From: Pyrobaculum islandicum DSM 4184
GTDB taxonomy: Archaea; Thermoproteota; Thermoprotei; Thermoproteales; Thermoproteaceae
NCBI RefSeq assembly: GCF_000015205.1
Contig: NC_008701.1
Location: forward strand, 1,243,436-1,307,435
Direction: 5' to 3'
DNA: 64,000 nt
The position numbers and the translations under genes are program-made. The notes below the pieces were generated by a model. It was given only the letters and a program-made list of their open reading frames with translations, was not told where the DNA came from and searched no databases. Numbering within the stretch: position 1 is the stretch's first letter; the number at the start of each line of letters is the position of its first letter. This document shows, in pieces, positions 1-64,000 of this stretch.

Positions 1-288
1 CTTGGCGGCGACATGGAGCGGCTTGCGGTAGCTACAACCCGCTGGATTGTGGAGGACAAGTCAGCTGACTTCCTAGGGTTAATGAGGGAGGTGGGAGTGA
101 GGAGGATATATATCTCAAAGACGTCTTTCGCTACTTCTAGATGCAGAGGGCTTAGGGCCTATGAGAGAGGCTATGTCAAAGAGGGCGTGGCCATGGGCTA
201 CGCCCTGTGGCATGCCGAAACAAAAGGCGTGGACCCCCTGCCCCATGTTGAAGCCGAGCTAGAGAGGTTAGGCTCATGTTTCGCCTAG
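1..288 (+). CDS. cobT: CobT, NaMN-dependent phosphoribosyltransferase (3' part)
   Basis: C-terminal piece of the archaeal CobT-type enzyme, which activates the lower-ligand base of cobalamin by transferring ribose phosphate from nicotinate mononucleotide. The reading frame is open from base 1, so the start lies outside the window. The visible part carries family-like signatures: TTRWIVEDKSAD near the left edge and LRAYERGYVKEGVAMG near the middle, where the archaeal family has a KEGVGAGG-type motif. The stop overlaps the start of cobD by 13 bases, and cobS follows with another overlap, so the three genes form a translationally coupled B12 operon. The function is inferred from motifs plus neighbours; the N-terminal half cannot be judged. 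Confidence 0.8.
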   Translation, partial: LGGDMERLAVATTRWIVEDKSADFLGLMREVGVRRIYISKTSFATSRCRGLRAYERGYVKEGVAMGYALWHAETKGVDPLPHVEAELERLGSCFA

Positions 289-1202
289 ATGTCCACGGCG
301 GCTCTACCTGGGCCGAGGAGGTCCGCTATGACTTTTCGGACAATTCCAACCCCATAGGACCGCCCCCCGGGCTTGAGGAGGCCCTTGTCCAAGCGGCGGC
401 GCGGGGGGTCCACAGGAGGTTCCCTGCACACCTCGCCGAGGAGGTGCTCCGAGAGTACGAGGGGGTTGAGGTGACTCTCTTCAATGGGGCGACGGAGGCC
501 CTGCTCTATGCCCTACTCGACCTAAGACCCCGTAGGCTGTTGGTGGCGTGGCCCAGCTACGGCGACTACGAGCGAATTGCCCGCCTCCTGGGCGTCCCGG
601 CCGTGAGGGTGCCCCCTCCCCTCCTGGAGAGGGAGGCGCGGCCTGGTGATGTCGCTATCCTCTGCAACCCCAACAACCCAACTGGCTTCTACATGCCAAG
701 AGACGCCGTCCTCGACCTCGCCGGGAGGCTGAGGAGGAGGGGGGCGTTTCTCCTCGTAGACGAGTCCTTCATGGAATTCGCGGGAGGCAAGTCGGCGGCT
801 CCGGATCTGCCCGTGGTGAAGTCCTACGGCAAGTTTCTAGCCACCCCTGGCTTGAGAATCGGCGCTCTCTTGTATAAACACAGAGACCCCCCGCCCTGGA
901 GGATAAACAGCATAGCTGACTACGCAATATACCACACAGGTGCCGAGTTTCTACGCGCCCACAGAGAAAAGACGGTAGCCTACGTGAGGGAGGAGGGGGC
1001 TAGAGTTCAAGCGGCCATCTCCAGGTGTGTAAAGACTCTCCCCACCTCGGTTCACTTCCAAGTGGTGTTTGGGCCGCCTCCCCCCGGCGTGAAGGTGAGG
1101 CCTCTCTGGGACAAGGGGATAGCGGGATTTAGGTACTCGCTGAGGAGGCCTCCCGAGAACGACGTGTTGATAGAGGCGGTATGCGGTGTCTCAAGGCGGT
1201 AG
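276..1202 (+). CDS. cobD: CobD, L-threonine-O-3-phosphate decarboxylase
   Basis: PLP enzyme of aminotransferase fold class I, related to histidinol-phosphate aminotransferase. In B12 synthesis CobD decarboxylates threonine phosphate to the aminopropanol phosphate linker. Visible motifs are NPNNPTG (residues 131-137), DESFMEF (162-168), the expected Schiff-base lysine K186 in SYGKF, and PGLRIG (191-196). At 308 residues it is a little shorter than typical CobD. The ATG at 276 lies inside the end of cobT, and the stop at 1202 lies inside cobS. The alternative, a histidinol-phosphate aminotransferase, is disfavoured by the B12 neighbours. Its substrate would have to come from a threonine kinase; a candidate kinase domain is fused to CobY at 3485-4321. 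Confidence 0.85.
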   Translation: MFRLDVHGGSTWAEEVRYDFSDNSNPIGPPPGLEEALVQAAARGVHRRFPAHLAEEVLREYEGVEVTLFNGATEALLYALLDLRPRRLLVAWPSYGDYERIARLLGVPAVRVPPPLLEREARPGDVAILCNPNNPTGFYMPRDAVLDLAGRLRRRGAFLLVDESFMEFAGGKSAAPDLPVVKSYGKFLATPGLRIGALLYKHRDPPPWRINSIADYAIYHTGAEFLRAHREKTVAYVREEGARVQAAISRCVKTLPTSVHFQVVFGPPPPGVKVRPLWDKGIAGFRYSLRRPPENDVLIEAVCGVSRR

Positions 1203-1864
1203 TGGCCTTCTTTACCGCCCTCCCAGTCGGCGGGGCCGAGCTGGACTTCTCCTGTATTTGGGCCACCCCCTATCTGGCGGGGCTAATGGTGGGGGGCGCC
1301 GGGGGAGCCGTCTACTTCCTCACCCACAGCCCTGCGGCCGCCTACGCCGCTCTCCTCTTGGCCACCGGTCTCCACCACCTGGACGGCCTTGCTGACGTGG
1401 GAGATGCGCTGATGGTGAGGGATAGAGAGAGGGCGCGGCGGGTGTTGGAGGATCCTAGGAGGGGCGTTGGCGGGATATTCGCCGTGGTAGCCCTCTTTGT
1501 GCTTGCGGCCAGCGCGAGACCAGAGAGCTGGCTTGACTACATAGTAACTGACCTCTATTCAAAAGCGTTGGCCCTCGTCGTAGCTGCCTACTCAAAGCCG
1601 TTTAAGGAGGGGCTCGGTTCTCTTTTCATCGTCTCTGCAAAACGCCAATGGCCAGCCGCCCTACCAGCTCTCGCTGTTGCTGCTTGGCTCCACCCAGCGG
1701 CCTTTCTTGCCGCAACAGTACTTTCGCTATTCTTCTATGTAGCCGCTTACAAACATTTGGGTGGTGCAAACGGCGACCTTCTAGGCGCTCTGCTGGAGGT
1801 CACAAGGGCGCTCTATCTGGCAACAGTTGACCTTAGCACATCCCTTATAAATGGGCTCTTCTAA
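1181..1864 (+). CDS. cobS: CobS, adenosylcobinamide-GDP ribazoletransferase
   Basis: Integral membrane enzyme of the last joining step of cobalamin synthesis: it condenses adenosylcobinamide-GDP with alpha-ribazole (or its phosphate). The family hallmark HHLDGLADVGDAL spans residues 65-77 and the N-terminal signature FFTALPVGG lies near residues 10-18. Several hydrophobic segments follow (about 28-48, 52-63, 95-112, 155-190). At 227 residues it is near the usual size. It overlaps cobD by 22 bases, so it is translated from the same message. Nothing looks damaged. Confidence 0.9.
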   Translation: MRCLKAVVAFFTALPVGGAELDFSCIWATPYLAGLMVGGAGGAVYFLTHSPAAAYAALLLATGLHHLDGLADVGDALMVRDRERARRVLEDPRRGVGGIFAVVALFVLAASARPESWLDYIVTDLYSKALALVVAAYSKPFKEGLGSLFIVSAKRQWPAALPALAVAAWLHPAAFLAATVLSLFFYVAAYKHLGGANGDLLGALLEVTRALYLATVDLSTSLINGLF

Positions 1865-2142
1865 TGCTATGGAGGTGGCCGTGGTCATGTCTAGGGTTGA
1901 CAAGACACATCGTAGTGGCTTTTGGTTGTCCAGGCTAGGTTAGACTGGCGTTCTCAAGCAGTGACGACCGTGGTTACACTATGTGTAGCTAGTAGAAACG
2001 GCGTGAGGAGTTTTGCTCCAGCCGCCTAGGATACGAACCTATTGTCGTAGTAAGTATGGAACTGGATAATATATACCGTTAGCGGAATATGACATTTGCC
2101 GCAACGACGTAACATGTTTTTAACAGTCTCTTCTCTCAGAGT
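1865..2142. other. Gap between cobS and cbiB
   Basis: No gene is supported here. A 24-codon ORF starts at 1868 directly after cobS but resembles nothing recognised. The last 30 bases contain TTTTTAAC about 25 bp before the GTG start of cbiB, a plausible TATA element. I looked for a cobalamin riboswitch core and did not find one. Confidence 0.5.
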
Positions 2143-3018
2143 GTGGATCCCATAGCGTTGGCCCTCGCCCTCGCTCTTGAGACTTTAGACGTGCCCGCGA
2201 GGTGGCGCGGTTACCTAGTCACGAGGCTTATCCACCCGGTACTCCACCCGGTGGCTATTATATATAAGGCTGCCTCTCCCCTTGCGAGACCAGGTGGGTA
2301 CACGCGCGGCCTCGCTGTACTTGCTGTAGGTCTCGCCGTGGGGCTGGCGCCTGCTCTTTTAGCAGTCTTGGCTAAGCCACATTTAGGTATTCTCGGCTCG
2401 TTACTAGAGGGCTATCTCCTCAAGCTTGCCTTTGGCGTCGCCCACATCATATATCCCTGTAGCCGTAGTAATGATCTGCGATGGGTAGCGCAACAATTTG
2501 TGAGGAGAGATCTCTCAACGGCTTCTGATGGACATGTGAGATCTGCATGTTTAGAGGCAGCTGCTGAGTCTCTCGTCGACTCTTACATTTCTCCGTTGAT
2601 GTGGTACGCTTTCCTCGGCCTGCCCGGGGCGTGGCTTCAGAGAGCCGTCAATACGTTAGATGGGTTGGTGGGATTTCCCTACTTCGGCAGAGCGGGGGCT
2701 CCCGCCGCCTATCTAGACACAGCTCTTAACTATATCCCGGCGAGATTAGCCGCCTTATGCATAATTGCAGTAGCCGGTTGGTGGAGTCCCGAGGTCCTCT
2801 CCCACAGAAGAAGAGTTGTCAGTAGAAACGCCGGGTGGCCTATTGCAGCGCTTGCCTCAGCGCTTGGAGTTGTCTTAGAAAAGTCGGGGAGCTACGCAGT
2901 GGGAGTGGGCGGCCTCCCCACGCTTTTTGACGTGGCACGCGGCCTCTCGATTATTTCCAAGGCGGCGGCAGTTTTTATCCTCCTCACCAGTCCAGCCCTT
3001 TTACCCCCACTCTCTTAG
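2143..3018 (+). CDS. cbiB: CbiB, adenosylcobinamide-phosphate synthase
   Basis: Membrane protein expected to attach aminopropanol phosphate to adenosylcobyric acid. The start is a GTG at 2143, preceded by a TATA-like TTTTTAAC at the right distance. The 291-residue product is strongly hydrophobic, with segments near 50-75 and 85-100 and others toward the C-terminus. The family-like short motif HPVLHPVAI lies near residues 31-39, and a TLDGLVGFPYFGRAG stretch (about 170-184) resembles the conserved DxxVGYK region of CbiB. The last 35 bases overlap the convergent cobA gene. The assignment rests on the partial motifs and on sitting in a B12 block. Lower similarity than its neighbours leaves some doubt. 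Confidence 0.75.
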   Translation: MDPIALALALALETLDVPARWRGYLVTRLIHPVLHPVAIIYKAASPLARPGGYTRGLAVLAVGLAVGLAPALLAVLAKPHLGILGSLLEGYLLKLAFGVAHIIYPCSRSNDLRWVAQQFVRRDLSTASDGHVRSACLEAAAESLVDSYISPLMWYAFLGLPGAWLQRAVNTLDGLVGFPYFGRAGAPAAYLDTALNYIPARLAALCIIAVAGWWSPEVLSHRRRVVSRNAGWPIAALASALGVVLEKSGSYAVGVGGLPTLFDVARGLSIISKAAAVFILLTSPALLPPLS

Positions 3019-3445
3019 AGTAGTAGTGTCTAACCGCCTCCACCCTGGATATCAAGTCAGCCACCTGATATAGCTCTGGGTATTCAAAATCGCCAGTGAG
3101 TATGAAGTGGGGTCTCTCCCGGCTCAAGCTAAGGAGGGCCTTGGGATCTATGAAGCCCTGTCTCACGGCGTAATTTACCTCGTCAAGGATAACTAAGTCG
3201 TAGTCATTTGCCCTTGCCAGCGCCTCCTTGAGCACTTCTTCAGGTCTTCTGAGGTCCCACAGGGTGAGCACGTCTATTCCCAGCCTCCTTAGCGCTTTGT
3301 ACTCGCCAACCTCCTCTCCCATGTAAAATGGCGTCTTCATTACGAAGGCCGCCAGCACCCTCATGCCGTGGCCCCAAGCTCTTAAGGCTGTTCCGAGGGC
3401 GGCTGTGGTTTTGCCTTTCCCACCGCCGACGTATGCTAAGATCAC
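2984..3445 (-). CDS. cobA: CobA/CobO-type corrinoid adenosyltransferase
   Basis: Adds the 5'-deoxyadenosyl group from ATP to the reduced cobalt of corrinoids. The P-loop GGGKGKTTAA occupies residues 7-16, the exact form seen in the CobA/BtuR family, and LVILDEVNYAV (about 105-115) is the Walker-B-like element. The length of 153 residues is slightly shorter than bacterial CobA but usual for archaea. It starts with GTG at 3445. Only 39 bases separate it from the divergent cobY start, and this gap holds a TATA-like TTTATATTTAAG that could serve both directions. Its 3' end overlaps cbiB by 35 bases. Confidence 0.9.
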   Translation of the reverse strand: MILAYVGGGKGKTTAALGTALRAWGHGMRVLAAFVMKTPFYMGEEVGEYKALRRLGIDVLTLWDLRRPEEVLKEALARANDYDLVILDEVNYAVRQGFIDPKALLSLSRERPHFILTGDFEYPELYQVADLISRVEAVRHYYSKRVGVKGLDW

Positions 3446-3484
3446 AGTTCCTGGGGCATTATTTATATTTAAGTTGTTTCTTAC

Positions 3485-4321
3485 GTGAGAGCCGTAATAA
3501 TGGCGGGGGGCAAGGGGAGTAGGCTCGGCGACCCCCAGAAGTGCCTAAGGCCAGTCTGCGGCATTCCGCTTTTGTTTAGAGTAGCGGGCGTCCTCCACCA
3601 GCTGGCTGACGAGATCTACGTCGTGACGACGCCTAGCCACACTGAACTCGTCCAGGCGGCGGAGAGGTGGGGCCTAAAGGTTGTCTACGGAAGCGGCCAG
3701 AGCTACCCCCAAGACTTTCCCATAGCTGCCCGCCTAGCCCCGGCGGTGGTGGCGGCGTGCGACATAGCCGACCTAGAGCCCCGGCACATACAGCTTCTCA
3801 CAGCGCAAGAGGTCTTCGCCACGGCGGTGACGCCGAGGGGCTACGTGGGGCTGTCCTACCTCCCCAGCGCCGACATGGACAGATGGGTGGAGGTAGACGT
3901 GGGCCCCCTCCTAGACGTAGACACCCCAGAGGACCTCGAGGAGGCAGAGAGGAGGTGCCCAACCGCCTACCCCCTCTACGTCGACGTGGCCTGCCTAAAG
4001 CCCCACGAGGAGACCCTAGACGCCGCCCCCGAGCCCCAAGGGGAGATACCGCCCATCGCCGTGGACTACAGAACCGGCGTCGTTCTCGACGGACATCACA
4101 GGCTCAAGGCGTTGCTTAAATATGGGTCGGCCCCAGTCCTCCTATTTGACTACCGGGTGGTAGAAGTGAATATCCCCAAGGAGGAGGTGGTCCAGAGAGC
4201 CCTAGAAGGCAGGCTCTACCCGCCCAAAACCACTTGGCACACCTACCGCGGCAGACACATATCCCAAATCCCAGCCGCCAAGGCGAGGCCAGCCGCCAAA
4301 AAACTCCGGTGCAGAACATAA
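3485..4321 (+). CDS. cobY: CobY guanylyltransferase fused to a ParB/SerK-like kinase domain
   Basis: Residues 1-158 are a MobA/CobY-type nucleotidyltransferase: the loop MAGGKGSRLG is at 6-15 and DVDTPED at 144-150. CobY transfers GMP to adenosylcobinamide phosphate. Residues 164-278 form a second domain of the ParB/SerK superfamily, with LKPHEE (171-176), GVVLDGHHR (198-206) and PPKTTWH (246-252). These match the pattern of archaeal free-serine kinase SerK, not of DNA-binding ParB. The start is GTG at 3485, next to the divergent promoter. Inference: the second domain may phosphorylate threonine (or serine) and supply CobD, since no PduX-like threonine kinase is in the cluster. The linker after LKPHEE is shorter than in SerK, so activity is not assured. 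Confidence 0.8.
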   Translation: MRAVIMAGGKGSRLGDPQKCLRPVCGIPLLFRVAGVLHQLADEIYVVTTPSHTELVQAAERWGLKVVYGSGQSYPQDFPIAARLAPAVVAACDIADLEPRHIQLLTAQEVFATAVTPRGYVGLSYLPSADMDRWVEVDVGPLLDVDTPEDLEEAERRCPTAYPLYVDVACLKPHEETLDAAPEPQGEIPPIAVDYRTGVVLDGHHRLKALLKYGSAPVLLFDYRVVEVNIPKEEVVQRALEGRLYPPKTTWHTYRGRHISQIPAAKARPAAKKLRCRT

Positions 4322-4335
4322 ACCGTATGTCCCTA

Positions 4336-4447
4336 GGCGGTCACCGCTGGCAATTCTTGACTTGCACCTATGGGGGCACGCGGCCCCCTCCGCCAGCGTT
4401 CGGGACAGGCCCGGTCGAGACAGCTCATGGAACTGCCCCTCACCGCC
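4336..4447. ncRNA. Candidate structured RNA, three-way junction
   Basis: Perfect or near-perfect stems nest as a three-way junction: 4336-4341 with 4442-4447, 4345-4351 with 4392-4398, a hairpin 4372-4377 with 4383-4388, and 4402-4408 with 4433-4439 (one mismatch). Few bases are left unpaired between arms. It begins 15 bases after the cobY stop, in DNA much richer in GC than the A-rich sequence after it. The strand is not decided. It could be an RNA end of a lost tnpB element or a cobY 3' UTR structure. No known RNA family was recognised. Confidence 0.4.
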
Positions 4448-4749
4448 GCAGATAGACACGCATTTAATTCCTCCGCCTGCGCCAAACGCAGAATTTTTCC
4501 CATACCCCCAAGAAGAAAACAGCCAAACCCATGACAAAACCCGGCCCAAGACACAGCGTCGGGATATGTTATTCCTCGGCTCTAGTCATGTAGCAAAGGT
4601 AGAGGGGACTTCACTGGTTATACATATCCTATGAGATGTAGTTTAAATTAAACTAGTATATCTTAAAATTTATTAGTATTGATGTATATATTGTAGCTGT
4701 CTTTTACAGATATCAAACGAAAAAAATACTGGCAAATTCAATACCGTAC
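4448..4749. other. AT-rich intergenic DNA
   Basis: No convincing gene. Overlapping open frames on both strands have no recognisable content. The base composition shifts to AT-rich after 4600, with several TATA-like words (for example near 4655-4690) that could serve the surface-protein gene starting at 4750. Confidence 0.5.
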
Positions 4750-5750
4750 ATGGATAGAAAAAAGATAGCGGGATTAGCCACAATACCAGCCGCAGTAGCA
4801 ATAGCGCTGATCTTGGCAACCAACTCGCTGTATCTACCTGTCAAGGTGGTACCTAAAATACCGATTACATACTCCGTGTTACCTAACGGCACCGTCATAC
4901 CGGGTATACACTATGTGGGCAACGAGAAAGAAGCTAGGGTCATCCTTACGTACCCCAATGGGAGTATGCTGGAGTTTGACCTAAGCCGGCCCGAGGAGTT
5001 CATGAGGCTGTACAAGGCGGCGCCCTACTACTTCATAGAAAGCAAAAAAGAGAAGGTGCTACCTATCGGCGGAGGGGTGATCAAGGGATGGGTCAAGATA
5101 GAGAAGGGCAACAAGGCCGTCAGGCTGACCCTATTATACTTCCCCGAGGGCCCCCGACAGTAAATGGGTCGTGGATCCTCAAAAAATTCAACCTGTTCAA
5201 CTGGACTGAGACGAAGTCAGTAATCGAGAACATAGAGCCAAAGGCGCTAGAGTACATACCACATGAGATACTACTGAAGGTACAACTTATCAAAGATGCA
5301 CAGAGCCTTGCCATCACTACGGTTTATCCGCCGCCGATAGAGTGGGAATTCAAAAGTGTAGTTGGAGTGACTGTTGCTAGGGTGCAACACGGCGTGGCAT
5401 ACGACACCGACTGCTCATCAGGTATCTATAGAGGACTTGGCTGGATTAATACTGCCGGCATTTTTGGCGTCACCTTCTACAACCAGATCACCATGGAAGG
5501 TCAGCAGTGGAGCGGTTGGAGCGCTATCTCAACCGGTTGGGTGTCGTTCTCGCCGCCTAAGACGCGGGTAAAAATAGCCCAATCAACGAGTGTTTACTTC
5601 GGCATCAACATAGGTGGTAGTGGCGTTTATGGCCAAATCGGGTCTGTATCGACGTCGTGGGATCTACTTCCAAAAGAGGTCTATGTGGTGTCCTATGCTA
5701 CGGGTACCGCTGGCTCTAATTATCTGACGCGTTACATAAGAGTGTGTTGA
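4750..5750 (+). pseudogene. Secreted/surface protein, frameshifted near 5148
   Basis: Two overlapping frames make one protein. The 5' part (4750-5163) has a KK-containing N-terminus followed by a hydrophobic signal/anchor (about residues 7-24) and beta-rich sequence. The second frame continues without a credible start of its own. The switch falls at GGGCCCCC (about 5146-5153): one frame reads PEGPRQ then stop, the other continues GPPTVNGSW. A one-base length change in this run would restore about 333 residues. The C-terminal half is rich in G, S, T, W and Y, as in extracellular beta proteins of this group. No family was recognised. It may be a true pseudogene, a slippage variant or a base-call error. 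Confidence 0.6.
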
Positions 5751-5797
5751 TATAGGTGTGGCTGAGATCCTTTAGAGAGTAAAACTTTTGCCCCTTT

Positions 5798-6976
5798 TCA
5801 GCTTTTTAGTTGTTTTAGGAAGTGTGGTATGTCCTCTTTTGTTAGTATCTGCACGTCTGCTGGGTAGGTTTTCCGGGGCCGTGTCTTCTTTATCTCGACT
5901 TTGTAGGGGCCGGCTACTGCGTCTACCTCCTCCTTGTTTTTCCAGTAGTATATCTCGCCGAACTTCCGGTAGAGGTGTTCCTGTACCACGTGTTCGAGGA
6001 GGGCTGCCTCGTCGACGGCTCTGGATGTCCACTGCGCCAGCGCCCGGTAGAGCAGGGGGTCTCTGAAGAATATCTTCTTCTCTTTCCTCGGCTGGGGCAT
6101 CCCGCCGGATATCTGCAGGGCGATGCCGACGGCGTATATGTCGGCGAGGAACTCCAGATACTCCCTCACCGTGTTGTGGGAGACCCCCACGTCCTGTGCC
6201 AAGGCGTGGTAGGACGTTGGACTCGGCACTCTGTCCAGCACAGCCGCCACTATGTCCTTGAGGAGGTGGGGGCTTCTGCCGTGTCTATAGGCCTCCGAAA
6301 CCACGGCGTCTACGACGGTCTCAGCCGCGTCGGGGTGTCTGTTTACAGATCGGGGGAATCCGCCCGTCTCTAGGTACTCGTGGAAGGCCTCGGCCAGAGC
6401 CGCCGGGTCGCCGCCGGCTGCCCCAGTAACCTCGGCGTAGGTGGGGAAGTCGAGGGGTAGGACGACCACGTCGCGGCCGTTCCCCCTTCTGCCGGGGAAC
6501 CGTTCCGGCGTTTTGACAAGGCCCACGGTGGAGGAGCCGGTGGCCGTCACCACGGCCCTCTCCAGGGCCCCCACGTCTATGTAGTACTTGAGCACGCGCC
6601 ACCACCCCCTGACCGAGGTCACCTCGTCGAGAAAGAGGTAGAGCGTCTTTGCCCCCCGCCTGGTGGCGCGCCCAAGCACATACTCCAGAGCTCTCCTCAG
6701 CTCAGCCGGCGACAGGATGATGTCTAGGTCTAGGTAGGCCACAGCATCCGGCGGGACCCGCCTCAGTAGCTCCCTAATGAGGAGCTTCAAGCCCGTGGTC
6801 TTGCCCGTCTGCCTAGGGCCATAGACGAAGTTCAACGCCGGAGGATCCAGAGAGACTGCCCAGATCCAACTGGGGACCCAGCGCACCTTCTCCCCCTCCC
6901 ACGCCCGAAGATGGCGGTCTCTCTCAGCCCAGTTGGTCTCAAACCACCAGGGGTTTGCCCTATCCACCACGTCCAT
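5798..6976 (-). CDS. AAA ATPase with DUF4143-type C-terminus
   Basis: Archaeal ATPase of the AAA_14/DUF4143 group, often found in accessory DNA; role unknown. From the ATG at 6976 the product has 392 residues. The Walker A is GPRQTGKTT (53-61), LYLFLDEVTSV is the Walker B, an HTH-like stretch (HALAQDVGVSHNTVREYLEF) lies about three quarters along, and the end YYWKNKEEVDAV is the nuclease-like DUF4143 element with a K-E-DAV pattern. A longer frame reaches 7090, but the start at 6976 is preferred because a TATA-like ATTTTTAAGG lies about 25 bp upstream and is flanked by two palindromes (6975-7026). Confidence 0.75.
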   Translation of the reverse strand: MDVVDRANPWWFETNWAERDRHLRAWEGEKVRWVPSWIWAVSLDPPALNFVYGPRQTGKTTGLKLLIRELLRRVPPDAVAYLDLDIILSPAELRRALEYVLGRATRRGAKTLYLFLDEVTSVRGWWRVLKYYIDVGALERAVVTATGSSTVGLVKTPERFPGRRGNGRDVVVLPLDFPTYAEVTGAAGGDPAALAEAFHEYLETGGFPRSVNRHPDAAETVVDAVVSEAYRHGRSPHLLKDIVAAVLDRVPSPTSYHALAQDVGVSHNTVREYLEFLADIYAVGIALQISGGMPQPRKEKKIFFRDPLLYRALAQWTSRAVDEAALLEHVVQEHLYRKFGEIYYWKNKEEVDAVAGPYKVEIKKTRPRKTYPADVQILTKEDIPHFLKQLKS

Positions 6977-6994
6977 TGTCAAAATACTGACAAT
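6975..6994. promoter_or_regulatory. Palindromic operator 1 at the ATPase start
   Basis: ATTGTCA-6-TGACAAT is a perfect 7-bp inverted repeat that overlaps the start codon of the ATPase gene at 6976. A second copy with the same half-sites lies at 7009-7026, on the other side of the putative TATA box. Its spacing fits a dimeric repressor site. Confidence 0.6.
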
Positions 6995-7008
6995 AACCTT
7001 AAAAATAT

Positions 7009-7026
7009 TTGTCATAAAACTGACAA
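7009..7026. promoter_or_regulatory. Palindromic operator 2 upstream of the ATPase
   Basis: TTGTCA-6-TGACAA, the same half-sites and spacer as the palindrome at 6975-6994. The two centres are 33 bp apart, about three helical turns, and bracket the TATA-like element. Both features suggest cooperative repression by one regulator, perhaps the HTH-containing product itself. Confidence 0.55.
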
Positions 7027-7094
7027 CATAAGAAGGTAGCTGAACGCCGTACTGCCAACGGGCTACACGGCAGACATACATCTGTAACATTGGC

Positions 7095-7255
7095 GAGAAG
7101 CCGCATTTGCATGTCCCGGGCCTAGCCGGGGCTCGGAAGGTGTAGAGAAGAGAACTCCGTGCGCCTCAGCCAGCCATGTGACGCGGAAGCCCTAGACGGC
7201 CGGGTGGCGACGACGGGGCTCCTCCAGCCACTGGCGCCAAGTGCCCCGCCTAATT
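7095..7255. ncRNA. GC-rich stretch with nested stems, possible RNA
   Basis: No protein is supported. Stems include CGGGGC 7214-7219 with GCCCCG 7243-7248 enclosing CCAG 7224-7227 with CTGG 7231-7234, and CCCGG/CCGGG near 7116-7132. The GC content is high against the flanks. It could be a structured RNA or a decayed element end. Confidence 0.25.
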
Positions 7256-7370
7256 CCCCAGCCTAGGCGACGTCGCCTAAGGTGACGTCGTGAAGCCTCG
7301 TCGTAGAATCGCTGTGGGGTGTGGAGATACATCGCTGAGGGGTATGGAGTTTAAATAATCTCGCGTGGTG

Positions 7371-7722
7371 ATGTATGTGAGTTTTCTTCTGGAGAACTCG
7401 AGGGCTTCTCTGCGGGTGGCTAGGAGGGATCTTGAGGATGGTGTGAAATCTCGCCATGTTTCACGCAGAGCAGGCGCTACAGCTGTGTCTGGAGTACAAG
7501 CTCTACAGCCGCTTGGGGGATTTCCCCCCGAAGAACGACCTTAAGACTCTGGCTTCGGCCTTGTCAAGGTTTGAATGCGTCGACGTCGACCCCCTCTTTC
7601 TCGACTTATTGACGCTGGCCTACACGGCGTCTAGATACCTCCCATTTACCTTTTCTCCGGAGGCCGCCGGGAGGGCCGTGGAGTACGTGGAGAAGCTCTT
7701 GGGGGAGTTGGGATGTTTGTAG
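7371..7722 (+). pseudogene. HEPN-domain protein, frameshifted
   Basis: Likely the HEPN half of a HEPN/MNT toxin-antitoxin pair. An ATG at 7371, about 20 bp after the TATA-like TTTAAATAA, opens a frame reading SLRVARRDLEDG. About 7445 this gives way to the +1 frame, which reads LAMFHAEQALQLCLEYKL and continues to 7722; FHAEQAxQL is the common core of HEPN proteins. The part that remains open alone begins at ATG 7456 (88 residues). The usual length of about 120 residues is restored only by joining both frames. It overlaps the MNT-like gene by 10 bases. A functional RNase is unlikely unless the shift is an error. Confidence 0.65.
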
Positions 7723-7992
7723 AGTTGCTGGCTGATCTGAAGAGGGAGCGCGATAGATACGTGGCTGAGGCGGTATCTGTCGGCGATAAAGGAGGTCGTC
7801 AGGAAGGTGGATCCAAACGCCCGGGTTCTGGCCTTCGGGAGCTTCGTAAGGGGGGGGGGGGGGACTCTAGGCTGGACAGCGACAGCGGAGACCGTCGGCA
7901 GAGGGCCCCACCCCTTCGAGATCCACGTGGCTACCCCCCAGGAGTACGAGAGCTGGTGCAGGAGGTTTATCGACGTGTGGCGGGAGGTCTAG
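7713..7992 (+). pseudogene. MNT-type nucleotidyltransferase, frameshifted at a G14 tract
   Basis: Remnant of the minimal nucleotidyltransferase that pairs with HEPN proteins. Frame one gives MFVELLADLKRE. A second frame then gives YLSAIKEVVRKVDPNARVLAF followed by the catalytic GSFVRG motif. Directly after it is a run of 14 G (7850-7863). On its far side the first frame shows RLDSDSGD, like the RLDSDID catalytic acid motif, and the second shows PHPFEIHVATPQEYESW, as in intact relatives. At least two frame changes and an internal loss are needed. The 3' end meets the convergent PaREP1 gene with a 4-base overlap. Confidence 0.65.
7850..7863. repeat. Poly-G tract, 14 bases
   Basis: Fourteen consecutive G directly after the GSFVRG motif of the nucleotidyltransferase remnant. 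Long G/C runs of variable length are known from the P. aerophilum genome project. A change of tract length would change the downstream frame. Confidence 0.95.
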
Positions 7993-8468
7993 CGGCCTCC
8001 CAGCGCTGCCCCTAGCTTCTCTCTAAGCGTCTTCGCCGCCTCGACGAAGACGTCTACGTCCCACCTCTCCAAGTGCCCCTCGTAGAAGTTCACGTGTAGT
8101 TGCTCCACCTGCGCGAAGAGCTTCACAACTTCACGATCTCCCAGCTCCTGGGAGATCCTCCTCACGGCGGCCCAGACAAGCCTATGTGTATCGTGCGGCC
8201 AGCGCCGCGCCTCCGCCACGGCCTTGACTAGTTGCACTACTGAGTTCCAGATCTTCTCGCCGCCTTGTCTAAGATCGCCGGCATTGATAAGCCTCAGCCC
8301 CTCCTCCCAAAAGTATTCAGACGCCTTTAGGTACAGCTCTACGCGCTCCGGCGGATCTAGACCCTGGGCTACCGCGTCGTGCAACACGGCAAGCGGGCCA
8401 AGCCCGTGCACCCTAAGGATCTCCAAAAGGTAGCTGGGGATCTCCATAAGATAATCTAAGATATACAA
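7989..8468 (-). CDS. PaREP1 family protein
   Basis: Member of the PaREP1 family, a multi-copy family named from P. aerophilum, of unknown function, with an all-alpha, HEPN-like look. The 159-residue length is typical. Recognisable stretches are LYLKASEYFWEEGLRLINAGD, GGEKIWNSVVQLVKAVAE, HDTHRLVWAAVRRI and LHVNFYEGHLE, in the usual order. It starts at ATG 8468. A small ORF (8490-8645) on the same strand ends 21 bases upstream, so the two may be one operon. Its 3' end overlaps the MNT remnant by 4 bases. Confidence 0.8.
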   Translation of the reverse strand: MYILDYLMEIPSYLLEILRVHGLGPLAVLHDAVAQGLDPPERVELYLKASEYFWEEGLRLINAGDLRQGGEKIWNSVVQLVKAVAEARRWPHDTHRLVWAAVRRISQELGDREVVKLFAQVEQLHVNFYEGHLERWDVDVFVEAAKTLREKLGAALGGR

Positions 8469-8489
8469 TTTAAGACTTCTCAGCCGTCT

Positions 8490-8645
8490 TCAACATAGGG
8501 CATCGTTTAGGTAGGCGGGGTCAGTGTGTGTTCCCCATTGGATTACCCTCTCTAGGTTGACTAACAGCGTCGGCTTGCCGGTTATGAATGCTGTACACCC
8601 GTTTTCGCAGTACCTAGTTTCAAATTTTACGTCGCCCATGCCCAT
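8490..8645 (-). CDS. Small ORF upstream of the PaREP1 gene
   Basis: 51 codons from ATG 8645 (a second in-frame ATG is at 8639), ending with TGA 21 bases before the PaREP1 start. The product is balanced in composition, has cysteines in YCENGC and ends with a third cysteine in NDALC. No family was recognised. The close same-strand spacing suggests a two-gene unit, and a small gene ahead of a HEPN-like gene recalls toxin-antitoxin order. That link is inference only. Confidence 0.4.
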   Translation of the reverse strand: MGMGDVKFETRYCENGCTAFITGKPTLLVNLERVIQWGTHTDPAYLNDALC

Positions 8646-8719
8646 GTCGCCAACGCCTCTGGGACGGCGGCGAGGCTGGGCACCTCTCTTCTAACGTCGG
8701 CAAGTGCGAGAGCCCTTGC

Positions 8720-8902
8720 CTCGCCTGTCCCCATTGCGAAGCCAAGATGATCGAAGAGAGAAACCGCGTAATGCATTGCCCCGCCTGCGGCTTCTCGGAC
8801 CGTAGGGATAGAATTCCGTTGCTCTGGGCAAAGAGGAGGTACTGGGAGCTCCTCCAGAAGCAACCCGCTTTTTCGGCGACCACCACACTTTTAAGTTCGT
8901 AA
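8720..8902 (+). pseudogene. tnpB C-terminal fragment (family I)
   Basis: Encodes only the zinc-ribbon end of a TnpB nuclease: CLACPHCEAKM, then HCPACGFSDRRD and PLLWAKRRYWELL, ending in the family-I tail LLSS and a stop at 8902. It aligns with the ends of the longer copies at 16395-17663 and 40492-41742. The RuvC-I and RuvC-II parts are missing. An omega-RNA-like right end follows at once. Confidence 0.8.
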
Positions 8903-8914
8903 ACTGTCGCTCCT

Positions 8915-9068
8915 ATGAGCCACTACCCCGGCCCTGGGGCCCGGCGACCAAGGGGGCACAGCCAGCCCCCAACGACCCAAGCCCCCTCGCCCGCGGCCGC
9001 CCAAAAGGCGTCTCCGCGGGCAGGCCCCGAGCCCCCCGGAGAGGGCCGGGCGCCACAGAGGGGGTTTT
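8915..9068 (+). ncRNA. omega-RNA-like right end, family I copy a
   Basis: GC-rich sequence downstream of the tnpB fragment, with repeated short stems and the shared end pattern CCCCCGGAGAGGGCC. The words GCCCAAAAGGCGT and GCGGGC recur at 25008-25040. By analogy with IS605/IS1341 elements, the 3' part of tnpB and the right end make the guide (omega/re) RNA. Here the nuclease gene is broken, so the end is an orphan. Confidence 0.6.
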
Positions 9069-9104
9069 TGTCATGTTGCCCATCTGGCTGAGGCTCTCGG
9101 AGAA

Positions 9105-9190
9105 GTGTATAAATCTCTGGGTCTATTCTGCGTTGGTGATGATGTCCAGGGCGCCGATGTGTGGGGAGGGTTTCTGGTCGCTGACAGGTC
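9105..9190 (+). ncRNA. Possible C/D box sRNA with TATA box
   Basis: GTGATGA (9136-9142) resembles a C box and CTGA (9181-9184) a D box, 49 bases apart end to end. TATAAA at 9108-9113 stands at the right distance for a start just before the C box. The internal C'/D' boxes are poor, so this is a weak call. Confidence 0.25.
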
Positions 9191-9348
9191 TGCCCAGTCT
9201 TACAGCAACCTGTACACCTCTCTACAGATAGCTACAGAATTCAATAGGATACATCGCTATTCGTAACTCTGCCGTGGAGATATATCTGTTCTCCCGTTAT
9301 ATGCGCTTAGGCACGATCACATATATAAACTAAACTGTTAGGGGGTGT

Positions 9349-9711
9349 ATGCCGGTTTTGCTGAGAGCTAAAGCACACGGACTTGTTGTGACTGGCAAAA
9401 ATCTACACTACGAGGGATCTCTGACGTTGGGAAGAGATATCATAGAAGCGGCGGGGTTCTACCCGTTGGAAAAAGTAGAAGTCTACAACGTCACAAATGG
9501 GGCACGATTTACTACATATGTAATCCCGGGCAGGCCGGGGGAGGTTGTACTAAACGGCGCCGCAGCGAGACTCGGAGAGGTAGGCGATGTGATTATTGTT
9601 GCGGCGTATGAATGTGTAGCTAACCCAGCTTCCCACATCGCAACTATTGCAATTTTTGAAGGTAATAAATTGAAAGAAGTTAGGAAAATTTCTCTCAGTG
9701 ACATGTATTGA
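9349..9711 (+). CDS. panD: PanD-like aspartate 1-decarboxylase
   Basis: Pyruvoyl enzyme that makes beta-alanine for coenzyme A. The 120-residue product shows the family in order: an N-terminal LLRAKAHG strand, YEGSLTL with the Gly-Ser pair (about residues 24-25) at which the proenzyme cleaves itself to form the pyruvoyl group, NGARFTTYVIPG, and LNGAAARLGEVGD. A TATA-like ATATATAAAC lies about 25 bp before ATG 9349, so the mRNA is probably leaderless. The gene stands alone. Many archaea use a PLP decarboxylase instead, so this bacterial-type enzyme is worth noting. All key positions appear present. Confidence 0.85.
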   Translation: MPVLLRAKAHGLVVTGKNLHYEGSLTLGRDIIEAAGFYPLEKVEVYNVTNGARFTTYVIPGRPGEVVLNGAAARLGEVGDVIIVAAYECVANPASHIATIAIFEGNKLKEVRKISLSDMY

Positions 9712-9794
9712 TACAAGCCTTCCAGCTATTTCAATAGTAAAGTCGGTATGTGTGTCTTGCCTATTGGCATGGGGACCTTTGGCGCGGGAGACGA

Positions 9795-9968
9795 CTTCCT
9801 TATCTTTTTTTCGGCCCCTCCTCCGGGGGGCTCAGGGGCCGTGCCGGGGCGAGGGGCGGCTCACCCGGGGGTCGGCCGCGAGTCGCTTGTTGTAACAGTT
9901 TGGCGCCCCGGGGCCAGGCGTCGTTCATGTGGGAGGTGTAGTTGGGGGGTTAGGTGGTGGTCGCCGGG
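9795..9968 (-). ncRNA. omega-RNA-like right end, family I copy b
   Basis: Directly downstream of the tnpB at 9978-11183. In tnpB orientation it reads CATGAACGACGCC, then GCGCCAAACTGTTACAA, GCGGCCGACC, and ends near CCCCCGGAGGAGGGGCC. The same blocks, in the same order, occur at 56583-56760 and in part at 11728-11890 and 17680-17850. The expected role is the guide-RNA scaffold for TnpB. Confidence 0.65.
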
Positions 9969-9977
9969 GGGTTGTTT

Positions 9978-11183
9978 CTAGCCCCCAGTACCTCTTCTCC
10001 GCCATGTCATGGGGGCGTTGTCTCTGTTGTCTGAGAAGCCGCAGGTGGGGCAATGCATTACGCGGCCCCTCTCCTCCGCCATCTTAGCGCCGCAACGGGG
10101 ACACACTGTGCTGTAGAGTCTCTCCTCTAGATACGGCAATCCATACCATTGTGCGAGCGCCTGTAGGCGCTTCCTTAGTTGTCCCAAACCGTCTAGGAGG
10201 TGTTTCCTCACGCCGTTTCCGCCCCTCTCCTTCAACTCCCGGTAGCTCTCGTCTTCCATTGTGTCGACGACTATGGCGGCTTGGTGCTCTCTTGCCAACT
10301 TTATGATCTCGCGGGCGGCGTTTATAACAACGTCGAGGATTACGCCGTAGCGCTTTGTCTCAAGCTTCCACAGCTGTCTCTGGAGATCCAACGCTCTGCG
10401 TGGATCCCTGTCCTCGTCCACACGCGCGAGAGCTCTGCTTAATTGACTTATGTGGGCGTGGATCTTCTCAAGCTTCCGTATCCGCTCTTTCCTAGGAAAC
10501 TTCAGTAGCTTTACGACTCTGCCGTCGGCCACGAGACCAACCTTTATGTAGTGGTCAAGGCGGTTGACATCGACGACGACAAGCGCCCTGGGCTCTATCT
10601 GCGTCACCTCTCTAGCGAATACGAGAGCGACATATAAACCACAGTATGTCTGCTCCTCCTTATCGTCTCTCTTCTCAATGCCCAAATATCCCAACTTGAG
10701 TCTGGCGCCTTCTTCCAACCGCTTTTTAATCCAAGCGACGTCGCTTTTCTTCAGCTCGATGGCGAAAGGCGGTATGCCCAACCTCCGCACTCTGAGGACA
10801 CCGCTCTTTAGGTCAACGAAGACCGCTCTACTCATATCTTTCTCGTTTTCAACCCTAAGTTGCGCATTCAGCGGAATTGCCTTGTGGAACACCACGTCGC
10901 GCCAGAACATCTTGGCTTTATGTACCAAGTACCTCCCCAACCCGTACTTGGGAAACACCTCATCTATTATCTTGACAGCCAGCTCCCGCCTGTCTGGCGT
11001 GAGGAGTCTGTCCAACTCCTCCGTAGTTAGCTTCGGCTCCTCTTGCCCCGTCAACTCTTTCAACAGCCTTCTGACGTACTCCTCCACCGCTAGGTGCATA
11101 CGCGTCACTAGGTCTAGGACGTCTGGACGCTCCTCGATGAGGCGCCACGGTATCTCCACCCTCAGCGTTCTGTATGCATACAT
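9978..11183 (-). CDS. tnpB: TnpB RNA-guided nuclease (family I), altered C-terminus
   Basis: TnpB protein of an IS605/IS1341-type element, 401 residues. RuvC-I is VVDVNRLDHYIKVG, the RuvC-II region is VVDTMEDESYRELKE, the zinc ribbon is CPRCGAKM...HCPTCGF and RuvC-III is the NRDN motif. After that the frame reads MTWRRRGTGG and stops, whereas the paralogues continue with an AEK(R)YWE-like helix. One lost base in the TGGGCGGAG context explains this, so about 20 C-terminal residues are replaced. The catalytic acids remain. No TnpA is nearby. Its 5' flank (11184-11280) matches the 5' flank of the copy at 16395. Confidence 0.85.
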   Translation of the reverse strand: MYAYRTLRVEIPWRLIEERPDVLDLVTRMHLAVEEYVRRLLKELTGQEEPKLTTEELDRLLTPDRRELAVKIIDEVFPKYGLGRYLVHKAKMFWRDVVFHKAIPLNAQLRVENEKDMSRAVFVDLKSGVLRVRRLGIPPFAIELKKSDVAWIKKRLEEGARLKLGYLGIEKRDDKEEQTYCGLYVALVFAREVTQIEPRALVVVDVNRLDHYIKVGLVADGRVVKLLKFPRKERIRKLEKIHAHISQLSRALARVDEDRDPRRALDLQRQLWKLETKRYGVILDVVINAAREIIKLAREHQAAIVVDTMEDESYRELKERGGNGVRKHLLDGLGQLRKRLQALAQWYGLPYLEERLYSTVCPRCGAKMAEERGRVMHCPTCGFSDNRDNAPMTWRRRGTGG

Positions 11184-11280
11184 GGGCGTATATGTGGCGG
11201 AGGGTGAAATCTCTGTTGGTTATGGGAGGCGCATGGGGCAGGCCAAAAGTTTCACAAGACAAACCCACGGCGCCGTGCCC
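11184..11280 (-). repeat. Left-end/promoter block of the family I tnpB at 9978
   Basis: In tnpB orientation this contains GGTTTGTCTTGTGAAACTTT, TGGCCTGCCCCATGC and AACCAACAGAGATTTCA just before the start codon. Nearly the same block precedes the tnpB at 16395 (16300-16394). It is therefore part of the element, not host DNA. Confidence 0.65.
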
Positions 11281-11400
11281 CGCCTCTTCTCAGAGCTGGC
11301 GAAACACTGACCCCTCCCCCGGGACTGCGATATACGCGGCGCCCGCCGATGCGTTGACTACGGCGGCTGTCTAGGGGCTTCGTCGATAAATCCGTTGTTT
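11265..11400 (-). pseudogene. 3' fragment of a small membrane protein gene
   Basis: The minus strand encodes VVNASAGAAYIAVPGEGSVF, then RQL and stop. Almost the same ending, VPGEGSVFRRL, is encoded on the plus strand near 15520-15590. The rest of the gene is not found, and the fragment abuts the tnpB left end. Confidence 0.5.
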
Positions 11401-11655
11401 GAGCGCGAGATTCGCCGTGGTGGCCAACGCCGCAATCGCGATGACGATCCTTTACGCGGGGAGATGAAGCCACATAGAAAGAGCCGGCGCCGCTGGCCAC
11501 GCCGCGGCGATGTTGGCCATAGTCGCCGCCAAGGCGGTTGCCATCTTGAACAACCTGTCCTCGGCGTTAGAGACTTTTCACTGCCGCCAGCGGCGATGTA
11601 TGTCATAATGGCAACCGCCGTCGCAGGCATCGCCGTGTTGGTGGCTGACGCAGTG
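11400..11655 (+). pseudogene. Small membrane protein remnant, frameshifted
   Basis: One frame reads VVANAAIAMTILYAGR, a stop, then AGAAGHAAAMLAIVAAKAVA and ILNNLSSALETF. A second frame then gives AAMYVIMATAVAGIAVLVAD. Together they resemble the ORF at 14850-15173 in length and pattern of hydrophobic segments. The last codons run straight into a family-I tnpB tail (VKQPVFPL) and its right end, so an element has joined or inserted here. Confidence 0.5.
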
Positions 11656-11659
11656 AGGA

Positions 11660-11895
11660 GGGTAAAACAACCCGTTTTTCCACTCCGACGGCCATCAAAC
11701 TTTTAACCCCCTAACTACTTCTTACTCATGAACGACGCCGGCCCCGGGGCGGCAGACGGGGGCGCGCATAAGGTGAAACACAAACGGCTTGTGGCCGACC
11801 CCCGTATGACCCGCCCCCTCGCCCCGGTGTACCCGAGACAGGCCCCCGAGTCCCCCAGGGAGGGGCCAAGAGAGGTAGGGGGATGTTTCAGCCGA
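11660..11895 (+). ncRNA. tnpB tail plus omega-RNA-like right end, family I copy c
   Basis: Begins with a tnpB tail (KQPVFPLRRPSNF, stop). It then shows ATGAACGACGCCGG, GGGGCGGCAGACGGGGGCGCG, GTGGCCGACCCCCG, a GCCCCGGTGTACCCG block and the end GGGAGGGGCCAAGAGAGGTA. The same series occurs at 17680-17850. The nuclease gene itself is absent. Confidence 0.65.
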
Positions 11896-11972
11896 CGTTG
11901 GCGCTTTAAAGGATTTATACACTGGCCATTCTATGGCCGTGTTGGGCGTAGGCTACGCAAGAAGGTGGGGGC

Positions 11973-13079
11973 ATGAGCGATAAGCCCGCTATCATCATTG
12001 TTGATGGTAGAGAAGACCTTTCTAAACGTCTCTCTCAGACGCCGCTATATTTCGCATATCGTGGGCCCCATGGGAAGTGGTTTAGAAGCGTAGCCGAGAA
12101 ACACTTAGACACAGACTGGGCCTCTCTCCCACCTGCTGAAGTTAAGACGGCGACGAGGAGAGAGCTAATAACAGGGGGCTTCATAAGGCTGAGGGACACA
12201 GTGGTGGTAGACCAAGCCAAGTGTATCTGGTGCGGCATGTGTGTCAGATCTTGTCCAGCTACGGCTTTTGAATATGTTGAGAGGAAATCTATTAGAGTGA
12301 GGTACGACCGGTGTATAGACTGCGGCCTATGCAACGCCGTGTGTCCCGTCGAGGCTGTGAAGATGCCGTCTCTACCTGACGGCTTTCTCGCCGAGCTTAT
12401 AAAGACGGCTCCAGGGCCGTTGAAATTTATCTGTGACTATGCCTTCCAAGATGGCGACGAGGAGGGGGTGAGGGTCAAGTGTATCGCAGCCATACCTAAG
12501 CAATATCTCTATATTGCGGCGGCGAAATATGGCGAAGCCAGAGCCCACTGCTCCCGCGGCGAGAGGTGTCCCCTGTGGCCAGCCGTGGAGAAGTGGGGCG
12601 CGGGGCTTGTCCGCGAGGGCAGAGACTTCGTGGTGAGGGCCGAGAAGGCTCCTCTACAGCCTGGAGACAGGTGGCAGACGAGGATGCTCGCCGTGGCCCT
12701 GGGAATGTCTGTCGGCAGAGTGGAGGTGGCAGGGGGGTGCACCCTCTGCGGGGCCTGTGTCAACGTCTGTCCTACAGACGCCCTCTCCATAAAGGGCTTT
12801 GAGCTCCGTCTCACGCCGGCGTTATGTATCGCCTGCGGTGTTTGTGTAGAGAAATGCCCAGAGAAAGTGATAAAGATTGGGAAGACCCGGGAAGACAAGC
12901 CCTACGAGTCTAGGGTCGTCTTCCGCGACAGCCCCGCCAGATGCTCTTCCTGCGGAAAACCTCTGCCATACACGGAGACTATGGCGCGGAAGCTGGCCGA
13001 AAGATTAAAAGAGAGGGGGCTCCCCTACGAGTATATATACCTCTGCGAGGAGTGCCGTCTCAAGTCTTCGCCCGTCTAG
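11973..13079 (+). CDS. Polyferredoxin-like protein with four [4Fe-4S] motifs
   Basis: 368-residue cytoplasmic iron-sulfur protein. Two pairs of cluster motifs are visible: CIWCGMCVRSCP and CIDCGLCNAVCP in the N-terminal half, and CTLCGACVNVCP and CIACGVCVEKCP in the C-terminal half. This suggests four [4Fe-4S] clusters in two bacterial-type ferredoxin domains. A middle section has HCSRGERCPLW. The C-terminus adds CSSCGKPLP and CEEC, a possible zinc or rubredoxin-like site. A TATA-like TTTATAC lies at 11917-11923. Its redox partner is not visible in the neighbourhood, so the pathway cannot be named. The 3' end overlaps the next minus-strand gene by 20 bases. Confidence 0.8.
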   Translation: MSDKPAIIIVDGREDLSKRLSQTPLYFAYRGPHGKWFRSVAEKHLDTDWASLPPAEVKTATRRELITGGFIRLRDTVVVDQAKCIWCGMCVRSCPATAFEYVERKSIRVRYDRCIDCGLCNAVCPVEAVKMPSLPDGFLAELIKTAPGPLKFICDYAFQDGDEEGVRVKCIAAIPKQYLYIAAAKYGEARAHCSRGERCPLWPAVEKWGAGLVREGRDFVVRAEKAPLQPGDRWQTRMLAVALGMSVGRVEVAGGCTLCGACVNVCPTDALSIKGFELRLTPALCIACGVCVEKCPEKVIKIGKTREDKPYESRVVFRDSPARCSSCGKPLPYTETMARKLAERLKERGLPYEYIYLCEECRLKSSPV

Positions 13080-13275
13080 CCTTAACCACATGTAGGTCGC
13101 CCTCCTTATACACGTCTACAATTACGTAGTTGAAAAGGGGGAGGACAAGTCTCAGCACTTTTATACAGTCTTCGTCTGGCGTCCTTACCGCGAGTTCGGC
13201 CGGCTGTCTCTCCTGGATATATGCTACGACTTTGAGAGAGCCCTCTGGACAGCCGGGGGCCTCAACCATATCCAT
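13060..13275 (-). CDS. Small conserved-looking protein of unknown function
   Basis: 71 residues from ATG 13275. The sequence begins MDMVEAPGCPEGSLKVVAYI and has alternating beta and alpha propensity, with a single cysteine in a GCP motif that faintly recalls TusA-like proteins. The other TusA features are not clear. It overlaps the ferredoxin gene tail to tail by 20 bases. A TATA-like TATTTAAGA lies about 25 bp upstream on its strand (near 13298). The function is unknown. Confidence 0.5.
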   Translation of the reverse strand: MDMVEAPGCPEGSLKVVAYIQERQPAELAVRTPDEDCIKVLRLVLPLFNYVIVDVYKEGDLHVVKARRAKT

Positions 13276-13330
13276 AGAGCTTCATAGTCACACTCTTAAA
13301 TACATATAAACCGTTAATTTACATCTTGCT

Positions 13331-13663
13331 ATGTCTCTGGCAGGAGAGGTAATTGGACTCATAGTTGGGTGGTTGGTCTCTACTATCGCCGTGTGGCTTG
13401 CGCTTAAGATTTTCCCAGGTAGGCAGAAGAGAGAGGATTTGGCTGGGGCGGCGCTTACTGCATTAGTAGGCGCGTTGATCTATTGGTTTTTCCACGCCGT
13501 ATTTAGAATCCCCTTTATAAGCGGCATAATAGCTTTCTTCGTCTGGCTTTATGCACTTCGGAAGCTACAGGGAGTTGGATGGCTCGGGGCGTTTGCCCTC
13601 GCCATATTGATATGGATAATTAACGGACTATTCAGCCTATTCCTCCCAACGCTTAGATTATAG
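13331..13663 (+). CDS. Four-segment membrane protein, unknown function
   Basis: 110 residues with four hydrophobic segments: about 5-27, 38-58, 62-80 and 88-106. A short basic loop FPGRQKRED separates the first two. The ATG at 13331 is preceded by TATA-like TACATATAAACC about 25 bp upstream, so the message is probably leaderless. No motif identifies a family. The next gene (13744) has its own promoter region, so an operon is not evident. Confidence 0.65.
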   Translation: MSLAGEVIGLIVGWLVSTIAVWLALKIFPGRQKREDLAGAALTALVGALIYWFFHAVFRIPFISGIIAFFVWLYALRKLQGVGWLGAFALAILIWIINGLFSLFLPTLRL

Positions 13664-13743
13664 AATTTTTTCCACGATTTTGCCAGAGGATATTTTGACG
13701 TCCCTCCACATCTACATATTTAAGTTATAAAAGACTAATATCT

Positions 13744-14430
13744 ATGGAGACGAGGGGCGTGGAATTAGATGCCCTTAATATGCTTAAGACAGGGTTTTTG
13801 TACATTTTAGTCGCAACGCTTCTGGCTATTATAGGTATTTTCGTCGGCCTGGCTTCTATATTTGCTGTAGTTGGCGCAGTTTTCGAACATCCATTCCACT
13901 ATGTAGCTTCTGCGGCGGGCGCTTTAGCTGTATTTTTCATACTGTTATTAGTAAGCGCCGCCGTGTCTCTATACGCCATTTTTGGCAAAATTAGGCCGGG
14001 CATGCGTCTAATGTCTCAGATAGATAGGGGTTTTGACATATGCCACACGGGGACTACGCTTATGCTTGTAGGTTTAATAGTTGTAATTCTCGGATTGATA
14101 ACAGGTCTGTTGGTGATAGGCGCAGGAGCCGCGGCCGCCATGCCGTTCAGCGCCTTATCTGGCGTCTTCGTTATACTGGGCGCAGTTTTTATAGGTGGTA
14201 TAGTCATTCTCATAGGCGAAATACTTGCCTTTATAGTAGGCGCCTTTAAGCTATATGGCAGATATAACAACACGCTATATATTGCAGCCGGCATCCTCTA
14301 CATAGTGGACCTAGCCCTGGCTTTCGTTGGAGTAGGAGGCATACTGTCGCTAGTGGGGACTATACTGATGTATGTCGCATTAAAAGAGACGATAGAAAAA
14401 ATCTCGTATAAATCTGCCACGCCGAGTTAG
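13744..14430 (+). CDS. DUF973-like membrane protein
   Basis: 228-residue protein with about six membrane segments and a PGMRLMSQIDRG loop after the second pair. The overall pattern resembles the crenarchaeal DUF973 family, whose role is unknown. ATG 13744 follows TATA-like GTTATAAAAG by about 22 bp. The stop is immediately followed by a tnpB fragment on the other strand (14455-14768), so element DNA begins within about 25 bases of the gene's end. The product itself looks whole. Confidence 0.65.
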   Translation: METRGVELDALNMLKTGFLYILVATLLAIIGIFVGLASIFAVVGAVFEHPFHYVASAAGALAVFFILLLVSAAVSLYAIFGKIRPGMRLMSQIDRGFDICHTGTTLMLVGLIVVILGLITGLLVIGAGAAAAMPFSALSGVFVILGAVFIGGIVILIGEILAFIVGAFKLYGRYNNTLYIAAGILYIVDLALAFVGVGGILSLVGTILMYVALKETIEKISYKSATPS

Positions 14431-14454
14431 CGGTTGCTAAGCCTTGCAAACTGG

Positions 14455-14768
14455 ACAACAGAACCGCCCGGTAGAACACCACGTCGCGCCAGAACACCCT
14501 GGCTCGGTCTACGAAATACTTCTTAAGCCCATATTGGAGAAACACCACCTCAATAATCCGGCGCGTCAACTCCCGTCTGTCGGGAGTGAGGAGACGGTCT
14601 AGCTCCTCCGCCGTGAGTCTGGGCTCTTCCTCTTAACTCCTTAAGCAGTCTCTTTACATATTCTCCGACGGCTAAATACATATGCGTCACGAGGTCGAGG
14701 ACATTCGGCCGTTCCTCGATGAGCTTTCAAGGGATTCTGATCTTCAGTGTCCTGTAGACTTGGTTCAT
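14455..14768 (-). pseudogene. tnpB N-terminal fragment (family I)
   Basis: In minus orientation it begins at an ATG at 14768 (MNQVYRTLKI-like), and follows the paralogues through ERPNVLDLVTHM, the LTPDRRELTRRI region and ARVFWRDVVFYRAVLL, then loses similarity. Small indels disturb the frame, for example near 14630 and 14727. RuvC motifs are absent. It has no right end. Confidence 0.75.
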
Positions 14769-14849
14769 ATGCATACAGGGCGTAGGGGAGAAGAGCTAGA
14801 TGTTGAGATCTCTCGTATCGTTGCGAGCAGGTAGGACGGGCGGGAAAGG

Positions 14850-15173
14850 CTATCGTAAGTCGAAAGCCGCAATTAGTAGCCGCCTGGCAACGTTTGTGAT
14901 GTATGCGGCGGTTTCCAACGGCGTGACGGATCCGAGGTTCATGAACAAGATGGCGAGTACGGCGGGTGTAGTGATGAACATACTAAACGCAACCGATTCA
15001 AGTGCGTCAGATTCGTAGTCCTTTCCGCGATTTATAATAGCGATTAGGGCAAGAGTGAGTGCAATTGCATCGATCGCCACGACGTATACAATTGGAGAAG
15101 AGAAGTCGCTCAAAAACAAGACATCGCTGGTCGCCACGGCGATGAGCCCAACTACAAACGACAGTAGGTTCAC
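14850..15173 (-). CDS. Small membrane protein inside an element-like context
   Basis: 107 residues starting with GTG 15173. Hydrophobic segments lie near 3-18, 27-47 and 62-80, with a charged loop INRGKDYESDALES between the second and third. It lies between a conserved left-end hairpin (15212-15280) and the tnpB fragment at 14768. The hairpin stands 39 bases before its start, about the spacing at which the same hairpin precedes two tnpB genes. Remnants of similar proteins occur at 11400-11655 and perhaps at 52345-52400. The function is unknown; it may be passenger cargo. Confidence 0.5.
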   Translation of the reverse strand: MNLLSFVVGLIAVATSDVLFLSDFSSPIVYVVAIDAIALTLALIAIINRGKDYESDALESVAFSMFITTPAVLAILFMNLGSVTPLETAAYITNVARRLLIAAFDLR

Positions 15174-15211
15174 GCCCCACCTTCCACAGACGCAAAAAAG
15201 TCAGATACAAC

Positions 15212-15280
15212 CTTTCAACTCCTTTCACACACCTGTCTTACAGCGACGACGTGAGGCAGGCGAATCGAGGAAGTAGAAAG
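15212..15280 (-). repeat. Left-end hairpin, copy 3
   Basis: Imperfect long inverted repeat with CTTTCAACTCC on one side and GGAAGTAGAAAG on the other around CACCTGTCTTACAGCG. Two better-preserved copies lie at 41785-41857 and 52227-52295, each about 40 bases upstream of a family-I tnpB start. Confidence 0.6.
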
Positions 15281-15429
15281 TGGCAAAGAGGTTGGCGGGA
15301 GACATGACAGGGAGATGCAAAAAACTAGGTTAGGTAGGAGACGAGATCCTCTATGGTGGGAGCACAGATAAGGCCGTAGAGCTCTTGGACGTGCAGCGGC
15401 TTAGTTCTTATATTTTTTAGCACCCGTTA

Positions 15430-15590
15430 TTTTTGCGTATAGAAGCATGGCGGCGATGGCCGTAGTTATATCAGCCCTGAAGTAGACGCAGAGCCCCTCT
15501 GGCTGGCTCTCGGCATAGGCGCGACTATGGTCAACACTGCCGCGTATGTCGCAGTCCCGGGGGAGGGATCAGTGTTTCGCAGGCTCTGAG
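15430..15590 (+). pseudogene. Small membrane protein remnant
   Basis: The plus strand reads MAAMAVVISALK then stop, and in a shifted frame EPLWLALGIGATMVNTAAYV and AVPGEGSVFRRL, stop. The ending nearly matches that encoded at 11265-11400 on the other strand. At least one frameshift is present. Between 15286 and 15430 nothing else was recognised. Confidence 0.45.
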
Positions 15591-15626
15591 GAGAGGCGGG
15601 AGACGCGAAGGGGACATAGAGAAAAA

Positions 15627-15635
15627 CTTATAAAG
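15627..15635 (+). promoter_or_regulatory. TATA box of the initiator tRNA
   Basis: CTTATAAAG stands 39 bases before the mature 5' end of the tRNA, suiting a start near 15655-15660 and a short 5' leader removed by processing. Confidence 0.6.
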
Positions 15636-15673
15636 CTGTTATGAAATTACCATACAGCGCAGTGGGCGCCAGA

Positions 15674-15750
15674 AGCGGGGTAGGCCAGCCTGGTAGGCCG
15701 CGGGGCTCATAACCCCGAGGTCCCCGGTTCAAATCCGGGCCCCGCTACCA
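15674..15750 (+). tRNA. Initiator tRNA-Met (CAT), with encoded CCA
   Basis: A full cloverleaf can be drawn without an intron. The acceptor stem is AGCGGGG with CCCCGCT, and the A1-U72 pair is an archaeal initiator feature. The anticodon stem CGGGG/CCCCG has the run of G-C pairs typical of initiators, and the loop CTCATAA carries anticodon CAT at 15708-15710. The T arm is CCCGG-TTCAAAT-CCGGG. CCA is encoded at 15748-15750. Confidence 0.95.
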
Positions 15751-15845
15751 AATTATCCTCTTGTATACGTAGGGAGCCCACCCGTAAGTCTAAAATATAA
15801 GGGCGTTATAGTATATACGCAGATTATAACTGTCCTCAGGGGTTT

Positions 15846-16121
15846 GTGTCCGAGATGCGGAAGACCCTTCATCTTGGAGATGGCGCCGGGTGTTACATCT
15901 GTAGCCCCCACTGCGGCCAGCCTGCGGATGTTAATAAGTGTGAAAGAGATAGTGTCGTCAAGTTGGGAGATTGCGAAATTAGAGATTGGGATAGGGTAGC
16001 TACTTTAAGCCCCACGGTTCAACAGATGGTTCTACAAGCGCTGGAGTCTGGGAGGGCGCCTAAAGAGTTGTACCCCATATTATTAAAGCTCAGAGAGATA
16101 GGAGCCTTGGTATGTACATAG
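15846..16121 (+). CDS. Cysteine-containing protein of unknown function
   Basis: 91 residues from GTG 15846 (an ATG lies three codons on). The N-terminal part has CYICSPHC and a further cysteine in NKC, a possible metal site. The C-terminal part is helical (TVQQMVLQALESGRAPKELY). A TATA-like TATAGTATATACG lies near 15807. The stop overlaps the start of the next short ORF (16112), so they are translationally coupled. No family was recognised. Confidence 0.55.
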   Translation: MSEMRKTLHLGDGAGCYICSPHCGQPADVNKCERDSVVKLGDCEIRDWDRVATLSPTVQQMVLQALESGRAPKELYPILLKLREIGALVCT

Positions 16122-16249
16122 ACTTTCCCTCTGTATGGAGATACTTCCGGGAATATATAGTGGCGTCCGGCAGCATTTTAGAACTTAAGAAGGCGCTCGA
16201 CTGGAGCATTTGGTCCATGGACACATGTGACGCGGAGGAGAAAAGCTAG
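16112..16249 (+). pseudogene. 5' fragment, probably of the split methyltransferase gene
   Basis: 45 codons whose ATG overlaps the stop of the preceding gene. The product begins MYIDFPSVWRYFREYIVA and ends in element-like DNA, since the last bases resemble the left-end blocks at 14785 and 41765. A family-I tnpB element follows. Beyond it, an in-frame coding stretch without a start (17861-17968) continues into the methyltransferase. The simplest reading is that this is the N-terminus of that gene, cut off by the element. Confidence 0.45.
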
Positions 16250-16299
16250 TTGAGAGGCACATTTTTCAAGAGGGACGGGGTTGTTCCACAACGTCGGGG

Positions 16300-16394
16300 C
16301 CGCTGTAGACGCGGTTTGTCTTGTGAAACTTTTGGCCTGCCCCCATGCATCTTCTATAACTAACAGAGATTTCAGCCCCACCACATATACACAC
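16300..16394 (+). repeat. Left-end/promoter block of the family I tnpB at 16395
   Basis: Contains GGTTTGTCTTGTGAAACTTT and AACTAACAGAGATTTCA directly before the tnpB start. It matches the block at 11184-11280 on the other strand. It marks the left part of the element. Confidence 0.65.
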
Positions 16395-17663
16395 ATGTAC
16401 GCATACAGAACGCTAAAGATAGAAATCCCCTGGCGCCTCATCGAGGAGCGTCCAGACGTCCTAGACCTCGTCACGAGGATGCACCTAGCGGCGGAGGAGT
16501 ACGCCAGAAGGCTGTTGAAGGAGATTACGGGACAAGATGAACCAAAGCTCGCGCCGGAGGAGCTAGACCGTCTCCTCACGCCAGACAGGCGGGAGCTGGC
16601 GCGCCGGATAATCGAGGAAGTGTTTCCCAAGTACGGGCTTGGGAAGGCTTTTGTGGATTACGCCAAGTTCCTCTGGCGTGATACAGTGTTTCAACGGGCA
16701 GTTCCGTTGAACACCCAGTTAAGAACCGAAAACGAAAGAGATACGAGTAAGGCGGTCTTTGTCGACCTAAAGAGCGGTGTCGTCAGAGTGCGGAAGTTGG
16801 GCATACCGCCTTTTGTCGTAAAATTGAAGAAGAGCGACATCGCTTGGATAAGGGAGAGACTACAGGAAGACGCCAGACTCAAGTTGGCATATTTGGGCGT
16901 TGACGTGAGGAGGGGCAAGGATCCTACTTACGGCGGCCTATACATCGCCCTGGTGTTCGCTAGGGAGGTCAAGCCGGTGGAGCCCAGGGCTATTGTCGTC
17001 GTAGATGTCAACCGGTTGGACCACTACATAAAGGTTGGCCTCGTGGCCGACGGTCGTGTCGTGGAGCTATTGAAGTTCCCCAAGAAAGAGCGGATACGGA
17101 AGCTTGAGAGGATACATGCTCACATAAGCCAATTGGAGAAAGCCCTCGCACGTGTAGACGAGGACAGAGACCCGCGTAGAGCGCTAGACCTTCAGAGACA
17201 GTTGTGGAAACTTGAGACGAAACGCTACGGCATAATCCGCGACGTCGTTATAAACGCCGCCCGCGAGATCATAAAGCTTGCGAGGGAGCACCAAGCCGCG
17301 ATCGTAGTGGATACAATAGAGGACGACACCTACCGGGAGCTGAAGGAGTGCAACGGAAACGGCGTGAGGAAACACTTCCTAGACGGGCTTGGGCAGTTAA
17401 GGAGACGCTTGCAAGCGCTCGCACAATGGTACGGCCTTCCGTATGTGGAGGAGCGGCTATACAGTACGATCTGTCCTAGATGCGGCGCTAAGATGGCGGA
17501 AGAGGGGAGACGCGTAATGCATTGCCCCGCCTGCGGCTTCGGGGCACATAGAGACAACGTCCCCATGATATGGGCAGAGAAGAAGTATCAAGAGCTGATA
17601 GAGAAGACAAAACAACCCACTTTTTCCTCCGCACCGGCGACCGTCACATTTTTAACCTCGTAA
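16395..17663 (+). CDS. tnpB: TnpB RNA-guided nuclease (family I), full length
   Basis: 422 residues, the best-preserved copy. The start MYAYRTLKIEIPWR is chosen because the paralogues begin there; the frame is open 38 codons further upstream. RuvC-I is VVDVNRLDHYIKVG, RuvC-II is VVDTIEDDTYREL, the zinc ribbon is CPRCGAKM...HCPACGF and RuvC-III is HRDN. The C-terminus is AEKKYQELIEKTKQP and the family tail. TnpB proteins are ancestors of Cas12: they use a right-end RNA to cut DNA at the donor site and favour element retention. No TnpA is present, so it is an IS1341-type element. The right-end RNA follows at 17675. Confidence 0.92.
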   Translation: MYAYRTLKIEIPWRLIEERPDVLDLVTRMHLAAEEYARRLLKEITGQDEPKLAPEELDRLLTPDRRELARRIIEEVFPKYGLGKAFVDYAKFLWRDTVFQRAVPLNTQLRTENERDTSKAVFVDLKSGVVRVRKLGIPPFVVKLKKSDIAWIRERLQEDARLKLAYLGVDVRRGKDPTYGGLYIALVFAREVKPVEPRAIVVVDVNRLDHYIKVGLVADGRVVELLKFPKKERIRKLERIHAHISQLEKALARVDEDRDPRRALDLQRQLWKLETKRYGIIRDVVINAAREIIKLAREHQAAIVVDTIEDDTYRELKECNGNGVRKHFLDGLGQLRRRLQALAQWYGLPYVEERLYSTICPRCGAKMAEEGRRVMHCPACGFGAHRDNVPMIWAEKKYQELIEKTKQPTFSSAPATVTFLTS

Positions 17664-17674
17664 GTTTTCTTGCT

Positions 17675-17850
17675 TCACAAACGACGCCTGGCCCCCGGGG
17701 CGGCCGACGGGGGCGCGAAGATGGGGAAAGTTAACGACTTGGCGTCACGTCCCCCGGGTGAGCCGCCCTCTCGCCCCGGTGTACCCGGGGCGGGCCCCCA
17801 AGTCCCCCAGGGAGGGGCCAAGAAAGAGATAGGGGGACAAAATGGTGGAA
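17675..17850 (+). ncRNA. omega-RNA-like right end, family I copy d
   Basis: The reference copy, directly after an intact tnpB. Blocks in order: ACGACGCCTGGCCCC, GGGGCGGCCGACGGGGGCGCG, CCCCCGGGTGAGCCGCC, GCCCCGGTGTACCCG, GTCCCCCAGGGAGGGGCC and AAGAAAGAGATAGGGGGAC. The guide would start where similarity to the other copies ends, about 17846. There the host methyltransferase coding sequence begins. Confidence 0.7.
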
Positions 17851-17860
17851 TGAGATAAAA

Positions 17861-18619
17861 GAGAAAGATCTAAAAAAGCCCTTTGTTAAAGCTCTCTACA
17901 TATCGCTTCTCAAAAGGGGGATAATAGACGAGAGAGGCGAGTTCAAGAAAGAGGTTAAGAAACCCGAGATGCCAAAGGGGCTATATGCGAGAGAGTGGGT
18001 GGAGATGCATATGCGTTTTGACGAAATAGGAGCTATCAAAATAGCACAAGACGAAGTCGATAGAAACGCCTTAGACCTCTTCTACAGCGATATACAAGTA
18101 CAAGGCTGGCATAGAATTATGGTAAAAACCTTCCTAAAGGCAGCGGGGGTTACAGACGGCCAAGCCGTACTAGAGCCCTACTCCAGAGAGGGCCACATAG
18201 CCGCCTTCTACCACGAGGACTATAAGCCAGCCTCTTACCTCGGCTACGACCCCAGCGCCGTCTTTGTTGAAATGGCAAAAGCTGTGGCGCCCTCAGCGAC
18301 TTTTGTGACAGTTTCGACAGCATGCGAAATTTCAGGTCATTACGACGCCGTGTTACTCATAGAAAAGCTCCAGTGGATGCCCGACCCACTCCGCGAGCTT
18401 GAGTGTATTAGCCGAGTCTTAAAGCCAGGAGGAAGGCTATATGTCGCCCAGCCCGTAGCAGAGTCTATGCCGGGCTACCTCGCCATCCTCACGGCGGTGG
18501 GGGCACAACACGTCTTCACTTGGAGAGAGGTTGAAGATATGTTGTCATCTAGGTTCCACCTAGAGAAGCGCCTCATTAGAGCTCTGCCCTTCTACGGCGC
18601 GGTGTTTCAGAAGCGGTAG
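17861..18619 (+). CDS. Class I methyltransferase, 5' truncated by a tnpB element
   Basis: SAM-dependent methyltransferase of unknown substrate. From ATG 17969 it has 216 residues, but coding continues upstream in the same frame (KEKDLKKPFVKALYISLLKR) with no start codon before the element end at about 17850. The Rossmann motifs are AVLEPYSREGHIAAFY (variant motif I), LGYDPSAVFVEMAK and VLKPGGRLYVAQP. The GxGxG of motif I is changed to EPYSREG. The lost N-terminus may be the fragment at 16112-16249. The gene overlaps the convergent ITPase gene by 13 bases. It may still be translated from 17969. Confidence 0.7.
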   Translation, partial: EKDLKKPFVKALYISLLKRGIIDERGEFKKEVKKPEMPKGLYAREWVEMHMRFDEIGAIKIAQDEVDRNALDLFYSDIQVQGWHRIMVKTFLKAAGVTDGQAVLEPYSREGHIAAFYHEDYKPASYLGYDPSAVFVEMAKAVAPSATFVTVSTACEISGHYDAVLLIEKLQWMPDPLRELECISRVLKPGGRLYVAQPVAESMPGYLAILTAVGAQHVFTWREVEDMLSSRFHLEKRLIRALPFYGAVFQKR

Positions 18620-19140
18620 AGCGGGGCGTTTGTAGAGAGCCTAGGCACAAGCGCCATAACTACCGCCGCCATGTTTAAATCGAAGCGAGACACCACCCCT
18701 TTGGTAAGCACGCCTATTATGCCCTCTTTATAGCCGATTGCAACTCTTCCAAAGTACCTCTCTGCCAGAACCCCCAACTCAACCCCCCTTAACACATCGT
18801 TGAGAAATATGTCGGGGACTTGGAAGGCAGGGCCAAAGCCTATTGTAACAACGCCGTTTCTATCCGCTATTGCAGCCACAGTGACGTCTAAATAACGCCC
18901 GCCCGCCTGTAGTACGCCTGCCTCAATCCCAACGCCATGTTCTGCATTTTGCACAACGGAAAGCGCCGCCCTCGCCCTCTCTATGGCCCCCGCGACCACA
19001 GTCTCAACGCCAATGGGCTGCGGAGGGAGAGACACAGGCTTTTCGACGGGGACTACTTGCGCCCTCATCCCAAAGAGCTTATACGCCGCTTGAACAGCCC
19101 TCAGCTTATTTGGATTTCTAGACGCAACGGCGACAATCAT
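18607..19140 (-). CDS. Inosine/xanthosine triphosphatase (YjjX/DUF84-like)
   Basis: House-cleaning enzyme that hydrolyses non-canonical purine nucleoside triphosphates such as ITP and XTP. The 177-residue length fits. VASRNPNKLRAVQAAY at the N-terminus (residues 4-19) is the classical (S/T)xNxxK substrate loop, and GVETVVAGAIERARAAL and GVGIEAGV follow in the family order. The start overlaps the stop of the upstream methyltransferase (ATGA at 19137-19140), so both genes are one transcript. Confidence 0.85.
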   Translation of the reverse strand: MIVAVASRNPNKLRAVQAAYKLFGMRAQVVPVEKPVSLPPQPIGVETVVAGAIERARAALSVVQNAEHGVGIEAGVLQAGGRYLDVTVAAIADRNGVVTIGFGPAFQVPDIFLNDVLRGVELGVLAERYFGRVAIGYKEGIIGVLTKGVVSRFDLNMAAVVMALVPRLSTNAPLYRF

Positions 19141-19748
19141 ACTTTAAACTCGATACAGACAAAGCCCATACGCTCAGCCTTTTCTATAGACACCTCTCTA
19201 GCCTCCTCTACCTCTTCCTTCTCGCCTGGCGGCCTAGAGAGAGTGGCGACTATACGCAAAGGCCTCATCCCCTCGGCTATTTCTACTACCTCTCTGACGG
19301 TGTAGAACCTCGCCCTCGAGTAGAAGGGGTGGCCCCTCGCGCCCATCTCTACGTACAGTCTGCCCCAGGGCGACTCTCTCGGCACTATACACGCCACAAC
19401 CCTCTCGGCCACCCTCGCGGCTTCGCGCAAAACCGCCCTCGGGTTGTCCACGAAACAGAGGGTAACGACCAGGAGGGCGCAGGGGAGGGATTTTTCCCTC
19501 AGCGGGAGGGCCTCCCCCACCGCCTCCACCAGCTCCAACTCCCGCGGAGCTAACTTAAGCATCTCTCTCACGGGGTCTACGCCCACTCTTAACCCAAGCG
19601 GCGCGGCGAACCTCCCCGTCCCGACGCCCACTTCCACGCCCCCGCGGCAGTCGAACCTAGATACGGCGTCTAGCTCCGACTTATACAGCGCAGGATGCGC
19701 CGCGTACCACCTATCGTAGTCCACCGCCCTAGACCTAAAAACCTCCAC
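19137..19748 (-). CDS. Class I SAM methyltransferase (UbiE-like)
   Basis: 203 residues. Motif I is GVEVGVGTGRFAAPLG (about 36-51), followed by GVDPVREMLKLA and the VGEALPLREKSLPCALLVVT segment usual for UbiE/Methyltransf_11 proteins. The substrate is unknown. A TATA-like GGTAAATATACC lies about 25 bp upstream on this strand (near 19768-19776). The gene is coupled to the ITPase downstream by a 4-base overlap, so the pair may share a house-cleaning role, but that is a guess. Confidence 0.8.
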   Translation of the reverse strand: MEVFRSRAVDYDRWYAAHPALYKSELDAVSRFDCRGGVEVGVGTGRFAAPLGLRVGVDPVREMLKLAPRELELVEAVGEALPLREKSLPCALLVVTLCFVDNPRAVLREAARVAERVVACIVPRESPWGRLYVEMGARGHPFYSRARFYTVREVVEIAEGMRPLRIVATLSRPPGEKEEVEEAREVSIEKAERMGFVCIEFKV

Positions 19749-19797
19749 AACTAGAAAAACACGGGGTATATTTACCGTTTTGCCTATCCCAGATGTG

Positions 19798-19813
19798 GGG
19801 GGTGCTCACCCCC
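19798..19813. repeat. Short perfect hairpin GGGGGTG-CT-CACCCCC
   Basis: Seven-base perfect inverted repeat in the gap between two minus-strand genes. It could be an operator or part of a larger RNA with the hairpin at 19877-19930. Confidence 0.4.
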
Positions 19814-19876
19814 TTTGTTAACCACAACGCCTGTTGGGGCGGGTCGGCCTTCTGTAAGCGTTCAATTTGTAACCTG

Positions 19877-19930
19877 TGGGGGTCTGTCCGCCGTTGATCC
19901 CGCCTTGGACTTGACAGACGGAGGTCCCCA
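19877..19930. ncRNA. Long hairpin downstream of lysK
   Basis: TGGGG 19877-19881 and GTCTGTC 19882-19888 pair with GACAGAC 19913-19919 and CCCCA 19926-19930. It lies just after the stop of the minus-strand lysK gene, so it may be a 3' UTR structure or a small RNA. No family was recognised. Confidence 0.35.
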
Positions 19931-19935
19931 GACGG

Positions 19936-20943
19936 CTATTTTAGTTCGGCGATAGCGTTTTTCAGAACCTCCGCCGCCAACTCTACCTCTTTGACGTCTA
20001 TGTGTTCATCCTCCGTGTGAGCTAGCCGCGGGTCGCCGGGGCCAAAGGCGGCGATGTCTCTGGTGAGGTCGACGAGGAGGTTGAAGTCGGCTGTGCCCCA
20101 CTTCTTGCTGAGCTTGGGCTCTAGGCCGAGTTTTAACAGCCCTCTGATGAGCGCCCTGGCGGCTGGGTTTATGGGCGAGACCTCGGCCGGCTCTACGCAG
20201 CTCCTCGCCCTTGCCTGCGGGGGGAGGGCCGAGAGGAGGTCGTGGCATGTCCTACCGGGGGGTATCCTCACGTCTAGAACCATAGTGCATCTCGTCGGTA
20301 TTTTGTTTGGGGCGTCGCCGCAGTTAATCACAGTGGGCGTGACAGTGAAGGCGTCGTATCTCTCGGCGTGTCCAAGGGCCCTCTTGATCTCTTGGTATAT
20401 GGCGTAGAGCTCCTCCACGATGTTGCCGTATATGGGGGAGCTGGCGTGGCCGCCTCTAGACTCCAGCTCTATGTACACCTTGGCGCCGCCTCTGTAGGCA
20501 TACGCCACGTGGAGAGAGGTGGGCTCCCCCACGTAAATATAGCGGGGCCTGGGGGGTCCCCCCTTCAGGAGGGCCTCCGTGCCGGCGCTGTCATCTTCTT
20601 CGGCAGTGACAAGGGCAAGCACCAGAGTCCCCCGGGGCTCTGCCTCGAGGAAGGCCTTTGTGTAAGCTGCCAAGGGGCCTTTGTCGTCTACCGCCCCGCG
20701 GCCCCACAGCACGTCCCCCTCCCTCCTCACTGGCAGGGGGCCGGGCACTGTGTCCATGTGGGCGTGTAGCCACACGACAGGCTCGCCGCGGCCTTTCACA
20801 GCAATTACGTTACCAGCCTCGTCGATCCATACGTCTGGGACGTATTGTCTCAGATAGCGCTGGAGCCACCTGGCCAACTCGCCCTCGCCGTGGGGAGGGC
20901 TGTAGATTTTGAGCACTTCCTCAAGTAAGGCGGCGACGTCCAT
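19936..20943 (-). CDS. lysK: LysK-like M20 peptidase, [LysW]-lysine/ornithine hydrolase
   Basis: Zinc hydrolase of the M20 (ArgE/DapE) family, 335 residues. HAHMDTVPG (60-68) gives His62 and Asp64, DDKGP is the bridging Asp region, TAEEDDSAGTEAL (113-125) has the general-base Glu, and the C-terminal AHTEDEHID has the last His. The GTADFN stretch and overall size fit crenarchaeal LysK, which releases lysine (or ornithine) from the LysW carrier protein. No other lys genes are in the window, so carboxypeptidase or DapE-like alternatives remain possible. A TATA-like AACAATTTTTATACC precedes the start. Confidence 0.75.
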   Translation of the reverse strand: MDVAALLEEVLKIYSPPHGEGELARWLQRYLRQYVPDVWIDEAGNVIAVKGRGEPVVWLHAHMDTVPGPLPVRREGDVLWGRGAVDDKGPLAAYTKAFLEAEPRGTLVLALVTAEEDDSAGTEALLKGGPPRPRYIYVGEPTSLHVAYAYRGGAKVYIELESRGGHASSPIYGNIVEELYAIYQEIKRALGHAERYDAFTVTPTVINCGDAPNKIPTRCTMVLDVRIPPGRTCHDLLSALPPQARARSCVEPAEVSPINPAARALIRGLLKLGLEPKLSKKWGTADFNLLVDLTRDIAAFGPGDPRLAHTEDEHIDVKEVELAAEVLKNAIAELK

Positions 20944-21017
20944 AAGCCAAATTTCAGGAGGTATAAAAATTGTTGTAAAACCACAAAATATATATCAACC
21001 CCTGTGTAATAGAGGAC

Positions 21018-21281
21018 ATGTTTCTTAGGTCGGCGTTGGAACTTGCGAGGAAACTAGGCGCCTTTACTGCAGCTCAAGCCGCGTCGTATCTTGGGATCTC
21101 TTTAGAGGAGGTCGAGAGGAGGCTAGATAAATTGGTAGAGGGGGGAGCGCTGAGGGCTGTGGTGATAGCTGGCGTTAAGTTTTATTATAGAGACCCGCAG
21201 ACTGCCGCCGAGGTGATACTCGACTCAGTAGATATCTCTACACTTCCCAGAGAGGAGCGGGAAAAGCTTATGAGGCTATGA
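21018..21281 (+). CDS. Winged-helix DNA-binding protein
   Basis: 87 residues. FTAAQAASYLGISLEEVERR (15-34) forms a helix-turn-helix, and LRAVVIAGVKFYYRD is the wing. It is probably a regulator of its own operon. A TATA-like AATATATATCAAC lies about 25 bp before ATG 21018. The stop overlaps the start of the cupin gene (ATGA at 21278), so the two are co-translated. The cupin may sense the ligand for which this protein regulates. That is inference. Confidence 0.7.
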   Translation: MFLRSALELARKLGAFTAAQAASYLGISLEEVERRLDKLVEGGALRAVVIAGVKFYYRDPQTAAEVILDSVDISTLPREEREKLMRL

Positions 21282-21586
21282 CCTGGCGTTGGGAGAAAGT
21301 AAACGAATGTATGGAGAGGCGCTATATATCTGGAGAGGGAGCCACAGTGGCGCAGTTTCGATTAAAGGCCGGCTGCGTCGCACAGAGACACAGCCACCCA
21401 AACGAGCAGATCTCTGTGGTATTAGAGGGTGTTATAGAGTTTGACATAGGTGGGATGAGATTTACTGCATCTACAGGAGATGTGGTATATGTACCGCCGG
21501 GCGTAGAACATGAGGCCGTGGCAATAACCGACGCCGTGGTAATAGACGTCTTCTCACCGCCTAGAAAAGACTGGGTTACTAAATAG
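21278..21586 (+). CDS. Small cupin-fold protein
   Basis: 102-residue single-domain cupin. Motif 1 is HSHPNEQISVVLEGVIEF, with two His and a Glu for metal binding, and motif 2 is GDVVYVPPGVEHEA, with the last His. Binding of a divalent metal is likely; substrate unknown. It is coupled to the upstream winged-helix gene. A degraded family-II tnpB lies immediately downstream on the other strand (21600-22098). Confidence 0.8.
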   Translation: MTWRWEKVNECMERRYISGEGATVAQFRLKAGCVAQRHSHPNEQISVVLEGVIEFDIGGMRFTASTGDVVYVPPGVEHEAVAITDAVVIDVFSPPRKDWVTK

Positions 21587-21599
21587 GGCCAACGGCAAT

Positions 21600-22098
21600 C
21601 GCCTGTCCCTAGGGACTTTCTCCCCGCCCATGCCATCATCGGCATCCACGGTACCTCAGGCGTGGTGCCGGACAGCACGCGGCTGCACGTTTTTCGACGT
21701 TTAGAGAGGAGGTCCTCCTCGGATTTACTTTTATCACTTCCCCTCCCTCGCCTTCTATACGATCTCTCTAATTCTAAAGCCCGCCCTATAGATCCCGTCC
21801 CTTGGCTTAGGATTGCTATCTCTGATATCATGTCCTTCGACGTCTCCTTTGGCAAATTTTTGGCCGCGGTGGCAGCGCTTAGCCTCTCTGTCTCCCTTAC
21901 GACGAGATTTGTCACTTTCCTCCTCACGTCGTTCTTTTGCCCGGTTCGCTCCTCTTGACGGTGCAGCTTGCGTGCCACGGGCCCTTGGTAGATTGCAAGA
22001 TCTCCCTGTAGCTGTGGTATCCAACCGTTATGTCTCTTAATATTTGTCTCAAGGATGTAGATCTTGTCGCCGACATTCACTGTCACATTTTCGTTCAA
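21600..22098 (-). pseudogene. tnpB fragment plus right end (family II)
   Basis: In minus orientation it reads VTVNVGDKIYILETNI, then NDVRRKVTNLVVRETERLSA and AAKNLPKETSKDMI, matching the middle of the family-II tnpB at 47625-48908 (AVKAGDRVYILETGI, NDVRRKIANFVVREAERLGA, AVENLPKNAPRNMI). RuvC-I, the zinc ribbon and RuvC-III are lost. A right-end stretch with GGCATGGGCGGGGAGAAAGT follows at about 21700-21600. Confidence 0.75.
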
Positions 22099-22151
22099 AT
22101 ACTAAGGACATTAGCGCGATAGAAGATATATACCCCCCACACCTCTTTTCC

Positions 22152-23804
22152 ATGGCTGAGAAAGCTCTTGCCGTTGGAATTGCACTAGCTCTTGCCATTG
22201 GCGTGGCGGCCCTTTTCGCCGTGTTTTATATATGTCAGCCAAAGCCGGCGGCCCCCCAGCCTGTTAAGCCAAAAATAGTCCTCGTCTCTGTGGATTTTGT
22301 CATCGGCGGCCCCGAGACAGATAAGTTAGTAAAGGCGCTTACAGAACTTTCACAAAGAGACGACGTGGCAGGCATAGTGCTTGTGATAAACTCGCCAGGC
22401 GGCACAGTCTCTGGGACAGAGACACTCTACACTACTCTCCTCGGTTTAAACAAGACGAAATACGCCGTGATTGTCGGCCTCGGCGCCTCCGGCGCCTACT
22501 ACACCGCCGTGGCGGCCGAGAGGATATACGCGGCGCCCTCCAGCTGGGTGGGTAGCATCGGCGTTGTGGCCGTCATCTGGCCTGACCTATACCTATACGA
22601 CGCAGCTGACTATATATACACCACAGGGCCGTTGAAGTACTACGGCGAAGATCTCCACGGCTATTACGACGACGTAGAGAAAATCAGACAAAACTTTGTA
22701 GAGGCTGTGTTGAGGGGGAGGGCGGGAAGAATCAAGGCGGACCCGGCGGTTTTAGAAACCGCAGGCCTCTTCACGGCGGAGGAGGCATTGAAGCTAGGCC
22801 TCGTGGATAAAATAGGAGGGGTCCTCGACGCCGCGAGAGATATGGCAGAGGAGCTGGGCCTTAGGAACTACTCCCTGGTCTACCTAGGCGATTTGATGAA
22901 CATGACGGCGGCGGCCGCCTCGGCCTGGAGAGTGCCTCTGTCCCAGCTCCTCAACGCCTCTCCCATCCCCATATTCTATATCTACCCCGGCGTGCTTCAG
23001 ATCGACGTAAGAGCCGGCGTCCCCAGAAACGTTACTCTCCCCACGTCTCCGCTGGGGAAGCCCTACGTGGTGTTGGACATGTCCCACGGCAACATGGTGC
23101 CAAGGGGCTTTATCGAAGTGCTTAGGGCCGAGCTGGCCGTCCGGGGCTTCGCGCTGGTGGCGGCGGCGAGCGAGAACCAACTGACCTCTCTCCTGGCCAA
23201 CGCCACGGGGCTGGTCGTGGTTAACCCAACTGCGCCGTTTTCAAGAGACGCCCTGGCGGCTGTGTTAAACGCGACGGCCAGGGGGGTGAGGACGGCCTAC
23301 TTCTACGACATGAGGGCAAGCGCCGTCGTTATTTCAGGAGGGGCGGCCTACGTGGCGCCCTACTCCGCCTACGCCGTCTTCGACCCCCTTCCTATGTACT
23401 TCAACATGTCCGGCCTAAGGGCAGTCTACAACTTCACAGCAGGGGGCAGGACCTACCTCCAGAACTGGCAGTTCGTCTATGTGGAGCCCAGCGGAAACTG
23501 GACCCTTTTGAGCGGCGTGAGGAGGCTGGTCCTCTTCAGCCCCTCGGCGGTGGCGACCAACGCCCCCCATAGGCTGACGGTGAGGGGCTACGTCTTCGGC
23601 TACGGAGAGGGGAACTACACCGTGGCTGCGCAGGCCGGCAACTTCCTCTTCGTGGGGTCGGTCAGATCCTTCACGCCCTACTTCATAACCCTGGGCGACA
23701 ACCGCAGGTTCTTTAGCAACGTGGTGGCGTGGCTGACGGAGCCCAGACAGATAAAGGCCGCCAAGGCGCCCCACGCCTCCGGCGTCATCTACGTAGGCGG
23801 CTGA
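22152..23804 (+). CDS. SppA-like S49 peptidase with an extra C-terminal domain
   Basis: Membrane-anchored signal-peptide-peptidase-type serine protease, 550 residues from ATG 22152 (TATA-like AGATATATACC sits about 25 bp upstream; the longer frame from 22044 runs over a tnpB remnant). There is one membrane segment at 5-27. INSPGGTVSGTE (79-90) and GASGAYYTAVAAERIYA (111-127) hold the family motifs; Ser113 is the nucleophile and Lys162 the likely base. Residues after about 300 form a separate domain with DMSHGNMVPRGFIEVLRAEL and LLANATGLVVVNP and an ending LGDNRRFFSNVVAWL, which looks like the DUF4350/GATase-like fold. The fusion suggests a membrane quality-control role. Confidence 0.8.
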   Translation: MAEKALAVGIALALAIGVAALFAVFYICQPKPAAPQPVKPKIVLVSVDFVIGGPETDKLVKALTELSQRDDVAGIVLVINSPGGTVSGTETLYTTLLGLNKTKYAVIVGLGASGAYYTAVAAERIYAAPSSWVGSIGVVAVIWPDLYLYDAADYIYTTGPLKYYGEDLHGYYDDVEKIRQNFVEAVLRGRAGRIKADPAVLETAGLFTAEEALKLGLVDKIGGVLDAARDMAEELGLRNYSLVYLGDLMNMTAAAASAWRVPLSQLLNASPIPIFYIYPGVLQIDVRAGVPRNVTLPTSPLGKPYVVLDMSHGNMVPRGFIEVLRAELAVRGFALVAAASENQLTSLLANATGLVVVNPTAPFSRDALAAVLNATARGVRTAYFYDMRASAVVISGGAAYVAPYSAYAVFDPLPMYFNMSGLRAVYNFTAGGRTYLQNWQFVYVEPSGNWTLLSGVRRLVLFSPSAVATNAPHRLTVRGYVFGYGEGNYTVAAQAGNFLFVGSVRSFTPYFITLGDNRRFFSNVVAWLTEPRQIKAAKAPHASGVIYVGG

Positions 23805-24720
23805 GCTCCTCCACGAGGACGGGGAGGAGGTCTCTTGGAATCCTCGCCCCGGCCGCATTTGGATGGCCCCCGCCCGAAACGCCGTATCTCCTGGCGAAAT
23901 CCCTCAGAAAGGCGTTTAGGTCAAGCCCCCTGGAGCGGAGGCTCACAATATACATGTCGCCTCTAGCCTCAGCCGCCACCCCTACCTCAGCCCCCGTCAG
24001 CCCCCTGGCCAAGTTGGCGGCTAAGCCAAGCGGCCCCGGCGGGTTGACCACCAACGCGACTGAGCCGCGGAGCGAGACGTTCTTCTCCACCCACCAGACG
24101 AGCTCCTCGTTGACCCTCGCCTGCTCCTCAGCCATCTTCATAAGCCTAGCCATCGCAGACGGCGGGAGGTTCTTCGCCAGATGCCTAACCACCTCCCTCT
24201 TGAAGTCGTGGTCCCTCCTAGCCCTCTCCAAGCCTTGCATCAGAACCCCCGCCTCGAAGTATATAATCCGGCGGTCCCAAGCCTCCAGCGCCTCCCTAAC
24301 CCACGGCGTGTGATCCATATAGTCGCTGATGGCGCCGTAGAGGGCAACTCTACTGTAGGACTTGGGGAGCCTCCCGCCGAGGAGTCTATACGCCAGCTCG
24401 GAGGCCGAGGAGCCCACCTCGTGCACAACCTCCACACGAGGCAAGTCGGCGGAAAGGGGGTGGTGGTCGACGTAGACCACCCTCCCCCCGTACCCGGCGA
24501 AAACCCGCCCAGCCTCCTCCGCCGCCTTCTCGTCTATCGCCACGTCCACTATGTAGACGTCGCCCCGGGCGAACTCCCTAAAGTCCTCCAGCAGGTCCAC
24601 TGGATGTGTAAAATAGACCTCAACCTCGTCGTACTCCCCCGCCAGTGCCGCCACAACAACAGCCGCTGAACAAACGCCGTCGGCATCACCATGTGCAAAG
24701 ACCGTCAAAACACGGCCCAT
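23785..24720 (-). CDS. DHH-family phosphoesterase (RecJ/NrnA-like)
   Basis: 311 residues from ATG 24720; a longer frame to 24834 is disfavoured, since a TATA-like TTTTATATAG lies about 27 bp before 24720. The motifs are HGDADGVCSAA (10-20), DVAID, VVYVDHHP (DHH at 85-87) and GGGHPNAAG near the C-terminus, the DHHA1 signature. Such enzymes degrade oligonucleotides or single-stranded DNA, or act on pAp, with Mn2+. The substrate cannot be read from sequence. The 3' end overlaps the convergent sppA gene by 20 bases. Confidence 0.85.
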   Translation of the reverse strand: MGRVLTVFAHGDADGVCSAAVVVAALAGEYDEVEVYFTHPVDLLEDFREFARGDVYIVDVAIDEKAAEEAGRVFAGYGGRVVYVDHHPLSADLPRVEVVHEVGSSASELAYRLLGGRLPKSYSRVALYGAISDYMDHTPWVREALEAWDRRIIYFEAGVLMQGLERARRDHDFKREVVRHLAKNLPPSAMARLMKMAEEQARVNEELVWWVEKNVSLRGSVALVVNPPGPLGLAANLARGLTGAEVGVAAEARGDMYIVSLRSRGLDLNAFLRDFARRYGVSGGGHPNAAGARIPRDLLPVLVEELSRLRR

Positions 24721-24892
24721 AAATTTATATAATGACCCACTATATAAAATACGGCGGCAGAGGGCCCCGCGGGGGGCGCCGTGAAGCTCCCGCAGTCGGT
24801 CCCCCTTGTACACACAGTCGTCAAACGTCGTCATGTATCAAACGACAGAGAGTAAATCGCTAGCTTCAGCTGTTGACTTTTATACTACCGCC

Positions 24893-24988
24893 GTGGAGAC
24901 AAGCCGATAGAGCCAAGGGCGAGTGACATCAACCGTCTAGACCGCGGCATTACATTTGCTTTGGTTAAAGACGGCAAGATTTCAAAGC
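24893..24988 (+). pseudogene. tnpB RuvC-I fragment (family I)
   Basis: Encodes PIEPRASDINRLDRGITFAL and VKDGKIS, matching PVEPRAIVVVDVNRLDHYIK and the following strand of the full-length TnpB. The catalytic Asp is retained. Nothing upstream or downstream of this piece remains, and it joins a right-end RNA sequence at about 25000. A large internal deletion of the element explains this. Confidence 0.7.
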
Positions 24989-24999
24989 GTTGTAGACTG

Positions 25000-25090
25000 C
25001 CCGACGAATGCCCAAAAGGCGTATCTGCGGGCGCGCGCCGAACCCCCGGGAAAGGCCGGTGAAGCAAAGGGGAGCGCCCGTCGAGAAAGA
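25000..25090 (+). ncRNA. omega-RNA-like right end, family I copy e
   Basis: Shares GCCCAAAAGGCGT, GCGGGC and the end CCCCCGGGAAAGGCCGG...AAAGGGGAG with the copies at 8915 and 52480. It lies just upstream of the ABC ATPase promoter. No nuclease gene is attached. Confidence 0.55.
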
Positions 25091-25152
25091 GACTCTCTCG
25101 TACAACACCTTTAAGTGCGTAAACTATTTATAGCGCGTTCATAGGCACGGCC

Positions 25153-25836
25153 GTGGAGATCGTTGTGAAAGACGTCGTTAAGTACTACGGCGACTACCCG
25201 GCGCTTAGAGGAGTCACTCTGGAGGTGCCGAAAGGCGCCTTCCAATGCATCATCGGCCCCTCAGGCTCTGGCAAGTCGACGCTTCTCCACATCATAGGGG
25301 GCGTGGACAAGCCCACAAGCGGCGAGGTGACGGTGGCCGGGGTGAGGCTAAATGACCTAGGCGATGACGAGCTTGCCGAGTTCAGGAACAGAAACGTCGG
25401 CTTCGTCTTCCAGATGTTCTACCTCATCCCCCGTATGTCTATCCTAGAAAACGTGGAGCTACCGCTGATCCTCAGGAGAGTGCCGAGAGAGGAGAGGAGG
25501 AGAGCCGCCCTAGAGGCGTTGAGACTTGTGGGGCTCGGCCACATAGACCCCAGGAAGAGGCCCACCCAGTTATCCGGCGGAGAACAACAGCGCGTGGCCA
25601 TCGCGAGGGCAATAGTGGCGAGGCCGAGGATACTCCTGGCAGACGAGCCCACTGGCAACCTAGACAGCGCCACCGCAAAGGTGGTGATGGACACCTTCCT
25701 AGAGCTGAAGAAAACCCTCGGCATAACAATAGTGATGGTCACCCACAACTTAGAGCTACTGCCCTACTGCGACGCCTATGCCAAGATGAGAGACGGGAAG
25801 ATAGTAGAAATAAGCAGCAAGCAGCAGCCTACCTAG
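25153..25836 (+). CDS. ABC transporter ATP-binding protein (MacB/LolD-type)
   Basis: 227 residues from GTG 25153, with a TATA-like CTATTTATAG about 25 bp upstream. Walker A is GPSGSGKST (35-43), the Q-loop is FVFQMFYLIP, the signature is LSGGEQQ (140-146), Walker B is ILLADEP (160-166) and the H-loop is MVTHNLE. The sequence type is that of ATPases partnered with FtsX/MacB-like permeases. No permease gene is adjacent, so the ATPase is an orphan here. Its last 81 bases overlap the minus-strand gene 25756-26124, whose C-terminal extension crosses the C14 tract. Confidence 0.9.
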   Translation: MEIVVKDVVKYYGDYPALRGVTLEVPKGAFQCIIGPSGSGKSTLLHIIGGVDKPTSGEVTVAGVRLNDLGDDELAEFRNRNVGFVFQMFYLIPRMSILENVELPLILRRVPREERRRAALEALRLVGLGHIDPRKRPTQLSGGEQQRVAIARAIVARPRILLADEPTGNLDSATAKVVMDTFLELKKTLGITIVMVTHNLELLPYCDAYAKMRDGKIVEISSKQQPT

Positions 25837-26124
25837 CCCCCCCCCCCCCCACATCTCTCTCGTGGTTAAATATTTCACCAGCTGTTCGTGGGTTAGCCTG
25901 CATCCATTTCTCTCGAGCCAGCTTCTCAAGATGTTGATTATCAACTCGGCGTTGTGTCTGCCAAGCGCCTTTTCCAACACTTCGTAGACGCGCCAGGGCT
26001 CCTCCAGGAGGAAGTAGTCCAGAGGCTTGCCAAACGCCGCCAAGACACGGTAATGCGTCAAAGTACGAAGCGACATGTCAAGAGAGCCGTAGAAGCGGGC
26101 TAGGAGGTCTCTCGTCAGACACAT
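25756..26124 (-). CDS. Unknown protein with C-terminus set by a G14 tract
   Basis: 122 residues as sequenced. The N-terminal 90 residues are helical (LEEPWRVYEVLEKALGRHNA, LIINILRSWLER). Then WGGGG marks the poly-G run (25837-25850 on the opposite strand as C14). With 14 bases the frame runs on for about 25 residues; with 13 it would stop right after WGGGG, and with 15 after WGGGGAR. The normal product may be the short form. It starts directly before the KaiC-like gene's end (2-base gap), so both are probably one transcript. No family was recognised. Confidence 0.55.
   Translation of the reverse strand: MCLTRDLLARFYGSLDMSLRTLTHYRVLAAFGKPLDYFLLEEPWRVYEVLEKALGRHNAELIINILRSWLERNGCRLTHEQLVKYLTTREMWGGGGLGRLLLAAYFYYLPVSHLGIGVAVGQ
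25837..25850. repeat. Poly-C tract, 14 bases
   Basis: Fourteen C between the stop of the ABC ATPase gene and the coding end of the minus-strand gene at 25756-26124. The length determines where that protein ends. Confidence 0.95.
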
Positions 26125-26125
26125 A

Positions 26126-27208
26126 TCAACACTTGACCTTCTCCCCTATCTTCCCGCCCGGCGCCCTCACGCCTGTGACTGTCCTATTCTCTACGTTTAC
26201 AATCACGTCGAAAAGCACGTCGAGATCGTGTAAATCTCTAAGTGATATAACTACGGCGGGGCCCGACCTGGCTACCCTCAGTAACGTCTGTAGGGTGGAG
26301 TACAGTAGTTGTTCGCCATATAATCTAAAAAGAGCTTCTAAGCCTCTGATAAAAACGACGTCTGCCTTAACTGTAGCTAACGCAGCGTATAACTCGCCTA
26401 AGTCTAGATTTACGTCTATGGATTCTACACCAAATTGTTGAACATACACGAAGCCGCCCCCAGTTACGCTTATATACTCTGCTTTTACACCCCGCTCTCG
26501 TAGAGATTTAACAGCCTTCAACATAAGCCAAGTTTTTCCAGCCCCAGGCGGTCCCACAAGGACATGTAACAGCCCCTTGTAAAGCCCGCCGACAGCTACG
26601 TCGAGACACGTCCCAGTCTCTATCCGCATTACACGCGCCTCTGCTGCCTCTGTCGGCGTTACAAAGAGTATGCCAGTGCCTTCTCTAATTACAAAGGGTA
26701 ACGTGTAACCCGCCTTCCCCCCGCGTATCTTCCTCACGACGGCCTCTCTCACGGCGCCGTAGGGGTAGACCTCGTAGGCCAGCTCAATGACGTTGTCCGC
26801 CACATAAGCCACCTTTGGCGCAACCTCCCTCTCCGCCGTCAGAAAGACGTCGACCCCTCCCTGTTTTATAGCTCTGTAAATAACATTGTGGAGGATGTCC
26901 AACCCCCCTCCCATGGCGAGAAACTCCGTCACGGAGTCTATTACCAGGGCCTGCGGCTTTTCGCGAACTACTGCGTCTAACAGGGTGTTGAAAAACGCCT
27001 CCGCGCCGGCCAACACCGCCTCCCAGTAGACGAGCTTCTCGCCGAAGTTGTAGCCCAAAGCCGCCATATTCCTCCTAAAGGTTCTCTCATCTTCAAAGGC
27101 AGAGACCCAAAAAATTTTATCATAATTGTTATAGGTATACCATGCGGCAAAGGTAGTCTTTCCAGCGCCAGGCGGCCCATAGATAAGCGTGACTCCCCTA
27201 AGCATCAT
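26126..27208 (-). CDS. KaiC-like protein with two RecA-type ATPase domains
   Basis: 360 residues. Domain 1 has Walker A GPPGAGKTT (11-19) and Walker B ALVIDSV (87-93). Domain 2 has GPPGAGKTW (219-227) and a VVFIRGLE strand. Archaeal KaiC-like ATPases act in signalling and in control of motility and pili. Domain 2 lacks a clear Walker B aspartate (RGLE instead), so it may bind but not hydrolyse ATP. A TATA-like region AAAATATTTTAGG lies about 25 bp upstream of ATG 27208. Its position beside the pilus locus fits a link to surface structures, which is inference. Confidence 0.8.
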   Translation of the reverse strand: MMLRGVTLIYGPPGAGKTTFAAWYTYNNYDKIFWVSAFEDERTFRRNMAALGYNFGEKLVYWEAVLAGAEAFFNTLLDAVVREKPQALVIDSVTEFLAMGGGLDILHNVIYRAIKQGGVDVFLTAEREVAPKVAYVADNVIELAYEVYPYGAVREAVVRKIRGGKAGYTLPFVIREGTGILFVTPTEAAEARVMRIETGTCLDVAVGGLYKGLLHVLVGPPGAGKTWLMLKAVKSLRERGVKAEYISVTGGGFVYVQQFGVESIDVNLDLGELYAALATVKADVVFIRGLEALFRLYGEQLLYSTLQTLLRVARSGPAVVISLRDLHDLDVLFDVIVNVENRTVTGVRAPGGKIGEKVKC

Positions 27209-27263
27209 AAAGCTGATTATAACACATTCCTAAAATATTTTTTGATATAGCCTCCTTTCTGCA

Positions 27264-28052
27264 CTATATCTTAGTTATGGAATCGAATATTAGGTAGAAG
27301 ACCACGCCCATTACGGGCGTGTACACCAGCCCTATGAGCACCATAAGGGTTAGGGGGTCTAGGGCGAGGCCGCCCACCTGCAGTGCACCGAGTGGGCTGA
27401 AGGAAAGCGCCACTATGTAGACCATTATGGGGAGGAGCATGACGGCTACGACGAAGACTTCGAACATTAGGGAGAGTGACCTAACCAGCGACTGGGCTCT
27501 GACTTGTTTAGCCCTCAACATCCAGTCCAGCCTGGCTAGGAGCACTAAGTCGACTCTCTGGGTTATCCTAGCAGCCTTGGTCAAGACCTCCACGGTTTCT
27601 CTATAGGTGGGGCTTGGGACTCTCGCCGCGCTGTTTCTCAGGGCCTCCTCGGGGCTTGACCCCATGACGACCATCTCCCTCGCCGCCAGGGCGAGCTCTC
27701 TAGCTATGTATCTATCGTCCTCCACCTCGGCCAGCCTCGTCACCGCCCTCCCCAGGGGCACCCCCGCCGCGAGAAGCGGGAGGAGGACCGAGAGGGTGTA
27801 TACGAAGTTGTTCTCGAAGTGGCTACGTCTCGCAGACACGAGGTGTACCGGGTATAGGAGGAGGCCGGCGAAGGCGAGGAGGCCGGCTATCGCCGCGAAG
27901 GCGGCCCCCGCGGCTGGCCCCAGGAGGAGCAGGCCGGCGGCCCCGGCCGCGGCTGCGGCGCCGGCGGGAGCGGCTGTCAGCGTGGCTAGGTAGCGGCGGT
28001 AGGAGAAGGCGAGGCCGCTCTGTCTATAGAGCTCGTAGAGGAGGCCCCTCAT
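27264..28052 (-). CDS. TadC/FlaJ-like pilus assembly membrane protein
   Basis: 262 residues with a T2SS-F type core: PLGRAVTRLAEVEDDRYIARE and GSSPEEALRNSAARVPSPTYRE are typical of the cytoplasmic helical bundle. Pairs of membrane segments lie at about 25-70 and 195-258. It is half the size of usual archaeal FlaJ/PilC proteins and pairs with a second half-size homologue at 29500-30246, as TadB and TadC do. The start overlaps the ATPase stop by 4 bases, so ATPase and platform are co-translated. Confidence 0.85.
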   Translation of the reverse strand: MRGLLYELYRQSGLAFSYRRYLATLTAAPAGAAAAAGAAGLLLLGPAAGAAFAAIAGLLAFAGLLLYPVHLVSARRSHFENNFVYTLSVLLPLLAAGVPLGRAVTRLAEVEDDRYIARELALAAREMVVMGSSPEEALRNSAARVPSPTYRETVEVLTKAARITQRVDLVLLARLDWMLRAKQVRAQSLVRSLSLMFEVFVVAVMLLPIMVYIVALSFSPLGALQVGGLALDPLTLMVLIGLVYTPVMGVVFYLIFDSITKI

Positions 28053-29527
28053 ATCGAGCCGGCTCTCACCGCCTCTAGCGCCTTCTGGGGGTTTAGGTGG
28101 TACTGGGTGAAGATCTTCGCCACAACGTAGGGCGTCGAGTAGCCTTTCTCCACCATGAGGGCGATGAGCTCCTTCCTCCTGCTGTATTCCTCCCTCAGCT
28201 TCTCCAGGGGGACGAAGCGCGTCCTCGATATAGACTCTAGGTGTCTACTCTCCTCCACCTGCTCCAGGAGGTCTCTCTCCGGGTTCCACCGGAAGACGTA
28301 GTGTAGCCGGGGCCTCCCGCCCCTCGCCACGCCCATGTTTTCGGCGATCTCCACCACTCTTCTGACAATCTGGCCGCCTACCTTAACCCTCATGATGCGG
28401 ACAAACACGTGGGCGAGGCCTATCAACATGGGGGGGACGTGCATCGGCCTAGTGAGGAGGCGCCGCACTGCGTCTTCGATAGTCTCGGCGTGCATAGTGG
28501 TGGCCCCCGCGTGGCCTGAGCCGAAGGCTTGGAAGAGGACGTAGGCCTCCTCGCCGCGGATCTCGCCGACGACCACGTAGTCCGGCCGCGACCTCATGGC
28601 GACCGCTAGTAGGTCGAAGGCCGAGACGTCTCTCACGCCCTCCCACCTGGAGGGCCTCGTGAGGAGGGCTTGCCAATGCTCGTGAACTATGTTTATCTCC
28701 CTGGTGTCTTCGATAGTGAGGATCTTGGCGTCGGGCCTAATGAGGTATAGGAGGGCGTTCAACAGCGTCGTCTTCCCGGCGCCGGTGGGCCCCACGATCA
28801 CTATGTTCCTCCCGTAGTCGAGCATAAGCCATAGGTAGGCCACGGCGTCGGCGGAGATTGTGCCCGTCTTCACCATGTCCACCAGAGTTATCGGCGAGAC
28901 GAAGTACTTCCTTATGACGAAGGAGGGGCCCCGCGGCGATACAGGCGGCGTCGCCAGCTCAAGTCTGTAACCCTCGGGGAGCATCCCCTCGAGTATGGGG
29001 TCGGCGTAGGAGACCGACTTGCCCACCAGGGCGGAGAACTTCTGCACATAGCTGTCCAACTCCTCCGCCGTGAGGACTATGTCTGTCTTCAGAGACTCCC
29101 ACCTGCTGTGCCAGATGTACACAGCACCGGGCCCGTCGACGTGGACGTCCTCGATGTAGGGGTCCCTCATGAGGGGGTCCAACACCCCGTAGCCCAGGAG
29201 ATCCCGCCGCAGGTAGTACAGAAGCTTGCCCCAAGCCCTCTCGTCTACCTTTATCTTAAACTCGGCGGCCGCCCGCCTAACCAACTCCTCTAGATACTCC
29301 ACCCGCCTCTCCCGCGCCAGCTTCAACACGCCGTCTCTAACCTCGCCCACGTTTTGCACAGCCCGCTTCAGCCTCTGAAGCGTATCGGCCTCCTCCTTAG
29401 ACAACGGCGGCTCCACAGCCCTATACCGCCTAAAGCCGTCTCGATCCACGTACACAATGGCGTGGACCAGCTCGGAGATCTCGTACTCGTCCAAAATCTC
29501 TAGTAGCCCATCCACGCCGGCGCCCAT
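28049..29527 (-). CDS. Type IV pilus/T2SS-type secretion ATPase (TadA/CpaF-like)
   Basis: 492 residues. An N-terminal domain precedes the VirB11/GspE-like motor. Walker A is GPTGAGKTT (246-254), the Asp box is ILTIEDTREI, and Walker B is in DYVVVGEIRGEEAY, followed by the His box SGHAGATTMHAET. It drives extension of the pilin made at 30276. The gene sits between the two membrane platform genes, overlapping the upstream one by 28 bases and the downstream one by 4. Confidence 0.92.
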   Translation of the reverse strand: MGAGVDGLLEILDEYEISELVHAIVYVDRDGFRRYRAVEPPLSKEEADTLQRLKRAVQNVGEVRDGVLKLARERRVEYLEELVRRAAAEFKIKVDERAWGKLLYYLRRDLLGYGVLDPLMRDPYIEDVHVDGPGAVYIWHSRWESLKTDIVLTAEELDSYVQKFSALVGKSVSYADPILEGMLPEGYRLELATPPVSPRGPSFVIRKYFVSPITLVDMVKTGTISADAVAYLWLMLDYGRNIVIVGPTGAGKTTLLNALLYLIRPDAKILTIEDTREINIVHEHWQALLTRPSRWEGVRDVSAFDLLAVAMRSRPDYVVVGEIRGEEAYVLFQAFGSGHAGATTMHAETIEDAVRRLLTRPMHVPPMLIGLAHVFVRIMRVKVGGQIVRRVVEIAENMGVARGGRPRLHYVFRWNPERDLLEQVEESRHLESISRTRFVPLEKLREEYSRRKELIALMVEKGYSTPYVVAKIFTQYHLNPQKALEAVRAGSI

Positions 29528-30246
29528 AGCCCCACCGCCAGAACCACAGCCCCAACCCCCGCGTGGAGGAGGCCAGCCCTCGCGCTGTTGTAGACAACCC
29601 TCCCCACCACCAGCCCACCCACGAGGACTCCCGCAAACCCAGATAAATACAACGCCCGGAGGACGGCAGACTTGTCTAAGACAGCCGCCTTGATTCCGCC
29701 CTGGGCCGGGGCCGCTGCCATCATCTGGGCCAGCTGAGGCAGAAGCATGTAGATCAACACGTCTGTCAACACGGCCAACACGACGACTATTGCGTAATAC
29801 AGCGCCACGTACGGCCTGAGCTGTGAGGCGACGCTCTGGCGGAACTCCACCACCGTGGCGAAGCTCCTAGCGGACACGTCTAACACCTCGGGAAGCCTGG
29901 CGCCGCTACGCGCCGCCTCAGTCACAATAAGGGCAAACCTCCTAAAGTTGGGGGACGGGACCTCCCCCGCCACCCGCCACAGAGCCTCCTCCACCGTAAG
30001 CCCGCCCACTTCAGACAGAGTTAGGACGCGCCTAAGCACGTCGGCCATAGGCCTAAGCGCCAGAGCCGCCGCAGACTCCACAGCCCCCCTCAGGCTCAGC
30101 CCCGCCGACACGGCGTCAGAAAGCACGCGCAGGACTTGGGGGATCTGCCCCTCCAGCCTGTAGACGTACACAGCCCTGCGCCACCCGCCAAACCCAACCC
30201 CCGCCAGAACCAACCCAACCAAGACAAAAACTAAAAAGTCGGACAT
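29500..30246 (-). CDS. TadB/FlaJ-like pilus assembly membrane protein
   Basis: 248 residues, T2SS-F family. GLSLRGAVESAAALALRPMA and GGLTVEEALWRVAGEVPSPN match the cytoplasmic core of its partner at 27264. The membrane segments are N-terminal (about 4-20) and paired near 146-165 and 195-240. It is the first gene of the minus-strand platform operon, 29 bases after the pilin stop, so the pilin transcript may continue into it. Confidence 0.85.
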   Translation of the reverse strand: MSDFLVFVLVGLVLAGVGFGGWRRAVYVYRLEGQIPQVLRVLSDAVSAGLSLRGAVESAAALALRPMADVLRRVLTLSEVGGLTVEEALWRVAGEVPSPNFRRFALIVTEAARSGARLPEVLDVSARSFATVVEFRQSVASQLRPYVALYYAIVVVLAVLTDVLIYMLLPQLAQMMAAAPAQGGIKAAVLDKSAVLRALYLSGFAGVLVGGLVVGRVVYNSARAGLLHAGVGAVVLAVGLWAPAWMGY

Positions 30247-30275
30247 GTAAAAAAGAAGGCGGCCTTTATATAAGC

Positions 30276-30704
30276 CTAACTCGCGGTAACCGTAACCGCG
30301 AACTCGGTGCCCTTCGACGTCACTATCTTGATGACGTAGTCACTGCCTGCCGTAAGTGTGGCAGTACATGTAGCTTTAACTTGTGTTAATGTGCCCGGGT
30401 CTATAGTAGTACTTAGGCTAGCTGTACATATCGGGGTTAGGGTGCCTGGCTTCATTATGTATGCAGTGACTATTGTGGCTTTATCTCCGCCGAGGTTACG
30501 GACGTAGAGTGTTGCCGTACCATTCGTGAGTAGTGTAGCGGCTTCGATTTTTAGTTTTTCTGAGGTGGCCATCTGCTCGGCCTGGCTTGTGGCTTTTGTG
30601 ACGTAGCCGGCAAACCAGAGGTATACCAACACGGCGCCTATCACCGCCACCACTATCAGCAACACGACGGCGACGATCGGTTCTAGACCTTTCACCTTGT
30701 TCAT
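30276..30704 (-). CDS. Type IV pilin (class III signal peptide)
   Basis: 142 residues from ATG 30704; TATA-like AATATAAATAG lies about 28 bp upstream. The N-terminus MNKVKGLEPIVAVVLLIV has the archaeal class III signal: short basic leader, cleavage expected after KG, Glu near +2 of the mature chain and a hydrophobic helix to FAGY. The rest is a Thr-rich beta domain with a few cysteines, typical of heat-stable glycosylated pilins. It is the likely major subunit of the pilus whose motor and platform are encoded next on the same strand. A longer frame to 30974 is rejected. Confidence 0.85.
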   Translation of the reverse strand: MNKVKGLEPIVAVVLLIVVAVIGAVLVYLWFAGYVTKATSQAEQMATSEKLKIEAATLLTNGTATLYVRNLGGDKATIVTAYIMKPGTLTPICTASLSTTIDPGTLTQVKATCTATLTAGSDYVIKIVTSKGTEFAVTVTAS

Positions 30705-30769
30705 GGGTATAAGAAACGTGCCACTATTTATATTCTGTGGTGGGGGTTCCGTACTACCAGTGTAGCATA

Positions 30770-31015
30770 TTAACGCGTTCTTTTCGCCCGGCGTATTGTA
30801 TACGCCACGGCGACGCCGGCAACCACAGCTCCGACGGCAAGCGCTACCGCAGGCGTCGGATCTAGCGTCCAAACCGCTTCGGCCTCTACGGGCCCTGTCA
30901 CAGCTATGCTCTTGGTCACAACGCCGTTGATTGCCCATCCGGCGAATGTGTACCTGATGGGGAAGGGGTTCCACACAGCCGCCGGCGCCACCTCCGGCGT
31001 TATCGTCGTCCCCAC
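30770..31015 (-). pseudogene. C-terminal remnant of a surface protein
   Basis: The frame reads YTFAGWAINGVVTKSIAVTG and EAEAVWTLDP, an InlB/Listeria-Bacteroides-type repeat, then a membrane anchor AVALAVGAVVAGVAVAYTI and a basic tail RRAKRTR. No signal peptide or upstream body is present, and the frame is open above the nominal GTG start without a good promoter. It looks like the end of a lost large surface protein next to the pilus genes. Confidence 0.5.
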
Positions 31016-31063
31016 GGGGTTTTGATCGTAGTAAAGTTTTTCTTTTACTGTGGTGTAAGGTCT

Positions 31064-31462
31064 ATGCGTGGTGTTTCTGAGGTTGTGGTGTCTGTGCTTC
31101 TTCTTGTGGTGTCTCTTGTACTGTCTGTCTTTGTCGTGTCTGTCTTCTTCAACGTGGTCTATTCGCCGTCGCAGTCTGGCATGGCTGTCGAGGCGGCCAA
31201 GCCGTTGTGTGTGGCGCGGGCTGTGGCTGTGGCTAACGACGGCGGCGTGGCCGTCGTCTATGTCTACAACGTGGGGGGCGGCCTCTGTGTCTTTGACAAG
31301 GCCTACGCTATATACGGCGGCGTGGTTTATCCGCCGTCGAATATAAACTATACAGTCCCCCCGGGGGCTGTGGCCAGGATAAACACAACGCTTAGATACG
31401 GCCCCGGCTTTATCTACCGTCTGACGGGGCCTAGGGGAGAGGTTGTGGAGGGGAGGCCATGA
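31064..31462 (+). CDS. Minor type IV pilin-like protein
   Basis: 132 residues from ATG 31064. MRGVSEVVVSVLLLVVSLVL is a class III signal: short leader MRG, Ser-Glu at the mature start, then a long hydrophobic helix. A small beta-rich domain follows with cysteines in KPLCVARAV and GGGLCVF. A longer frame from 31022 is less likely because the leader would not fit. The stop overlaps the start of the giant pilin-like gene (ATGA, 31459-31462). It probably primes or anchors that protein in the pilus. Confidence 0.8.
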   Translation: MRGVSEVVVSVLLLVVSLVLSVFVVSVFFNVVYSPSQSGMAVEAAKPLCVARAVAVANDGGVAVVYVYNVGGGLCVFDKAYAIYGGVVYPPSNINYTVPPGAVARINTTLRYGPGFIYRLTGPRGEVVEGRP

Positions 31463-34400
31463 GGGGTCTCTCTACCGTAGCCTCCTTCGTAGTGTTTCTA
31501 GCCGCGTTTACAGTGGTGATGTTTTCCATATTCTACTTCTACGGCTTGCTTCGGGAGGCTACTCAGAAGGGGGTGGCGGCTATCTACTCCTCTATCACAT
31601 ACGACACCGCGGCGAACATCTCCATGTCGGGAGGCGCTTGCGGAGTGGGCGGCGGGCCCTACCTCTACTACGTGGTGACAGACTCGGGAGGCGGCTTGTT
31701 GTACAACGGCACCTCTCCCCCGCCGTGTCCCCCGGGGAGGCCTGGCCTATATCTATACAGAGCCGTTAGGAGAGACGGGGGTGTATCTACCGCCGTCGTG
31801 TCTATAGGCGGCGTTTGGCTCTCTGCGGCGTCTAACGCCAGCGTAGTGGTGTTAAACGACTACAGGAGGACCTTCGCGCTGGCTTTAAACGTGACTATAT
31901 ACAACCCGACGGGCGGCTACGCCGTAGTTACAAACATCACGGCGTCTCTAGGAGCGCCTCAGATTAACTGTAGCGGGCCCCCCGCCTACAACCAGCCGGT
32001 GGTGGTGCCGCCCGGCGGCTCAAAGACCGTACAGCTGGGCGCCGCAGTCTGCGCCGCCAGCTACGACTTTGTGCTAGGCGGCCGGCCGGCGTCTGTTGTG
32101 GCAAACATCTCGGCGCGGTACAAAAACCTGACCCTCTACACGTCGTCACAGCCTGTAGCCACGGCCTACACAGCGCAGCCAACCCGCGGCAACTTCACGG
32201 CGGGCGGGGGCCGCTGCCTAGTTGGCTATATGCCAGAGGGGGCGGTCTACTACGTACTCCTCAGCGGAAGCACGCCAATTTTAAACGGGACGCCGCAGTG
32301 GCAAAGCCCTGGATACGCCGTGGTGCCCTGTCCAAACTCCGGGGGGCTCTTCCGCTATAGGGTGGTGTCTAGTTCGGGCTCTGTCGTCGAGGTGCCGGTG
32401 GCCGTGGGGAGGATCCTGGCGTGGGCCGAGAGCAACATCACAGTGGCCTACGTCAACTCCATAAACCAGACTATACGCTTCGACCTATACCTCCGATTCA
32501 CAAACCCAAACACTGGCTTCACCCCATTCAACGCCACCTACAGCCTCGTATACAACAATAGCCTCCTCAGTTGCAGTCCCACCAATGGTTCATTAAACAA
32601 CATCGTGCTTCAGCCTGGGGATACCCGCGCCGTGTATGCCGACACGGTCGCCTGCACAGTCTTGGGTAAGTTCAACGTTACAAACGTCGGGGTGAAAATC
32701 GACGCTGTATACACCGGCGGGGGCTATAGCCAGACGTTATACAGCGGCGTGGTCGGCGTGGCGAGCTACGCCGCGGCCCCCAACTGGGTTGTGGTGAGGG
32801 TGGTGTGGGGGAGCGGAGCCGCGGCGGGTACCCCCGGGTACGGCGTGGCTCAGTTCGTCTACCGGAGGGGGTTGGTTTCCCTCCTGTGGACGCCCGCCGC
32901 CGCGCCCCCGCCGCCCGTGTGTCCAGCCACCCGCGTATATCTAGACACCTCTCTAGCCCCGCTTCTCTCCGCCAGCTGGAGGCTGGTAGGCAACTATAAC
33001 GTCACGACACTGTCGATGAAGATATACCCAGGTTGGCCAGAGGATTACACAGTTGCCACGCTGGCCCCCACAACTGCCCCCCAGCAGGTCTCTCTTGTAA
33101 AAGCCGCCTCGTATGGCTCCGCACAGTACTCGGTGTACCTCGGCGGCCTCCTGCAGTTCAATGAAAGTCTCAGTTTCAACAACCCCGTCTCTCTGCCCGC
33201 CCCTCTGCGGTGGGTGACGAAGGCCTCCGGGCCGTATTGGGTTACTGCAAACGCGTCTGTGGCGGCGTTGTGTAGCTACCCCCTTCTCAACCTCACAGCC
33301 ACGCCTATGTCTAAGCTCTACAGCCAGACCTTCTCATGCGGCACTACGACGTATGTTGAGGGTTTTGGAGGTTACTGTAGTTTTTTTGGGTTTGATACGA
33401 CGCCGCCGTGGCTAATTCTAAAGGCGAGTAATCGCCTTTCAGCGGCTTACATAAGCGATAGGGTTGGGAATCCAGTGCCGTCGTTATATACAGAGGGTAA
33501 CAACGGCTGGGGCGCTGGGTTTATAAACGTGACGCAGTGGGTAGGCCCGGTCTCGGCTGGGAGTAGCTTTTCAATACAGTACTACCTCCAAGCTGCGCTG
33601 TCTGGCACAGACTATCTACAGGTGAACTTCTTCATCGACGTAAATGGAGACGGTAGGCCAGACCAGGAGGTTATATACTACTACTCCGTAAACGGGAGGA
33701 CGCCGGCTGCGCTGGCTTACAACTTCTACGGCTACGCCATACCCACCACATCTATATTACTGACCAACTTCCAGAATACACAAACCACCTGGCTTACTCT
33801 CACAATTCCACAGGTGTACTCCAGCGGCAAAATAGTCGGATTCGCAGTCGCCACGTATTCTCCAAACGGCAACACAAAGGTGTACTGGGACAACATAAAA
33901 CTCTGTGTATTGCCAAACAACATCGCCGTGTACACCAGAGGCTATAGCTACACCCAGGTATACATCGACCCCAACACCGGCAACCCAGCGCCTTCTCTAG
34001 CTACTGAGGTGGATGCCTACGGCGCCTCCGGCAACCCCCAGACGGATTGGGGAGCCGCCATCGCGGTCTACAAGCTGGCTCAGCCCGTCCCAGCCCTCGG
34101 CACCACCGTCTCCGTCTGGGGGCTCTACCAGAAGGACGCCAACGACCTCTCTAACAACGTGGCGTATGTCTCCGTCGGCGTCGACGCCAACGGAGATGGC
34201 CAGGTGGATAAGGAGTACATCCTCTACAGAAGCGACACGGGAGGAGGCCCCGGCGCCATAGTGTCGGCCTTCTTCAAAGACGCAGCCGGAAACCCAGTCT
34301 ACGTATGTACAGTAGACACCACCGGCGCCTGCGCCGCCACAGACCCCCGCTTCGTCGTCGTAAACCTCGGCGCTATGACAAGCGGCAACAGCTACACCTG

Positions 34401-34962
34401 GAGCTACACCCTAAACGACCAAGGCGCGGTGGTGGCCATAGCCCTAGCCGCCACAGACGGCAGCTACTACGGCGAAGGATACAGCGGCGACGTCTGGGTG
34501 TACTGGGATAACCTGCAGCTTCAATACAGCGCGTGTCCTCTCCCCGCCGGCTGGAGCGTCTTGGGCGCCTACGCCTGGCAGTCGTATAACTACCTCCTGG
34601 CCTCTGGGAGCGTTGCTGTGTATAGGGGGCTCGTCGCCGGTGGGCTTACCTACGTGTCTAACTTCACGGGGGTTGGGGCCTACGCGGTTTTTGACTCCTC
34701 TCTCACGCCGATTTTCGGCGTCTCCATAAGCGGTAGCGGCTTCTCAGCCCTATGCGGCTCCTCCGCCGTCTCGCTCGGCTCTCTGCCGTCGGCTGCGTGG
34801 GTTGAGCTTAGGCCTCTCTCGGGGCTAGGCGACATAATCGTGAGAGACCAGTACGGAAACATCCTAGCTAGATACGGCTGCCCCTACACCGCGGCGCCGC
34901 AGTACATAGGGTACAAAACCACAAACACCCTCAAAATATACAACATAACAGCGCTGGGCTAA
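31459..34962 (+). CDS. Giant pilin-like adhesin with two kinds of tandem repeat
   Basis: 1167 residues. MRGLSTVASFVVFLAAFTVV is a class III-like signal and pilin helix, so the protein may sit at the pilus tip or in the membrane. After it come two copies of an N-terminal module (about 60-240 and 250-430), each with YYV..SGG/LSGS..LNGT and a closing VA(T/S)YTA/YAA. Two copies of a C-terminal module (about 645-825 and 828-1028) each hold a calcium-loop motif, DVNGDGRPDQE and DANGDGQVDKE, and end in VYWDN(I/L). Many N-x-S/T sites suggest glycosylation. It is co-translated with the minor pilin and followed after one base by a small coiled-coil/membrane protein. Confidence 0.8.
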   Translation: MRGLSTVASFVVFLAAFTVVMFSIFYFYGLLREATQKGVAAIYSSITYDTAANISMSGGACGVGGGPYLYYVVTDSGGGLLYNGTSPPPCPPGRPGLYLYRAVRRDGGVSTAVVSIGGVWLSAASNASVVVLNDYRRTFALALNVTIYNPTGGYAVVTNITASLGAPQINCSGPPAYNQPVVVPPGGSKTVQLGAAVCAASYDFVLGGRPASVVANISARYKNLTLYTSSQPVATAYTAQPTRGNFTAGGGRCLVGYMPEGAVYYVLLSGSTPILNGTPQWQSPGYAVVPCPNSGGLFRYRVVSSSGSVVEVPVAVGRILAWAESNITVAYVNSINQTIRFDLYLRFTNPNTGFTPFNATYSLVYNNSLLSCSPTNGSLNNIVLQPGDTRAVYADTVACTVLGKFNVTNVGVKIDAVYTGGGYSQTLYSGVVGVASYAAAPNWVVVRVVWGSGAAAGTPGYGVAQFVYRRGLVSLLWTPAAAPPPPVCPATRVYLDTSLAPLLSASWRLVGNYNVTTLSMKIYPGWPEDYTVATLAPTTAPQQVSLVKAASYGSAQYSVYLGGLLQFNESLSFNNPVSLPAPLRWVTKASGPYWVTANASVAALCSYPLLNLTATPMSKLYSQTFSCGTTTYVEGFGGYCSFFGFDTTPPWLILKASNRLSAAYISDRVGNPVPSLYTEGNNGWGAGFINVTQWVGPVSAGSSFSIQYYLQAALSGTDYLQVNFFIDVNGDGRPDQEVIYYYSVNGRTPAALAYNFYGYAIPTTSILLTNFQNTQTTWLTLTIPQVYSSGKIVGFAVATYSPNGNTKVYWDNIKLCVLPNNIAVYTRGYSYTQVYIDPNTGNPAPSLATEVDAYGASGNPQTDWGAAIAVYKLAQPVPALGTTVSVWGLYQKDANDLSNNVAYVSVGVDANGDGQVDKEYILYRSDTGGGPGAIVSAFFKDAAGNPVYVCTVDTTGACAATDPRFVVVNLGAMTSGNSYTWSYTLNDQGAVVAIALAATDGSYYGEGYSGDVWVYWDNLQLQYSACPLPAGWSVLGAYAWQSYNYLLASGSVAVYRGLVAGGLTYVSNFTGVGAYAVFDSSLTPIFGVSISGSGFSALCGSSAVSLGSLPSAAWVELRPLSGLGDIIVRDQYGNILARYGCPYTAAPQYIGYKTTNTLKIYNITALG

Positions 34963-34963
34963 C

Positions 34964-35188
34964 ATGGGAGCAGAAAAGACGGCGCAGGCCGAGGAGAGGA
35001 GGCAACAAGCCGAGGAGGTCGAGGAGAGGAGGCGGGGCGCCGTGTTGATCATACTAGGCCTGGCGGCCCTCCTGGGGGCTTTCTGGGGCGGCTTGATCCT
35101 GCCCGCCGCGGCTGGGGCGCCCCGAGCCCTTCCAGGGAGAGGCAGTTATACAAGGGGCTTGTCTGTGGGTAAGACCCCCTCCCCTTAG
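34964..35188 (+). CDS. Small coiled-coil membrane protein, C-terminus from element DNA
   Basis: 74 residues. Residues 1-26 are charged and helical (EERRQQAEEVEERRR), and 26-50 form one membrane segment (AVLIILGLAALLGAFWGG). The rest, from about LPGRGSYTRG on, is encoded by GC-rich element-like sequence and ends near CCCTTAGGCGGGG, so the original end is probably lost. It is third in the minor pilin/adhesin operon. The role is unknown; it may be a membrane tether for the adhesin. Confidence 0.5.
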   Translation: MGAEKTAQAEERRQQAEEVEERRRGAVLIILGLAALLGAFWGGLILPAAAGAPRALPGRGSYTRGLSVGKTPSP

Positions 35189-35368
35189 GCGGGGTTTCCA
35201 CTGTGGGGGTCTCGGCCGTTGCCCCTCGCCGGGGTTATGGGCCGCGACGGGGCGGGCATTGCGGCGGGGTGTCCCCCGCCGGGGCCATCTTACACGTAGG
35301 TTGACCCGTCTCGCCCTGTGGAAGGCGCCGCTGTCTAAGCCTTTCTCTGCCCTCTTCACCGCTCTGCC
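35130..35368. mobile_element. Element remnant (right-end-like)
   Basis: GC-rich DNA with a CCCCTCCCCTTAGGCGGGG stem near 35179-35197, similar in form to the family-II end CCGCCCTAAAGGGCGG. The minus strand can be read as a TnpB-like arginine/proline-rich tail (NARPVAAHNPGEGQ), but no catalytic motif is left. There is no gene in this gap. Confidence 0.35.
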
Positions 35369-35398
35369 ATGAAAAATATACTCGCAGAACCCATCCCC

Positions 35399-35427
35399 CG
35401 CCCTGAGGGGCGAGGCTTTCGGTTGTA
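35399..35427. repeat. CGCCCTNANGGGCG end repeat
   Basis: CCGCCCTGAGGGGCGAGGCT followed by TTCGGTTGTA. The same 30-base unit is at 50860-50890, and a truncated one is at 53100-53121. It is a solo element end just upstream of the DUF1646 transporter. Confidence 0.65.
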
Positions 35428-35458
35428 TTTTTTAAAAGCTGTTGTTTTTGCGTGGGGT

Positions 35459-36514
35459 ATGGAGCTGGTTTTACAGGTGGTGTTTCTCGTCTTGCTTGTG
35501 GCTCTTCCGCTGGCCTCTAGGCGGGTGGAGCATAACCTCGAGCTGTTTTTCTTGGGGGTTGGCGTCGTGGCGGCGTCTGTTGGGGGGGTCTGGAGCCTGC
35601 ACCTTCTTGAGGAGGCTCTTCTCCACCCCGTGGCTGTCTACCAGCCGGGGGTCGGCTACGTGCCGGTGGGCATCACGCAGGTTGTTCTTCTGGCCGGGCT
35701 GGCCTTCTACCTCTTGAGGCGGAGACTAGCGGCTTGGGCCGGCGCTCTGGCTAGGCCTGGGGTGCTGGCTGCTTTGGTCCTGGCGCTGGGGCTCTCTAGT
35801 AGCGTGGTGTCTGCGGTTGTGGCGGCGGCGGTGCTGGCGGAGCTTCTGGCGTTTGCAAGGGCGCCGCACAGCTACAAGGCGGTTGCGGCTGTGTCCGGCG
35901 CATACGCCATCGGCGCCGGCGCGGCTCTACTGCCGCTAGGCGAGCCACTGTCAGCCATCGCAGTGGCTAAGCTGAGACAAGGCTTTTTCTACCTCGTAGA
36001 TGTCCTCCTCGACGTGGTCCTCATCTTGGTGATCTTCTTCGCCCTGTACACCTACTTCGCGCTGGCGAGGCGGAGGGGCGCCGGGGCGGAGGTAGAGCCG
36101 TATGAGCCGGAGCTTAGGGAGGTCTTCGCCAGGGCGGCTAGGGTGTACGTCTTCATCTTCGCCTTGACCATACTGGGCGAGTTTTTCAAGCCGCTCGCCG
36201 CCGCCGTCTCTGGACTCGGCAGAGAGGCCCTCTACCTCTTCGGCGCGGTCTCCGCCGTGGCAGACAATGCCACCCTCGTCGCAGCTCTGGTGGGCCCCGA
36301 GATGGCCCCAGAGGCGCTCCGGAGCTTCCTAACGTCGCTCATCATCGCAGGCGGCTTCACGGTGCCCGGCAACGTGCCCAACATCGTGCTGGCGGGCGCC
36401 CTAAAGATCGGCTTTAGGGAGTGGCTGAGGCTGGCCCTCCCCGTCGGCATCCCCGTGTTTACAGCCGCAGGGCTCTACACCCTGGCCCTCCTCCCACACC
36501 CGCCGCTGTTGTAG
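35459..36514 (+). CDS. DUF1646-type membrane transporter
   Basis: 351 residues from ATG 35459 (MELVLQVVFLVL); the longer frame from 35369 would include the end repeat and is rejected. There are about ten membrane segments. It resembles the DUF1646 family, related to ion antiporters of the ArsB/NhaD superfamily. AVADNATLVAALVGPEM and GGFTVPGNVPNIVLAG are conserved-looking discontinuous helix motifs, with an Asp-Asn pair in DNATL. Na+/H+ exchange is plausible but unproven. A broken homologue of the N-terminus lies at 50560-50760. Confidence 0.75.
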   Translation: MELVLQVVFLVLLVALPLASRRVEHNLELFFLGVGVVAASVGGVWSLHLLEEALLHPVAVYQPGVGYVPVGITQVVLLAGLAFYLLRRRLAAWAGALARPGVLAALVLALGLSSSVVSAVVAAAVLAELLAFARAPHSYKAVAAVSGAYAIGAGAALLPLGEPLSAIAVAKLRQGFFYLVDVLLDVVLILVIFFALYTYFALARRRGAGAEVEPYEPELREVFARAARVYVFIFALTILGEFFKPLAAAVSGLGREALYLFGAVSAVADNATLVAALVGPEMAPEALRSFLTSLIIAGGFTVPGNVPNIVLAGALKIGFREWLRLALPVGIPVFTAAGLYTLALLPHPPLL

Positions 36515-36568
36515 GCCTACCGGCGCGCGGTTACTAAAATATATATATCTCCGTCTGTTACGGGTCTT

Positions 36569-36829
36569 GTGGATGAGTTGAGAAAGGTTAGGTCTATTGT
36601 TGCGGCTTTTGCCTCTGAGGCTTTGGGGAAGTTGGAGAAGGGGAAGGCGGTAGGCGAGAGAGAGCTTATCTTCCTAGCCCTCTACCTCATCTTGAGGCGG
36701 CTGGAGGAGCTGGAGGAAGAGCAGCGGAATACGCTAAACGCCTTCCACCGCCTCGACGAGCTTGTAGACGTAGTAAAGGAGCTGAAGGCGGCGGTGAAAA
36801 AGCTCGCGGGCGAGGGTCAGATGACATAA
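36569..36829 (+). CDS. Small coiled-coil protein
   Basis: 86 residues from GTG 36569, with TATA-like ATATATATATC about 25 bp upstream. The protein is almost wholly helical: EALGKLEKGKAVGERELIF, then RRLEELEEEQRNTLNAFHRL and VVKELKAAVKKLA with heptad spacing. It has no membrane segment. It may be a homo-oligomer or partner of another helical protein. No family was recognised. Nothing gene-like was seen in the following 143 bases to 36972 apart from a possible promoter near 36943. Confidence 0.55.
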   Translation: MDELRKVRSIVAAFASEALGKLEKGKAVGERELIFLALYLILRRLEELEEEQRNTLNAFHRLDELVDVVKELKAAVKKLAGEGQMT

Positions 36830-36972
36830 CGAAGGGGGTTGCCTGTTGTAGCCTTTTGTTGGCGAGACTCAGTGGGTTGCATCTCTGCTGGATCACAGGC
36901 GTCTCGAGGGTGCAGGGAGGGGTTCGGCCTTGAAGGGCGGATTACTATATTAACTTACAGTTTTGTGGCCTT

Positions 36973-37486
36973 ATGGATTTGGATCTCGCTAGGGTGTTTG
37001 CGGCTGTGGGGGCCTTCTTGGCTGGGGCGGGGGTTGTGTCGAGCTGGGTTGCCACCTTGGTGGGGGCCGTTTTGATTTATGTGGGGGTTTTGGAGTTTTT
37101 GGGGAGGCTGGGAGACGCCAAGGGAGACGCGTTGAGTTGGTTGGTATATGTTATTGTGGCGTCTGTGGCATATACTATATGCATATAGCGTCGCCGGCTT
37201 CTCCATCTCGCACTTGCTCTGGGGGCCTGGTCTCCACGGCGTTGCGCTTGTCGTGGCTGCTGTCGCTTGGGTGGTTGGCTGGGTTTTTCAAGTGGCTTCT
37301 GCATATAGATTTAGGCGTGTTTTAGATACTCTAGCCAAGGGAACCGGGGAGGAGGTTTTTAAGACCGCGGACAAGCTCTACTGGTGGGGGTCTGTATTTG
37401 CAGTCGTAGCCGTCGGGATCGTTCTACTTTTTGTCGCATATATACTCCTGGGGGTTGGATTTCTTACTACAAAAATCCGCAGCTGA
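36973..37486 (+). pseudogene. DUF996-like membrane protein, frameshifted near 37180
   Basis: Two frames join into one membrane protein of about 170 residues. Frame one (36973-37188) gives MDLDLARVFAAVGAFLAGAG and two to three membrane segments. Frame two (in use from about 37180 to 37486) gives YSVAGFSISHLLWGPGLHGV and further segments, with the cytoplasmic motif FRRVLDTLAKGTGEEVFKTA seen in DUF996 proteins. The switch lies in the repetitive stretch TATACTATATGCATATA, where a one-base indel suffices. It could be a pseudogene, a slippage product or an error. Confidence 0.6.
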
Positions 37487-37599
37487 TTTCTAAAAGAGCC
37501 AAAGAGTCTCTATAGCTAAAGGCCCGTCTTCCTGCTTTCTTTTTCACTATTGAGGTTTTGTCGTTGGCGTGGGAATATTCCAATGTTGAAAACAAGGGG

Positions 37600-37870
37600 C
37601 TGGTTGCAAAGGGCTTAAAGTCTGTCTCCCAGCAGGCATGGGGGCGCCGCCCGAGAGGGCCCCATACCTGCTGGTCTCACGCCGGAGACGCCTTGGATGT
37701 CCGTGGCAGTGCGGGCGAGGAGAAAGTCCCTAGGCGCGAGTCAACTATTACCGACAACAATGGCCTAAGGACGCGGTGATACGTCGGATGGCCCTGGCGG
37801 GAGCTCGCCGCGGTGAAGACGCAGACGGAGAAAAACCGCGTCCCCGCCCTAAAGGGCGAACAGTTGTAAG
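37600..37870 (+). ncRNA. Solo family II right end / omega-RNA-like region
   Basis: No protein is supported. A strong hairpin pairs CCAGCAGGCATGGGG (37629-37643) with CCCCATACCTGCTGG (37660-37674), with a single C-A mismatch. Further on, GGGCGAGGAGAAAGTCCCTA matches the family-II right end at 21700-21600, and CCGCCCTAAAGGGCG closes it (37842-37856). The order agrees with the tnpB end at 47700-47612. No nuclease gene remains. Confidence 0.55.
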
Positions 37871-37922
37871 TCACTGCGTTTTTGCCGACAGATATGTTAA
37901 AAATAGTGGCGCACCTTTGTAT

Positions 37923-38792
37923 ATGGATTTGAGTAATTTAGTTGAAAAGGTGGCGCGTTCTGTCGTCGGCGTTGTGACGAGGGGGTTTGGGGCCTTTGGC
38001 GAGGGCTTCGGCTCCGCCTTCGCCATAGACCGGGGGGTCTACGCCACGGCATACCACGTCGTGGCGCAGGCGGGGGAGGTGGCGTTGATCACCCCCGAGG
38101 GGGAGGTGGCCGACGCCGTGGTGGCGGCGGCGGATCCCGCCGAGGATCTAGCCATACTCTACTCCGACCTCTACGCCGTCCCGCTGGCCCTTGGGAGCGC
38201 GCTGAGGCTGAGGGTCGGGCAGGGGGTAGTCGCCGTGGGCTTCCCCCTAGCCCTCCTTGACAAGCCCACTGCGACCTTCGGCATCGTAAGCGCCGTGGGG
38301 AGGAGCTTGAGGGCTGGCGATAGGTTTTTCGAGTACCTCGTCCAGACAGACGCGGCGATCAACCCCGGCAACTCGGGCGGCCCGCTCGTGAACCTCTCCG
38401 GAGAGGCGGTGGGGGTCTGCTCGGCCGTAATCGCCGGGGCCCAGGGCCTGGGCTTCGCGGTGCCTATAGACCTAGTCAGAATCATGTACCAGATGGTGAA
38501 GAGATACGGGAGATACGTAAGGCCGGCGCTCGGGGTATACGTCGTCGCGTTGAACAAAGCTCTGAAAGCCCTATACGGCCTCCCCACAGACAGAGGGCTC
38601 CTCGTTGTCGACGTCATGCCTAACTCGCCCGCCGAAGAGATGGGCATCGCCCGAGGCGACATCTTAACCAAGGTCGACAGCCGCGAGGTGGCCAACGTCT
38701 TCGAACTCCGCCTGTTGATAGGCGAAGCGCTGGTCCAGGGCAGAACCCCCAGGATAGAGGTCATCAGAGGCGGAAGGAGTATAGAGCTCTAA
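37923..38792 (+). CDS. HtrA/DegP-like serine protease with PDZ domain
   Basis: 289 residues from ATG 37923; the longer frame crosses an element end and is rejected. A trypsin-like fold is shown by ATAYHVVA (His45), DPAEDLAIL (Asp75) and NPGNSGGPLVN (Ser151), the complete triad. A PDZ domain follows (about 200-289) with PALGVYV, LLVVDVMPNSPAEEMGI and GDILTKVDSREV. No signal peptide or membrane segment is evident, so it is probably a cytoplasmic quality-control protease or chaperone. A TATA-like GTTAAAAATA lies about 28 bp upstream. Confidence 0.9.
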   Translation: MDLSNLVEKVARSVVGVVTRGFGAFGEGFGSAFAIDRGVYATAYHVVAQAGEVALITPEGEVADAVVAAADPAEDLAILYSDLYAVPLALGSALRLRVGQGVVAVGFPLALLDKPTATFGIVSAVGRSLRAGDRFFEYLVQTDAAINPGNSGGPLVNLSGEAVGVCSAVIAGAQGLGFAVPIDLVRIMYQMVKRYGRYVRPALGVYVVALNKALKALYGLPTDRGLLVVDVMPNSPAEEMGIARGDILTKVDSREVANVFELRLLIGEALVQGRTPRIEVIRGGRSIEL

Positions 38793-39062
38793 CCGCAGAC
38801 GCCGACGGCGCGGGGAACACCGGCGTGCAACACCACGCCGCTCTCCCACAGGCGTGAGCAGAGCCGTGACTCACCGGCGTTACGGCCCGTGCCGCTGGAG
38901 ACAGAAGCCGGCGCTGGATACGCCGAAAACGGGCAGACGCCCCCTACGGGCCAATGAAGGGCATCCGAAGCCCCCAGCTTGCCGCTCACACGACGTCCGC
39001 ATCGATTTGAAAAAGGTTTCAGCAAAAGAAGAAGTAAAAAATACACCTGAATTGTCCCACAT
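38793..39062. mobile_element. Probable element remnant
   Basis: GC-rich sequence to about 38990 that can be read as a C-terminal TnpB-type tail in broken frames (for example RREQSRDSPA-like and AGDRSRRWIRR). No catalytic motif, stem or end repeat could be fixed. The last 60 bases are A-rich and should hold the promoter of the gene at 39063. Confidence 0.3.
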
Positions 39063-40511
39063 ATGGGTGTGGACCCCCCGCGTGGAAAAGCCTCCGCGGC
39101 CTCAAGGCGGCTGTCTGTGGGGAGGCTGGCGCTGGCGTCTGTTCTAGCCGTGGCGGCCGTGTTGTGTGCTCTGTACTACAGGGCGCCTTTTTATCCGCAC
39201 ATAACCGTCGTGGTGAAGAGCCCAAGCGGCTCTCCCCAGCCCCGGGCCTACGTCCAGGTCTACGCCTTGTTGCCGCCCGGCATTAACAAGTCGCTGGCCC
39301 TCGTGTGGAACGGCACAACCGACGGGCAGGGGAGGGCATACATACCACTGGGGAGGCTGGCCCCCATAGCTAGGAAGTGGGCTGAGAAGGGCTTCGGAAG
39401 CTCCGACGTCGGGCTACAGATAGTAGCCACATACGGCAACGCCACCGCCTTCTTCACGCGGTTCCTCTTCGTAACATACAAGCCGAAAGACGTCATAGAG
39501 GCGGACAACCCCCTCGGGTGGCTCTACTACAGCAAAACCGTCGAGGTAAAGCTGAAACAAGTCAAGATCAAGGCGCAGAGAGACGGGAGCCGCACCGCGA
39601 GTCCCTACGACGTCTCGGCCCCCCAGCCGCCGCCACCGCCCGCATCGGTATGCGGCGGACTAATGCCGATCTGGATGGAGGTGTGGGAGTACCAGACGCC
39701 AACGACGTACATACCTATAATCTGGCTATACGACAAAATGGGATACAACGCCGGCGGATATATCGAGGGCATAGCCTCCTCTTCAACAACTATGAGCTTC
39801 GCTGCTAGCGTCGCGCTCACGCCCGATACACAGTTGGGCAGTTCCAGCATAAGCAACGCCGAGTTTGAATTCGCCGGCACCAGCTTTTCAGACACCACCT
39901 TTGCGTTTAATAACGCGCCCTGGGGATATATGGGATTTGAAAACCCGACTTCTGTCGCATTGAATGTACGAGGTACTCTGGGCACGGCGGAGTTTCAAGT
40001 CTACTGCTACGACCCAATTACGGGTTACACGGCGCCGGTCGACTACTATGCCGTCGAGGTGTACATCCAGTCGGCTGATCTAAGTCGAATCTACAGGTCT
40101 ACGGCCGTCGGCATGACGCCCGTGGAGAACATGCTAAATATTCTGAGCCAATACGGCTATATAGGCTATTACCCCTTTGACCATTATCGAGTAGGCCCCG
40201 GTAACCCATACATTTATTCATTCATAAGCATTCAGCAGAATTCAAATTGGGGATTCTCTTGGGAGATTCCGGCGGGTGCTCTACTGATATATGTACTCGA
40301 AGGTATTGGCATTACGCTACCGTGGCTCCCCTTCGCAACGCCGGCCTTCCCCGGGGGAGCTCGGGGCGCGCGCCCGAGCCGCGTTGGGCAACCCAGGCGC
40401 GCGGGGGCCCGGCCGTGCCCGGGCGTTCGGGCTCGTTGGCTCTTGCAATCGGCCGGGTCCCCAAGGCCGGTGGGTTCATGTGAGAAAAATGTTACGAGGT
40501 TAAAAGTATGA
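39063..40511 (+). CDS. Surface protein truncated by a tnpB element
   Basis: The first about 420 residues are host-like. The N-terminus has a membrane segment (LALASVLAVAAVLCALYY, about 23-40), a short alpha/beta domain (HITVVVKSPSGSPQPRAYVQ), a PPPPP linker near 200 and a Tyr/Gly/Ser-rich beta domain (WMEVWEYQTPTTYIP onward). At about 40322 the reading frame enters the right end of the tnpB at 40492-41742. The remaining about 60 residues (PGGARGARPSRVGQ and so on) are translated omega-RNA sequence, rich in Arg/Pro/Gly. The original C-terminus is missing. The function is unknown; extracellular location likely. Confidence 0.65.
   Translation: MGVDPPRGKASAASRRLSVGRLALASVLAVAAVLCALYYRAPFYPHITVVVKSPSGSPQPRAYVQVYALLPPGINKSLALVWNGTTDGQGRAYIPLGRLAPIARKWAEKGFGSSDVGLQIVATYGNATAFFTRFLFVTYKPKDVIEADNPLGWLYYSKTVEVKLKQVKIKAQRDGSRTASPYDVSAPQPPPPPASVCGGLMPIWMEVWEYQTPTTYIPIIWLYDKMGYNAGGYIEGIASSSTTMSFAASVALTPDTQLGSSSISNAEFEFAGTSFSDTTFAFNNAPWGYMGFENPTSVALNVRGTLGTAEFQVYCYDPITGYTAPVDYYAVEVYIQSADLSRIYRSTAVGMTPVENMLNILSQYGYIGYYPFDHYRVGPGNPYIYSFISIQQNSNWGFSWEIPAGALLIYVLEGIGITLPWLPFATPAFPGGARGARPSRVGQPRRAGARPCPGVRARWLLQSAGSPRPVGSCEKNVTRLKV
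40323..40488 (-). ncRNA. omega-RNA-like right end, family I copy f
   Basis: In tnpB orientation it shows CACATGAACCCACCGG, several GC stems, and the end CCCCCGGGGAAGGCCGGCG...GAAGGGGAG shared with copies e and g. It directly follows the tnpB gene and invades the 3' part of the surface protein gene at about 40322. Confidence 0.65.
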
Positions 40512-41742
40512 GGGGTACCGAAAAAGTGGGTTGTTTTGTCTTCTGGAGGATTTCCCAGTACCTTCTCTTTGCCCATATCAGTGGCACGTTGTCTCTGTGG
40601 TCTGAGAAGCCGCAAGAGGGGCAACGCATTATGCGCTTTCTCTCCTCCATTTTCGCGCCACAACGGGGGCAGATGGTTGAGTACAGTCTTTCCTCAAGGT
40701 ACGGCAGTCCGTACCACTGCGCTAGCGCTTGCAAACGGCGACGTAGTTGGCCGAGACCGTCGTAGAGGTGCTTCTTCACACCGCTCTCGCCGCTCTGCTT
40801 CCGCTCTAGATACGTCACATCCTCCATCGTGTCGACGACTATGGCGGCGTTGTGCTCCCTCGCCAACTTAATTATCTCGTTTACGACGTCTTTGACAACG
40901 CCGCTTATCTTTCTATACCGCCTTGATGCAAGGTGGCGGGCTCTGTCTTCAAGACGTCTCTTTCTGGCGGGATCCGTCTCCCTCGCTGCTCGCTCGTCGA
41001 GACGGCTTATCTCCTCGTGGAGTCTCCTCAGTTCTCTCACCGCGTCTTCGTCTATAAGTCTCAACGTCTGTCTCAACTTCCCGTCCACGAGGAGACCCAC
41101 CGTGACGCCGTGGTCGAGACGATTCACGTCAACGGCGACTATCGCCTTGGGCTCCACAGGAGCTGTCTCGCGGGCAAAGACGAGGGCGACGTAGAGCTTG
41201 CCGTAGGTCGGCTCCTTCTTACCTTTCCGCTTTTCTATGCCCAAATATGCCAACTTGAGTCTGGCGCCCTCTTGAAGTCTCTCCCTTATCCAAGAGATGT
41301 CGCTTCTCCTCAGCGACACGACAAACGTTTTTTGCAATCTTCGCACTCTGAGGACGCCGTCTCTAAGGTTGACGAAGATCGCCGTACCCATATCTTTCTC
41401 GTTTTCAACCCTAAGCTGGGCGTCGAGCGGAATTGCCCGGTAGAACGCCACGTCGCGCCAGAACATCTTAACTTGCTTTACGAAGTACCTCCCCAACCCG
41501 TACTTGGGAAACACCTCATCTATTATCTTGACAGCCAGCTCCCGCCTGTCTGGCGTGAGGAGTCTGTCCAACTCCTCCGTAGTTAGCTTCGGCTCCTCTT
41601 GCCCCGTCAACTCTTTCAACAGCCTTCTGACGTACTCCTCCACCGCTAGGTGCATCCTTACGGCGAGGTCTAGGACGTCCGGCCGCTCCTCTACCAACCG
41701 CCAAGGTATTCTGATCTTCAACGTCCTGTAGACTTGGTTCAT
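40492..41742 (-). CDS. tnpB: TnpB RNA-guided nuclease (family I), full length
   Basis: 416 residues starting MNQVYRTLKIRIPWR at ATG 41742. RuvC-I is AVDVNRLDHGVTVG, RuvC-II VVDTMEDVTYLERK, the zinc ribbon CPRCGAKM...RCPSCGF, RuvC-III HRDN, then LIWAKRRYWEILQKTKQP and the tail LILLTS. All three catalytic acids are present and the frame is unbroken, so it may be active. The middle part (LRRLHEEISRLDERAARETD) differs clearly from the copy at 16395, so the copies have diverged or recombined. A left-end hairpin is at 41785-41857 and a right-end RNA at 40323-40488. Confidence 0.92.
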   Translation of the reverse strand: MNQVYRTLKIRIPWRLVEERPDVLDLAVRMHLAVEEYVRRLLKELTGQEEPKLTTEELDRLLTPDRRELAVKIIDEVFPKYGLGRYFVKQVKMFWRDVAFYRAIPLDAQLRVENEKDMGTAIFVNLRDGVLRVRRLQKTFVVSLRRSDISWIRERLQEGARLKLAYLGIEKRKGKKEPTYGKLYVALVFARETAPVEPKAIVAVDVNRLDHGVTVGLLVDGKLRQTLRLIDEDAVRELRRLHEEISRLDERAARETDPARKRRLEDRARHLASRRYRKISGVVKDVVNEIIKLAREHNAAIVVDTMEDVTYLERKQSGESGVKKHLYDGLGQLRRRLQALAQWYGLPYLEERLYSTICPRCGAKMEERKRIMRCPSCGFSDHRDNVPLIWAKRRYWEILQKTKQPTFSVPLILLTS

Positions 41743-41784
41743 ATGTGTGCCCGGCGCGGGGAAGAAAAACTAGTTAAAGAGACA

Positions 41785-41857
41785 CTCTTTCAACTCTTTC
41801 GACTCACCTGCCTGACGGCGTCGCTGTTAGGCAGGTGAGTCGAGAGAGCAGAAAGAG
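41785..41857 (-). repeat. Left-end hairpin, copy 1
   Basis: CGACTCACCTGCCT (41800-41813) and AGGCAGGTGAGTCG (41829-41842) pair perfectly over 14 bases, and the flanks CTCTTT and GAAAGAG extend the stem. It lies 43 bases upstream of a tnpB start. In IS605-type elements such hairpins are transposase recognition sites. Confidence 0.75.
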
Positions 41858-41894
41858 AGGTCTCTGGCTTTTTGCACCAGAAGGAAAGGAGCCT

Positions 41895-41969
41895 ATGAAC
41901 GGCAAAAAGGAAGAGAAAGTGTATATAATCAGAGACGGTAAGACTGTTGCAGAGCTCCGGCCCCTTTAA
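41895..41969 (+). CDS. Short Phd/VapB-like ORF or fragment
   Basis: 24 residues: MNGKKEEKVYIIRDGKTVAE, then LRPL and stop. The VYIIRDGKTVAELRPL stretch resembles the antitoxin pattern IxxxGKPVAxLxPL of Phd/VapB proteins. No toxin gene follows. It lies just outside a tnpB left end, so it may be a fragment cut off by the element. A hairpin CCTCCACC (41984-41991)/GGTGGAGG (42001-42008) follows. Confidence 0.3.
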   Translation: MNGKKEEKVYIIRDGKTVAELRPL

Positions 41970-41983
41970 CATCCCCATTTTTT

Positions 41984-42008
41984 CCTCCACCGAGTCTTCT
42001 GGTGGAGG
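41984..42008. terminator. Hairpin CCTCCACC/GGTGGAGG
   Basis: Perfect 8-bp stem with a 9-base loop, preceded by a T6 run. It lies between the short ORF and the gene at 42062. It could end transcription of the short ORF or act as an operator for the next gene. Confidence 0.35.
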
Positions 42009-42061
42009 AGACATCCGCCAGACCATAGCGACGCTCTTAGTTTTTCTCTTCTGTATCATTC

Positions 42062-42391
42062 GTGTCTATGGACGACGTCGTGAAAGAAGTTATGAGTAAG
42101 TTGAAAAGCGACAAATATAGTGTCCGGAGAACCGAGGGAGACCATATGATTACGCACCACATTAACATACCGCCGTATTATGTTCTCGTCCACGGAGAAA
42201 GAGGATGGCGGATTTTCAGCGTTGAGGTGAGAGTAAACAACGTCACGCTGTTTGAGGCCGTGAGCGCCGACGGCGGCTACTTCATTCTCCCCGACGACGT
42301 CGTAAGGACGCTTTCCGGGGTATCCGCACTGGAGTTCATCAACGTGGCTCTCGCGGCAGTGGGAGCCGCCTACGCGTCCGGCGCAATCTAA
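42062..42391 (+). CDS. Unknown 107-109 residue protein
   Basis: Starts with GTG 42062 or, more likely, ATG 42068. The sequence alternates beta strands (HINIPPYYVLVHG, WRIFSVEVRVNNV) and ends in a hydrophobic helix (LEFINVALAAVGAAYASGAI). It has three histidines in HMITHH near the N-terminus. No family was recognised. The next gene (42454) is on the same strand 62 bases later, with a TATA-poor gap. Confidence 0.5.
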   Translation: MSMDDVVKEVMSKLKSDKYSVRRTEGDHMITHHINIPPYYVLVHGERGWRIFSVEVRVNNVTLFEAVSADGGYFILPDDVVRTLSGVSALEFINVALAAVGAAYASGAI

Positions 42392-42453
42392 CCCCCTTTT
42401 TCCCCCTTCGTGGTTCAGCCCACTCCCACTTCGTTCCCTGGGGTTGGAGACGC

Positions 42454-42846
42454 ATGCGCCTGGTTAGGGTTGCGGCGTATGCGCTCGCCGCGTCGGCCGT
42501 TCTCGACGTGTTGACTACGGCGGTTGGGCCGTCCGCGGGCTTCGCCGAGTTGAACCCGTTGCTCGCCGGCGCGCCGTGGCTTCTGGCGCCTGTCAACGCC
42601 GCCGTCGCCGCCCTGCTCTATCTCGTGGAGAGACGCGGCCGTCTCCTGCAACGCTACTCGCGCCACCTCGCCGCGACTATGCTGATCGCCACATCGGCGC
42701 GCGCCCTCGCCGCCGTCAACAACGCGCTCCACCTCCTCGGCGCCGCAGACACGCCCCTGCTGACGCCGCAGACCGCGTTTCTATTCGCAATCCCCATCGC
42801 CGCCATCGCCGCCGACGCCGTGAGGAGGCGTACTCTGAGGCAATAG
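42454..42846 (+). CDS. DUF5658-like membrane protein
   Basis: 130 residues with four membrane segments (about 3-24, 42-60, 70-90 and 103-120). The stretch VLDVLTTAVGPSAGFAELNP resembles the D-x-x-TT...G..ELNP signature of DUF5658 proteins, whose role is unknown. Downstream, another coding stretch follows in a different frame without a start codon (42847-43376). Confidence 0.6.
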   Translation: MRLVRVAAYALAASAVLDVLTTAVGPSAGFAELNPLLAGAPWLLAPVNAAVAALLYLVERRGRLLQRYSRHLAATMLIATSARALAAVNNALHLLGAADTPLLTPQTAFLFAIPIAAIAADAVRRRTLRQ

Positions 42847-43376
42847 CCGCCGCCCTTATTGCGTCGGCATCTTTTTCATCTACTACCACTGCTGTACAAG
42901 CTGTTACATTCTCTGTGATATACTCCTCTCCTCCATATGGCGATGTGCTTGTCAGCTATTTGACGATCCCCTACCAAAACGGCGGAAGCTTTCAGCCGTT
43001 TATGGTTGGTGTCATAATTGAGCCTTCCACCAGCCGTACTGTGAACACCACCCTCGCGATTTCTGGGCCCGCCGATATACCTGCATCTACTTATCCGGTC
43101 TCCGCCACCTACTACATCTACCCATATATTGGCTCTTCGTCTCTACTTGTGCCGGGTGGTTCTGTTAACTATTGGCTTTACTTCTCTGGCACGAGCCAGT
43201 TGGTGGCTTCTGGGAGTGTCGTAGTCCCGTGGCATAAGCCAGCCGTTTTGACGCTAGAGCTTTACCCAGGCACTTACGACCTCGTAGTGCAGTACGCCGG
43301 CTATATCGACGGCCCCATAACATATCAACCCTCTGCACAAGTCAAGATTCAGATCTCGGTATACCCAACCGGTTGA
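42847..43376 (+). pseudogene. Secreted beta-rich protein without a usable start
   Basis: From about 42850 the frame encodes a signal-like segment (AIAAALIASASFSSTTTAVQ) followed by a Tyr/Ser/Gly/Pro-rich beta protein ending VKIQISVYPTG. The frame is open upstream to 42576, but that part is the Arg-rich antisense-of-frame reading of the membrane protein gene. No ATG, GTG or TTG lies at a sensible place before the signal. The gene may have lost its first codons by deletion or frameshift into the upstream gene. The composition matches extracellular proteins of this genome. Confidence 0.5.
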
Positions 43377-43516
43377 TAAAAATTTTTCCGTCTGTATCTA
43401 GACTAGTGCGCCTAGTTCTCTCTCGCTACAATATGTAAGCGTCTCCGGCGTAGACCGTCGGGCCACATGGTACGTGGCAGACGTGGAGCTCGAGACGGTG
43501 CTCCTGCTGGCGTGAG
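43377..43516. other. Gap before the encapsulin gene
   Basis: Contains a short coding-like stretch (YVSVSGVDRRATWYVADVEL, near 43431-43515) that ends in TGA and has no credible start. It may be the tail of a lost gene. Nothing else was seen. Confidence 0.3.
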
Positions 43517-43610
43517 ATGCAGATGCTTAAACCCCCACCTCTTTACAAAATCATGAAATGTGTCTCAAGACTCATAAACTTTTCCAAATCACGAAAACTG
43601 CTCAGCTACA

Positions 43611-43622
43611 CATATTTATATA
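43611..43622 (+). promoter_or_regulatory. TATA box of the ferritin-encapsulin gene
   Basis: ATATTTATATAC about 20-28 bases before ATG 43640, and inside the longer open frame. It supports a leaderless transcript and the shorter start. Confidence 0.6.
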
Positions 43623-43639
43623 CCCGGCCCAAACTGTTC

Positions 43640-44698
43640 ATGGTATTTGCAAAAAACCCGATTGACGTCGTTAGAGAGAAGAAGTTCGACTCTCTGGAGG
43701 TTGCAGATGCCCTGCGTCTGGCTATAATCGCGGAGCTTGACGCCATCAGCCTATATCTACAGCTGGCTAAATACGTAGAGGACGAGAGGGTGAGGAGGGT
43801 TTTTGAAGATGTTGCTAACGAGGAGAAGACACACTTCGGCGAGTTTCTCGCCTTGCTGAAGGCCTACGACCCCACGTTGGCTGGCGAGTTAAAGGCCGGC
43901 GCTGGGGAGGTAGAGAAGCTCACCGGTATAAAAAGTGGCGACCCCCCGGGGGACGGGGGGAATAGAGCGGAGGAGGCCGACAAGGGCAATTGGGTTGTGA
44001 AATTCGTCGAGGGGGTGAGGGGGGCCGTGGCGTCGGCTAGGAGGTTTAGGAGGTACCTCCAGACTTTCTACGTGGGGAGGGACGCAGATGCCGTCGGCGT
44101 CGAGGTGGTGGGGGCGCAGGGGTCGTTGGAGAGGGCTGTCATACCGCTGAGGGAGGTCAGGCTTAGGTTTTCTATCTCCTACCGGGGGCTTGAGGAGTGG
44201 CTTTCGAGAGGCGGCGCGTTTCCCGGAGAGGAGGCCGCGGCTAGGTTCGCCTACATGGAAGACGCGGCTGTGGCTGAGGCGTTGCTAAAGGGCGCCGGCA
44301 GAACTCTCGAAGCGTCTAGCTGGGAGAGGCCGGGGTCCGCCACCGCGGAGGTGGCTAGGGCTGTGGCTGAGCTGTACCGGGCCTACGTCCCAGAGCCCTA
44401 CGTCCTCTTCGTGAGCCCGGGGAGATACGCCAGACTTGTGGCTGTGGAGGAGAGGACAGGCGTCATGGAGCTCACCAGGGTGAAGTCCCTGGTGAGGGAG
44501 GTGGCGGTGATCCCGCAGCTGGAAGACGGCGTTGCCCTCCTGCTCTCCGCAAGCCCCGCCGTGGTAGACATCGCAGTGGGCGTAGACACAGAGATTGTCC
44601 ATCTGGGCCCCGACGAGGCGGGCCACAGCTTCCTCCTGAGGGAGACTCTTGCTGTTAGGATTAAAAAACCTGAGGGTGTTGTTGTGCTTAGGGGGTAG
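43640..44698 (+). CDS. Ferritin-like domain fused to encapsulin shell protein
   Basis: 352 residues from ATG 43640, like the Pyrococcus furiosus type of encapsulin. Residues 1-97 form an encapsulated-ferritin helix pair: IIAELDAISLYLQLAKY has Glu32, and ANEEKTHFGEFLALL has Glu62 and His65, the iron ligands. A Gly/Asp/Pro-rich linker (98-117) follows. Residues 118-352 are the HK97-fold shell protein, with YVPEPYVLFVSPGRYARLVA and a C-terminal LAVRIKKPEGVVVL. The product should assemble into a protein cage that stores iron inside. No separate cargo gene is near, which fits an in-built cargo. The longer frame from 43517 is rejected because of the TATA box. Confidence 0.88.
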   Translation: MVFAKNPIDVVREKKFDSLEVADALRLAIIAELDAISLYLQLAKYVEDERVRRVFEDVANEEKTHFGEFLALLKAYDPTLAGELKAGAGEVEKLTGIKSGDPPGDGGNRAEEADKGNWVVKFVEGVRGAVASARRFRRYLQTFYVGRDADAVGVEVVGAQGSLERAVIPLREVRLRFSISYRGLEEWLSRGGAFPGEEAAARFAYMEDAAVAEALLKGAGRTLEASSWERPGSATAEVARAVAELYRAYVPEPYVLFVSPGRYARLVAVEERTGVMELTRVKSLVREVAVIPQLEDGVALLLSASPAVVDIAVGVDTEIVHLGPDEAGHSFLLRETLAVRIKKPEGVVVLRG

Positions 44699-44779
44699 GC
44701 CTATTTCTCAGGTTGCTCCTTTTTCTCCTCTGCCTTCTTTGGGGCGTGCACATGGCCGTGACCCCCATCTGTTAAAGAT

Positions 44780-46132
44780 TTAGCGTATGAGTTGAAGGAC
44801 CTTCTCTACCACCTCCTTCGGGGTTTTCCCCAATATGGTTATGATGGGCTCTTTGCCCCAGTCTCCCCAGTCCACTATTAGGTCTGGCGTTTTTCCCCCT
44901 GTCTGTCTATAGGCCTCTTCGATGATCCACTGCATGGTGGCTCCCTCTCTCTTCTTGACGTCGTCCGGCTCCCTCCTCCTGTCTATGTAGGCTATTGTCA
45001 TGCCTAGGCTCTTCGCCTTCTCTATGTACGCCGCGTCTAGCCTTATGTTCATGGCCGACCTGGCCTGGGGGTCTTTCGCCAGCGCCGCCAGTATCTTCCT
45101 GGCTATGTGGTCGCTTGCGCCGAAGGCGGGCGGGCCGGAGGGCTTGGCGCGGCCCATGTAGTTCACTATCCTCCCGGGCACTGCGGCGACGTCTTCTCTC
45201 GTTGTGGCGTAGCGGGGGTCTATGGCGTATCCTATGTTTGTCTGCACCTCGGGTATGGCCTTTGCAAAAGCCTCGGCCTCTCTCTCCACGGCCTCTAGAG
45301 CCTCCCTCAGCTCCTCCAACGTCTTCCACCTCTCCGCCGGTATCTCTAGCCAGGCCATTGGGTTGACAGGCCAGTGGCCCTTTCCCCTGGCCACCCCGTA
45401 TCTGATGGCCATGTAGATGAAGCGCTTTGCGGTCTTTATGGCCTCCAGGGGGGGTAGGCCCTTGGCGAGCCCCGCGGCTATGGCGGCAGAGTAGGAGCAG
45501 CCGGTTCCGTGGGTCGCCCGCGAGTCTAGGCGGGGGGTCGCCAACTCGTGGAAGGTGCCGCCTATGTACACCACGTCGACGGCCTCCGGGGCGTCTAAGT
45601 GGCCTCCCTTGACCACCACCACTTCTGTGCCGAACTCCCTGTGTATGACCTCCGCGGCTCTCCTCGCCTCCGCGACGCTGGTTATCTTTATGCCAGTTAG
45701 CTTCTCCGCCTCGTGTCTATTGGGCGTGACTACCTTCGCCACTGGGAGCAACCTCTTCTTTAGGGTGTCTACGGCGTCTTCAGATATCAGCGGGGCGCCC
45801 GACTTCGCGATCATTACGGGGTCCACCACCAGGGGGAAGCCCAGCTTGGAGACCGTGGCGGCCACCTCCTCGATTATTTCTCTCGTCCCTAGCATTCCGG
45901 TCTTGCCCGCGTCTATGCCCATGTCGTCCCAAACCGCCAGTATCTGCGCCCTCACGAGCGGCGGCTGGAGGCACTGGGCCTCCCTGACCTCGTAGGTGTT
46001 TTGGGCGGTTACACAAGTCAGCGCCGTGGTGCCGTGGACGCCCATCGCTGCGAAGGTCTTTATGTCTGCGTGTATCCCCGCGCCGCCTCCTGAGTCTAGG
46101 CCTGCTATGGTCATTGCGACTTTCCAAGACAT
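44780..46132 (-). CDS. thiDN: ThiDN: HMP-P kinase fused to thiamine-phosphate synthase
   Basis: Bifunctional thiamine biosynthesis enzyme, 450 residues. The N-terminal ThiD domain (1-255) has [31 protein letters not shown] and the anion-hole motif [16 protein letters not shown] (about 215-230), with Cys in the active-site turn. The C-terminal ThiN domain (about 270-450) has [20 protein letters not shown] and [18 protein letters not shown]. ThiN replaces ThiE in many archaea. A TATA-like AAAACGTTTTTATC lies upstream of ATG 46132. The 80-base gap downstream holds only a His/Lys-rich reading without a start. Confidence 0.92.
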
Positions 46133-46148
46133 AACAATTTTTTCGAGT

Positions 46149-46880
46149 CTAGATAAAAACGTTTTTTCTACGTATTTCAGAGAGCAGTGAGATTTCTCTC
46201 AACATCTCTTCTGTAACATAGTCCCAATAGATGCCGTGGGGCTTCGGGTCGACTCTCTTGACGAAGATAATTTTTGTAGGCGTCGCTATAATATCTATAG
46301 GCAAGTCAAAGGGCTCTTTAGGTATGTCGTCTTCTACCAATTGTACGTCGTGTACAGTGGTGACGACTGGAGTCTCTTCGCCCACTTTGCCAAAGGTAGA
46401 CAATATCCCCCACTCGATTTCTGCATAGCCGTGAGATTTGCCTAGTCTCCTGCCTGTCTTTGGGTTAACTGCGACAGACCCAATTATGACTAGGTCTACT
46501 CTTGGCAGATGCCAAGGCTTTACAGACTTCCCCCATTTAAAGGCGCCGGCGATTGTCGAAGCCTCTCTATACGCCTCCCGCGGTATAGAACGTGGTTCGA
46601 GGAGTAAGAAGCCCTCTCTTATCCTTGGCGTCGGCATTATTACTGTTTTGCCGGCGGAGAGGGCCGCCTCACGGCAGGGCCTCTGCGGCGCGTCTGGGTT
46701 TATCTTCACGACGGCGGCGTTGATAAACTGGCTGAGGCGCGTTAGGTTTTGGCAAGCTATGTCTGCCCCTCTGAAGTTTGGTATTCTGCCGTAGACAGGC
46801 CGGGGGAACGCGGCGATGTCTCTCTCCTCTAGGAGACGCCATATGCGCTCTCTGATAGCCTGTTTTACGTCTTTAGCCAT
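46149..46880 (-). CDS. 5-formyltetrahydrofolate cyclo-ligase family protein
   Basis: 243 residues of the MTHFS/NagB-like fold: [55 protein letters not shown] and [14 protein letters not shown] (the substrate-loop motif GxGxGYxD in variant form). Archaeal members are often called MTHFS-like; with no standard folate pathway, they may act on a modified pterin. Its start overlaps the stop of the upstream gene by 8 bases, so the two are co-translated. Confidence 0.75.
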
Positions 46881-47511
46881 TTCTAGCCGTTAGTAGAGTG
46901 GGGGCGGGCGCTACTCTATACGTAATTACGTGGGCTGGGAGGTAGAGATCGAGCGGCACGTCTACAGCCGCGCCTAGCTTTACCATATGTATAACGTCGG
47001 CGTTGTCAAATAGTTTTATAACAGCGTCTTTAAAAACGTCAGAGCGGCCTGGTGGAGATACTACGACAGCTCTATATCTGCCGGCGAGCCCCGCCACCTC
47101 TATGATAACTCTACTGTCTTTAATCTGTTGAGGCCGTCTTTTAGACTCCACTTCTATATACGCAGTACAGTATGTACATCTAGCGGCGTACGCAGAGACT
47201 GCGGCATAAAACGATGGGGCGATCTCTCTCCAAAGTCCTCTCTTTGTAAGCCCTTGGAATAAGTCAAACCCCTCCTCTATCTTAACCACGCTATCTATAT
47301 ATCTAACCCGCCGCGGTAGCCCGGCGGCGATATAAAATACGAGGTTTGTCTCACTCACTGGCCTGTTAGAGGTGTAGATTCCATCTCCTCTTTTTAAAAC
47401 CAGATACCGGCCTGTACATCTCTCTGCCAGTAACAACGGCGTTGTCTCCACTAGTTTTATACATCCATTGCGTAGAGGTATGGCGTCATACCGTTGGGTT
47501 AAAATAATCAT
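46873..47511 (-). CDS. Unknown protein co-translated with the cyclo-ligase homologue
   Basis: 212 residues from ATG 47511, preceded about 27 bp upstream by TTTTATATC. An alternative start at 47592 would add 27 residues, and the frame beyond that runs into a tnpB right end. The protein is mixed alpha/beta with RCTYCTAYIEVESKRR (two cysteines, about 135-150) and RVIIEVAGLAGRYRAVVVSP. No family was recognised. Its overlap with 46149-46880 suggests a joint role. The family-II element end lies only about 20 bases beyond the longer start. Confidence 0.55.
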   Translation of the reverse strand: MIILTQRYDAIPLRNGCIKLVETTPLLLAERCTGRYLVLKRGDGIYTSNRPVSETNLVFYIAAGLPRRVRYIDSVVKIEEGFDLFQGLTKRGLWREIAPSFYAAVSAYAARCTYCTAYIEVESKRRPQQIKDSRVIIEVAGLAGRYRAVVVSPPGRSDVFKDAVIKLFDNADVIHMVKLGAAVDVPLDLYLPAHVITYRVAPAPTLLTARNG

Positions 47512-47611
47512 ATAATGCGCTACGTCTATAGATATAAAACCTGTGGATATTTTAAATACGCACCCTCTGGGAGTCTTATCTTTAAACAACATCTTGACAA
47601 CAGATTTCGCC

Positions 47612-47640
47612 GCGCTCCCCCGCCCTAAAGGGCGGGGTTT
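47612..47640. repeat. Family II right-end palindrome
   Basis: CCCCCGCCCTAAAGGGCGGG, the terminal stem of the family-II tnpB element (gene at 47625-48908). The core CGCCCTAAAGGGCG is a perfect 14-base palindrome. It recurs at 37842, 49211 (shortened) and 50860. Confidence 0.75.
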
Positions 47641-48908
47641 CTCCTCGCCCACGCCCCCATTGGTAGCCAGGCTACCTCGGGCGTGGGGTCATCGGGCATG
47701 GGGGGCAACGGCACGGCCCCCTTCTCCAGTGCGCGCCTTTCGATGTTTATCGCCGCTACCACGTCCCTCCCCCACTCCCGCCCGCAGTGGGGGCAGAGGA
47801 GGTGTCTCGGGGCAGAGCCCCTCACAAGCCCCGCACCGCGGGCAGGAGGAAGAGGTTCCTCGCGGATTTACTTTCACAACCGGAATTCCCCTCTCCCTAG
47901 CTTTACGTATAATCTCTCTCAACATACTTCTAAATCCAGCTTTGTAGATTCTATCTCTGAGCTTTGGATCGTCAACGTCTTTGATCATGTTTCTTGGTGC
48001 ATTTTTTGGCAGATTTTCGACGGCGATGGCGGCGCCTAGCCTCTCCGCCTCTCTGACTACGAAATTGGCAATCTTCCTCCTAACGTCGTTCTTCTTGTTC
48101 AGCTCGTTCCTCTTAACGGCACGGCTCGCGTACCTATTCCCCTTCAGAGACTGCATGACCTCCCTTCGGGCATGGTAGCCAAGTGTGATATCTCTATCCC
48201 AGTCTCAAGAATGTACACCCTGTCCCCGGCCTTCACAGCCACGTTGTTCTCGTTGAGGTCGACGGCGATGATGCCCTTCGCCGGCCTCTCCTCCACAACC
48301 TTCTCGAAGACGAAGTAGACGTAGACCGCCCTCCTCTTTTCGTCCAGCCTAAGGCGCGGTTGCGACCTCAGCCTCCACCAGCCGTTGATGTGTCTCCAGA
48401 ACTGCTTGGTCGGCCAAAGCGGAATCGTGACCCACCCCCTGTGCGTCGACACCCTTACCGCCGTATAGCCCTCTGGCTTCCAGAGGATGTCGTCGAGCCA
48501 GATGCTGATTCTTTTCACTTCTGGCTTTTCCGTCTTCGCCCTACCCTCCCGCTTCAGCGTGAGGAAGCTCTTTACGCGTGTGGCTGCGTCCTGCGCTGCC
48601 GTGTAGATGTAGTGGGAGGGGAGGTCGGGGCGCCTTCTGCGTAGCTCTCCGTAGAGGGCTTTGCAGAGCGTGACGTGCCCCGTCACGCCGTGTTTAAAGC
48701 CGTATTCGACGAGGTGGACGACCAGCTCCCTATACCTCTCCTCCAGCTCTTTGATGTTTATCTTACGCCAGCTCAACCGCGGGCTGGGGACGGCGACGGC
48801 GTGCGTTATGATGTGTGCTTTTTTCTCGTCTTTCCTCTCTGCACTGTTCTTGTTGCGCCTCCGGCTACGCTTCTTCCGGCTCCCCTCTATACTATCCCCT
48901 GCTTCCAT
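47625..48908 (-). pseudogene. tnpB: tnpB (family II) with two frameshifts
   Basis: Second TnpB family of the window. Frame one (from 48908, 254 residues) has a basic N-terminus, the core, and RuvC-I IIAVDLNENNVAVKAGDRVY. At about 48150 an extra AT shifts the frame; frame two continues TLGYHARREVMQSLKGNRYA, RuvC-II AIAVENLPKNAPRNM and SSSCPRCGACEG. A second shift near 47835 leads to HLLCPHCGREWGRDVVAAIN (zinc ribbon and RuvC-III Asp) and the end PMGAWARRN. All catalytic residues exist but not in one frame. Joined, it would be about 425 residues. Right-end RNA sequence overlaps its 3' end. Confidence 0.8.
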
Positions 48909-49323
48909 AATAAAATATAGTCCACCGCATTGTGCTTTTCAGAATAACTCCTGTATGGCGTGCTTTTCTTCACCGAGGTGTTTACAGGAATTTTCAGCGA
49001 GTCCGCCGAACCCGCCGAAAATTACTGAAAAACCCCCGCTATAGAAAAGCATTCCATTCAGGAGGTTTCCTGAAAAAAGTTCGTCGGAAAAACGTGCCAA
49101 TTTTCAATTCTCTCACGTCACTGTAGTATGTATCCTCTAGGCTGAGGCGGCTTCATGCTACTGGCGATTCTGAGGGAAAGATACATAGCTGTATCCCCTT
49201 TGTGAACACGACCGCACTCCGCCACCCTAAAGGGCGGGGGCTTGTCGTTTTCAGCGCATGTGTTGCTGAGTTGGCTGAGATCTGGCGCTTCATCTACAGT
49301 TTAAGCGGCGCCGTCAATTTTCT
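48909..49323. other. Family II left flank and intergenic DNA
   Basis: Upstream of the tnpB start are short inverted repeats (for example GAATTTTCAGCGAG and CCGAAAATTACTG, 48992-49030) that may form the left end. At 49208-49245 a CCACCCTAAAGGGCGGGGGC unit, related to the right-end palindrome, is seen. No gene is supported before 49324. Confidence 0.45.
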
Positions 49324-49476
49324 ATGAAATACAGGACGGTCGTTTGGATTTCGAAACATCTGCCTCTGGAGGCTGAATACGGCGACGTGTCGCGGCTCGG
49401 CGCTGAGGTGAGGCTAGATCTCAGAGTGCCGTCGGCGCTTAAACCATATAAAAGCGCTCTTCAACACATTGTATGA
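49324..49476 (+). CDS. Small ORF coupled to the NTase gene
   Basis: 50 residues: MKYRTVVWISKHLPLEAEYG and RLGAEVRLDLRVPSALKPYK, mixed alpha/beta. TGA overlaps the ATG of the next gene (ATGA at 49473). A TTTAAGC element is about 25 bp upstream, but ATATAAAAG at 49446-49454, inside this ORF, could be an independent promoter of the NTase gene. It may be a real short gene or a fragment. Confidence 0.35.
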   Translation: MKYRTVVWISKHLPLEAEYGDVSRLGAEVRLDLRVPSALKPYKSALQHIV

Positions 49477-49991
49477 GTGAGCTGAGATTGCCGCCCAGCG
49501 TCAAGAGGGTCGTGGAGATATGCCGCTCCATGGGGTTTAAGGTATTTCTAATTGGGGCCCGGGCTTTGGAGTTCTACGGCGTGGTGAGGCACACAGCCGA
49601 TTGGGACTTGGCTATAGATCAACCGTTTACTGTAGAGGTGAGGGATAGGCTCACTGAAGCGTTGAGGGGGGCTGGCTACACTGTGCAGTGGAGGAAGTGG
49701 GGGCTGTACGTCGACGCAGCGGGCGTCCATATAGACATAAATTACGCGCCCCTTATACTAGACAACGACTTTATTTCTAGGTGTAGAGAGGTAGGGGGCG
49801 TCTTTATCCCATCCCCAGAGGATCTAGTTATCTTAAAGCTTGCCAGCGGCGAACGAAAAGACGTAGAGGACTTAAAGAGGCTTCTCAGACTGCCGCTCGA
49901 CTTATCTTACCTCAAAAAGAGGGCTCTCCAGGCGGGCCTGGATAAGGAGCTACAGAAGATTTGGCAGAGGGTGCATGGTACTCGCCTTTAG
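49473..49991 (+). CDS. Nucleotidyltransferase-fold protein (AbiEii/MNT-like)
   Basis: 172 residues. FLIGARALEFYGVVRHTADW with the following DLAID gives the G-x...T-x-DWDLA signature of the DUF1814/AbiEii and related nucleotidyltransferases, with two of the metal-binding acids. A third acid may be in VHIDINYAPL (about 88-97). PEDLVILKLASGERKDVEDL is a typical C-terminal helix motif of this group. Such proteins are often toxins or antitoxin-like modifiers in two-gene modules. Here the downstream gene overlaps by 17 bases, so they form a pair. Confidence 0.75.
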   Translation: MSELRLPPSVKRVVEICRSMGFKVFLIGARALEFYGVVRHTADWDLAIDQPFTVEVRDRLTEALRGAGYTVQWRKWGLYVDAAGVHIDINYAPLILDNDFISRCREVGGVFIPSPEDLVILKLASGERKDVEDLKRLLRLPLDLSYLKKRALQAGLDKELQKIWQRVHGTRL

Positions 49992-50424
49992 AGAAGGGGA
50001 GTGTCTGCTTTTCGGAGCTGTGAGGTTGTCAGCCGAGGCCGTATATGTCCTGGAGGGCTGTGCCCTGGCTGGCTGGTCCGCCCTCGCCGCCCATTTAGGT
50101 ACGGCGCTACCCCTTCCATTTCACCCCCCGTATCTCCAGTTCGTATGCCCGTCGCTCGACGCAGTTGTTGAGAGGGCTATGAAAACCTCGCTACGTGTCT
50201 GGAGGGGGCGGAGGCGCGTCTCCCTCGGCACCAGGCTGGGCAAGGAGGCCGAGGTAATTGAAGGATTCGTCACCGGTGAGCAGTTCCGCTGTGGGTTGTA
50301 TGTACAGCGGTGCGACGAGGCGGTTAGACACATTGCAACACACGGCCCCGGCTCGAAGTATCTAAAGCTGTTGCCGAGATACGTAGAGGAGGGCTTGTGC
50401 CTGCATAAAAGGCGTTCCGCATAG
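49975..50424 (+). CDS. Unknown partner of the NTase-fold protein
   Basis: 149 residues from ATG 49975, overlapping the NTase gene by 17 bases. Recognisable pattern: EGCALAGWSALAAHLGTALP (hydrophobic helix), then VWRGRRRVSLGTRLGKEAEV (basic) and CGLYVQRCDEAVRHIATHGP. No known family was recognised. The tight coupling to a nucleotidyltransferase suggests a two-component unit, maybe toxin-antitoxin or defence, in a region full of mobile DNA. This is inference from gene order. Confidence 0.5.
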   Translation: MVLAFREGECLLFGAVRLSAEAVYVLEGCALAGWSALAAHLGTALPLPFHPPYLQFVCPSLDAVVERAMKTSLRVWRGRRRVSLGTRLGKEAEVIEGFVTGEQFRCGLYVQRCDEAVRHIATHGPGSKYLKLLPRYVEEGLCLHKRRSA

Positions 50425-50559
50425 GTTAACGCTGGACGTACCAACTAGGGTAGGTACGGGGCACATCCGCTTGAGGCTCTTTAGGTCTCATACGTGATGG
50501 CGGACTGGACGTGGGGGAATTTTAAAAGGGATCCGCAGAGGCTCCTCTACGGCGTTTAA

Positions 50560-50760
50560 GCAGTTCTTACTCCAAACAGTGTTTCCCATTGTGCTTGTGG
50601 TGACGCCGCTTGTTTCGAAGAGGGTGGAACATTGAGCTGTTTTTCATCGCCGTGAGTACCGCCGGCGTGTCTCTGGCGGGTTTGTGGAGCTGGGAGCTTC
50701 TCAAAGAGGCGCTTCCCCACCCAGTAGCCGTCATACCGAGAATCGCCGAATTCCTGAAAT
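50560..50760 (+). pseudogene. DUF1646 transporter remnant
   Basis: Encodes TVFPIVLVVTPLVSKRVEH in one frame, then after a stop/frameshift ELFFIAVSTAGVSLAGLWSW and ELLKEALPHPVAVIP. These match residues 6-60 of the intact transporter at 35459 (VVFLVLLVALPLASRRVEHN, ELFFLGVGVVAASVGGVWSL, HLLEEALLHPVAVY). Everything after the second segment is missing. An end repeat follows at 50860. Between 50425 and 50560 nothing was recognised. Confidence 0.75.
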
Positions 50761-50859
50761 CGCCTCGACGAGAAAAAACGCGTCGTTTAAATCCCGAAAC
50801 AGTGTGCACTGGAATCGGTGGAGACACATCCTATCGCCGTAGTATACATAGCCCACCTC

Positions 50860-50890
50860 CCCGCCCTAAAGGGCGAGGCTTTCGGTTGTA
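50860..50890. repeat. CGCCCTAAAGGGCG end repeat
   Basis: CCCGCCCTAAAGGGCGAGGC then TTTCGGTTGTAA. Same unit as at 35399-35427 and in part at 53100-53121. Solo element end with no attached gene. Confidence 0.7.
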
Positions 50891-51101
50891 AAGAGACAGA
50901 TCCCTATCTCTGAGAACCTTTTTGAATCTCTCGTCTCACAACTACGTCTGACGATCCCGCGCCCGGGGCGGCCTGGCTACTGATGAAAGCGTGGACGAGG
51001 AGAAGCCCCGCGCAATTGCTACTATGCTTTAAGTATGTGTATAATAGTGGAATTGTTGTAAAATAACCGACGGATTTTTAAAGCGGTGGGTAGAGATGGG
51101 C

Positions 51102-51272
51102 ATGACAAAGCAAAAGTTGAAGTTCTACGATATTAAGGCGAAGCAGGCGTTTGAGACTGATCAGTATGAGGTTGTTGAGAAGCAGACTGCCCGCGGGCCG
51201 ATGTTATTTGCAGTAGCAAAATCCCCATACACAGGAATAAAAGTCTACAGACTAATCGGCAAAAAGAAATAA
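51102..51272 (+). CDS. CC1-like small chromatin protein
   Basis: 56 residues from ATG 51102 (another ATG two codons earlier, 51096). It is Lys-rich: MTKQKLKFYDIKAKQAFETD, then YEVVEKQTARGPMLFAVAKS and YTGIKVYRLIGKKK. It resembles the 6-kDa crenarchaeal DNA-binding protein CC1 known from Thermoproteales. It would bind DNA without strict sequence preference and help to package the chromosome. A TATA-like TTTTTAAAG lies 20-25 bp upstream. A C6T6 run after the stop (51281-51294) could end transcription. Too short for many gene finders. Confidence 0.65.
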   Translation: MTKQKLKFYDIKAKQAFETDQYEVVEKQTARGPMLFAVAKSPYTGIKVYRLIGKKK

Positions 51273-51297
51273 AAACAAAACACCCCCCTTTTTTCCT

Positions 51298-51573
51298 GTG
51301 ATTGATATTGTTTTAGGCTCTCCGACAAAGATAAAGATAATTCTAACCTTGTGGCGCTATGGCGAGATGAATGTATCAGAGCTTGTAAGACGTATGGGGT
51401 CTGCCCAGAGAGCTACTGTAGGACAATTAGAGCAATTAGTCCGCTACGGCGTTGTCGAAGTTAGATACATTGGTAGGATTAAGCTTTATAAACTATCTCG
51501 CGACCCCGCTATACAACATTTGGCAGAAGTTCTCGCAACTGTTGACCAAGCGCTTGCAGATACTACACACTAG
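51298..51573 (+). CDS. Winged-helix transcription regulator (ArsR-like)
   Basis: 91 residues from GTG 51298. IDIVLGSPTKIKIILTLWRY, NVSELVRRMGSAQRATVGQL (helix-turn-helix) and YGVVEVRYIGRIKLYKLS (wing) match small archaeal ArsR/MarR-type regulators. It lies 25 bases after the CC1-like gene on the same strand, so it may be co-transcribed. The ligand and targets are unknown. A degraded tnpB begins right after the stop on the other strand. Confidence 0.7.
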   Translation: MIDIVLGSPTKIKIILTLWRYGEMNVSELVRRMGSAQRATVGQLEQLVRYGVVEVRYIGRIKLYKLSRDPAIQHLAEVLATVDQALADTTH

Positions 51574-51595
51574 GCCATCTAACTGCGTCTCTGTT

Positions 51596-52187
51596 TTATC
51601 TCACCGCGGGCTATATGAAACATCAGGGCAATATACAGGTTGCCGTAAGTAGGATCCTCCTTATCGTCTCTCTTCTCAACGCCGAGAAACGCCAGCTTAA
51701 GATTGGCGCCCTCCTCCAACCTCCGCCTAATCCAGGCGATGTCGCTCTTCTTCAATTTTACAACAAACGGCAGTATGCCCAACTTCCGCACTCTGAGGAC
51801 GCCACTCTTTAGGTCGACAAAGACCGCCTTATTCGTATCTCTTTCGTCCTCAATTCTCAACTGAATGTTTAACGGAATCGATCTGTGGAACACGACATCG
51901 CGCCAAAACACTTTGGCTTAATTTGCGAAATACTTCCTAAGACCGTACTTGGGGAACGCCTCTTCGATAATCCGCCGTGCCAGCTCCCGCCTGTCTGGCG
52001 TGAGGAGTCTGCCCAACTCATTCAGCGTGAGTCTGGGCTCCTCTTGTCCCGTGATTTCTTTGAGCAATGTTTTGACGTACTTCTCTGCGGCCAGATGTAT
52101 CCTCACGGCGAGGTCTAGGACGTCCGGCCGCTCCTCGACCAACCGCCAAGGGATTCTGATCTTCAGTGTCCTGTAGACTTGGCTCAT
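51596..52187 (-). pseudogene. tnpB (family I) with internal stop and lost C-terminus
   Basis: Starts at ATG 52187 (MSQVYRTLKIRIPWR) and follows the paralogues. An in-frame TAA at 51918 replaces the codon after KYFAN; the same frame continues AKVFWRDVVFHRSIPLNIQL and on to LAFLGVEKRDDKEDPTYGNL. Similarity ends after YIALMF, just before RuvC-I. A nonsense mutation plus a deletion of the catalytic half make it inactive. Confidence 0.85.
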
Positions 52188-52226
52188 ATGCGTACAAGGC
52201 GTGAGGGAGAAAAGCTTTGAAACACT

Positions 52227-52295
52227 CTTTCTGCTCTTTCGACTCACCTGCTTGACAGCGACGCTGTCAGACAAGTGAACCGAGGGAGTAGAAAG
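52227..52295 (-). repeat. Left-end hairpin, copy 2
   Basis: CTTTCTGCTC...CACCTGCTTGACAGCG pairs with CGCTGTCAGACAAGTG...GAGTAGAAAG, a long hairpin 40 bases upstream of the broken tnpB at 52187. Homologous to 41785-41857 and 15212-15280. Confidence 0.7.
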
Positions 52296-52344
52296 TATTA
52301 AAGAGGTTGATGGGAGATTGCGTTGTTTAGAGGTGTAGACGGGT

Positions 52345-52545
52345 TAAGAAACGGGTTTACGGCGGTTATCGTCGCCAACGCCATGATGGGTATCGCCAGT
52401 GGGAGGACAGCTTGAGGTGGCAACAAAGGCCCCTCTATGGCGCCGGTTCAACCACGCCGGCACGGCTGGACCCCCGCGCTCCGTATCAGCGGACGCGTCC
52501 CGAGCCCCCCGGGGAAGGCCGGCGTCACAAAGGGGAGTCAGAGTG
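52345..52545 (+). ncRNA. omega-RNA-like right end, family I copy g, with membrane-protein scrap
   Basis: 52345-52400 reads TAVIVANAMMGIASGRTA, like the remnant at 11400. From about 52430 a GC-rich stretch ends CCCCCGGGGAAGGCCGGCGT...AAAGGGGAGTC, as in copies e and f. The end overlaps the last codons of the Nudix gene. Confidence 0.5.
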
Positions 52546-53055
52546 GAGTAGCCCTCTTCTCCAGGCGGTGAGTGCCGCAACTATTGTCTTCCCGTCTTTT
52601 ATCTCTCCGCCGTCTATCATACGCAATAGCTCGATTGGTTCCACTTTTACAACTTCCATATCTACCTCCCCTGGGTCGCGTGCGCCGACGCCGACGTACT
52701 CTAGGGCGTTTGTGTAGTAGATTTTTATCAGCTCGTTAGACACGCCTGGTGTTGGGTAGAAGTCTATTAGGTGTTCTAACTTCAGCGGTCTGTAGCCAGT
52801 TTCCTCTATCATTTCTCTCACGGCGGCCTCTAGCGGGTCTTCCCCCAGCTCCAGCGTCCCCGCGGGCACCTCCAGCGTCCACTGGCCCAACGCCCCCCGG
52901 AACTGTTTAACTAACAGCACCTTGCCGCCGTCGATAGCCAACACCGCGACCGCCCCCGGGTGGACGAGGTACTCGCCCCATACAATGCGGCCGCCGACCC
53001 GCCTAGCCCTTTTCACAAGCACAAACTTCCTCCCCCTATAGATCACCTCCTCCAT
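52525..53055 (-). CDS. Nudix hydrolase, ADP-ribose pyrophosphatase-like
   Basis: 176 residues. EEVIYRGRKFVLVKRARRVG at the N-terminus, VLLVKQFRGALGQWTLEVPA and the Nudix box GTLELGED...REMIEETGY are typical of ADP-ribose pyrophosphatases (product ribose-5-phosphate plus AMP). Pro in YPTPGVSNE supports ADP-ribose specificity. The last residues (HSDSPL) and the stop codon are encoded by the right end of a family-I element, so the native C-terminus has been replaced by a few codons. The core appears intact. Confidence 0.85.
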   Translation of the reverse strand: MEEVIYRGRKFVLVKRARRVGGRIVWGEYLVHPGAVAVLAIDGGKVLLVKQFRGALGQWTLEVPAGTLELGEDPLEAAVREMIEETGYRPLKLEHLIDFYPTPGVSNELIKIYYTNALEYVGVGARDPGEVDMEVVKVEPIELLRMIDGGEIKDGKTIVAALTAWRRGLLHSDSPL

Positions 53056-53099
53056 AGCACACCGTCAGCAACGTTATAAAAGCTTTGATGAGTTACTTG

Positions 53100-53121
53100 A
53101 AGGGCAAGACTTTCGGTTGTA
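53100..53121. repeat. Truncated end repeat
   Basis: AAGGGCAAGACTTTCGGTTG, the second half of the unit at 50860-50890 with one change. It lies 45 bases upstream of the Nudix gene. Confidence 0.5.
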
Positions 53122-53237
53122 ACGTAGAAGTCTACACAGCTGAGGGGCTACGGTTTTCTACATTGAAAAAGTTTAATGAGGTTAGCACTTTTGTGGATAT
53201 AGGGCGTGAAAGACTGTCAAAACCTAACGACCCGAGG

Positions 53238-53335
53238 GCACTCCGGCGCCTCCACTGCGGGTAGAAGGGGCAGGGACATTGCGGCTGTGATAAACATCGC
53301 AAGGCGCGCGTTCACAGAACTACTCAAGGAGTGTC
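53238..53335 (+). pseudogene. tnpB zinc-ribbon/RuvC-III fragment (family II)
   Basis: Encodes LHCGRRGRDIAAVINIARRA, matching CPHCGREWGRDVVAAINIER of the family-II TnpB, with the RuvC-III Asp. No other part of the gene is present nearby. It runs directly into a family-I right-end piece in the opposite orientation (53331-53372). Confidence 0.65.
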
Positions 53336-53372
53336 CCCCTATCTTTTTCTTGGCCCCTCCCTGGGGGACGTC
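53331..53372 (-). ncRNA. Tip of a family I right end
   Basis: The complement of GTCCCCCAGGGAGGGGCCAA then GAAAGAGATAGGGGGACA, identical apart from one base to the last 40 bases of copy d (17808-17847). Only the tip remains. Confidence 0.7.
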
Positions 53373-53378
53373 CATAGC

Positions 53379-53930
53379 CTATTTAAGACCCCTCTTTACC
53401 TCCTCCAAAGCCCTTTCCAAGTCCTCTCCCCACTTGACCCTTGTCTTCAGGGCTTCCACCTGCCTGGCCAGCTCGCGCAACAGCGCCACAACGTCTCTCG
53501 CCGCCTCCTCCCTAGACGTGTACTTCGAGAGGGCGCCGTCTGGGTCCGGCCCGTGGTACTGATAGTCGTGGAGATCAAGAGCCTTGTCCACAACAAAAGA
53601 CAAGCCGACATGCCCCACGTCTTCGAGCATCTGTGAGAGCTTCTTCATCTTGGTTGTGGGGAGGCGGGGGACTGCCGTGGACTTCAGCCAGCGCCTCTCC
53701 TCCTCGCTCTTGGCTACGGCCTTTAGCTTCTCGAACTCAAGCCTCATGAGGGCCGCCATATACGCCCTCCACGCCTGAAAGGCCTTCCCAGCCGCATTCC
53801 TCACAAGACCACGCCGTAGGAACTCCAGCGCAAGCCCAGCCTCCACAAGAGCCTCAAGAAGACGCGCCGTAATGTACCCCTCGTCGGTAGGCTTAGGCAG
53901 AGGCCTCTCTAAAAACTCGGTAGACACCAT
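53379..53930 (-). CDS. PaREP1/PaREP8-like family protein
   Basis: 183 residues, all-alpha: EFLERPLPKPTDEGYITARL, LEALVEAGLALEFLRRGLVR, NAAGKAFQAWRAYMAALMRL and DLHDYQYHGPDPDGALSKYT. These resemble a Pyrobaculum multi-copy family related to PaREP1, with a HEPN-like arrangement of helices. Role unknown. A TATA-like TTTAAAAACTCG lies about 15-25 bp before ATG 53930. It sits between tnpB remnants, as PaREP genes often lie in variable DNA. Confidence 0.65.
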   Translation of the reverse strand: MVSTEFLERPLPKPTDEGYITARLLEALVEAGLALEFLRRGLVRNAAGKAFQAWRAYMAALMRLEFEKLKAVAKSEEERRWLKSTAVPRLPTTKMKKLSQMLEDVGHVGLSFVVDKALDLHDYQYHGPDPDGALSKYTSREEAARDVVALLRELARQVEALKTRVKWGEDLERALEEVKRGLK

Positions 53931-54084
53931 GTAAAATCACGAGTTTTTAAATAACTTTCACACATCCGCTAAGATTCTATAGTGTTTTGTGTCTTCTCTG
54001 TAGGCGAGATGTATGTCTTCTGTGATTGCTAACATTGGCTTATGGCTGTTCTAGGTTTTTCTCATGGCCTTTCTATACAGGGGG

Positions 54085-54390
54085 TGTCTGCCAGACGAGA
54101 CGTTTGCCCTAGCGTTGGGTATTTTTCAAGCGGCGGTTTTAGCCAATATCAACGGTATGTTGTCTCTGAGGTCGGTAGAGCCACAGGTGGGGGCAATACA
54201 TTACGCGATCCCTCTCCCATCTTGGCTTCACAACGGGGACATACGCGACTATATTGCCGTACCACTGCGCCAACTCCTTTAGTCTCCTCCACAACAATCT
54301 AAGGAGATGTTTCTTTCTCCACCTGCTCTCTTCTAAGCTCTAGATGGCTCTCGTCTTCTATTGTGTTGACCACGACGGCGGCTGTTGGCA
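54085..54390 (-). pseudogene. tnpB C-terminal fragment (family I)
   Basis: In minus orientation TIEDESHLELRREQVE-like sequence is followed by a VCPRCEAKM zinc-ribbon half and a broken YCPHLWLY region. Several frameshifts are present. It matches the RuvC-II to zinc-ribbon part of the intact copies. The tail and right end are lost. Confidence 0.65.
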
Positions 54391-54450
54391 TATAAGATAA
54401 TTGACGAAGTGAAACATGGTCTTGGTAAATACTTCATTAAAGCATGTTAA
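54388..54450 (+). pseudogene. tnpB N-terminal scrap in opposite orientation
   Basis: KIIDEVKHGLGKYFIKAC then stop, matching KIIDEVFPKYGLGRYFVKQ of the intact TnpB (about residues 70-90). It lies head to head with the C-terminal fragment at 54085-54390, so at least one inversion has taken place. Between 53931 and 54085 and from 54451 to 54499 nothing else was recognised. Confidence 0.55.
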
Positions 54451-54499
54451 ATTCTCTAAGCCAGACCATAGAGTGATAAGACTTACACATCAACGAATG

Positions 54500-55495
54500 T
54501 TAAGAAGACGAGACGTCGGTAGCCAATTTATTTATGTACTTATCACAGAGAATCCCCCTGGTTAGACATAGATATTTGTCAAGGTTTGCAGTAATTTTCT
54601 CATTGCGGTATTTTAAAAGACGTTTAAGAGCCTCGCTTTTGACGTTTCTCCAGTTTTCGCCTTGGGGTATCTCGAGCTTTACTCTAATAATGACGTAGTC
54701 TTTATCGCTTTGTTCTGTAAAATCTATCGCAACTATATTGAAACCTCTTAAAACCTCTCTCACCTCCTCCTCTAGCTTATCTATATCAATAACCGAGAGA
54801 GGTAGCTCAACTCTCACAAATACAACCTGCCGCTCGCTCCACTTCGGCGTGTAGTCCACAATGCCGGAGCTTAGGAGAATCATATTTGGCACCCGTAGCT
54901 CATATCCTGTGTCTAGGAGCAATGTGGTATACATCAAGCCTATTTCTGCCACTCTGCCTTTAAAGCCGGGCACCACGTAGTCAGGAGAGAAATACTTATA
55001 GGACGGGAGAAAAGCAATGTAATATGGTATTTGTGATGCAGCTATCCTCACTGTATCTCCTACCTCTACAAACCGGGTTGTTAATATGATAATACCCGCA
55101 AAGAGGTTTCCCAAGACCGGCTGTAACGCTAAGCCGAGAACTAAACCAGTGACTGTGCCGCCGAGTAGAGCCAACTCTGCGCCCAGCTTGGAGAAAGATG
55201 CTACGTAAAGGACTACTGCTATTATGCCGACGATTTTTAAAACATTACCAATTGCAAACGCCTTTTCTCTCAGAGTTTCTCTAAAGTATAGAATTACCGC
55301 ATTGCCGGCTACGTTAACTCCTGTGGCTCCTGCGAAGAGAATTATAACAGACTTTAGGAGATCTAACTGCTCTTGGCTCAGTCCTATCCCAAAGAGAGGG
55401 AGTAGTACCTTGGCGGCGTAGTAGATATTTACCGCTACTATGCCGATTAGTATAAGTTTAGAAAGAGCTAGTACGACTATTTTATTTTTTCTCAC
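54500..55495 (-). CDS. MscS-family mechanosensitive channel
   Basis: 331 residues. Four hydrophobic segments lie at about 8-30, 45-70, 82-102 and 105-150; the last is the pore helix with GLVLGLALQPVLGNLFAGII, followed by the MscS beta domain RFVEVGDTVRI and VAEIGLMYTTLL. The C-terminal alpha/beta domain starts with RVELPLSVIDIDKLEEEVRE. It opens when membrane tension rises. The start overlaps the stop of the M42 peptidase gene by 4 bases, which is unexpected by function; co-transcription is likely. Confidence 0.88.
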   Translation of the reverse strand: MRKNKIVVLALSKLILIGIVAVNIYYAAKVLLPLFGIGLSQEQLDLLKSVIILFAGATGVNVAGNAVILYFRETLREKAFAIGNVLKIVGIIAVVLYVASFSKLGAELALLGGTVTGLVLGLALQPVLGNLFAGIIILTTRFVEVGDTVRIAASQIPYYIAFLPSYKYFSPDYVVPGFKGRVAEIGLMYTTLLLDTGYELRVPNMILLSSGIVDYTPKWSERQVVFVRVELPLSVIDIDKLEEEVREVLRGFNIVAIDFTEQSDKDYVIIRVKLEIPQGENWRNVKSEALKRLLKYRNEKITANLDKYLCLTRGILCDKYINKLATDVSSS

Positions 55496-56580
55496 TTTAC
55501 TCTCCTATCTAGGAATTTGTCTATTATGTCAGGCGGCGTTTTCTCTAGAACGTTTTTTAACAGTTTAGAGGCGTTCAACGCGTCTGACAGATCTACTAGC
55601 TCTACAGGCGAGTGGACATAGCGAGTTGGGATAGAGATAGCGGCGGCGGGCACGCCCTCGCGCCTAAAGGCTATAGCCATGGCGTCTGTAGTGCCGCCAT
55701 ATAGAACCTCTAGCTGGTGCGGGATGCCGGCCTCTCTGGCGATTCTCACAATGTGGTCTCTGAGACCTGGGTGAGCTATGAAGAGACCCCCGCGTCCGCC
55801 GTCGATGACCTTTATAGCGGGCCCCGCCCCCACCTTTGTCACATGTAGTCTCTCGCCTACGCCAGGCACGTCGGCCGCTATGGTGGTGTCTAAGGCGATG
55901 GCGTAATGAGGGTTAATTCTCTCGGCGGCGATTTGCGCACCGCGAAGCCCTACCTCTTCTTGTACTGTCGCCACGGCGTATAGAGTCGCGGGGAGATCGC
56001 CGAGTTGTCTCAGAGTATAGAGCATAACAGCCAAGCCTACTCTATCGTCAAAAGCCTTTCCAGTGACAACCCTTTCGTTAAGAATGGCGAACTCTCTGTC
56101 TAAAACTGCTACAGACCCTACAGAAAGTCCCATCTTTTCGACCTCCTCTCTGTTTCTAGCCCCCACGTCTATGTAGAGATCTTTCATCTCGGGGGCCTCC
56201 CTCTCTTTACCAGACGGAGTGACGTGCGGCGGCATAACGCCGATAACCCCCCTAACCCACCTACCGTCTAGAGTTTTAACCCAAACCCGCTGGCCGAGGA
56301 GAGTTACCTCGTTCCAACCGCCGATAGGCCTAAACCTTAGGAAGCCCTCCTTATCTATGTGGTCAACGACAAGCCCAATCTCGTCCATATGTGCCGCCAC
56401 CATAGCGCGGTAGCTAGAAGAACCCCTTTTGACACCTATTACATTCCCCCATCTATCTACTGTTACTTCATCTACATACGGCTCCATTTCTTTAATCACG
56501 AGCTCTCGAACTTCATCTTCAAAACCCGAAGGGCCTCTCGCCTCCGAAAGTTTTTTCAACAACGATATAAACTCTTCCAT
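55492..56580 (-). CDS. M42-family aminopeptidase (TET-type)
   Basis: 362 residues. MVAAHMDEIGLVVDHI (60-75) has His64 and Asp66 of the dinuclear site; GKAFDDRVGLAVML, TVQEEVGLRGAQIAA (Glu base and ligand) and IALDTTIAADVPG follow in order, and TRYVHSPVELVD near the C-terminus gives the last His. Members form large tetrahedral particles that trim peptides in the cytoplasm; specificity cannot be told. ATG 56580 lies 24 bases from a family-I right end (56583-56760), so the promoter has been rearranged or lies in the element. Confidence 0.9.
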   Translation of the reverse strand: MEEFISLLKKLSEARGPSGFEDEVRELVIKEMEPYVDEVTVDRWGNVIGVKRGSSSYRAMVAAHMDEIGLVVDHIDKEGFLRFRPIGGWNEVTLLGQRVWVKTLDGRWVRGVIGVMPPHVTPSGKEREAPEMKDLYIDVGARNREEVEKMGLSVGSVAVLDREFAILNERVVTGKAFDDRVGLAVMLYTLRQLGDLPATLYAVATVQEEVGLRGAQIAAERINPHYAIALDTTIAADVPGVGERLHVTKVGAGPAIKVIDGGRGGLFIAHPGLRDHIVRIAREAGIPHQLEVLYGGTTDAMAIAFRREGVPAAAISIPTRYVHSPVELVDLSDALNASKLLKNVLEKTPPDIIDKFLDRRVK

Positions 56581-56582
56581 AC

Positions 56583-56760
56583 GTCCCCCTACCTCTCTCT
56601 AGACCCCTCTCCGGGAGACTCAGGAACCTGTCTCGGATACACCGGGGCGAGAGGACGACTCACTTGGAGGTCGGCCGCCGGTCGTTTATATTGTAACAGT
56701 TTGGCGCCCCCGTCTGCTACCCCAGGGGCCAAGTAGATGTCGTTCATGTGGGAGGAGTAG
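56583..56760 (-). ncRNA. omega-RNA-like right end, family I copy i (solo)
   Basis: In minus orientation: CATGAACGACATCTACTTGG, GCAGACGGGGGCGCCAAACT, GTTACAA, GCGGCCGACCTCCAAGTGAG, GCCCCGGTGTATCCGAGACA and the end CCCGGAGAGGGGTCTAGAGA with AGGTAGGGGGAC. All blocks of copies b, c and d are present, but no tnpB gene. It starts right after a tnpB tail that has become the end of the thermonuclease-like gene. Confidence 0.7.
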
Positions 56761-57406
56761 TTAGGGGGTTAAAAGTTTGATGGCTCGGGGTGGACGAGTT
56801 GTTTTGTCTTCTCTATCAACTCGATCAAAGGCGACGGTAAAGTGCTTGAGCCAGCGCCAATATGGGTGCTCATCTGGCGGGATGTAGAGCGGTCTCTTCA
56901 CGAGGTCAGGTCTTACGAGTAGAAAAGCCTTCTGTACAGAGGCATACGCCGTGTAGTAGATGCCGCCGACCTCAAAGACGCGGCCACACCAGAGGTAGCC
57001 AAGTATACGCCCATATCTATCTCTCGGCTCTAGGTCGTCTACGTCTAAGTAATCTGTGCCACCGCACAAACCGATGAGGAAATATCTGGCCTCTGGGCCG
57101 TGCGGCTCGTCCCACTCCCAAGCGTCGTAACCCACAAGCCTAACTCTGCCCACGGACGTTTCCACAGTATCGCCATCAATTGCTCTCCACACGGCAACTC
57201 TTTGCGCATCTACGTCTGGCATCTCAACAACGACGACAGTCGCATTGATCGCCAGGTCTGAAAAAAGAGGTGATGTGAGACGAGAGGTTGAGATCTCCCC
57301 GCCCAAACACACGTGAACTGTAGATTTCCAACAGAGAGCCGCTTGGGAGCTCGAGATATGCCACAGGCACAAGCTGAACACCGCCGATAAACAACCTCCC
57401 GGCCAT
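56761..57406 (-). pseudogene. Thermonuclease (SNase)-like protein, frameshifted, with a tnpB tail
   Basis: The core (about 57210-56850) is a staphylococcal-nuclease-like OB fold: VWRAIDGDTVETSVGRVRLV, GYDAWEWDEPHGPEARYFL and DRYGRILGYLW, with the expected Arg, Glu and Arg. From 57406 another frame reads MAGRLFIGGVQLVPVAYLEL to SSHITSFF; a T6 run (about 57256-57261) separates it from the core frame, and T5 would join them. The end DREDKTTRPPRAIKLLTP is encoded by the 3' tail of a lost tnpB (GAAGACAAAACAAC). If the T6 is real, translation may begin at ATG 57222. Protein function: possible DNA/RNA nuclease. Confidence 0.65.
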
Positions 57407-57516
57407 GCTGTAAAAACCAGGAAAAAGTTGTCAAAGACCCCAACCCCCAGTCACCCCCTCCCAGAGGGCGGACTCAAGCTCTCGGGGGAGTTGTTGTAGG
57501 GTTGGTGTTTGAAAAA

Positions 57517-59505
57517 CTACCGGCCTTTAAACTGTGGCTTTTTCTTCTGTAGAAATGAAGAAACGCCTTCTATGACGTCTTCTGTGCTGAATAGTATGCC
57601 AAATTGTGTAGCCTCTAGCAACGTCGCGGCCCATATTGGGACTTCGATGCCGAAGTTTATTGCATATTTCGCCATGGCGAGGGCGAGAGGCGGTTTTTCA
57701 GCAAGCTTGTTGGCAAACGCCCTGAGTTCTTGTTCTAGTTTGTCCGGCGGCACCACTTTATTTACAAGGCCTAGTCTCTCTGCCTCTCTCGCCGGAATTC
57801 TATCGCCGGTGAATATAAGCTCCTTAGCTCTATCTCTCCCAATTAGCCTGGGCAATCTCTGCGTTCCCCCGGCGCCTGGGATAAACCCAAGGTTTATCTC
57901 TGGCTGGCCTAACTCTGCTGTTTCAGCCGCTATTCTAAAATCACAAGACATAGCAAGCTCTAGACCTCCGCCTAGGGTATACCCATTTAAGCCACATATT
58001 ACCGGCCTGTCTAAAAGCTCTATTCTCTCAAAGAGCATTTGTAACTTCCGAGATATTTTGAATATTGTTATAGGCGTGGCGCCCATAAAACTTGTGACGT
58101 CTGCGCCGGCGGAGAAGGCCCTCCCAGCGCCTGTGATAATTACAACTCTCACCTTGTCGTAATCCATCTGTTCAATTTCGTCAAGAACTTTCCACAGCTC
58201 TTCGATCATTTTTGGGTTTATGGCGTTGAGGCGTTCAGGCCTATTGAGAATAATCCAGGCGATGCCGGGCTCGTATCTCACGATGAGAGTCTCTAATTTC
58301 TTCTCTTCAGCCTTCACATATGTATAGAAGCCCTCCCCAGTCTTCTTACCAAGCTTACCCTTGGCGGCCATTTCTTTCAACAACGGGTCTGGCTCGTACT
58401 CCTCAAATCCCGTCTTCTGTCTCCACTCTTCTAGCGTCTTGACTATTGTGTCTATTCCTATTTCGTCTGCATATTCTAGAGGCCCTTTAGGCCAGTTTAA
58501 GCCAAGTCTCACAGCCTTGTCAATATCCTCTCTCGTAGCAATACCCTCTCTAAGAAGATAAGCAGCCTCATTTATGGCGGGAGCGAGTATATATACTATA
58601 TCTATTCTATCGCCTGCTGATTTCGGCACCTCGGGCCATTGGAACTTGCCTGGGGCTGGATATTTATAAAAGCCCTCTCCCGACTTAACGCCATACTTCT
58701 TCTGTTGACACTTCTCAAGAATAAGTGGACATGGATGAGATTTGAAACCACGTTTTAACATGGCGTCGCCTATGAAACAGATTACATCAATCCCTGTGTA
58801 ATCCATAAGAATAAAGGCGCCCATGGGAAGCCCAGCCTTATATATCAACGCAGAGTCCACCTCCTGTATTGTAGCCTCGCCACGGGCAACCATCCAACAC
58901 GCCGCCTCGTTTACTCTCGCTAGTATTCTATTTACTATAAAACCAGGGACGTCTCTATTTACCACTACAGTTTGTTTACCAAGCTTCTGCGCGTATTCTG
59001 CCACCTTCTTTACAGTTTCGTCACTGGTGTATTGCCCTTTGATCACTTCTACTAGCGGCATTAGTACTGGTGGGTTGAAGAAGTGCATTCCTACGACTTT
59101 TGTTTTTCTCTCTGGTTTTACTGCTTCTGCGATTTCTGTTATTGGTAGTGAAGATGTGTTTGTGGCTAGTATTGCCTCTGGCGGCGCGCAACGGTCAGCT
59201 TCGGCAAAAACTCTCTTCTTAACTTCAATATCCTCTACCACAGCCTCAACCATAAGCTCAACACCAACAACCGCACTACACACATCACCAACAACAGGCC
59301 TAATACGAGAGAGCACAGCCGAGGGGTCTTCCTTCAACTGGCCCTTCTCTGCTAGCTTCTTAAGAGACCACTCTATATTTTGGAGCGCGCGCTTTAGGTA
59401 TTCGTCAGCAACATCTACAAGCGCCACTTCGTAACCCGCCATAGCAAAAAGTTCAGCAATGCCGTGGCCCATTGTGCCAGCCCCGATTACTGCAACTTTG
59501 GGCAT
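57517..59505 (-). CDS. 3-hydroxyacyl-CoA dehydrogenase / enoyl-CoA hydratase fusion
   Basis: 662-residue bifunctional enzyme. The N-terminal NAD domain begins [20 protein letters not shown] (GxGxxG at 8-13); the dehydrogenase helical domain has GMHFFNPPVLMPLVEVI with the catalytic His and VNRDVPGFIVNRIL. The C-terminal crotonase domain (about 405-662) has RAFSAGADVTSF and NLGFIPGAGGTQRLPRLIGR with the two Glu region. It serves beta-oxidation and, in autotrophic Thermoproteales, could also act in the dicarboxylate/4-hydroxybutyrate cycle as crotonyl-CoA hydratase/3-hydroxybutyryl-CoA dehydrogenase. A paralogue starts at 63858. The promoter TATA is near 59530. Confidence 0.92.
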   Translation of the reverse strand: MPKVAVIGAGTMGHGIAELFAMAGYEVALVDVADEYLKRALQNIEWSLKKLAEKGQLKEDPSAVLSRIRPVVGDVCSAVVGVELMVEAVVEDIEVKKRVFAEADRCAPPEAILATNTSSLPITEIAEAVKPERKTKVVGMHFFNPPVLMPLVEVIKGQYTSDETVKKVAEYAQKLGKQTVVVNRDVPGFIVNRILARVNEAACWMVARGEATIQEVDSALIYKAGLPMGAFILMDYTGIDVICFIGDAMLKRGFKSHPCPLILEKCQQKKYGVKSGEGFYKYPAPGKFQWPEVPKSAGDRIDIVYILAPAINEAAYLLREGIATREDIDKAVRLGLNWPKGPLEYADEIGIDTIVKTLEEWRQKTGFEEYEPDPLLKEMAAKGKLGKKTGEGFYTYVKAEEKKLETLIVRYEPGIAWIILNRPERLNAINPKMIEELWKVLDEIEQMDYDKVRVVIITGAGRAFSAGADVTSFMGATPITIFKISRKLQMLFERIELLDRPVICGLNGYTLGGGLELAMSCDFRIAAETAELGQPEINLGFIPGAGGTQRLPRLIGRDRAKELIFTGDRIPAREAERLGLVNKVVPPDKLEQELRAFANKLAEKPPLALAMAKYAINFGIEVPIWAATLLEATQFGILFSTEDVIEGVSSFLQKKKPQFKGR

Positions 59506-59601
59506 ATGGTGTAGATTATGAATTTATTTAAACATACATACGTTTATAGTTGAAACCTAAGTTCATATAAAATTCTAAGATTTTATAAAAGGCTTAGTGT
59601 A

Positions 59602-61335
59602 TTAGGTGGAGACTTTTTGCAATTTTTTCAATTCTTCAGCTTTAAGTTCGCGTTTTAAGATCTTGCCCACTGCAGACTTAGGCAACTCGTCTCTAAACTC
59701 AACAACACGCGGTCTTTTATAATGGGCTAACTTATCTTCAGTCCACTTAATGATATCTTCGGGAGTGACCTTGCCTTTACACTCCTCTTTCAACACTATG
59801 AAGGCCTTTGGTATCTCTCCAGCTTCTGGATGTGGCACGCCTATGACCGCCGCCTCTTTCACACAGGGGTGTTGATACAACACTTCTTCAATTTCTCTGC
59901 TAAATACCGAGTAGCCCTTGTACTTAATCATGTCTTTTTTTCTATCGACTACATAGAAGTACCCCTCCTCATCCATATACCCCATATCTCCCGTCCTAAA
60001 CCAACGTAGTCCACAACACTGGAAGAATGCCTGGGCGTTTTCCTCAGGCCTATTGTGATAGCCTTTAAAGACTTGCGGCCCCGATATTACAATTTCGCCG
60101 ACTTGATTAGGCGGGAGAAGCTCTGGTTTGTCGGGGTCTGCAATAGCGGCGTAGGTGCTTGGTATGGGGAGGCCTATGGAGCCTACCTTCGCCTTGCCAT
60201 AGAGCGGGTTGAGATGTGTCACCACGGCCGTCTCCGTTAGGCCATACCCCTCTCTCAACACGGCGCCAGTTATTTGTTCAAACCGCTTGGCAACCTCTAC
60301 GGGTAAAGGCGCCGCGCCAGATATACAAAAGGCAAGGCTTTTCAAGTTGTATTTACCGACCTTTGGATGGTTGTTAATCATGTTGTAGAGCGTCGGCACG
60401 CCGTGTAACACATGGACGTTGTACTTTTGTATTAGCTTCATGAGTTGATCAATATCAGGTCTAGGCATCACCACTACAGTCGCGCCGTCGAAAATACCGT
60501 AATGCATCACAGTGACTTGTCCATATATGTGGTACCACGGCAGAAGACCCATAATCACCAGCCTGTTGACTCCCCTCTTTCGTCTAACTACGTCATATAG
60601 CGGCTTTAGCTGTTGTAAATTTGACGATATATTGCCATGGGTGATCTCCGCCCCCTTGGGCAGGCCAGTTGTGCCGCCGGTATACATCAACGCCGCGAGA
60701 TCCTCCAGCGGGTTTATGTTGGCGCGGTAAGACGTCGGGCTGTGGCTTAAGACTTCTCTATATGGCACAACCCGGCTGGAGTATTGAATCTTCGGCGGCT
60801 TAAGCTTCATCTTGGCTAGGGGCTTTATTAAGCTGGGCATATACTCTGTGATTTCGGCTACAACGACTTTCTCAAGTTGATACATCTTAACTGCCTCTTC
60901 AACGTTTTTGTATAACACATCTACAGTAAATAGAACTCTGGCGCCTGCGTCTTTAGCTTGCCAAGCGACCTCCCGCGGCGTATACATTGGATTCATCGGC
61001 GTCACTACTGCGCCGAGTTTTAACGCTCCGTAGTAGACTATGGGAAAGACGGGGGTGTTCGGCATATAAAGCGCTACTACATCGCCTTTGCCAATGCCCC
61101 ACTCTTTTAAAGCCGCGGCTACTCTATCGCTGTGCTCGCCTACGGTCTTATAAGGCACTTTGTTGCCGAAGTATATATATGCGACTACCTGCCCGTTTTC
61201 AGTTACTTGTTTATCTAGGTATGTAAAGAGGGGAGATGGCTTAATTTCAACATCAGCCGGCACCCCCTCGTCGTAGTTTTTTACCCATGGTTTGTTTTTA
61301 ACATATTTCTCAAATACCTCATATGTATCTGACAT
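59602..61335 (-). CDS. Acyl-CoA synthetase (AMP-forming)
   Basis: 577 residues of the ANL superfamily. Motif A3 is LMYTGGTTGLPKGAEITHGN (about 213-232), A5 REGYGLTETAVVTHLNP, A7/A8 WFRTGDMGYMDEEGYFYVVD and DRKKDMIKYKGYSVFSREIE, and A10 PKSAVGKILKREL with the catalytic Lys. It activates a fatty or aryl acid; the neighbouring beta-oxidation genes favour medium or long fatty acids. It is the second gene of the minus-strand pair with the dehydrogenase/hydratase 96 bases downstream, which has its own promoter-like AT-rich gap. The opposite strand gene at 61443 starts 107 bases away. Confidence 0.9.
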   Translation of the reverse strand: MSDTYEVFEKYVKNKPWVKNYDEGVPADVEIKPSPLFTYLDKQVTENGQVVAYIYFGNKVPYKTVGEHSDRVAAALKEWGIGKGDVVALYMPNTPVFPIVYYGALKLGAVVTPMNPMYTPREVAWQAKDAGARVLFTVDVLYKNVEEAVKMYQLEKVVVAEITEYMPSLIKPLAKMKLKPPKIQYSSRVVPYREVLSHSPTSYRANINPLEDLAALMYTGGTTGLPKGAEITHGNISSNLQQLKPLYDVVRRKRGVNRLVIMGLLPWYHIYGQVTVMHYGIFDGATVVVMPRPDIDQLMKLIQKYNVHVLHGVPTLYNMINNHPKVGKYNLKSLAFCISGAAPLPVEVAKRFEQITGAVLREGYGLTETAVVTHLNPLYGKAKVGSIGLPIPSTYAAIADPDKPELLPPNQVGEIVISGPQVFKGYHNRPEENAQAFFQCCGLRWFRTGDMGYMDEEGYFYVVDRKKDMIKYKGYSVFSREIEEVLYQHPCVKEAAVIGVPHPEAGEIPKAFIVLKEECKGKVTPEDIIKWTEDKLAHYKRPRVVEFRDELPKSAVGKILKRELKAEELKKLQKVST

Positions 61336-61442
61336 ATGTTAGTTTTATTTTCTATTTAAAAAGATGACTCAGCCATATCTAGATTACCTAGTTAGTTACA
61401 TGACAAAGTTAATATTTAAATAGTTGGTGCTGTTTGAGTTCC
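61336..61442. promoter_or_regulatory. Divergent promoter region of the fatty-acid genes
   Basis: AT-rich gap between the acyl-CoA synthetase (minus) and acyl-CoA dehydrogenase (plus). TATA-like words are AATATTTAAATAG at 61411-61423, about 25 bp before ATG 61443, and TTTTTAAATAG on the other strand about 25 bp before 61335. Coordinated control of the two operons is plausible, but no clear palindrome was seen. Confidence 0.55.
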
Positions 61443-62675
61443 ATGGTGTTCCCACTAGATTCGATACAAGACTTCTCTGTTGTGTTAACTCCAGAACACG
61501 AGATGTTTAGAAAAGCAGTGAGAGAGTTTGTAGAGAGAGAGGTTGCGCCTAGGGCTATGGAGATAGAGGAGAAGGACGAGGTGCCCCGCGATCTCTTGAA
61601 AAAGATAGCCGAGCAGGGGTTCTTTGGAATTGGAATTCCCGAGAAATATGGAGGCCAAGGGGGAGACCATAGGATGGCCGCTATTATGTCTGAAGAATTC
61701 TGCCGGGTGTTGCCCGGCCTCAGCGTATACTTTGGCACTAACGAGCTGTTTATAACGCCTATAATGTTGTTTGGGTCTGAGGAGCAGAGACAGAAATACA
61801 TCCCGCCGATTGCAAAGGGAGAGAAATTTGGCGCATTTGCGGTGACAGAGCCTTGTTGTGGCTCTGACGTAGCTGGCATACAGACGAGAGCTGAGAAAGT
61901 CGGCAATAAATGGGTTATAAACGGCAGAAAGGCGTTTATAAGTAGCTCAGACATAGCCGACTACTTTATTGTGTTGGCGCGTACCTATCCGCCGCCTGAT
62001 AAAAAACTTAGGTATCTAGGTTTGACGTTTTTCATTGTGGAGAGAGATACGCCGGGCTTTAAAGTAGAGCAGTGTTACCATAAGATGGGCCTCCACGGCG
62101 ACCACGCCTGTGAGCTTGTGTTTGAAAATGTGGAGGTGCCAGACGAAAATAGAGTGGGGGAGGAGGGCATGGGCTTTCTCTATGCGATGGAGACTTTTGA
62201 CAGGACGAGAATAGGCGTTGCAGCGCAGGCGGTCGGCATGGCGCAGGGCGCTTTTGAAAAAGCTTTTCAATATGTCCACCAGAGACAGGCGTTTGGCGTG
62301 CCAATTGCCTACTTCCAGGCGATACAGTTTAGCCTAGTGGAGATGATGGCTAAGATCTTTACAGCTCGGCTTCTGACGTATTTAGCTGCAAAACTAGCCG
62401 ACGAGAATAGAAAAGAGTTTACCTTCGTCGCCTCTCTTGCGAAATTCTACGCCACCGAGGTGGCAGAGGAGGTGATTTCAGAGGCTATAAATCTACACGG
62501 CGGCGTGGGAGTTATTAGAGAGACAGGCGTCGAGCGCTTCCTTAGAGATGTAAAAATTACACAGATATACGAAGGCGCAAATAACATACAGAAACTAGTG
62601 GCGTATCGTCAGTTGATAAGGATATTAAGAGAGAAGGGCCAGATACCAGAGGAAGTGGCCAAGTTGGTAACCTAA
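61443..62675 (+). CDS. Acyl-CoA dehydrogenase
   Basis: 410 residues from ATG 61443; an in-frame TTG at 61434 is less likely. It is a FAD enzyme of the first beta-oxidation step: LFGSEEQRQKYIPPIAKGEK, FAVTEPCCGSDVAGIQTRAE (FAD/substrate loop), VINGRKAFISSSDIAD, and QIYEGANNIQKLVAYRQLI near the C-terminus with the likely catalytic Glu. Electron transfer flavoprotein genes are not in the window. The thiolase gene starts one base after the stop codon, so they are one operon. Confidence 0.92.
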   Translation: MVFPLDSIQDFSVVLTPEHEMFRKAVREFVEREVAPRAMEIEEKDEVPRDLLKKIAEQGFFGIGIPEKYGGQGGDHRMAAIMSEEFCRVLPGLSVYFGTNELFITPIMLFGSEEQRQKYIPPIAKGEKFGAFAVTEPCCGSDVAGIQTRAEKVGNKWVINGRKAFISSSDIADYFIVLARTYPPPDKKLRYLGLTFFIVERDTPGFKVEQCYHKMGLHGDHACELVFENVEVPDENRVGEEGMGFLYAMETFDRTRIGVAAQAVGMAQGAFEKAFQYVHQRQAFGVPIAYFQAIQFSLVEMMAKIFTARLLTYLAAKLADENRKEFTFVASLAKFYATEVAEEVISEAINLHGGVGVIRETGVERFLRDVKITQIYEGANNIQKLVAYRQLIRILREKGQIPEEVAKLVT

Positions 62676-62676
62676 C

Positions 62677-63855
62677 ATGAGGAGAGTGGCCGTTGTAGGA
62701 GTTGGCGTTAGTAAGTTTGGCAATAGAGCAGACGTATCTCTGCCAGAGCTAGCCTGGGAATCTGTCAAAGAGGCTTTAGACGACGCGCGGCTGGGCGCCG
62801 AGGATATACAAGCGTTTGTAGTAGGCAACGTCGGCGGCTGGTCCTCTGAAGCTTTGCCTGCCGTTGTAATTGGCGAATACTGCGGCCTGGTGCCTAAAAG
62901 CGGCATAAGAGTAGAAGCCGCTTGTGCCACAGGCTCTGCGGCTGTTAGAACTGCATACCACATGGTGGCAAGCGGCGAGGCTGATATTGTAATGGCTATT
63001 GGAGTAGAGAAGATGAACGAATCGCCGACGCCGACTGTAGTTGAATTCATCGGCAGAGCCGGGAGCTACTTCTGGGAATTTGAAAACTTTGGCTTAACCT
63101 TCCCGGGGTATTACGCGCTATATGCCACAGCTTATATGCATAGATATGGCGCAACAGAGGAAGACCTCTGTAAAGTCGCTGTGAAGAACCACTACTACGG
63201 GTCGTTAAATCCAAAGGCTCAGTTTCAGAGAGCTATTACAGTAGAGGAATGTCTCAACTCTCGCTATGTCGCATGGCCGCTTAAACTATACGACAGTAGC
63301 CCCATCACAGACGGCTCATCTGCCGTTATTTTAGCAAGTGAAGAAGTGGCTAGAAAAATCACCGACACCCCAGTGTGGATAAAGGCAATAGGCTATGCCA
63401 ACGGCACTGCGAATTTAAGCAAGAGACTTGACTTTATAGGTCTAGAGGCGGCGCAAGTGGCGGCTCAAATGGCTTATAAAAAAGCCGGCATAGATCCAGA
63501 AAACCCGGTGAAGTATCTCGACGTTGCTGAGGTACACGACTGTTTTACAATAGCCGAAATTATGGCTTATGAAGACCTAGGTTTTGCAAAGAGAGGAGAG
63601 GGCTACAAATTAATACGCGAGGGGCAGACATATATAGGCGGTTTAATTCCAGTAAATGTAGACGGCGGGTTAAAAGCCAAGGGGCATCCAATAGGCGCAA
63701 CTGGCGTGTCTATGATTGCCGAACTTACTAAACAGTTGAGACAACAGGCAGATAAAGGACGCCAAGCGCCTATTAGAAAGGGCATGGCGCTTGCACATAA
63801 CATAGGCGGCACAGGCCACTACGCCTTTGTAACAATTCTTAGCCTAAGCCCGTGA
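62677..63855 (+). CDS. Thiolase family protein (SCP2-like acetyl-CoA acyltransferase)
   Basis: 392 residues. [20 protein letters not shown] has the nucleophilic Cys83; [20 protein letters not shown] and [20 protein letters not shown] supply the active-site histidines. The lack of the second conserved Cys (usual CGG motif; here [14 protein letters not shown]) is typical of archaeal SCP2-type thiolases, which often act in complex with a DUF35 partner. No DUF35 gene is within view. It would cleave 3-ketoacyl-CoA or, in reverse, condense acetyl-CoA. The operon continues into a dehydrogenase at 63858. Confidence 0.88.
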
Positions 63856-63857
63856 CT

Positions 63858-64000
63858 ATGCCGCGCGTAGCTGTAATCGGGGCTGGCACAATGGGCCACG
63901 GCATCGCTGAACTTTTTGCACTAGCAGGCTATGAAGTAAACCTAGTAGATATTTCACAAGATATATTAAACAAAGCGCTAAGAAATATAGAAGACTCGCT
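63858..64000 (+). CDS. 3-hydroxyacyl-CoA dehydrogenase (5' part)
   Basis: Runs off the window after 47 codons. The N-terminus [20 protein letters not shown] is nearly identical to that of the fusion enzyme at 59505, including GAGTMGHG, so the two are close paralogues. The start is 2 bases after the thiolase stop, giving an acyl-CoA dehydrogenase-thiolase-dehydrogenase operon. Whether a crotonase domain follows cannot be seen. Confidence 0.85.

What the first reader, a model, noticed from the sequence alone, without database searches (positions are those of the whole stretch)
3485..4321. CobY fused to a ParB/SerK-like domain: a candidate threonine kinase for archaeal B12
The second half of the protein has LKPHEE, VVLDGHHR and PPKTTWH, as in the SerK branch of the ParB superfamily (serine kinase, ADP-dependent in Thermococcus). 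CobD in the same cluster needs threonine phosphate, and no PduX homologue is present. The fusion would place the enzyme that makes the linker precursor on the same chain as the enzyme that activates the linker end. Seen: domain order and motifs. Known: SerK activity and CobD substrate. Inferred: threonine as substrate.
Basis: partly seen in the sequence, partly recalled or inferred. Interest (0 to 1): 0.75.

Follow-up and report, generated by a model that had tools for sequence, protein, structure and literature searches.

The report
Kinase domain fused to B12 enzyme
In heat-loving archaea of the Pyrobaculum/Thermoproteus family, the B12-building enzyme CobY carries an extra domain related to a free-serine kinase, and it is the best candidate for the missing enzyme that phosphorylates threonine to make the linker of vitamin B12.

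Summary
Window 3485-4321 (+) encodes one 278-aa protein: a CobY-like guanylyltransferase (about residues 1-157) followed by a SerK-like, ParB-fold domain (about 160-262). A fused-only profile of the second domain hits only SerK credibly in the PDB (7e-8), and its AlphaFold model (pLDDT 91.6) finds SerK entries as its six best PDB folds. The SerK catalytic Glu30 corresponds to E175, and DGHHR to D202-R206; both are invariant in 14 fusion orthologues.

The fusion is one clade (support 100/99) in Thermoproteaceae. CobS is present in 14/14 family genomes with the fusion and 0/5 without. The gene closes a cluster holding CbiS (CbiZ+CobZ), CobT, CobD, CobS, CbiB and BtuR. Every step downstream of threonine phosphate is assigned; no PduX-like GHMP kinase and no other credible SerK-like domain were found in the genome.

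Short stand-alone relatives elsewhere in Thermoproteota are sometimes fused to, or beside, CysK-type PLP enzymes, which fits a kinase that feeds a PLP enzyme.

Threonine as substrate is inferred, not shown. SerK itself rejects threonine, and the sister family has CobD without any identified threonine kinase. AdoCbi kinase, serine kinase and a non-catalytic role remain rivals. No earlier report turned up in the literature searched.

The parts
3485..3955 (+). CobY-like GTP:adenosylcobinamide-phosphate guanylyltransferase domain (residues ~1-157)
   Evidence: PF12804 E 5e-14; PDB CobY 2mzb/3rsb E 3e-6; Foldseek of the whole-protein model, top hit 3rsb E 6e-8; GGxGxR, KC, CD motifs invariant in 14 orthologues
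3962..4270 (+). SerK-like (ParB/sulfiredoxin-fold) kinase domain (residues ~160-262)
   Evidence: fused-only profile A4 vs PDB: SerK 5x0b E 7e-8; profile A3: SerK E 1e-22, SbnI E 2e-11; AlphaFold2 pLDDT 91.6, Foldseek top six all SerK, 5x0g TMq 0.70
4007..4009 (+). E175 codon: equivalent of SerK catalytic Glu30 (PHE motif)
   Evidence: aligned with the position mutated in PDB E30A/E30Q entries; invariant in 14 fusions and 18 stand-alone relatives
4088..4102 (+). DGHHR motif (D202-R206), equivalent of the ParB/SerK nucleotide-phosphate motif
   Evidence: invariant in 32 of 32 aligned domains; aligned with DGHHR of SerK
4220..4240 (+). PPKTTWH motif (residues 246-252), equivalent of SerK PKTTRH near its C-terminus
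   Evidence: aligned with SerK 195-226; T250 and H252 invariant in the 14 fusions; the PPK part is lost in the six Thermoproteus-type proteins
276..1202 (+). CobD, L-threonine-O-3-phosphate decarboxylase (PLP enzyme): proposed consumer of the kinase product
   Evidence: TIGR01140 E 3e-38
1181..1864 (+). CobS, AdoCbi-GDP ribazoletransferase
   Evidence: PF02654 E 2e-35
2143..3018 (+). CbiB, adenosylcobinamide-phosphate synthase
   Evidence: PF03186 E 5e-46
2984..3445 (-). BtuR/CobO, corrinoid adenosyltransferase
   Evidence: PF02572 E 3e-31
1..288 (+). 3' end of CobT (lower-ligand activation); the gene begins upstream of the window
   Evidence: TIGR00303 E 2e-92 on L090:8738-9721, of which window 13-288 is the end

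Best explanation
The protein is a two-domain enzyme of the cobamide nucleotide-loop pathway. The C-terminal SerK-like domain phosphorylates free L-threonine on its side-chain hydroxyl, with E175 as the catalytic acid/base and DGHHR binding the nucleotide phosphates. CobD decarboxylates the product, threonine phosphate, to aminopropanol phosphate, and CbiB attaches it to adenosylcobyric acid. The N-terminal CobY domain of the same chain then caps the resulting AdoCbi-P with GMP. The kinase is thus a non-homologous replacement of PduX, recruited once in the ancestor of Thermoproteaceae by fusion to CobY. Shown: fusion, fold, conserved catalytic residues, clustering, co-occurrence, and no PduX found. 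Inferred: kinase activity, threonine specificity, nucleotide donor.
For: Fold and family: fused-only profile vs PDB gives SerK at E 7e-8; Foldseek top six are all SerK. Catalytic E and DGHHR are invariant in 32 of 32 domains. Pathway: the cluster holds CbiS, CobT, CobD, CobS, CbiB, BtuR and CobY, leaving only Thr kinase unassigned. No PduX among the GHMP kinases found and no other credible SerK-like domain in the genome (E 0.08 at best elsewhere, in a stretch that reads like 23S rRNA). CobS is present in 14/14 fusion genomes and 0/5 others of the family; CobD in 13/14, the exception being a fragmented assembly. In G043 the fusion survives only as a frame-broken remnant, with CobS and CbiZ undetected and no close CobD. 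Family logic: some short stand-alone relatives are fused to or adjacent to CysK-type PLP enzymes, so this domain can feed PLP enzymes, and CobD is one.
Against: SerK of Thermococcus does not phosphorylate threonine (PMC5120207). The fused domains have 24-27 residues between the catalytic E and DGHHR, against 35 in every stand-alone relative, so the first helix is shortened and activity could be altered or lost. In the Thermoproteus branch the PPKT motif has become GVRAT or similar. The sister family f3 has CobD, CobY and CobS but mostly no SerK-like domain and no PduX found, so archaea can evidently supply threonine phosphate another way.
Confidence: 0.62

Rival explanations
1. The C-terminal domain is an adenosylcobinamide kinase: fused to CobY it recreates the two activities of bacterial CobU (kinase plus guanylyltransferase) on one chain, with a different fold, for direct salvage of cobinamide. 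The hydroxyl attacked is that of the aminopropanol arm, chemically the same one as in threonine.
For: It is fused to exactly the enzyme that lacks the kinase activity of CobU (general knowledge of CobU and CobY); this genome has no CbiD, so it probably depends on salvage.
Against: CbiZ, the usual archaeal route for cobinamide, is in the same cluster (as CbiS) and accompanies the fusion in 13 of 14 genomes; the fusion is also present in genomes with CbiD; CobD and CbiB would still need threonine phosphate; known SerK/SbnI kinases act on a small free amino acid.
Confidence: 0.13
2. The domain is a free L-serine kinase like SerK; CobD decarboxylates phosphoserine to ethanolamine phosphate and the archaeon makes norcobamides, or phosphoserine is used elsewhere.
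For: The characterised relatives SerK and SbnI are serine kinases; SerK rejects threonine (PMC5120207); some stand-alone relatives sit with CysK-like enzymes.
Against: Presence tracks the B12 cluster, not general serine or cysteine metabolism: complete relatives without the cluster, such as G029, lack the domain. Norcobamides are known from few organisms (own knowledge).
Confidence: 0.1
3. The domain is catalytically dead and serves as a nucleotide sensor, dimerisation or regulatory module of CobY.
For: ParB folds are often regulatory nucleotide switches (PMC12704722); the first helix is shortened; the PPKT loop diverges in Thermoproteus.
Against: The catalytic E, DGHHR, Y223, T250 and H252 are invariant over 14 orthologues down to 36% identity, which a dead domain would not need; a Thr kinase is required and no other candidate was found.
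Confidence: 0.12

Closest known systems
SerK, ADP-dependent free L-serine kinase of Thermococcus kodakarensis (TK0378; PDB 5x0b-5x0k)
   Same: ParB-like fold, catalytic Glu in a PHE motif, DGHHR, PKTT(R/W)H motif; best sequence and fold match of the C-terminal domain
   Different: No long insert between DGHHR and PKTTRH, first helix shortened, fused behind CobY, in a cobamide cluster; SerK rejects threonine
SbnI, O-phospho-L-serine synthase/regulator of Staphylococcus (PDB 5ujd, 6nr6)
   Same: Same superfamily; the product feeds a PLP enzyme
   Different: Profile E only 2e-11 and with stand-alone relatives included; ~250 aa with an extra C-terminal part; siderophore pathway; DGVHR instead of DGHHR
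PduX / BluE L-threonine kinases
   Same: Proposed reaction and pathway position
   Different: GHMP-kinase fold (own knowledge), no sequence relation; not found in this genome
Methanosarcina mazei MM2060, bifunctional L-Thr kinase / Thr-P decarboxylase (CobD)
   Same: Precedent for an archaeal Thr kinase fused to another cobamide enzyme (cited in PMC9986279)
   Different: There the kinase is fused to CobD, not CobY; the CobD here is only 308 aa; no direct comparison was made here
CobU / CobP, AdoCbi kinase-guanylyltransferase
   Same: Kinase and guanylyltransferase of the same pathway on one chain
   Different: Unrelated fold (own knowledge); here two separate domains, MobA-like plus ParB-like
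CobY of Methanocaldococcus jannaschii (PDB 3rsb, 2mzb)
   Same: N-terminal domain fold and motifs
   Different: CobY there is single-domain, ~196 aa

Membership tests
SerK/SbnI free amino-acid kinases (ParB-like fold) | ParB/SerK fold | tested here: met
   AlphaFold2 model pLDDT 91.6; Foldseek PDB ranks 1-6 are SerK, E 8e-4 and TMq 0.70 for the first
SerK/SbnI free amino-acid kinases (ParB-like fold) | Catalytic glutamate (SerK Glu30) | tested here: met
   E175 aligned with the position mutated in E30A/E30Q PDB entries; invariant in 32 of 32 domains
SerK/SbnI free amino-acid kinases (ParB-like fold) | DGHHR phosphate-binding motif | tested here: met
   D202-R206 invariant
SerK/SbnI free amino-acid kinases (ParB-like fold) | Kinase activity on free L-serine (SerK) or another free amino acid | not testable with these tools
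   needs enzyme assay
SerK equivalog (NCBIfam NF053625) | Score above the curated cut-off (380 bits) and full length (244 aa) | tested here: not met
   20.9 bits, C-terminal stretch only; no insert between DGHHR and PKTT. Not filed as SerK itself
CobY (GTP:AdoCbi-P guanylyltransferase) | MobA-like NTP-transferase fold with CobY as nearest solved structure | tested here: met
CobY (GTP:AdoCbi-P guanylyltransferase) | Score above the NCBIfam cut-off for CobY (NF045495, 250 bits) | tested here: not met
   27.1 bits, E 2.6e-6; the model describes the methanogen type, so the name rests on fold and cluster
PduX L-threonine kinase | GHMP-kinase fold / homologous sequence | tested here: not met
   no GHMP match in this protein; the GHMP kinases found in the genome have other names
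ParB DNA-partition proteins | HTH and dimerisation domains, ParA partner | tested here: not met
   no such domain in the 278 aa; no Pfam ParB_N match for the window domain; no ParA among the cluster genes named
L-threonine kinase of cobamide synthesis | Phosphorylates L-threonine | not testable with these tools
   inferred from pathway completeness and co-occurrence

The most novel reading that the evidence does not exclude
A ParB-fold free L-threonine kinase, unrelated to PduX, has been recruited onto CobY as the missing first step of the cobamide linker branch in Thermoproteaceae. It would show that the short SerK-like family spread through Thermoproteota is a general toolbox of free hydroxy-amino-acid kinases that feed PLP enzymes (CysK with phosphoserine, CobD with phosphothreonine).
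Probability: 0.58. Interest if true: 0.7.

Novelty: new variant of a known kind. Interest (0 to 1): 0.6.

Why it matters
If true, it gives the cobamide pathway of these archaea its missing L-threonine kinase. It would be a second, structurally unrelated solution to the PduX step, and the first threonine-specific member (to my knowledge) of a fold otherwise known for ParB switches, sulfiredoxin and free serine kinases. It is directly testable with one 278-aa thermophilic protein. It also points to a large set of short SerK-like proteins, apparently under-annotated (Pfam ParB_N reaches only 12 of 32 members of A3), some fused to cysteine-synthase-type enzymes.

Tried and rejected
Considered that the match might be chance or a general ParB domain: rejected, because the fused-only profile finds only SerK credibly and the SerK entries precede ParB in the fold search. 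Looked for short stand-alone relatives beside cob genes in other lineages: none in 20 loci, 17 of them short stand-alone copies and 3 the CysK-type fusions; the short copies lie by CysK-like genes or elsewhere. Checked whether the long SerK-like genes of the sister family f3 lie by cob genes: they do not, in the three loci read. The extra GHMP kinases of f3 were suspected to be PduX but are pantoate kinases. Genome-contig search with the whole protein found only one short match in a Pelearchaeum contig, not informative. Foldseek on the whole protein showed only nucleotidyltransferases in the 50 rows listed, so the C-terminal domain was modelled alone. GATase_3 hits were not resolved into CbiA/CbiP and relatives of other function, and are not used. 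Papers: none found that describes the fusion; the crystal-structure paper of SerK (Nagata 2017) did not turn up in the library, so substrate-pocket residues could not be compared one by one.

Full report
WHAT IS THERE. The ORF at 3485-4321 (+) is a 278-aa protein with a GTG start. Residues ~1-157 form a MobA-like nucleotidyltransferase domain whose nearest solved structures are CobY. Residues ~160-262 form a separate domain. Alone it hits SerK weakly (E 4e-4), with VVLDGHHR aligned to the IVDGHHR of SerK and LEGRLYPPKTTWH to VKRGEVYSPKTTRH. A profile built only from the 14 fused domains hits SerK at E 7e-8 and nothing else credible. With 18 short stand-alone relatives added, the profile hits SerK at 1.2e-22 and SbnI at 2e-11, aligning the catalytic Glu30 of SerK to E175. 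The AlphaFold2 model of the whole protein has pLDDT 91.8 and pTM 0.91. The C-terminal domain alone has pLDDT 91.6; its six best PDB matches are all SerK, followed by Noc, SbnI and ParB.

CONSERVATION. Invariant in the kinase-like part: P173 H174 E175, L201-D202-G-H-H-R206, Y223, T250, H252, H258, S260. The fused domains form one clade with 100/99 support, so one fusion event is the simplest reading. Two differences from relatives stand out. The spacing from the catalytic E to DGHHR is 24-27 in every fusion and 35 in every one of 18 short stand-alone proteins, so the first helix is shortened. The insert of the long SerK type (about 85 aa by the spacing in three long proteins) is absent, as it is in the short stand-alone type. 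In the six Thermoproteus-type fusions the PPKTT loop has become GVRAT or similar, keeping the T and the H.

PATHWAY CONTEXT. Upstream of the window the cluster begins with CbiS (CbiZ amidohydrolase plus CobZ phosphatase; NF038002 E 1e-116) and CobT (TIGR00303; its last part is window 13-288). Then follow CobD, CobS, CbiB, BtuR (opposite strand) and CobY-SerK. Every enzyme from threonine phosphate onward to adenosylcobamide is assigned; the threonine kinase is not. The GHMP kinases found in this genome are homoserine, mevalonate, archaeal shikimate and pantoate kinase, so no PduX was found. No other credible SerK-like sequence occurs in the genome (the better-scoring E 0.08 stretch reads like 23S rRNA). 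CbiD is absent, so this organism probably lives on salvage, while other fusion-bearing relatives have CbiD.

CO-OCCURRENCE. Within the family, CobS is found in 14 of 14 genomes with the fusion and in 0 of 5 without it. CobD and CbiZ are found in 13 of 14, the exception being a fragmented assembly (G033). A Fisher test on the CobD counts gives p 5e-4, or 6e-3 if a CobD fragment in G034 is counted, but related genomes are not independent. Genome G043, with CobS and CbiZ undetected and no close CobD (80% complete), holds a frame-broken remnant of the fusion. Loss of the pathway and loss of the fusion go together, while a single-contig, 99%-complete relative without the pathway (G029) simply lacks the domain. 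This argues against a general role in serine or cysteine metabolism.

WHAT THE RELATIVES DO. The A2 profile finds SerK-like domains in 231 of 398 genomes of the phylum. Many are stand-alone proteins of the short type (open frames mostly 130-210 aa); Pfam ParB_N detects only 12 of the 32 members of A3. None of 20 neighbourhoods examined contains cob genes. In three (L076, L082, L085) the short kinase gene lies next to a CysK/CysM-type PLP enzyme, and in three genomes (L086-L088) the two are fused in one 573-598-aa protein. This is the arrangement expected of a phosphoserine maker feeding a phosphoserine-using PLP enzyme, as SerK does for CysK (PMC5120207). In the fusion studied here the partner pathway contains CobD, a PLP enzyme that uses phosphothreonine. 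The parallel is an inference, not a test.

MECHANISM PROPOSED. L-Thr + NTP/NDP -> Thr-P at the C-terminal domain (E175 as base, DGHHR holding the phosphates); CobD makes (R)-1-aminopropanol phosphate; CbiB joins it to adenosylcobyric acid; the N-terminal CobY domain makes AdoCbi-GDP; CobS adds the lower ligand. The fusion need not channel the intermediate, since CobD and CbiB act in between; it may serve stoichiometry or co-regulation. The donor nucleotide is unknown: ADP in Thermococcus SerK (PMC5120207); an archaeal SerK-like fusion is reported to bind CTP (PMC12704722).

LIMITS. SerK rejects threonine (PMC5120207), so the specificity must have changed. I could not compare substrate pockets because coordinates and the crystal-structure paper were not available. 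The sister family f3 has CobD and CobY (~180 aa, unfused) with no PduX-type kinase found and mostly no SerK-like domain, so another source of threonine phosphate must exist there; the GHMP kinases were named for one f3 genome (G018) in part only. The AdoCbi-kinase reading, a reinvented CobU, is the most interesting rival. It is made less likely by CbiZ in the same cluster and by CobD and CbiB being retained, but it is not excluded.

VERDICT. Observation confirmed; interpretation partly supported: a SerK-family kinase domain on CobY is well supported, threonine as substrate is the best but untested inference. I found no earlier report of this fusion in the open-access library, which lacks many subscription papers.

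Noticed in passing
L086:4607-6367, L087:5981-7702, L088:5928-7724: Natural fusion of a short SerK-like domain, a second degenerate-looking SerK-like repeat and a CysK/CysM-type PLP enzyme (573-598 aa): a candidate one-chain serine-to-cysteine enzyme.
   Followed up: partly
L076:5904-7270, L085:5114-6483, L082:5996-7622: Short stand-alone SerK-like genes directly beside CysK-type genes; in L082 the CysK-type protein has an extra ~100-aa N-terminal stretch.
   Followed up: partly
L036:2600-3900 (G043): Frame-broken remnant of the CobY-SerK fusion in a relative where CobS and CbiZ were not found and no close CobD is seen.
   Followed up: yes
L100-L107 (family f3): Sister family has CobD, CobS and unfused CobY but no PduX found and mostly no SerK-like domain: its threonine kinase is unidentified.
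   Followed up: partly
L101:6732-7598 and L109:6242-7108: In two genomes of the sister family the CobY gene directly follows a 288-aa second MobA-like nucleotidyltransferase-looking gene of unknown role.
   Followed up: no
window 9978-11183 (-): Protein with CxxC...CxxC and DNRD near its C-terminus, looks like a TnpB/OrfB-type transposon protein.
   Followed up: no
window 5798-7090 (-): 430-aa protein that looks like an archaeal AAA-type ATPase (GPRQTGKT Walker A).
   Followed up: no
L090:2730-5899 (own genome, upstream of the window): Coenzyme A genes clustered near the cobamide genes: phosphopantothenate synthetase, ketopantoate hydroxymethyltransferase, ketopantoate reductase, pantoate kinase.
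   Followed up: partly

What the first reader, a model, noticed from the sequence alone, without database searches (positions are those of the whole stretch)
43640..44698. Single-chain ferritin-encapsulin nanocompartment
The cargo domain (Glu32, Glu62, His65) and the HK97-fold shell are one chain, as in Pyrococcus. In a Thermoproteales member this is noteworthy, and the Asp/Pro/Gly linker between them is unusual.
Basis: partly seen in the sequence, partly recalled or inferred. Interest (0 to 1): 0.55.

Follow-up and report, generated by a model that had tools for sequence, protein, structure and literature searches.

The report
Archaeal ferritin-encapsulin fusion protein
This archaeal gene encodes what is most likely a self-packaging iron-storage nanocompartment in which the iron-oxidising enzyme and the virus-like shell are one protein; it is real, but it belongs to a type already described from related archaea.

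Summary
ATG 43640 to stop 44698 (+) encodes 352 aa: an EncFtn ferroxidase domain (about 1-96; E32, Y39, E62, H65), a short linker (about 97-111, with GDPPGDGG) and an HK97-fold encapsulin shell (about 112-352). The best solved-structure match is the Pyrococcus furiosus particle 2e0z, E 4.9e-47, query 5-350. The predicted shell superposes on 2e0z at Z 24.8.

The claim of novelty fails. Flp-fusion encapsulins are published as archaeal and mostly crenarchaeal (PMC8346489, passages). In this order 22 of 45 genomes have a shell match; the 16 distinct intact copies are all fused, and no match is an intact lone shell. The linker is a clade trait: DPP is in 16 of 16 Thermoproteales and 22 of 52 other Thermoproteota copies. 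The gene sits in a Thermoproteales clade of 15.

A side lead is better than the finding: free-standing EncFtn relatives, ending where the linker would begin, recur in Thermoproteota. 81 of 398 genomes match the family profile without a shell match, and fused and free forms interleave on a short-alignment tree.

The parts
43615..43622 (+). TATA-like element TTTATATA, 18-25 bases upstream of the start; probably a leaderless transcript
   Evidence: Sequence; same element at the same distance in the sister copy L017. Its role as a promoter is inferred.
43640..44698 (+). Whole coding sequence of the EncFtn-encapsulin fusion, 352 aa plus stop
43640..43927 (+). EncFtn ferroxidase domain, residues 1-96, with E32, Y39, E62, H65 (ExxH) and outer acidic residues D57, E61, E68
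   Evidence: PF02915 4.2e-08 (over cut-off), PF22277 2.8e-04 (21 bits, under its cut-off of 27); 5n5e E 5.9e-25 over residues 4-98; residue conservation
43928..43972 (+). Linker, residues about 97-111, containing the conserved D101-P102-P103
   Evidence: pLDDT under 50 for residues 89-115; DPP in 16 of 16 Thermoproteales copies
43973..44695 (+). HK97-fold encapsulin shell, residues about 112-352
   Evidence: PF04454 6.2e-24; model against 2e0z_A Z 24.8, rmsd 3.1, 230 aligned

Best explanation
The gene encodes a Flp-fusion Family 1 encapsulin. The shell parts of many identical chains assemble into an icosahedral particle, T = 3 and 180 chains if it follows P. furiosus. Each chain's N-terminal EncFtn domain is thereby placed inside without a targeting peptide. 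EncFtn domains pair so that E32, E62 and H65 of two chains form a di-iron ferroxidase site, which oxidises Fe(II) so that ferric mineral is stored in the shell. It probably buffers iron and protects against oxidants. Shown here: the fusion, the active-site residues, the predicted shell fold, conservation, and placement within a Thermoproteales clade. Inferred from characterised relatives: assembly, T number, pairing, oxidation and storage.
For: Match to the P. furiosus particle protein over query 5-350 (E 4.9e-47) and to its EncFtn structure (E 5.9e-25). The predicted shell aligns to 2e0z at Z 24.8 and to other Family 1 shells at Z 18.1-24.9 (Foldseek E 1.7e-18 to 2e0z_A). E32, Y39, E62 and H65 are all kept in 76 of 77 distinct fused proteins, window included; the exception is L150. 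The genome has no PF00210 match at E 0.001, so this may be its main ferritin-type store. Published Flp-fusion systems are archaeal, mostly crenarchaeal, and those of P. furiosus and S. solfataricus form T = 3 particles (PMC8346489, passages).
Against: Several specific models score under their curated cut-offs: encap_f1 92.7 of 100, EncB_fam 66.9 of 90, TIGR04535 51.4 of 125, PF22277 21 of 27. The ferritin half of the model is only moderately confident (block pLDDT 55-80 for residues 11-90), the linker is disordered, pTM is 0.64, and the fold search reported the shell only. No other PF00210 or PF02915 match lies in the window, although published systems often sit beside other ferritin-like genes. 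Between this gene and its sister copy the shell has 5 synonymous and 14 nonsynonymous changes, which could mean recent relaxation. One single-contig genome of the order (G002) keeps only the latter part of the shell (L018).
Confidence: 0.93

Rival explanations
1. The shell part is decaying in this lineage, and the EncFtn domain does the work as a free decamer or small assembly rather than inside a closed particle.
For: Between the window gene and the sister copy, the ferritin has 10 synonymous and 3 nonsynonymous changes but the shell 5 and 14 (Fisher p 0.010, post hoc). The three other pairs over 95% identical have shell dN/dS of 0.22, 0.19 and 0.12, against 0.98 here. Congener G033 has a broken copy. 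EncFtn relatives without a shell match are common in the phylum sample.
Against: Against congeners L010 and L013 the shell dN/dS is about 0.18-0.19, though dS is near saturation. The shell frame is intact and its predicted fold is complete. The counts in the close pair are small and were examined after the fact.
Confidence: 0.06
2. The HK97-fold part is a prophage capsid gene beside an unrelated rubrerythrin-like domain, not a nanocompartment.
For: HK97-fold phage capsids also match the model, at Z up to 17.3 (9ocb; 3e8k 16.5).
Against: Family 1 encapsulins score Z 18.1-24.9 in the same list. The chain matches the P. furiosus fusion almost end to end. The gene lies in an order-wide clade of fused proteins. 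One scan of viral contigs with this protein alone, which finds close relatives only, gave none.
Confidence: 0.01

Closest known systems
Pyrococcus furiosus Flp-fusion encapsulin (PDB 2e0z shell, 5n5e EncFtn domain)
   Same: Same order of domains in one chain, same length class (345 and 352 aa), same E/Y/ExxH active site, same predicted shell fold
   Different: Sequence is distant; on the fused tree P. furiosus, a long branch, lies outside the main Thermoproteota group; no DPP in its linker
Crenarchaeal Flp-fusion encapsulins (Family 1; Andreas and Giessen 2021, PMC8346489), including the Sulfolobus solfataricus particle
   Same: Same architecture; the window protein is a further member
   Different: No difference in kind seen. 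Eight rows of one unnamed family, f31 (my guess: Sulfolobaceae), form a separate, very divergent clade without DPP
Two-gene EncFtn plus encapsulin systems of bacteria (Rhodospirillum rubrum, Haliangium ochraceum, Myxococcus xanthus)
   Same: EncFtn chemistry and HK97-fold shell
   Different: [quoted passage not shown] here it is tethered covalently
s-FLP, short free-standing EncFtn proteins such as Nitrosomonas europaea NE0167 (3k6c)
   Same: EncFtn domain of about 95-100 aa
   Different: No shell fused; the free-standing archaeal relatives found here resemble this class in length

Membership tests
Family 1 encapsulin, Flp-fusion type | HK97-fold Family 1 shell domain | tested here: met
   PF04454 85.1 bits against cut-off 24.3; Z 24.8 to 2e0z
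Family 1 encapsulin, Flp-fusion type | NCBIfam NF041155 (encap_f1) curated score | tested here: inconclusive
   92.7 bits, below the cut-off of 100, though the best NCBIfam match. A curated score is a naming rule, not a biological feature.
Family 1 encapsulin, Flp-fusion type | Flp/EncFtn domain fused N-terminal to the shell in one chain | tested here: met
   One open frame with both domains, aligned with 2e0z over query 5-350
Family 1 encapsulin, Flp-fusion type | EncFtn residues E32, E62, H65, with the archaeal fusion variant DxxxEE62xA(T)H65 and E68 | tested here: met
   D57-VAN-E61-E62-K-T-H65 and E68 present; motif as given in PMC11202242 (passages)
Family 1 encapsulin, Flp-fusion type | EncFtn two-helix fold | tested here: inconclusive
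   Sequence match to 5n5e E 5.9e-25; helices 18-45, 49-76 and 78-95 predicted, but confidence is moderate and the fold search reported the shell only
Family 1 encapsulin, Flp-fusion type | Self-assembly into an icosahedral particle with internal Flp | not testable with these tools
   Needs electron microscopy
Family 1 encapsulin, Flp-fusion type | Fe(II) oxidation and iron storage | not testable with these tools
   Needs a biochemical assay

The most novel reading that the evidence does not exclude
In Thermoproteota the EncFtn domain is the conserved working unit and the shell is an optional partner that has been lost, or gained, several times. The fused form seen here and the free-standing, shell-less form would be interchangeable states of one iron enzyme, so EncFtn would have a useful function without an encapsulin.
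Probability: 0.3. Interest if true: 0.45.

Novelty: new member of a known kind. Interest (0 to 1): 0.15.

Why it matters
As found, it adds one more member to a described class and corrects the idea that it is unusual in this order. The related set makes a question testable: bacterial EncFtn is reported to need its shell to store iron (PMC5012862, abstract passage), yet many archaeal genomes match the EncFtn family profile with no shell match.

Tried and rejected
Viral origin: one viral-contig scan with the single protein gave 2 pattern matches and no relative. Conserved operon: ORFs of 80 aa or more around the gene were compared (BLASTP E 1e-8) with the same regions of ten relatives, L135-L144. 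The nearest, G030, shares ORFs on both sides. Others share single items: G028 the ORF at 37776, G029 and G035 the ORF at 46152, broken-copy genome G033 a match to the TnpB-like ORF at 40495, and G018, of another family, two adjacent ORFs at 49473 and 49975. No ORF next to the fusion is shared beyond G030 by this test. Neighbours were not searched against family libraries. Ferritin substitution: PF00210 and the fusion are not mutually exclusive, since G028 and G031 have both. Literature: 'encapsulin' with 'Pyrobaculum' found no paper. 'encapsulin', 'ferritin-like', 'Thermoproteus' found two; in PMC8346489 the one 'thermoprote' occurrence lies in a reference on another enzyme, and the other paper was not opened. 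'encapsulin', 'Thermoproteota', 'ferritin', 'loss' found none. Searches were seen as listings. So I cannot say whether this individual gene is in a published list. Searches failed (wrong strand; accession not held); one search was repeated with other rows.

Counts and rows left out. Of 23 matches in 22 Thermoproteales genomes, 16 distinct intact fused copies were counted (L001-L015, L017). Not counted: L016 (fused, C-terminal frame change), L018 (only the latter part of the shell in frame), L019 and L022 (contig edge), L020/L023 (one fused gene in two frames), L021 (broken). The 77 fused proteins needed a nearly complete shell match; they come from loci chosen regions, plus P. furiosus. Not every full-length match was fetched (for example G348, G324 and G260 were not). 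The genome-contig scan reported 200 pattern stretches, which may be a ceiling, and 76 relatives. L087 (fragment) was left out of the tree. The match list is cut at its lower end.

Full report
The observation. The window lies at 1,243,436-1,307,435 of a 1,826,402-base single-contig genome. From memory only, that size fits Pyrobaculum islandicum; no call names it. The ORF from ATG 43640 to stop 44698 encodes 352 aa. A longer frame opens at 43517.

What it is. Pfam gives Linocin_M18 (encapsulin) for residues 162-338 and Rubrerythrin for 23-81, both over cut-off; EncFtn-like is under its cut-off. NCBIfam's encap_f1 is the best match at 92.7 bits, under its cut-off of 100; EncB_fam and TIGR04535 match the ferritin part, also under cut-off. 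In the PDB the best match is the P. furiosus virus-like particle 2e0z over query 5-350 (E 4.9e-47), then its EncFtn domain 5n5e (E 5.9e-25). An AlphaFold2 model from ten relatives has mean pLDDT 79.3 and pTM 0.64: ten-residue blocks of the shell from residue 121 lie at 74-95, those of residues 11-90 at 55-80, and residues 89-115 are under 50. Foldseek's top match is 2e0z_A. VIA-align gives Z 24.8 with rmsd 3.1 over 230 residues, model 116-351 on 2e0z 110-345. The linker is therefore about 97-111.

How common it is. In this order 22 of 45 genomes have a Linocin_M18 match. The 16 distinct intact copies are all fused to EncFtn; the other matches are frame-broken, truncated or at contig ends, and none is an intact shell standing alone. 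In a sample of 398 Thermoproteota genomes 71 have a shell match. The shell model also rang in 3 of 14 named control genomes: Thermotoga maritima, Sulfolobus acidocaldarius and Methanosarcina acetivorans. Published work states that Flp-fusion encapsulins are all archaeal and mostly crenarchaeal, with T = 3 particles for P. furiosus and S. solfataricus (PMC8346489, passages). [quoted passage not shown]

The linker. D-P-P is invariant in the ten-row alignment, present in 16 of 16 Thermoproteales copies, 22 of 52 other Thermoproteota copies, 0 of 8 of the f31 clade and not in P. furiosus. It is a clade trait in a stretch of variable length, not an oddity of this protein. The broken copy L020/L023 has DSQP there. 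Its role is unknown; a stiff exit from the last ferritin helix is a guess.

History. In a quick tree of 77 fused proteins the window protein is sister to G030 (95% identical), then to two more congeners, within a Thermoproteales clade of 15 (SH-aLRT 99). The same 15 group in the careful ferritin-domain tree (100/94). So no transfer from outside the order is indicated for this gene. The clade does not follow the family and genus codes everywhere: of six intact copies from this genus four group together, L006 lies among rows of family f3, and L002 (G028) lies outside the clade. L009, of this family, pairs with an f3 row in both trees. Transfers within the order are therefore possible. L002's neighbours differ between trees (Thermofilales and Ignisphaera rows, support 87; L059). 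P. furiosus and the f31 rows are long branches whose meeting should not be trusted.

Selection. Against congeners L010 and L013 the ferritin has dN/dS about 0.09-0.10 and the shell 0.18-0.19, with dS of 1.6-1.8, near saturation. Against the sister, the ferritin has 10 synonymous and 3 nonsynonymous differences but the shell 5 and 14 (Fisher p 0.010, chosen after seeing it). Three other pairs over 95% identical give shell values of 0.22, 0.19 and 0.12. That is a weak hint of recent relaxation in the shell, not a finding.

Function and setting. G000 has no PF00210 match and one PF02915 match besides the fusion (E 2.0e-5, outside the window). The fusion may thus be the cell's main ferritin-type iron store. 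By the ORF comparison no adjacent gene is shared beyond the nearest relative, so it is probably expressed alone (inferred). Assembly, oxidation and storage are inferred from relatives.

Side result. The named-genome scan returned 76 loci. In 26 of them (L073-L098), and in two bacterial ones (L099, L100), the EncFtn ORF ends without a shell; in L073-L098 it is 75-145 codons stop to stop. The shell profile found no intact shell in the fetched DNA of these loci, though some contigs end soon after. Two are special: L087 is a Vulcanisaeta fragment with the DPP linker, and L077 keeps shell remnants downstream in other frames. In the phylum sample 150 of 398 genomes match the fused-family profile and 71 match the shell; comparing the two lists by eye, 69 are in both and 81 match the profile without a shell match. 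The 81 were not inspected one by one; the weakest may be other rubrerythrin-like proteins, some genomes are incomplete, and PF04454 could miss very divergent shells. On a 97-column tree of 77 fused and 27 free-standing rows the two forms interleave: 11 changes, at least 5 forced by starred branches. A single fused clade fits worse (p-AU 0.019). Few columns, long branches and a bootstrap that had not settled are caveats. In L077, nested among fused copies, the EncFtn is intact while the shell is broken, which looks like loss of the shell, or a poor assembly. I did not find this described in the searches made, which cover open-licence papers only and were mostly seen as listings.

Verdict.

Noticed in passing
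L073-L098 (for example L078:3293-3619, L091:5998-6297): Free-standing EncFtn ORFs close to the fused domain, ending about where the linker would begin, with no intact shell found in the fetched DNA; 81 of 398 sampled Thermoproteota genomes match the family profile without a shell match.
   Followed up: partly
L077:1543-2503: Intact EncFtn ORF followed by a shell remnant broken over several frames: a possible case of shell loss with the ferritin kept, or a poor assembly.
   Followed up: partly
L002 (G028:C1:1165914-1166918): One congener's fusion lies outside the Thermoproteales clade, with neighbours that differ between the two trees; a possible horizontal replacement.
   Followed up: partly
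L021 / G033:C61:3229-4040: Broken copy of the fusion in a congener, with pieces in several frames.
   Followed up: no
43973-44695: Shell domain against its sister copy: 5 synonymous and 14 nonsynonymous changes, unlike the ferritin (10 and 3); small numbers, post hoc.
   Followed up: partly
L051:7034-7513 and L060:7011-7517: A second ORF with weak ferritin-domain matches lies directly after the fusion (E 1.2e-5 and 7.5e-4), in line with the published remark that such systems often sit beside other ferritin-like genes.
   Followed up: no
L150 (G076:C1:1053500-1055200): A fusion copy aligned with H, K and Q in place of Y39, E62 and H65, on a very long branch; its ferroxidase site may be lost.
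   Followed up: no
49473-49991 and 49975-50424 (+): Two adjacent ORFs with relatives, also adjacent, about 5.4 kb from the fusion in G018, a genome of another family (L144:3-900); not identified.
   Followed up: no
40492-41742 (-) and about 47625-48908 (-): TnpB-like proteins (recognised by eye from a zinc-ribbon CPRCG...CPSCG pattern, recalled, not searched); the second looks split over two frames.
   Followed up: no
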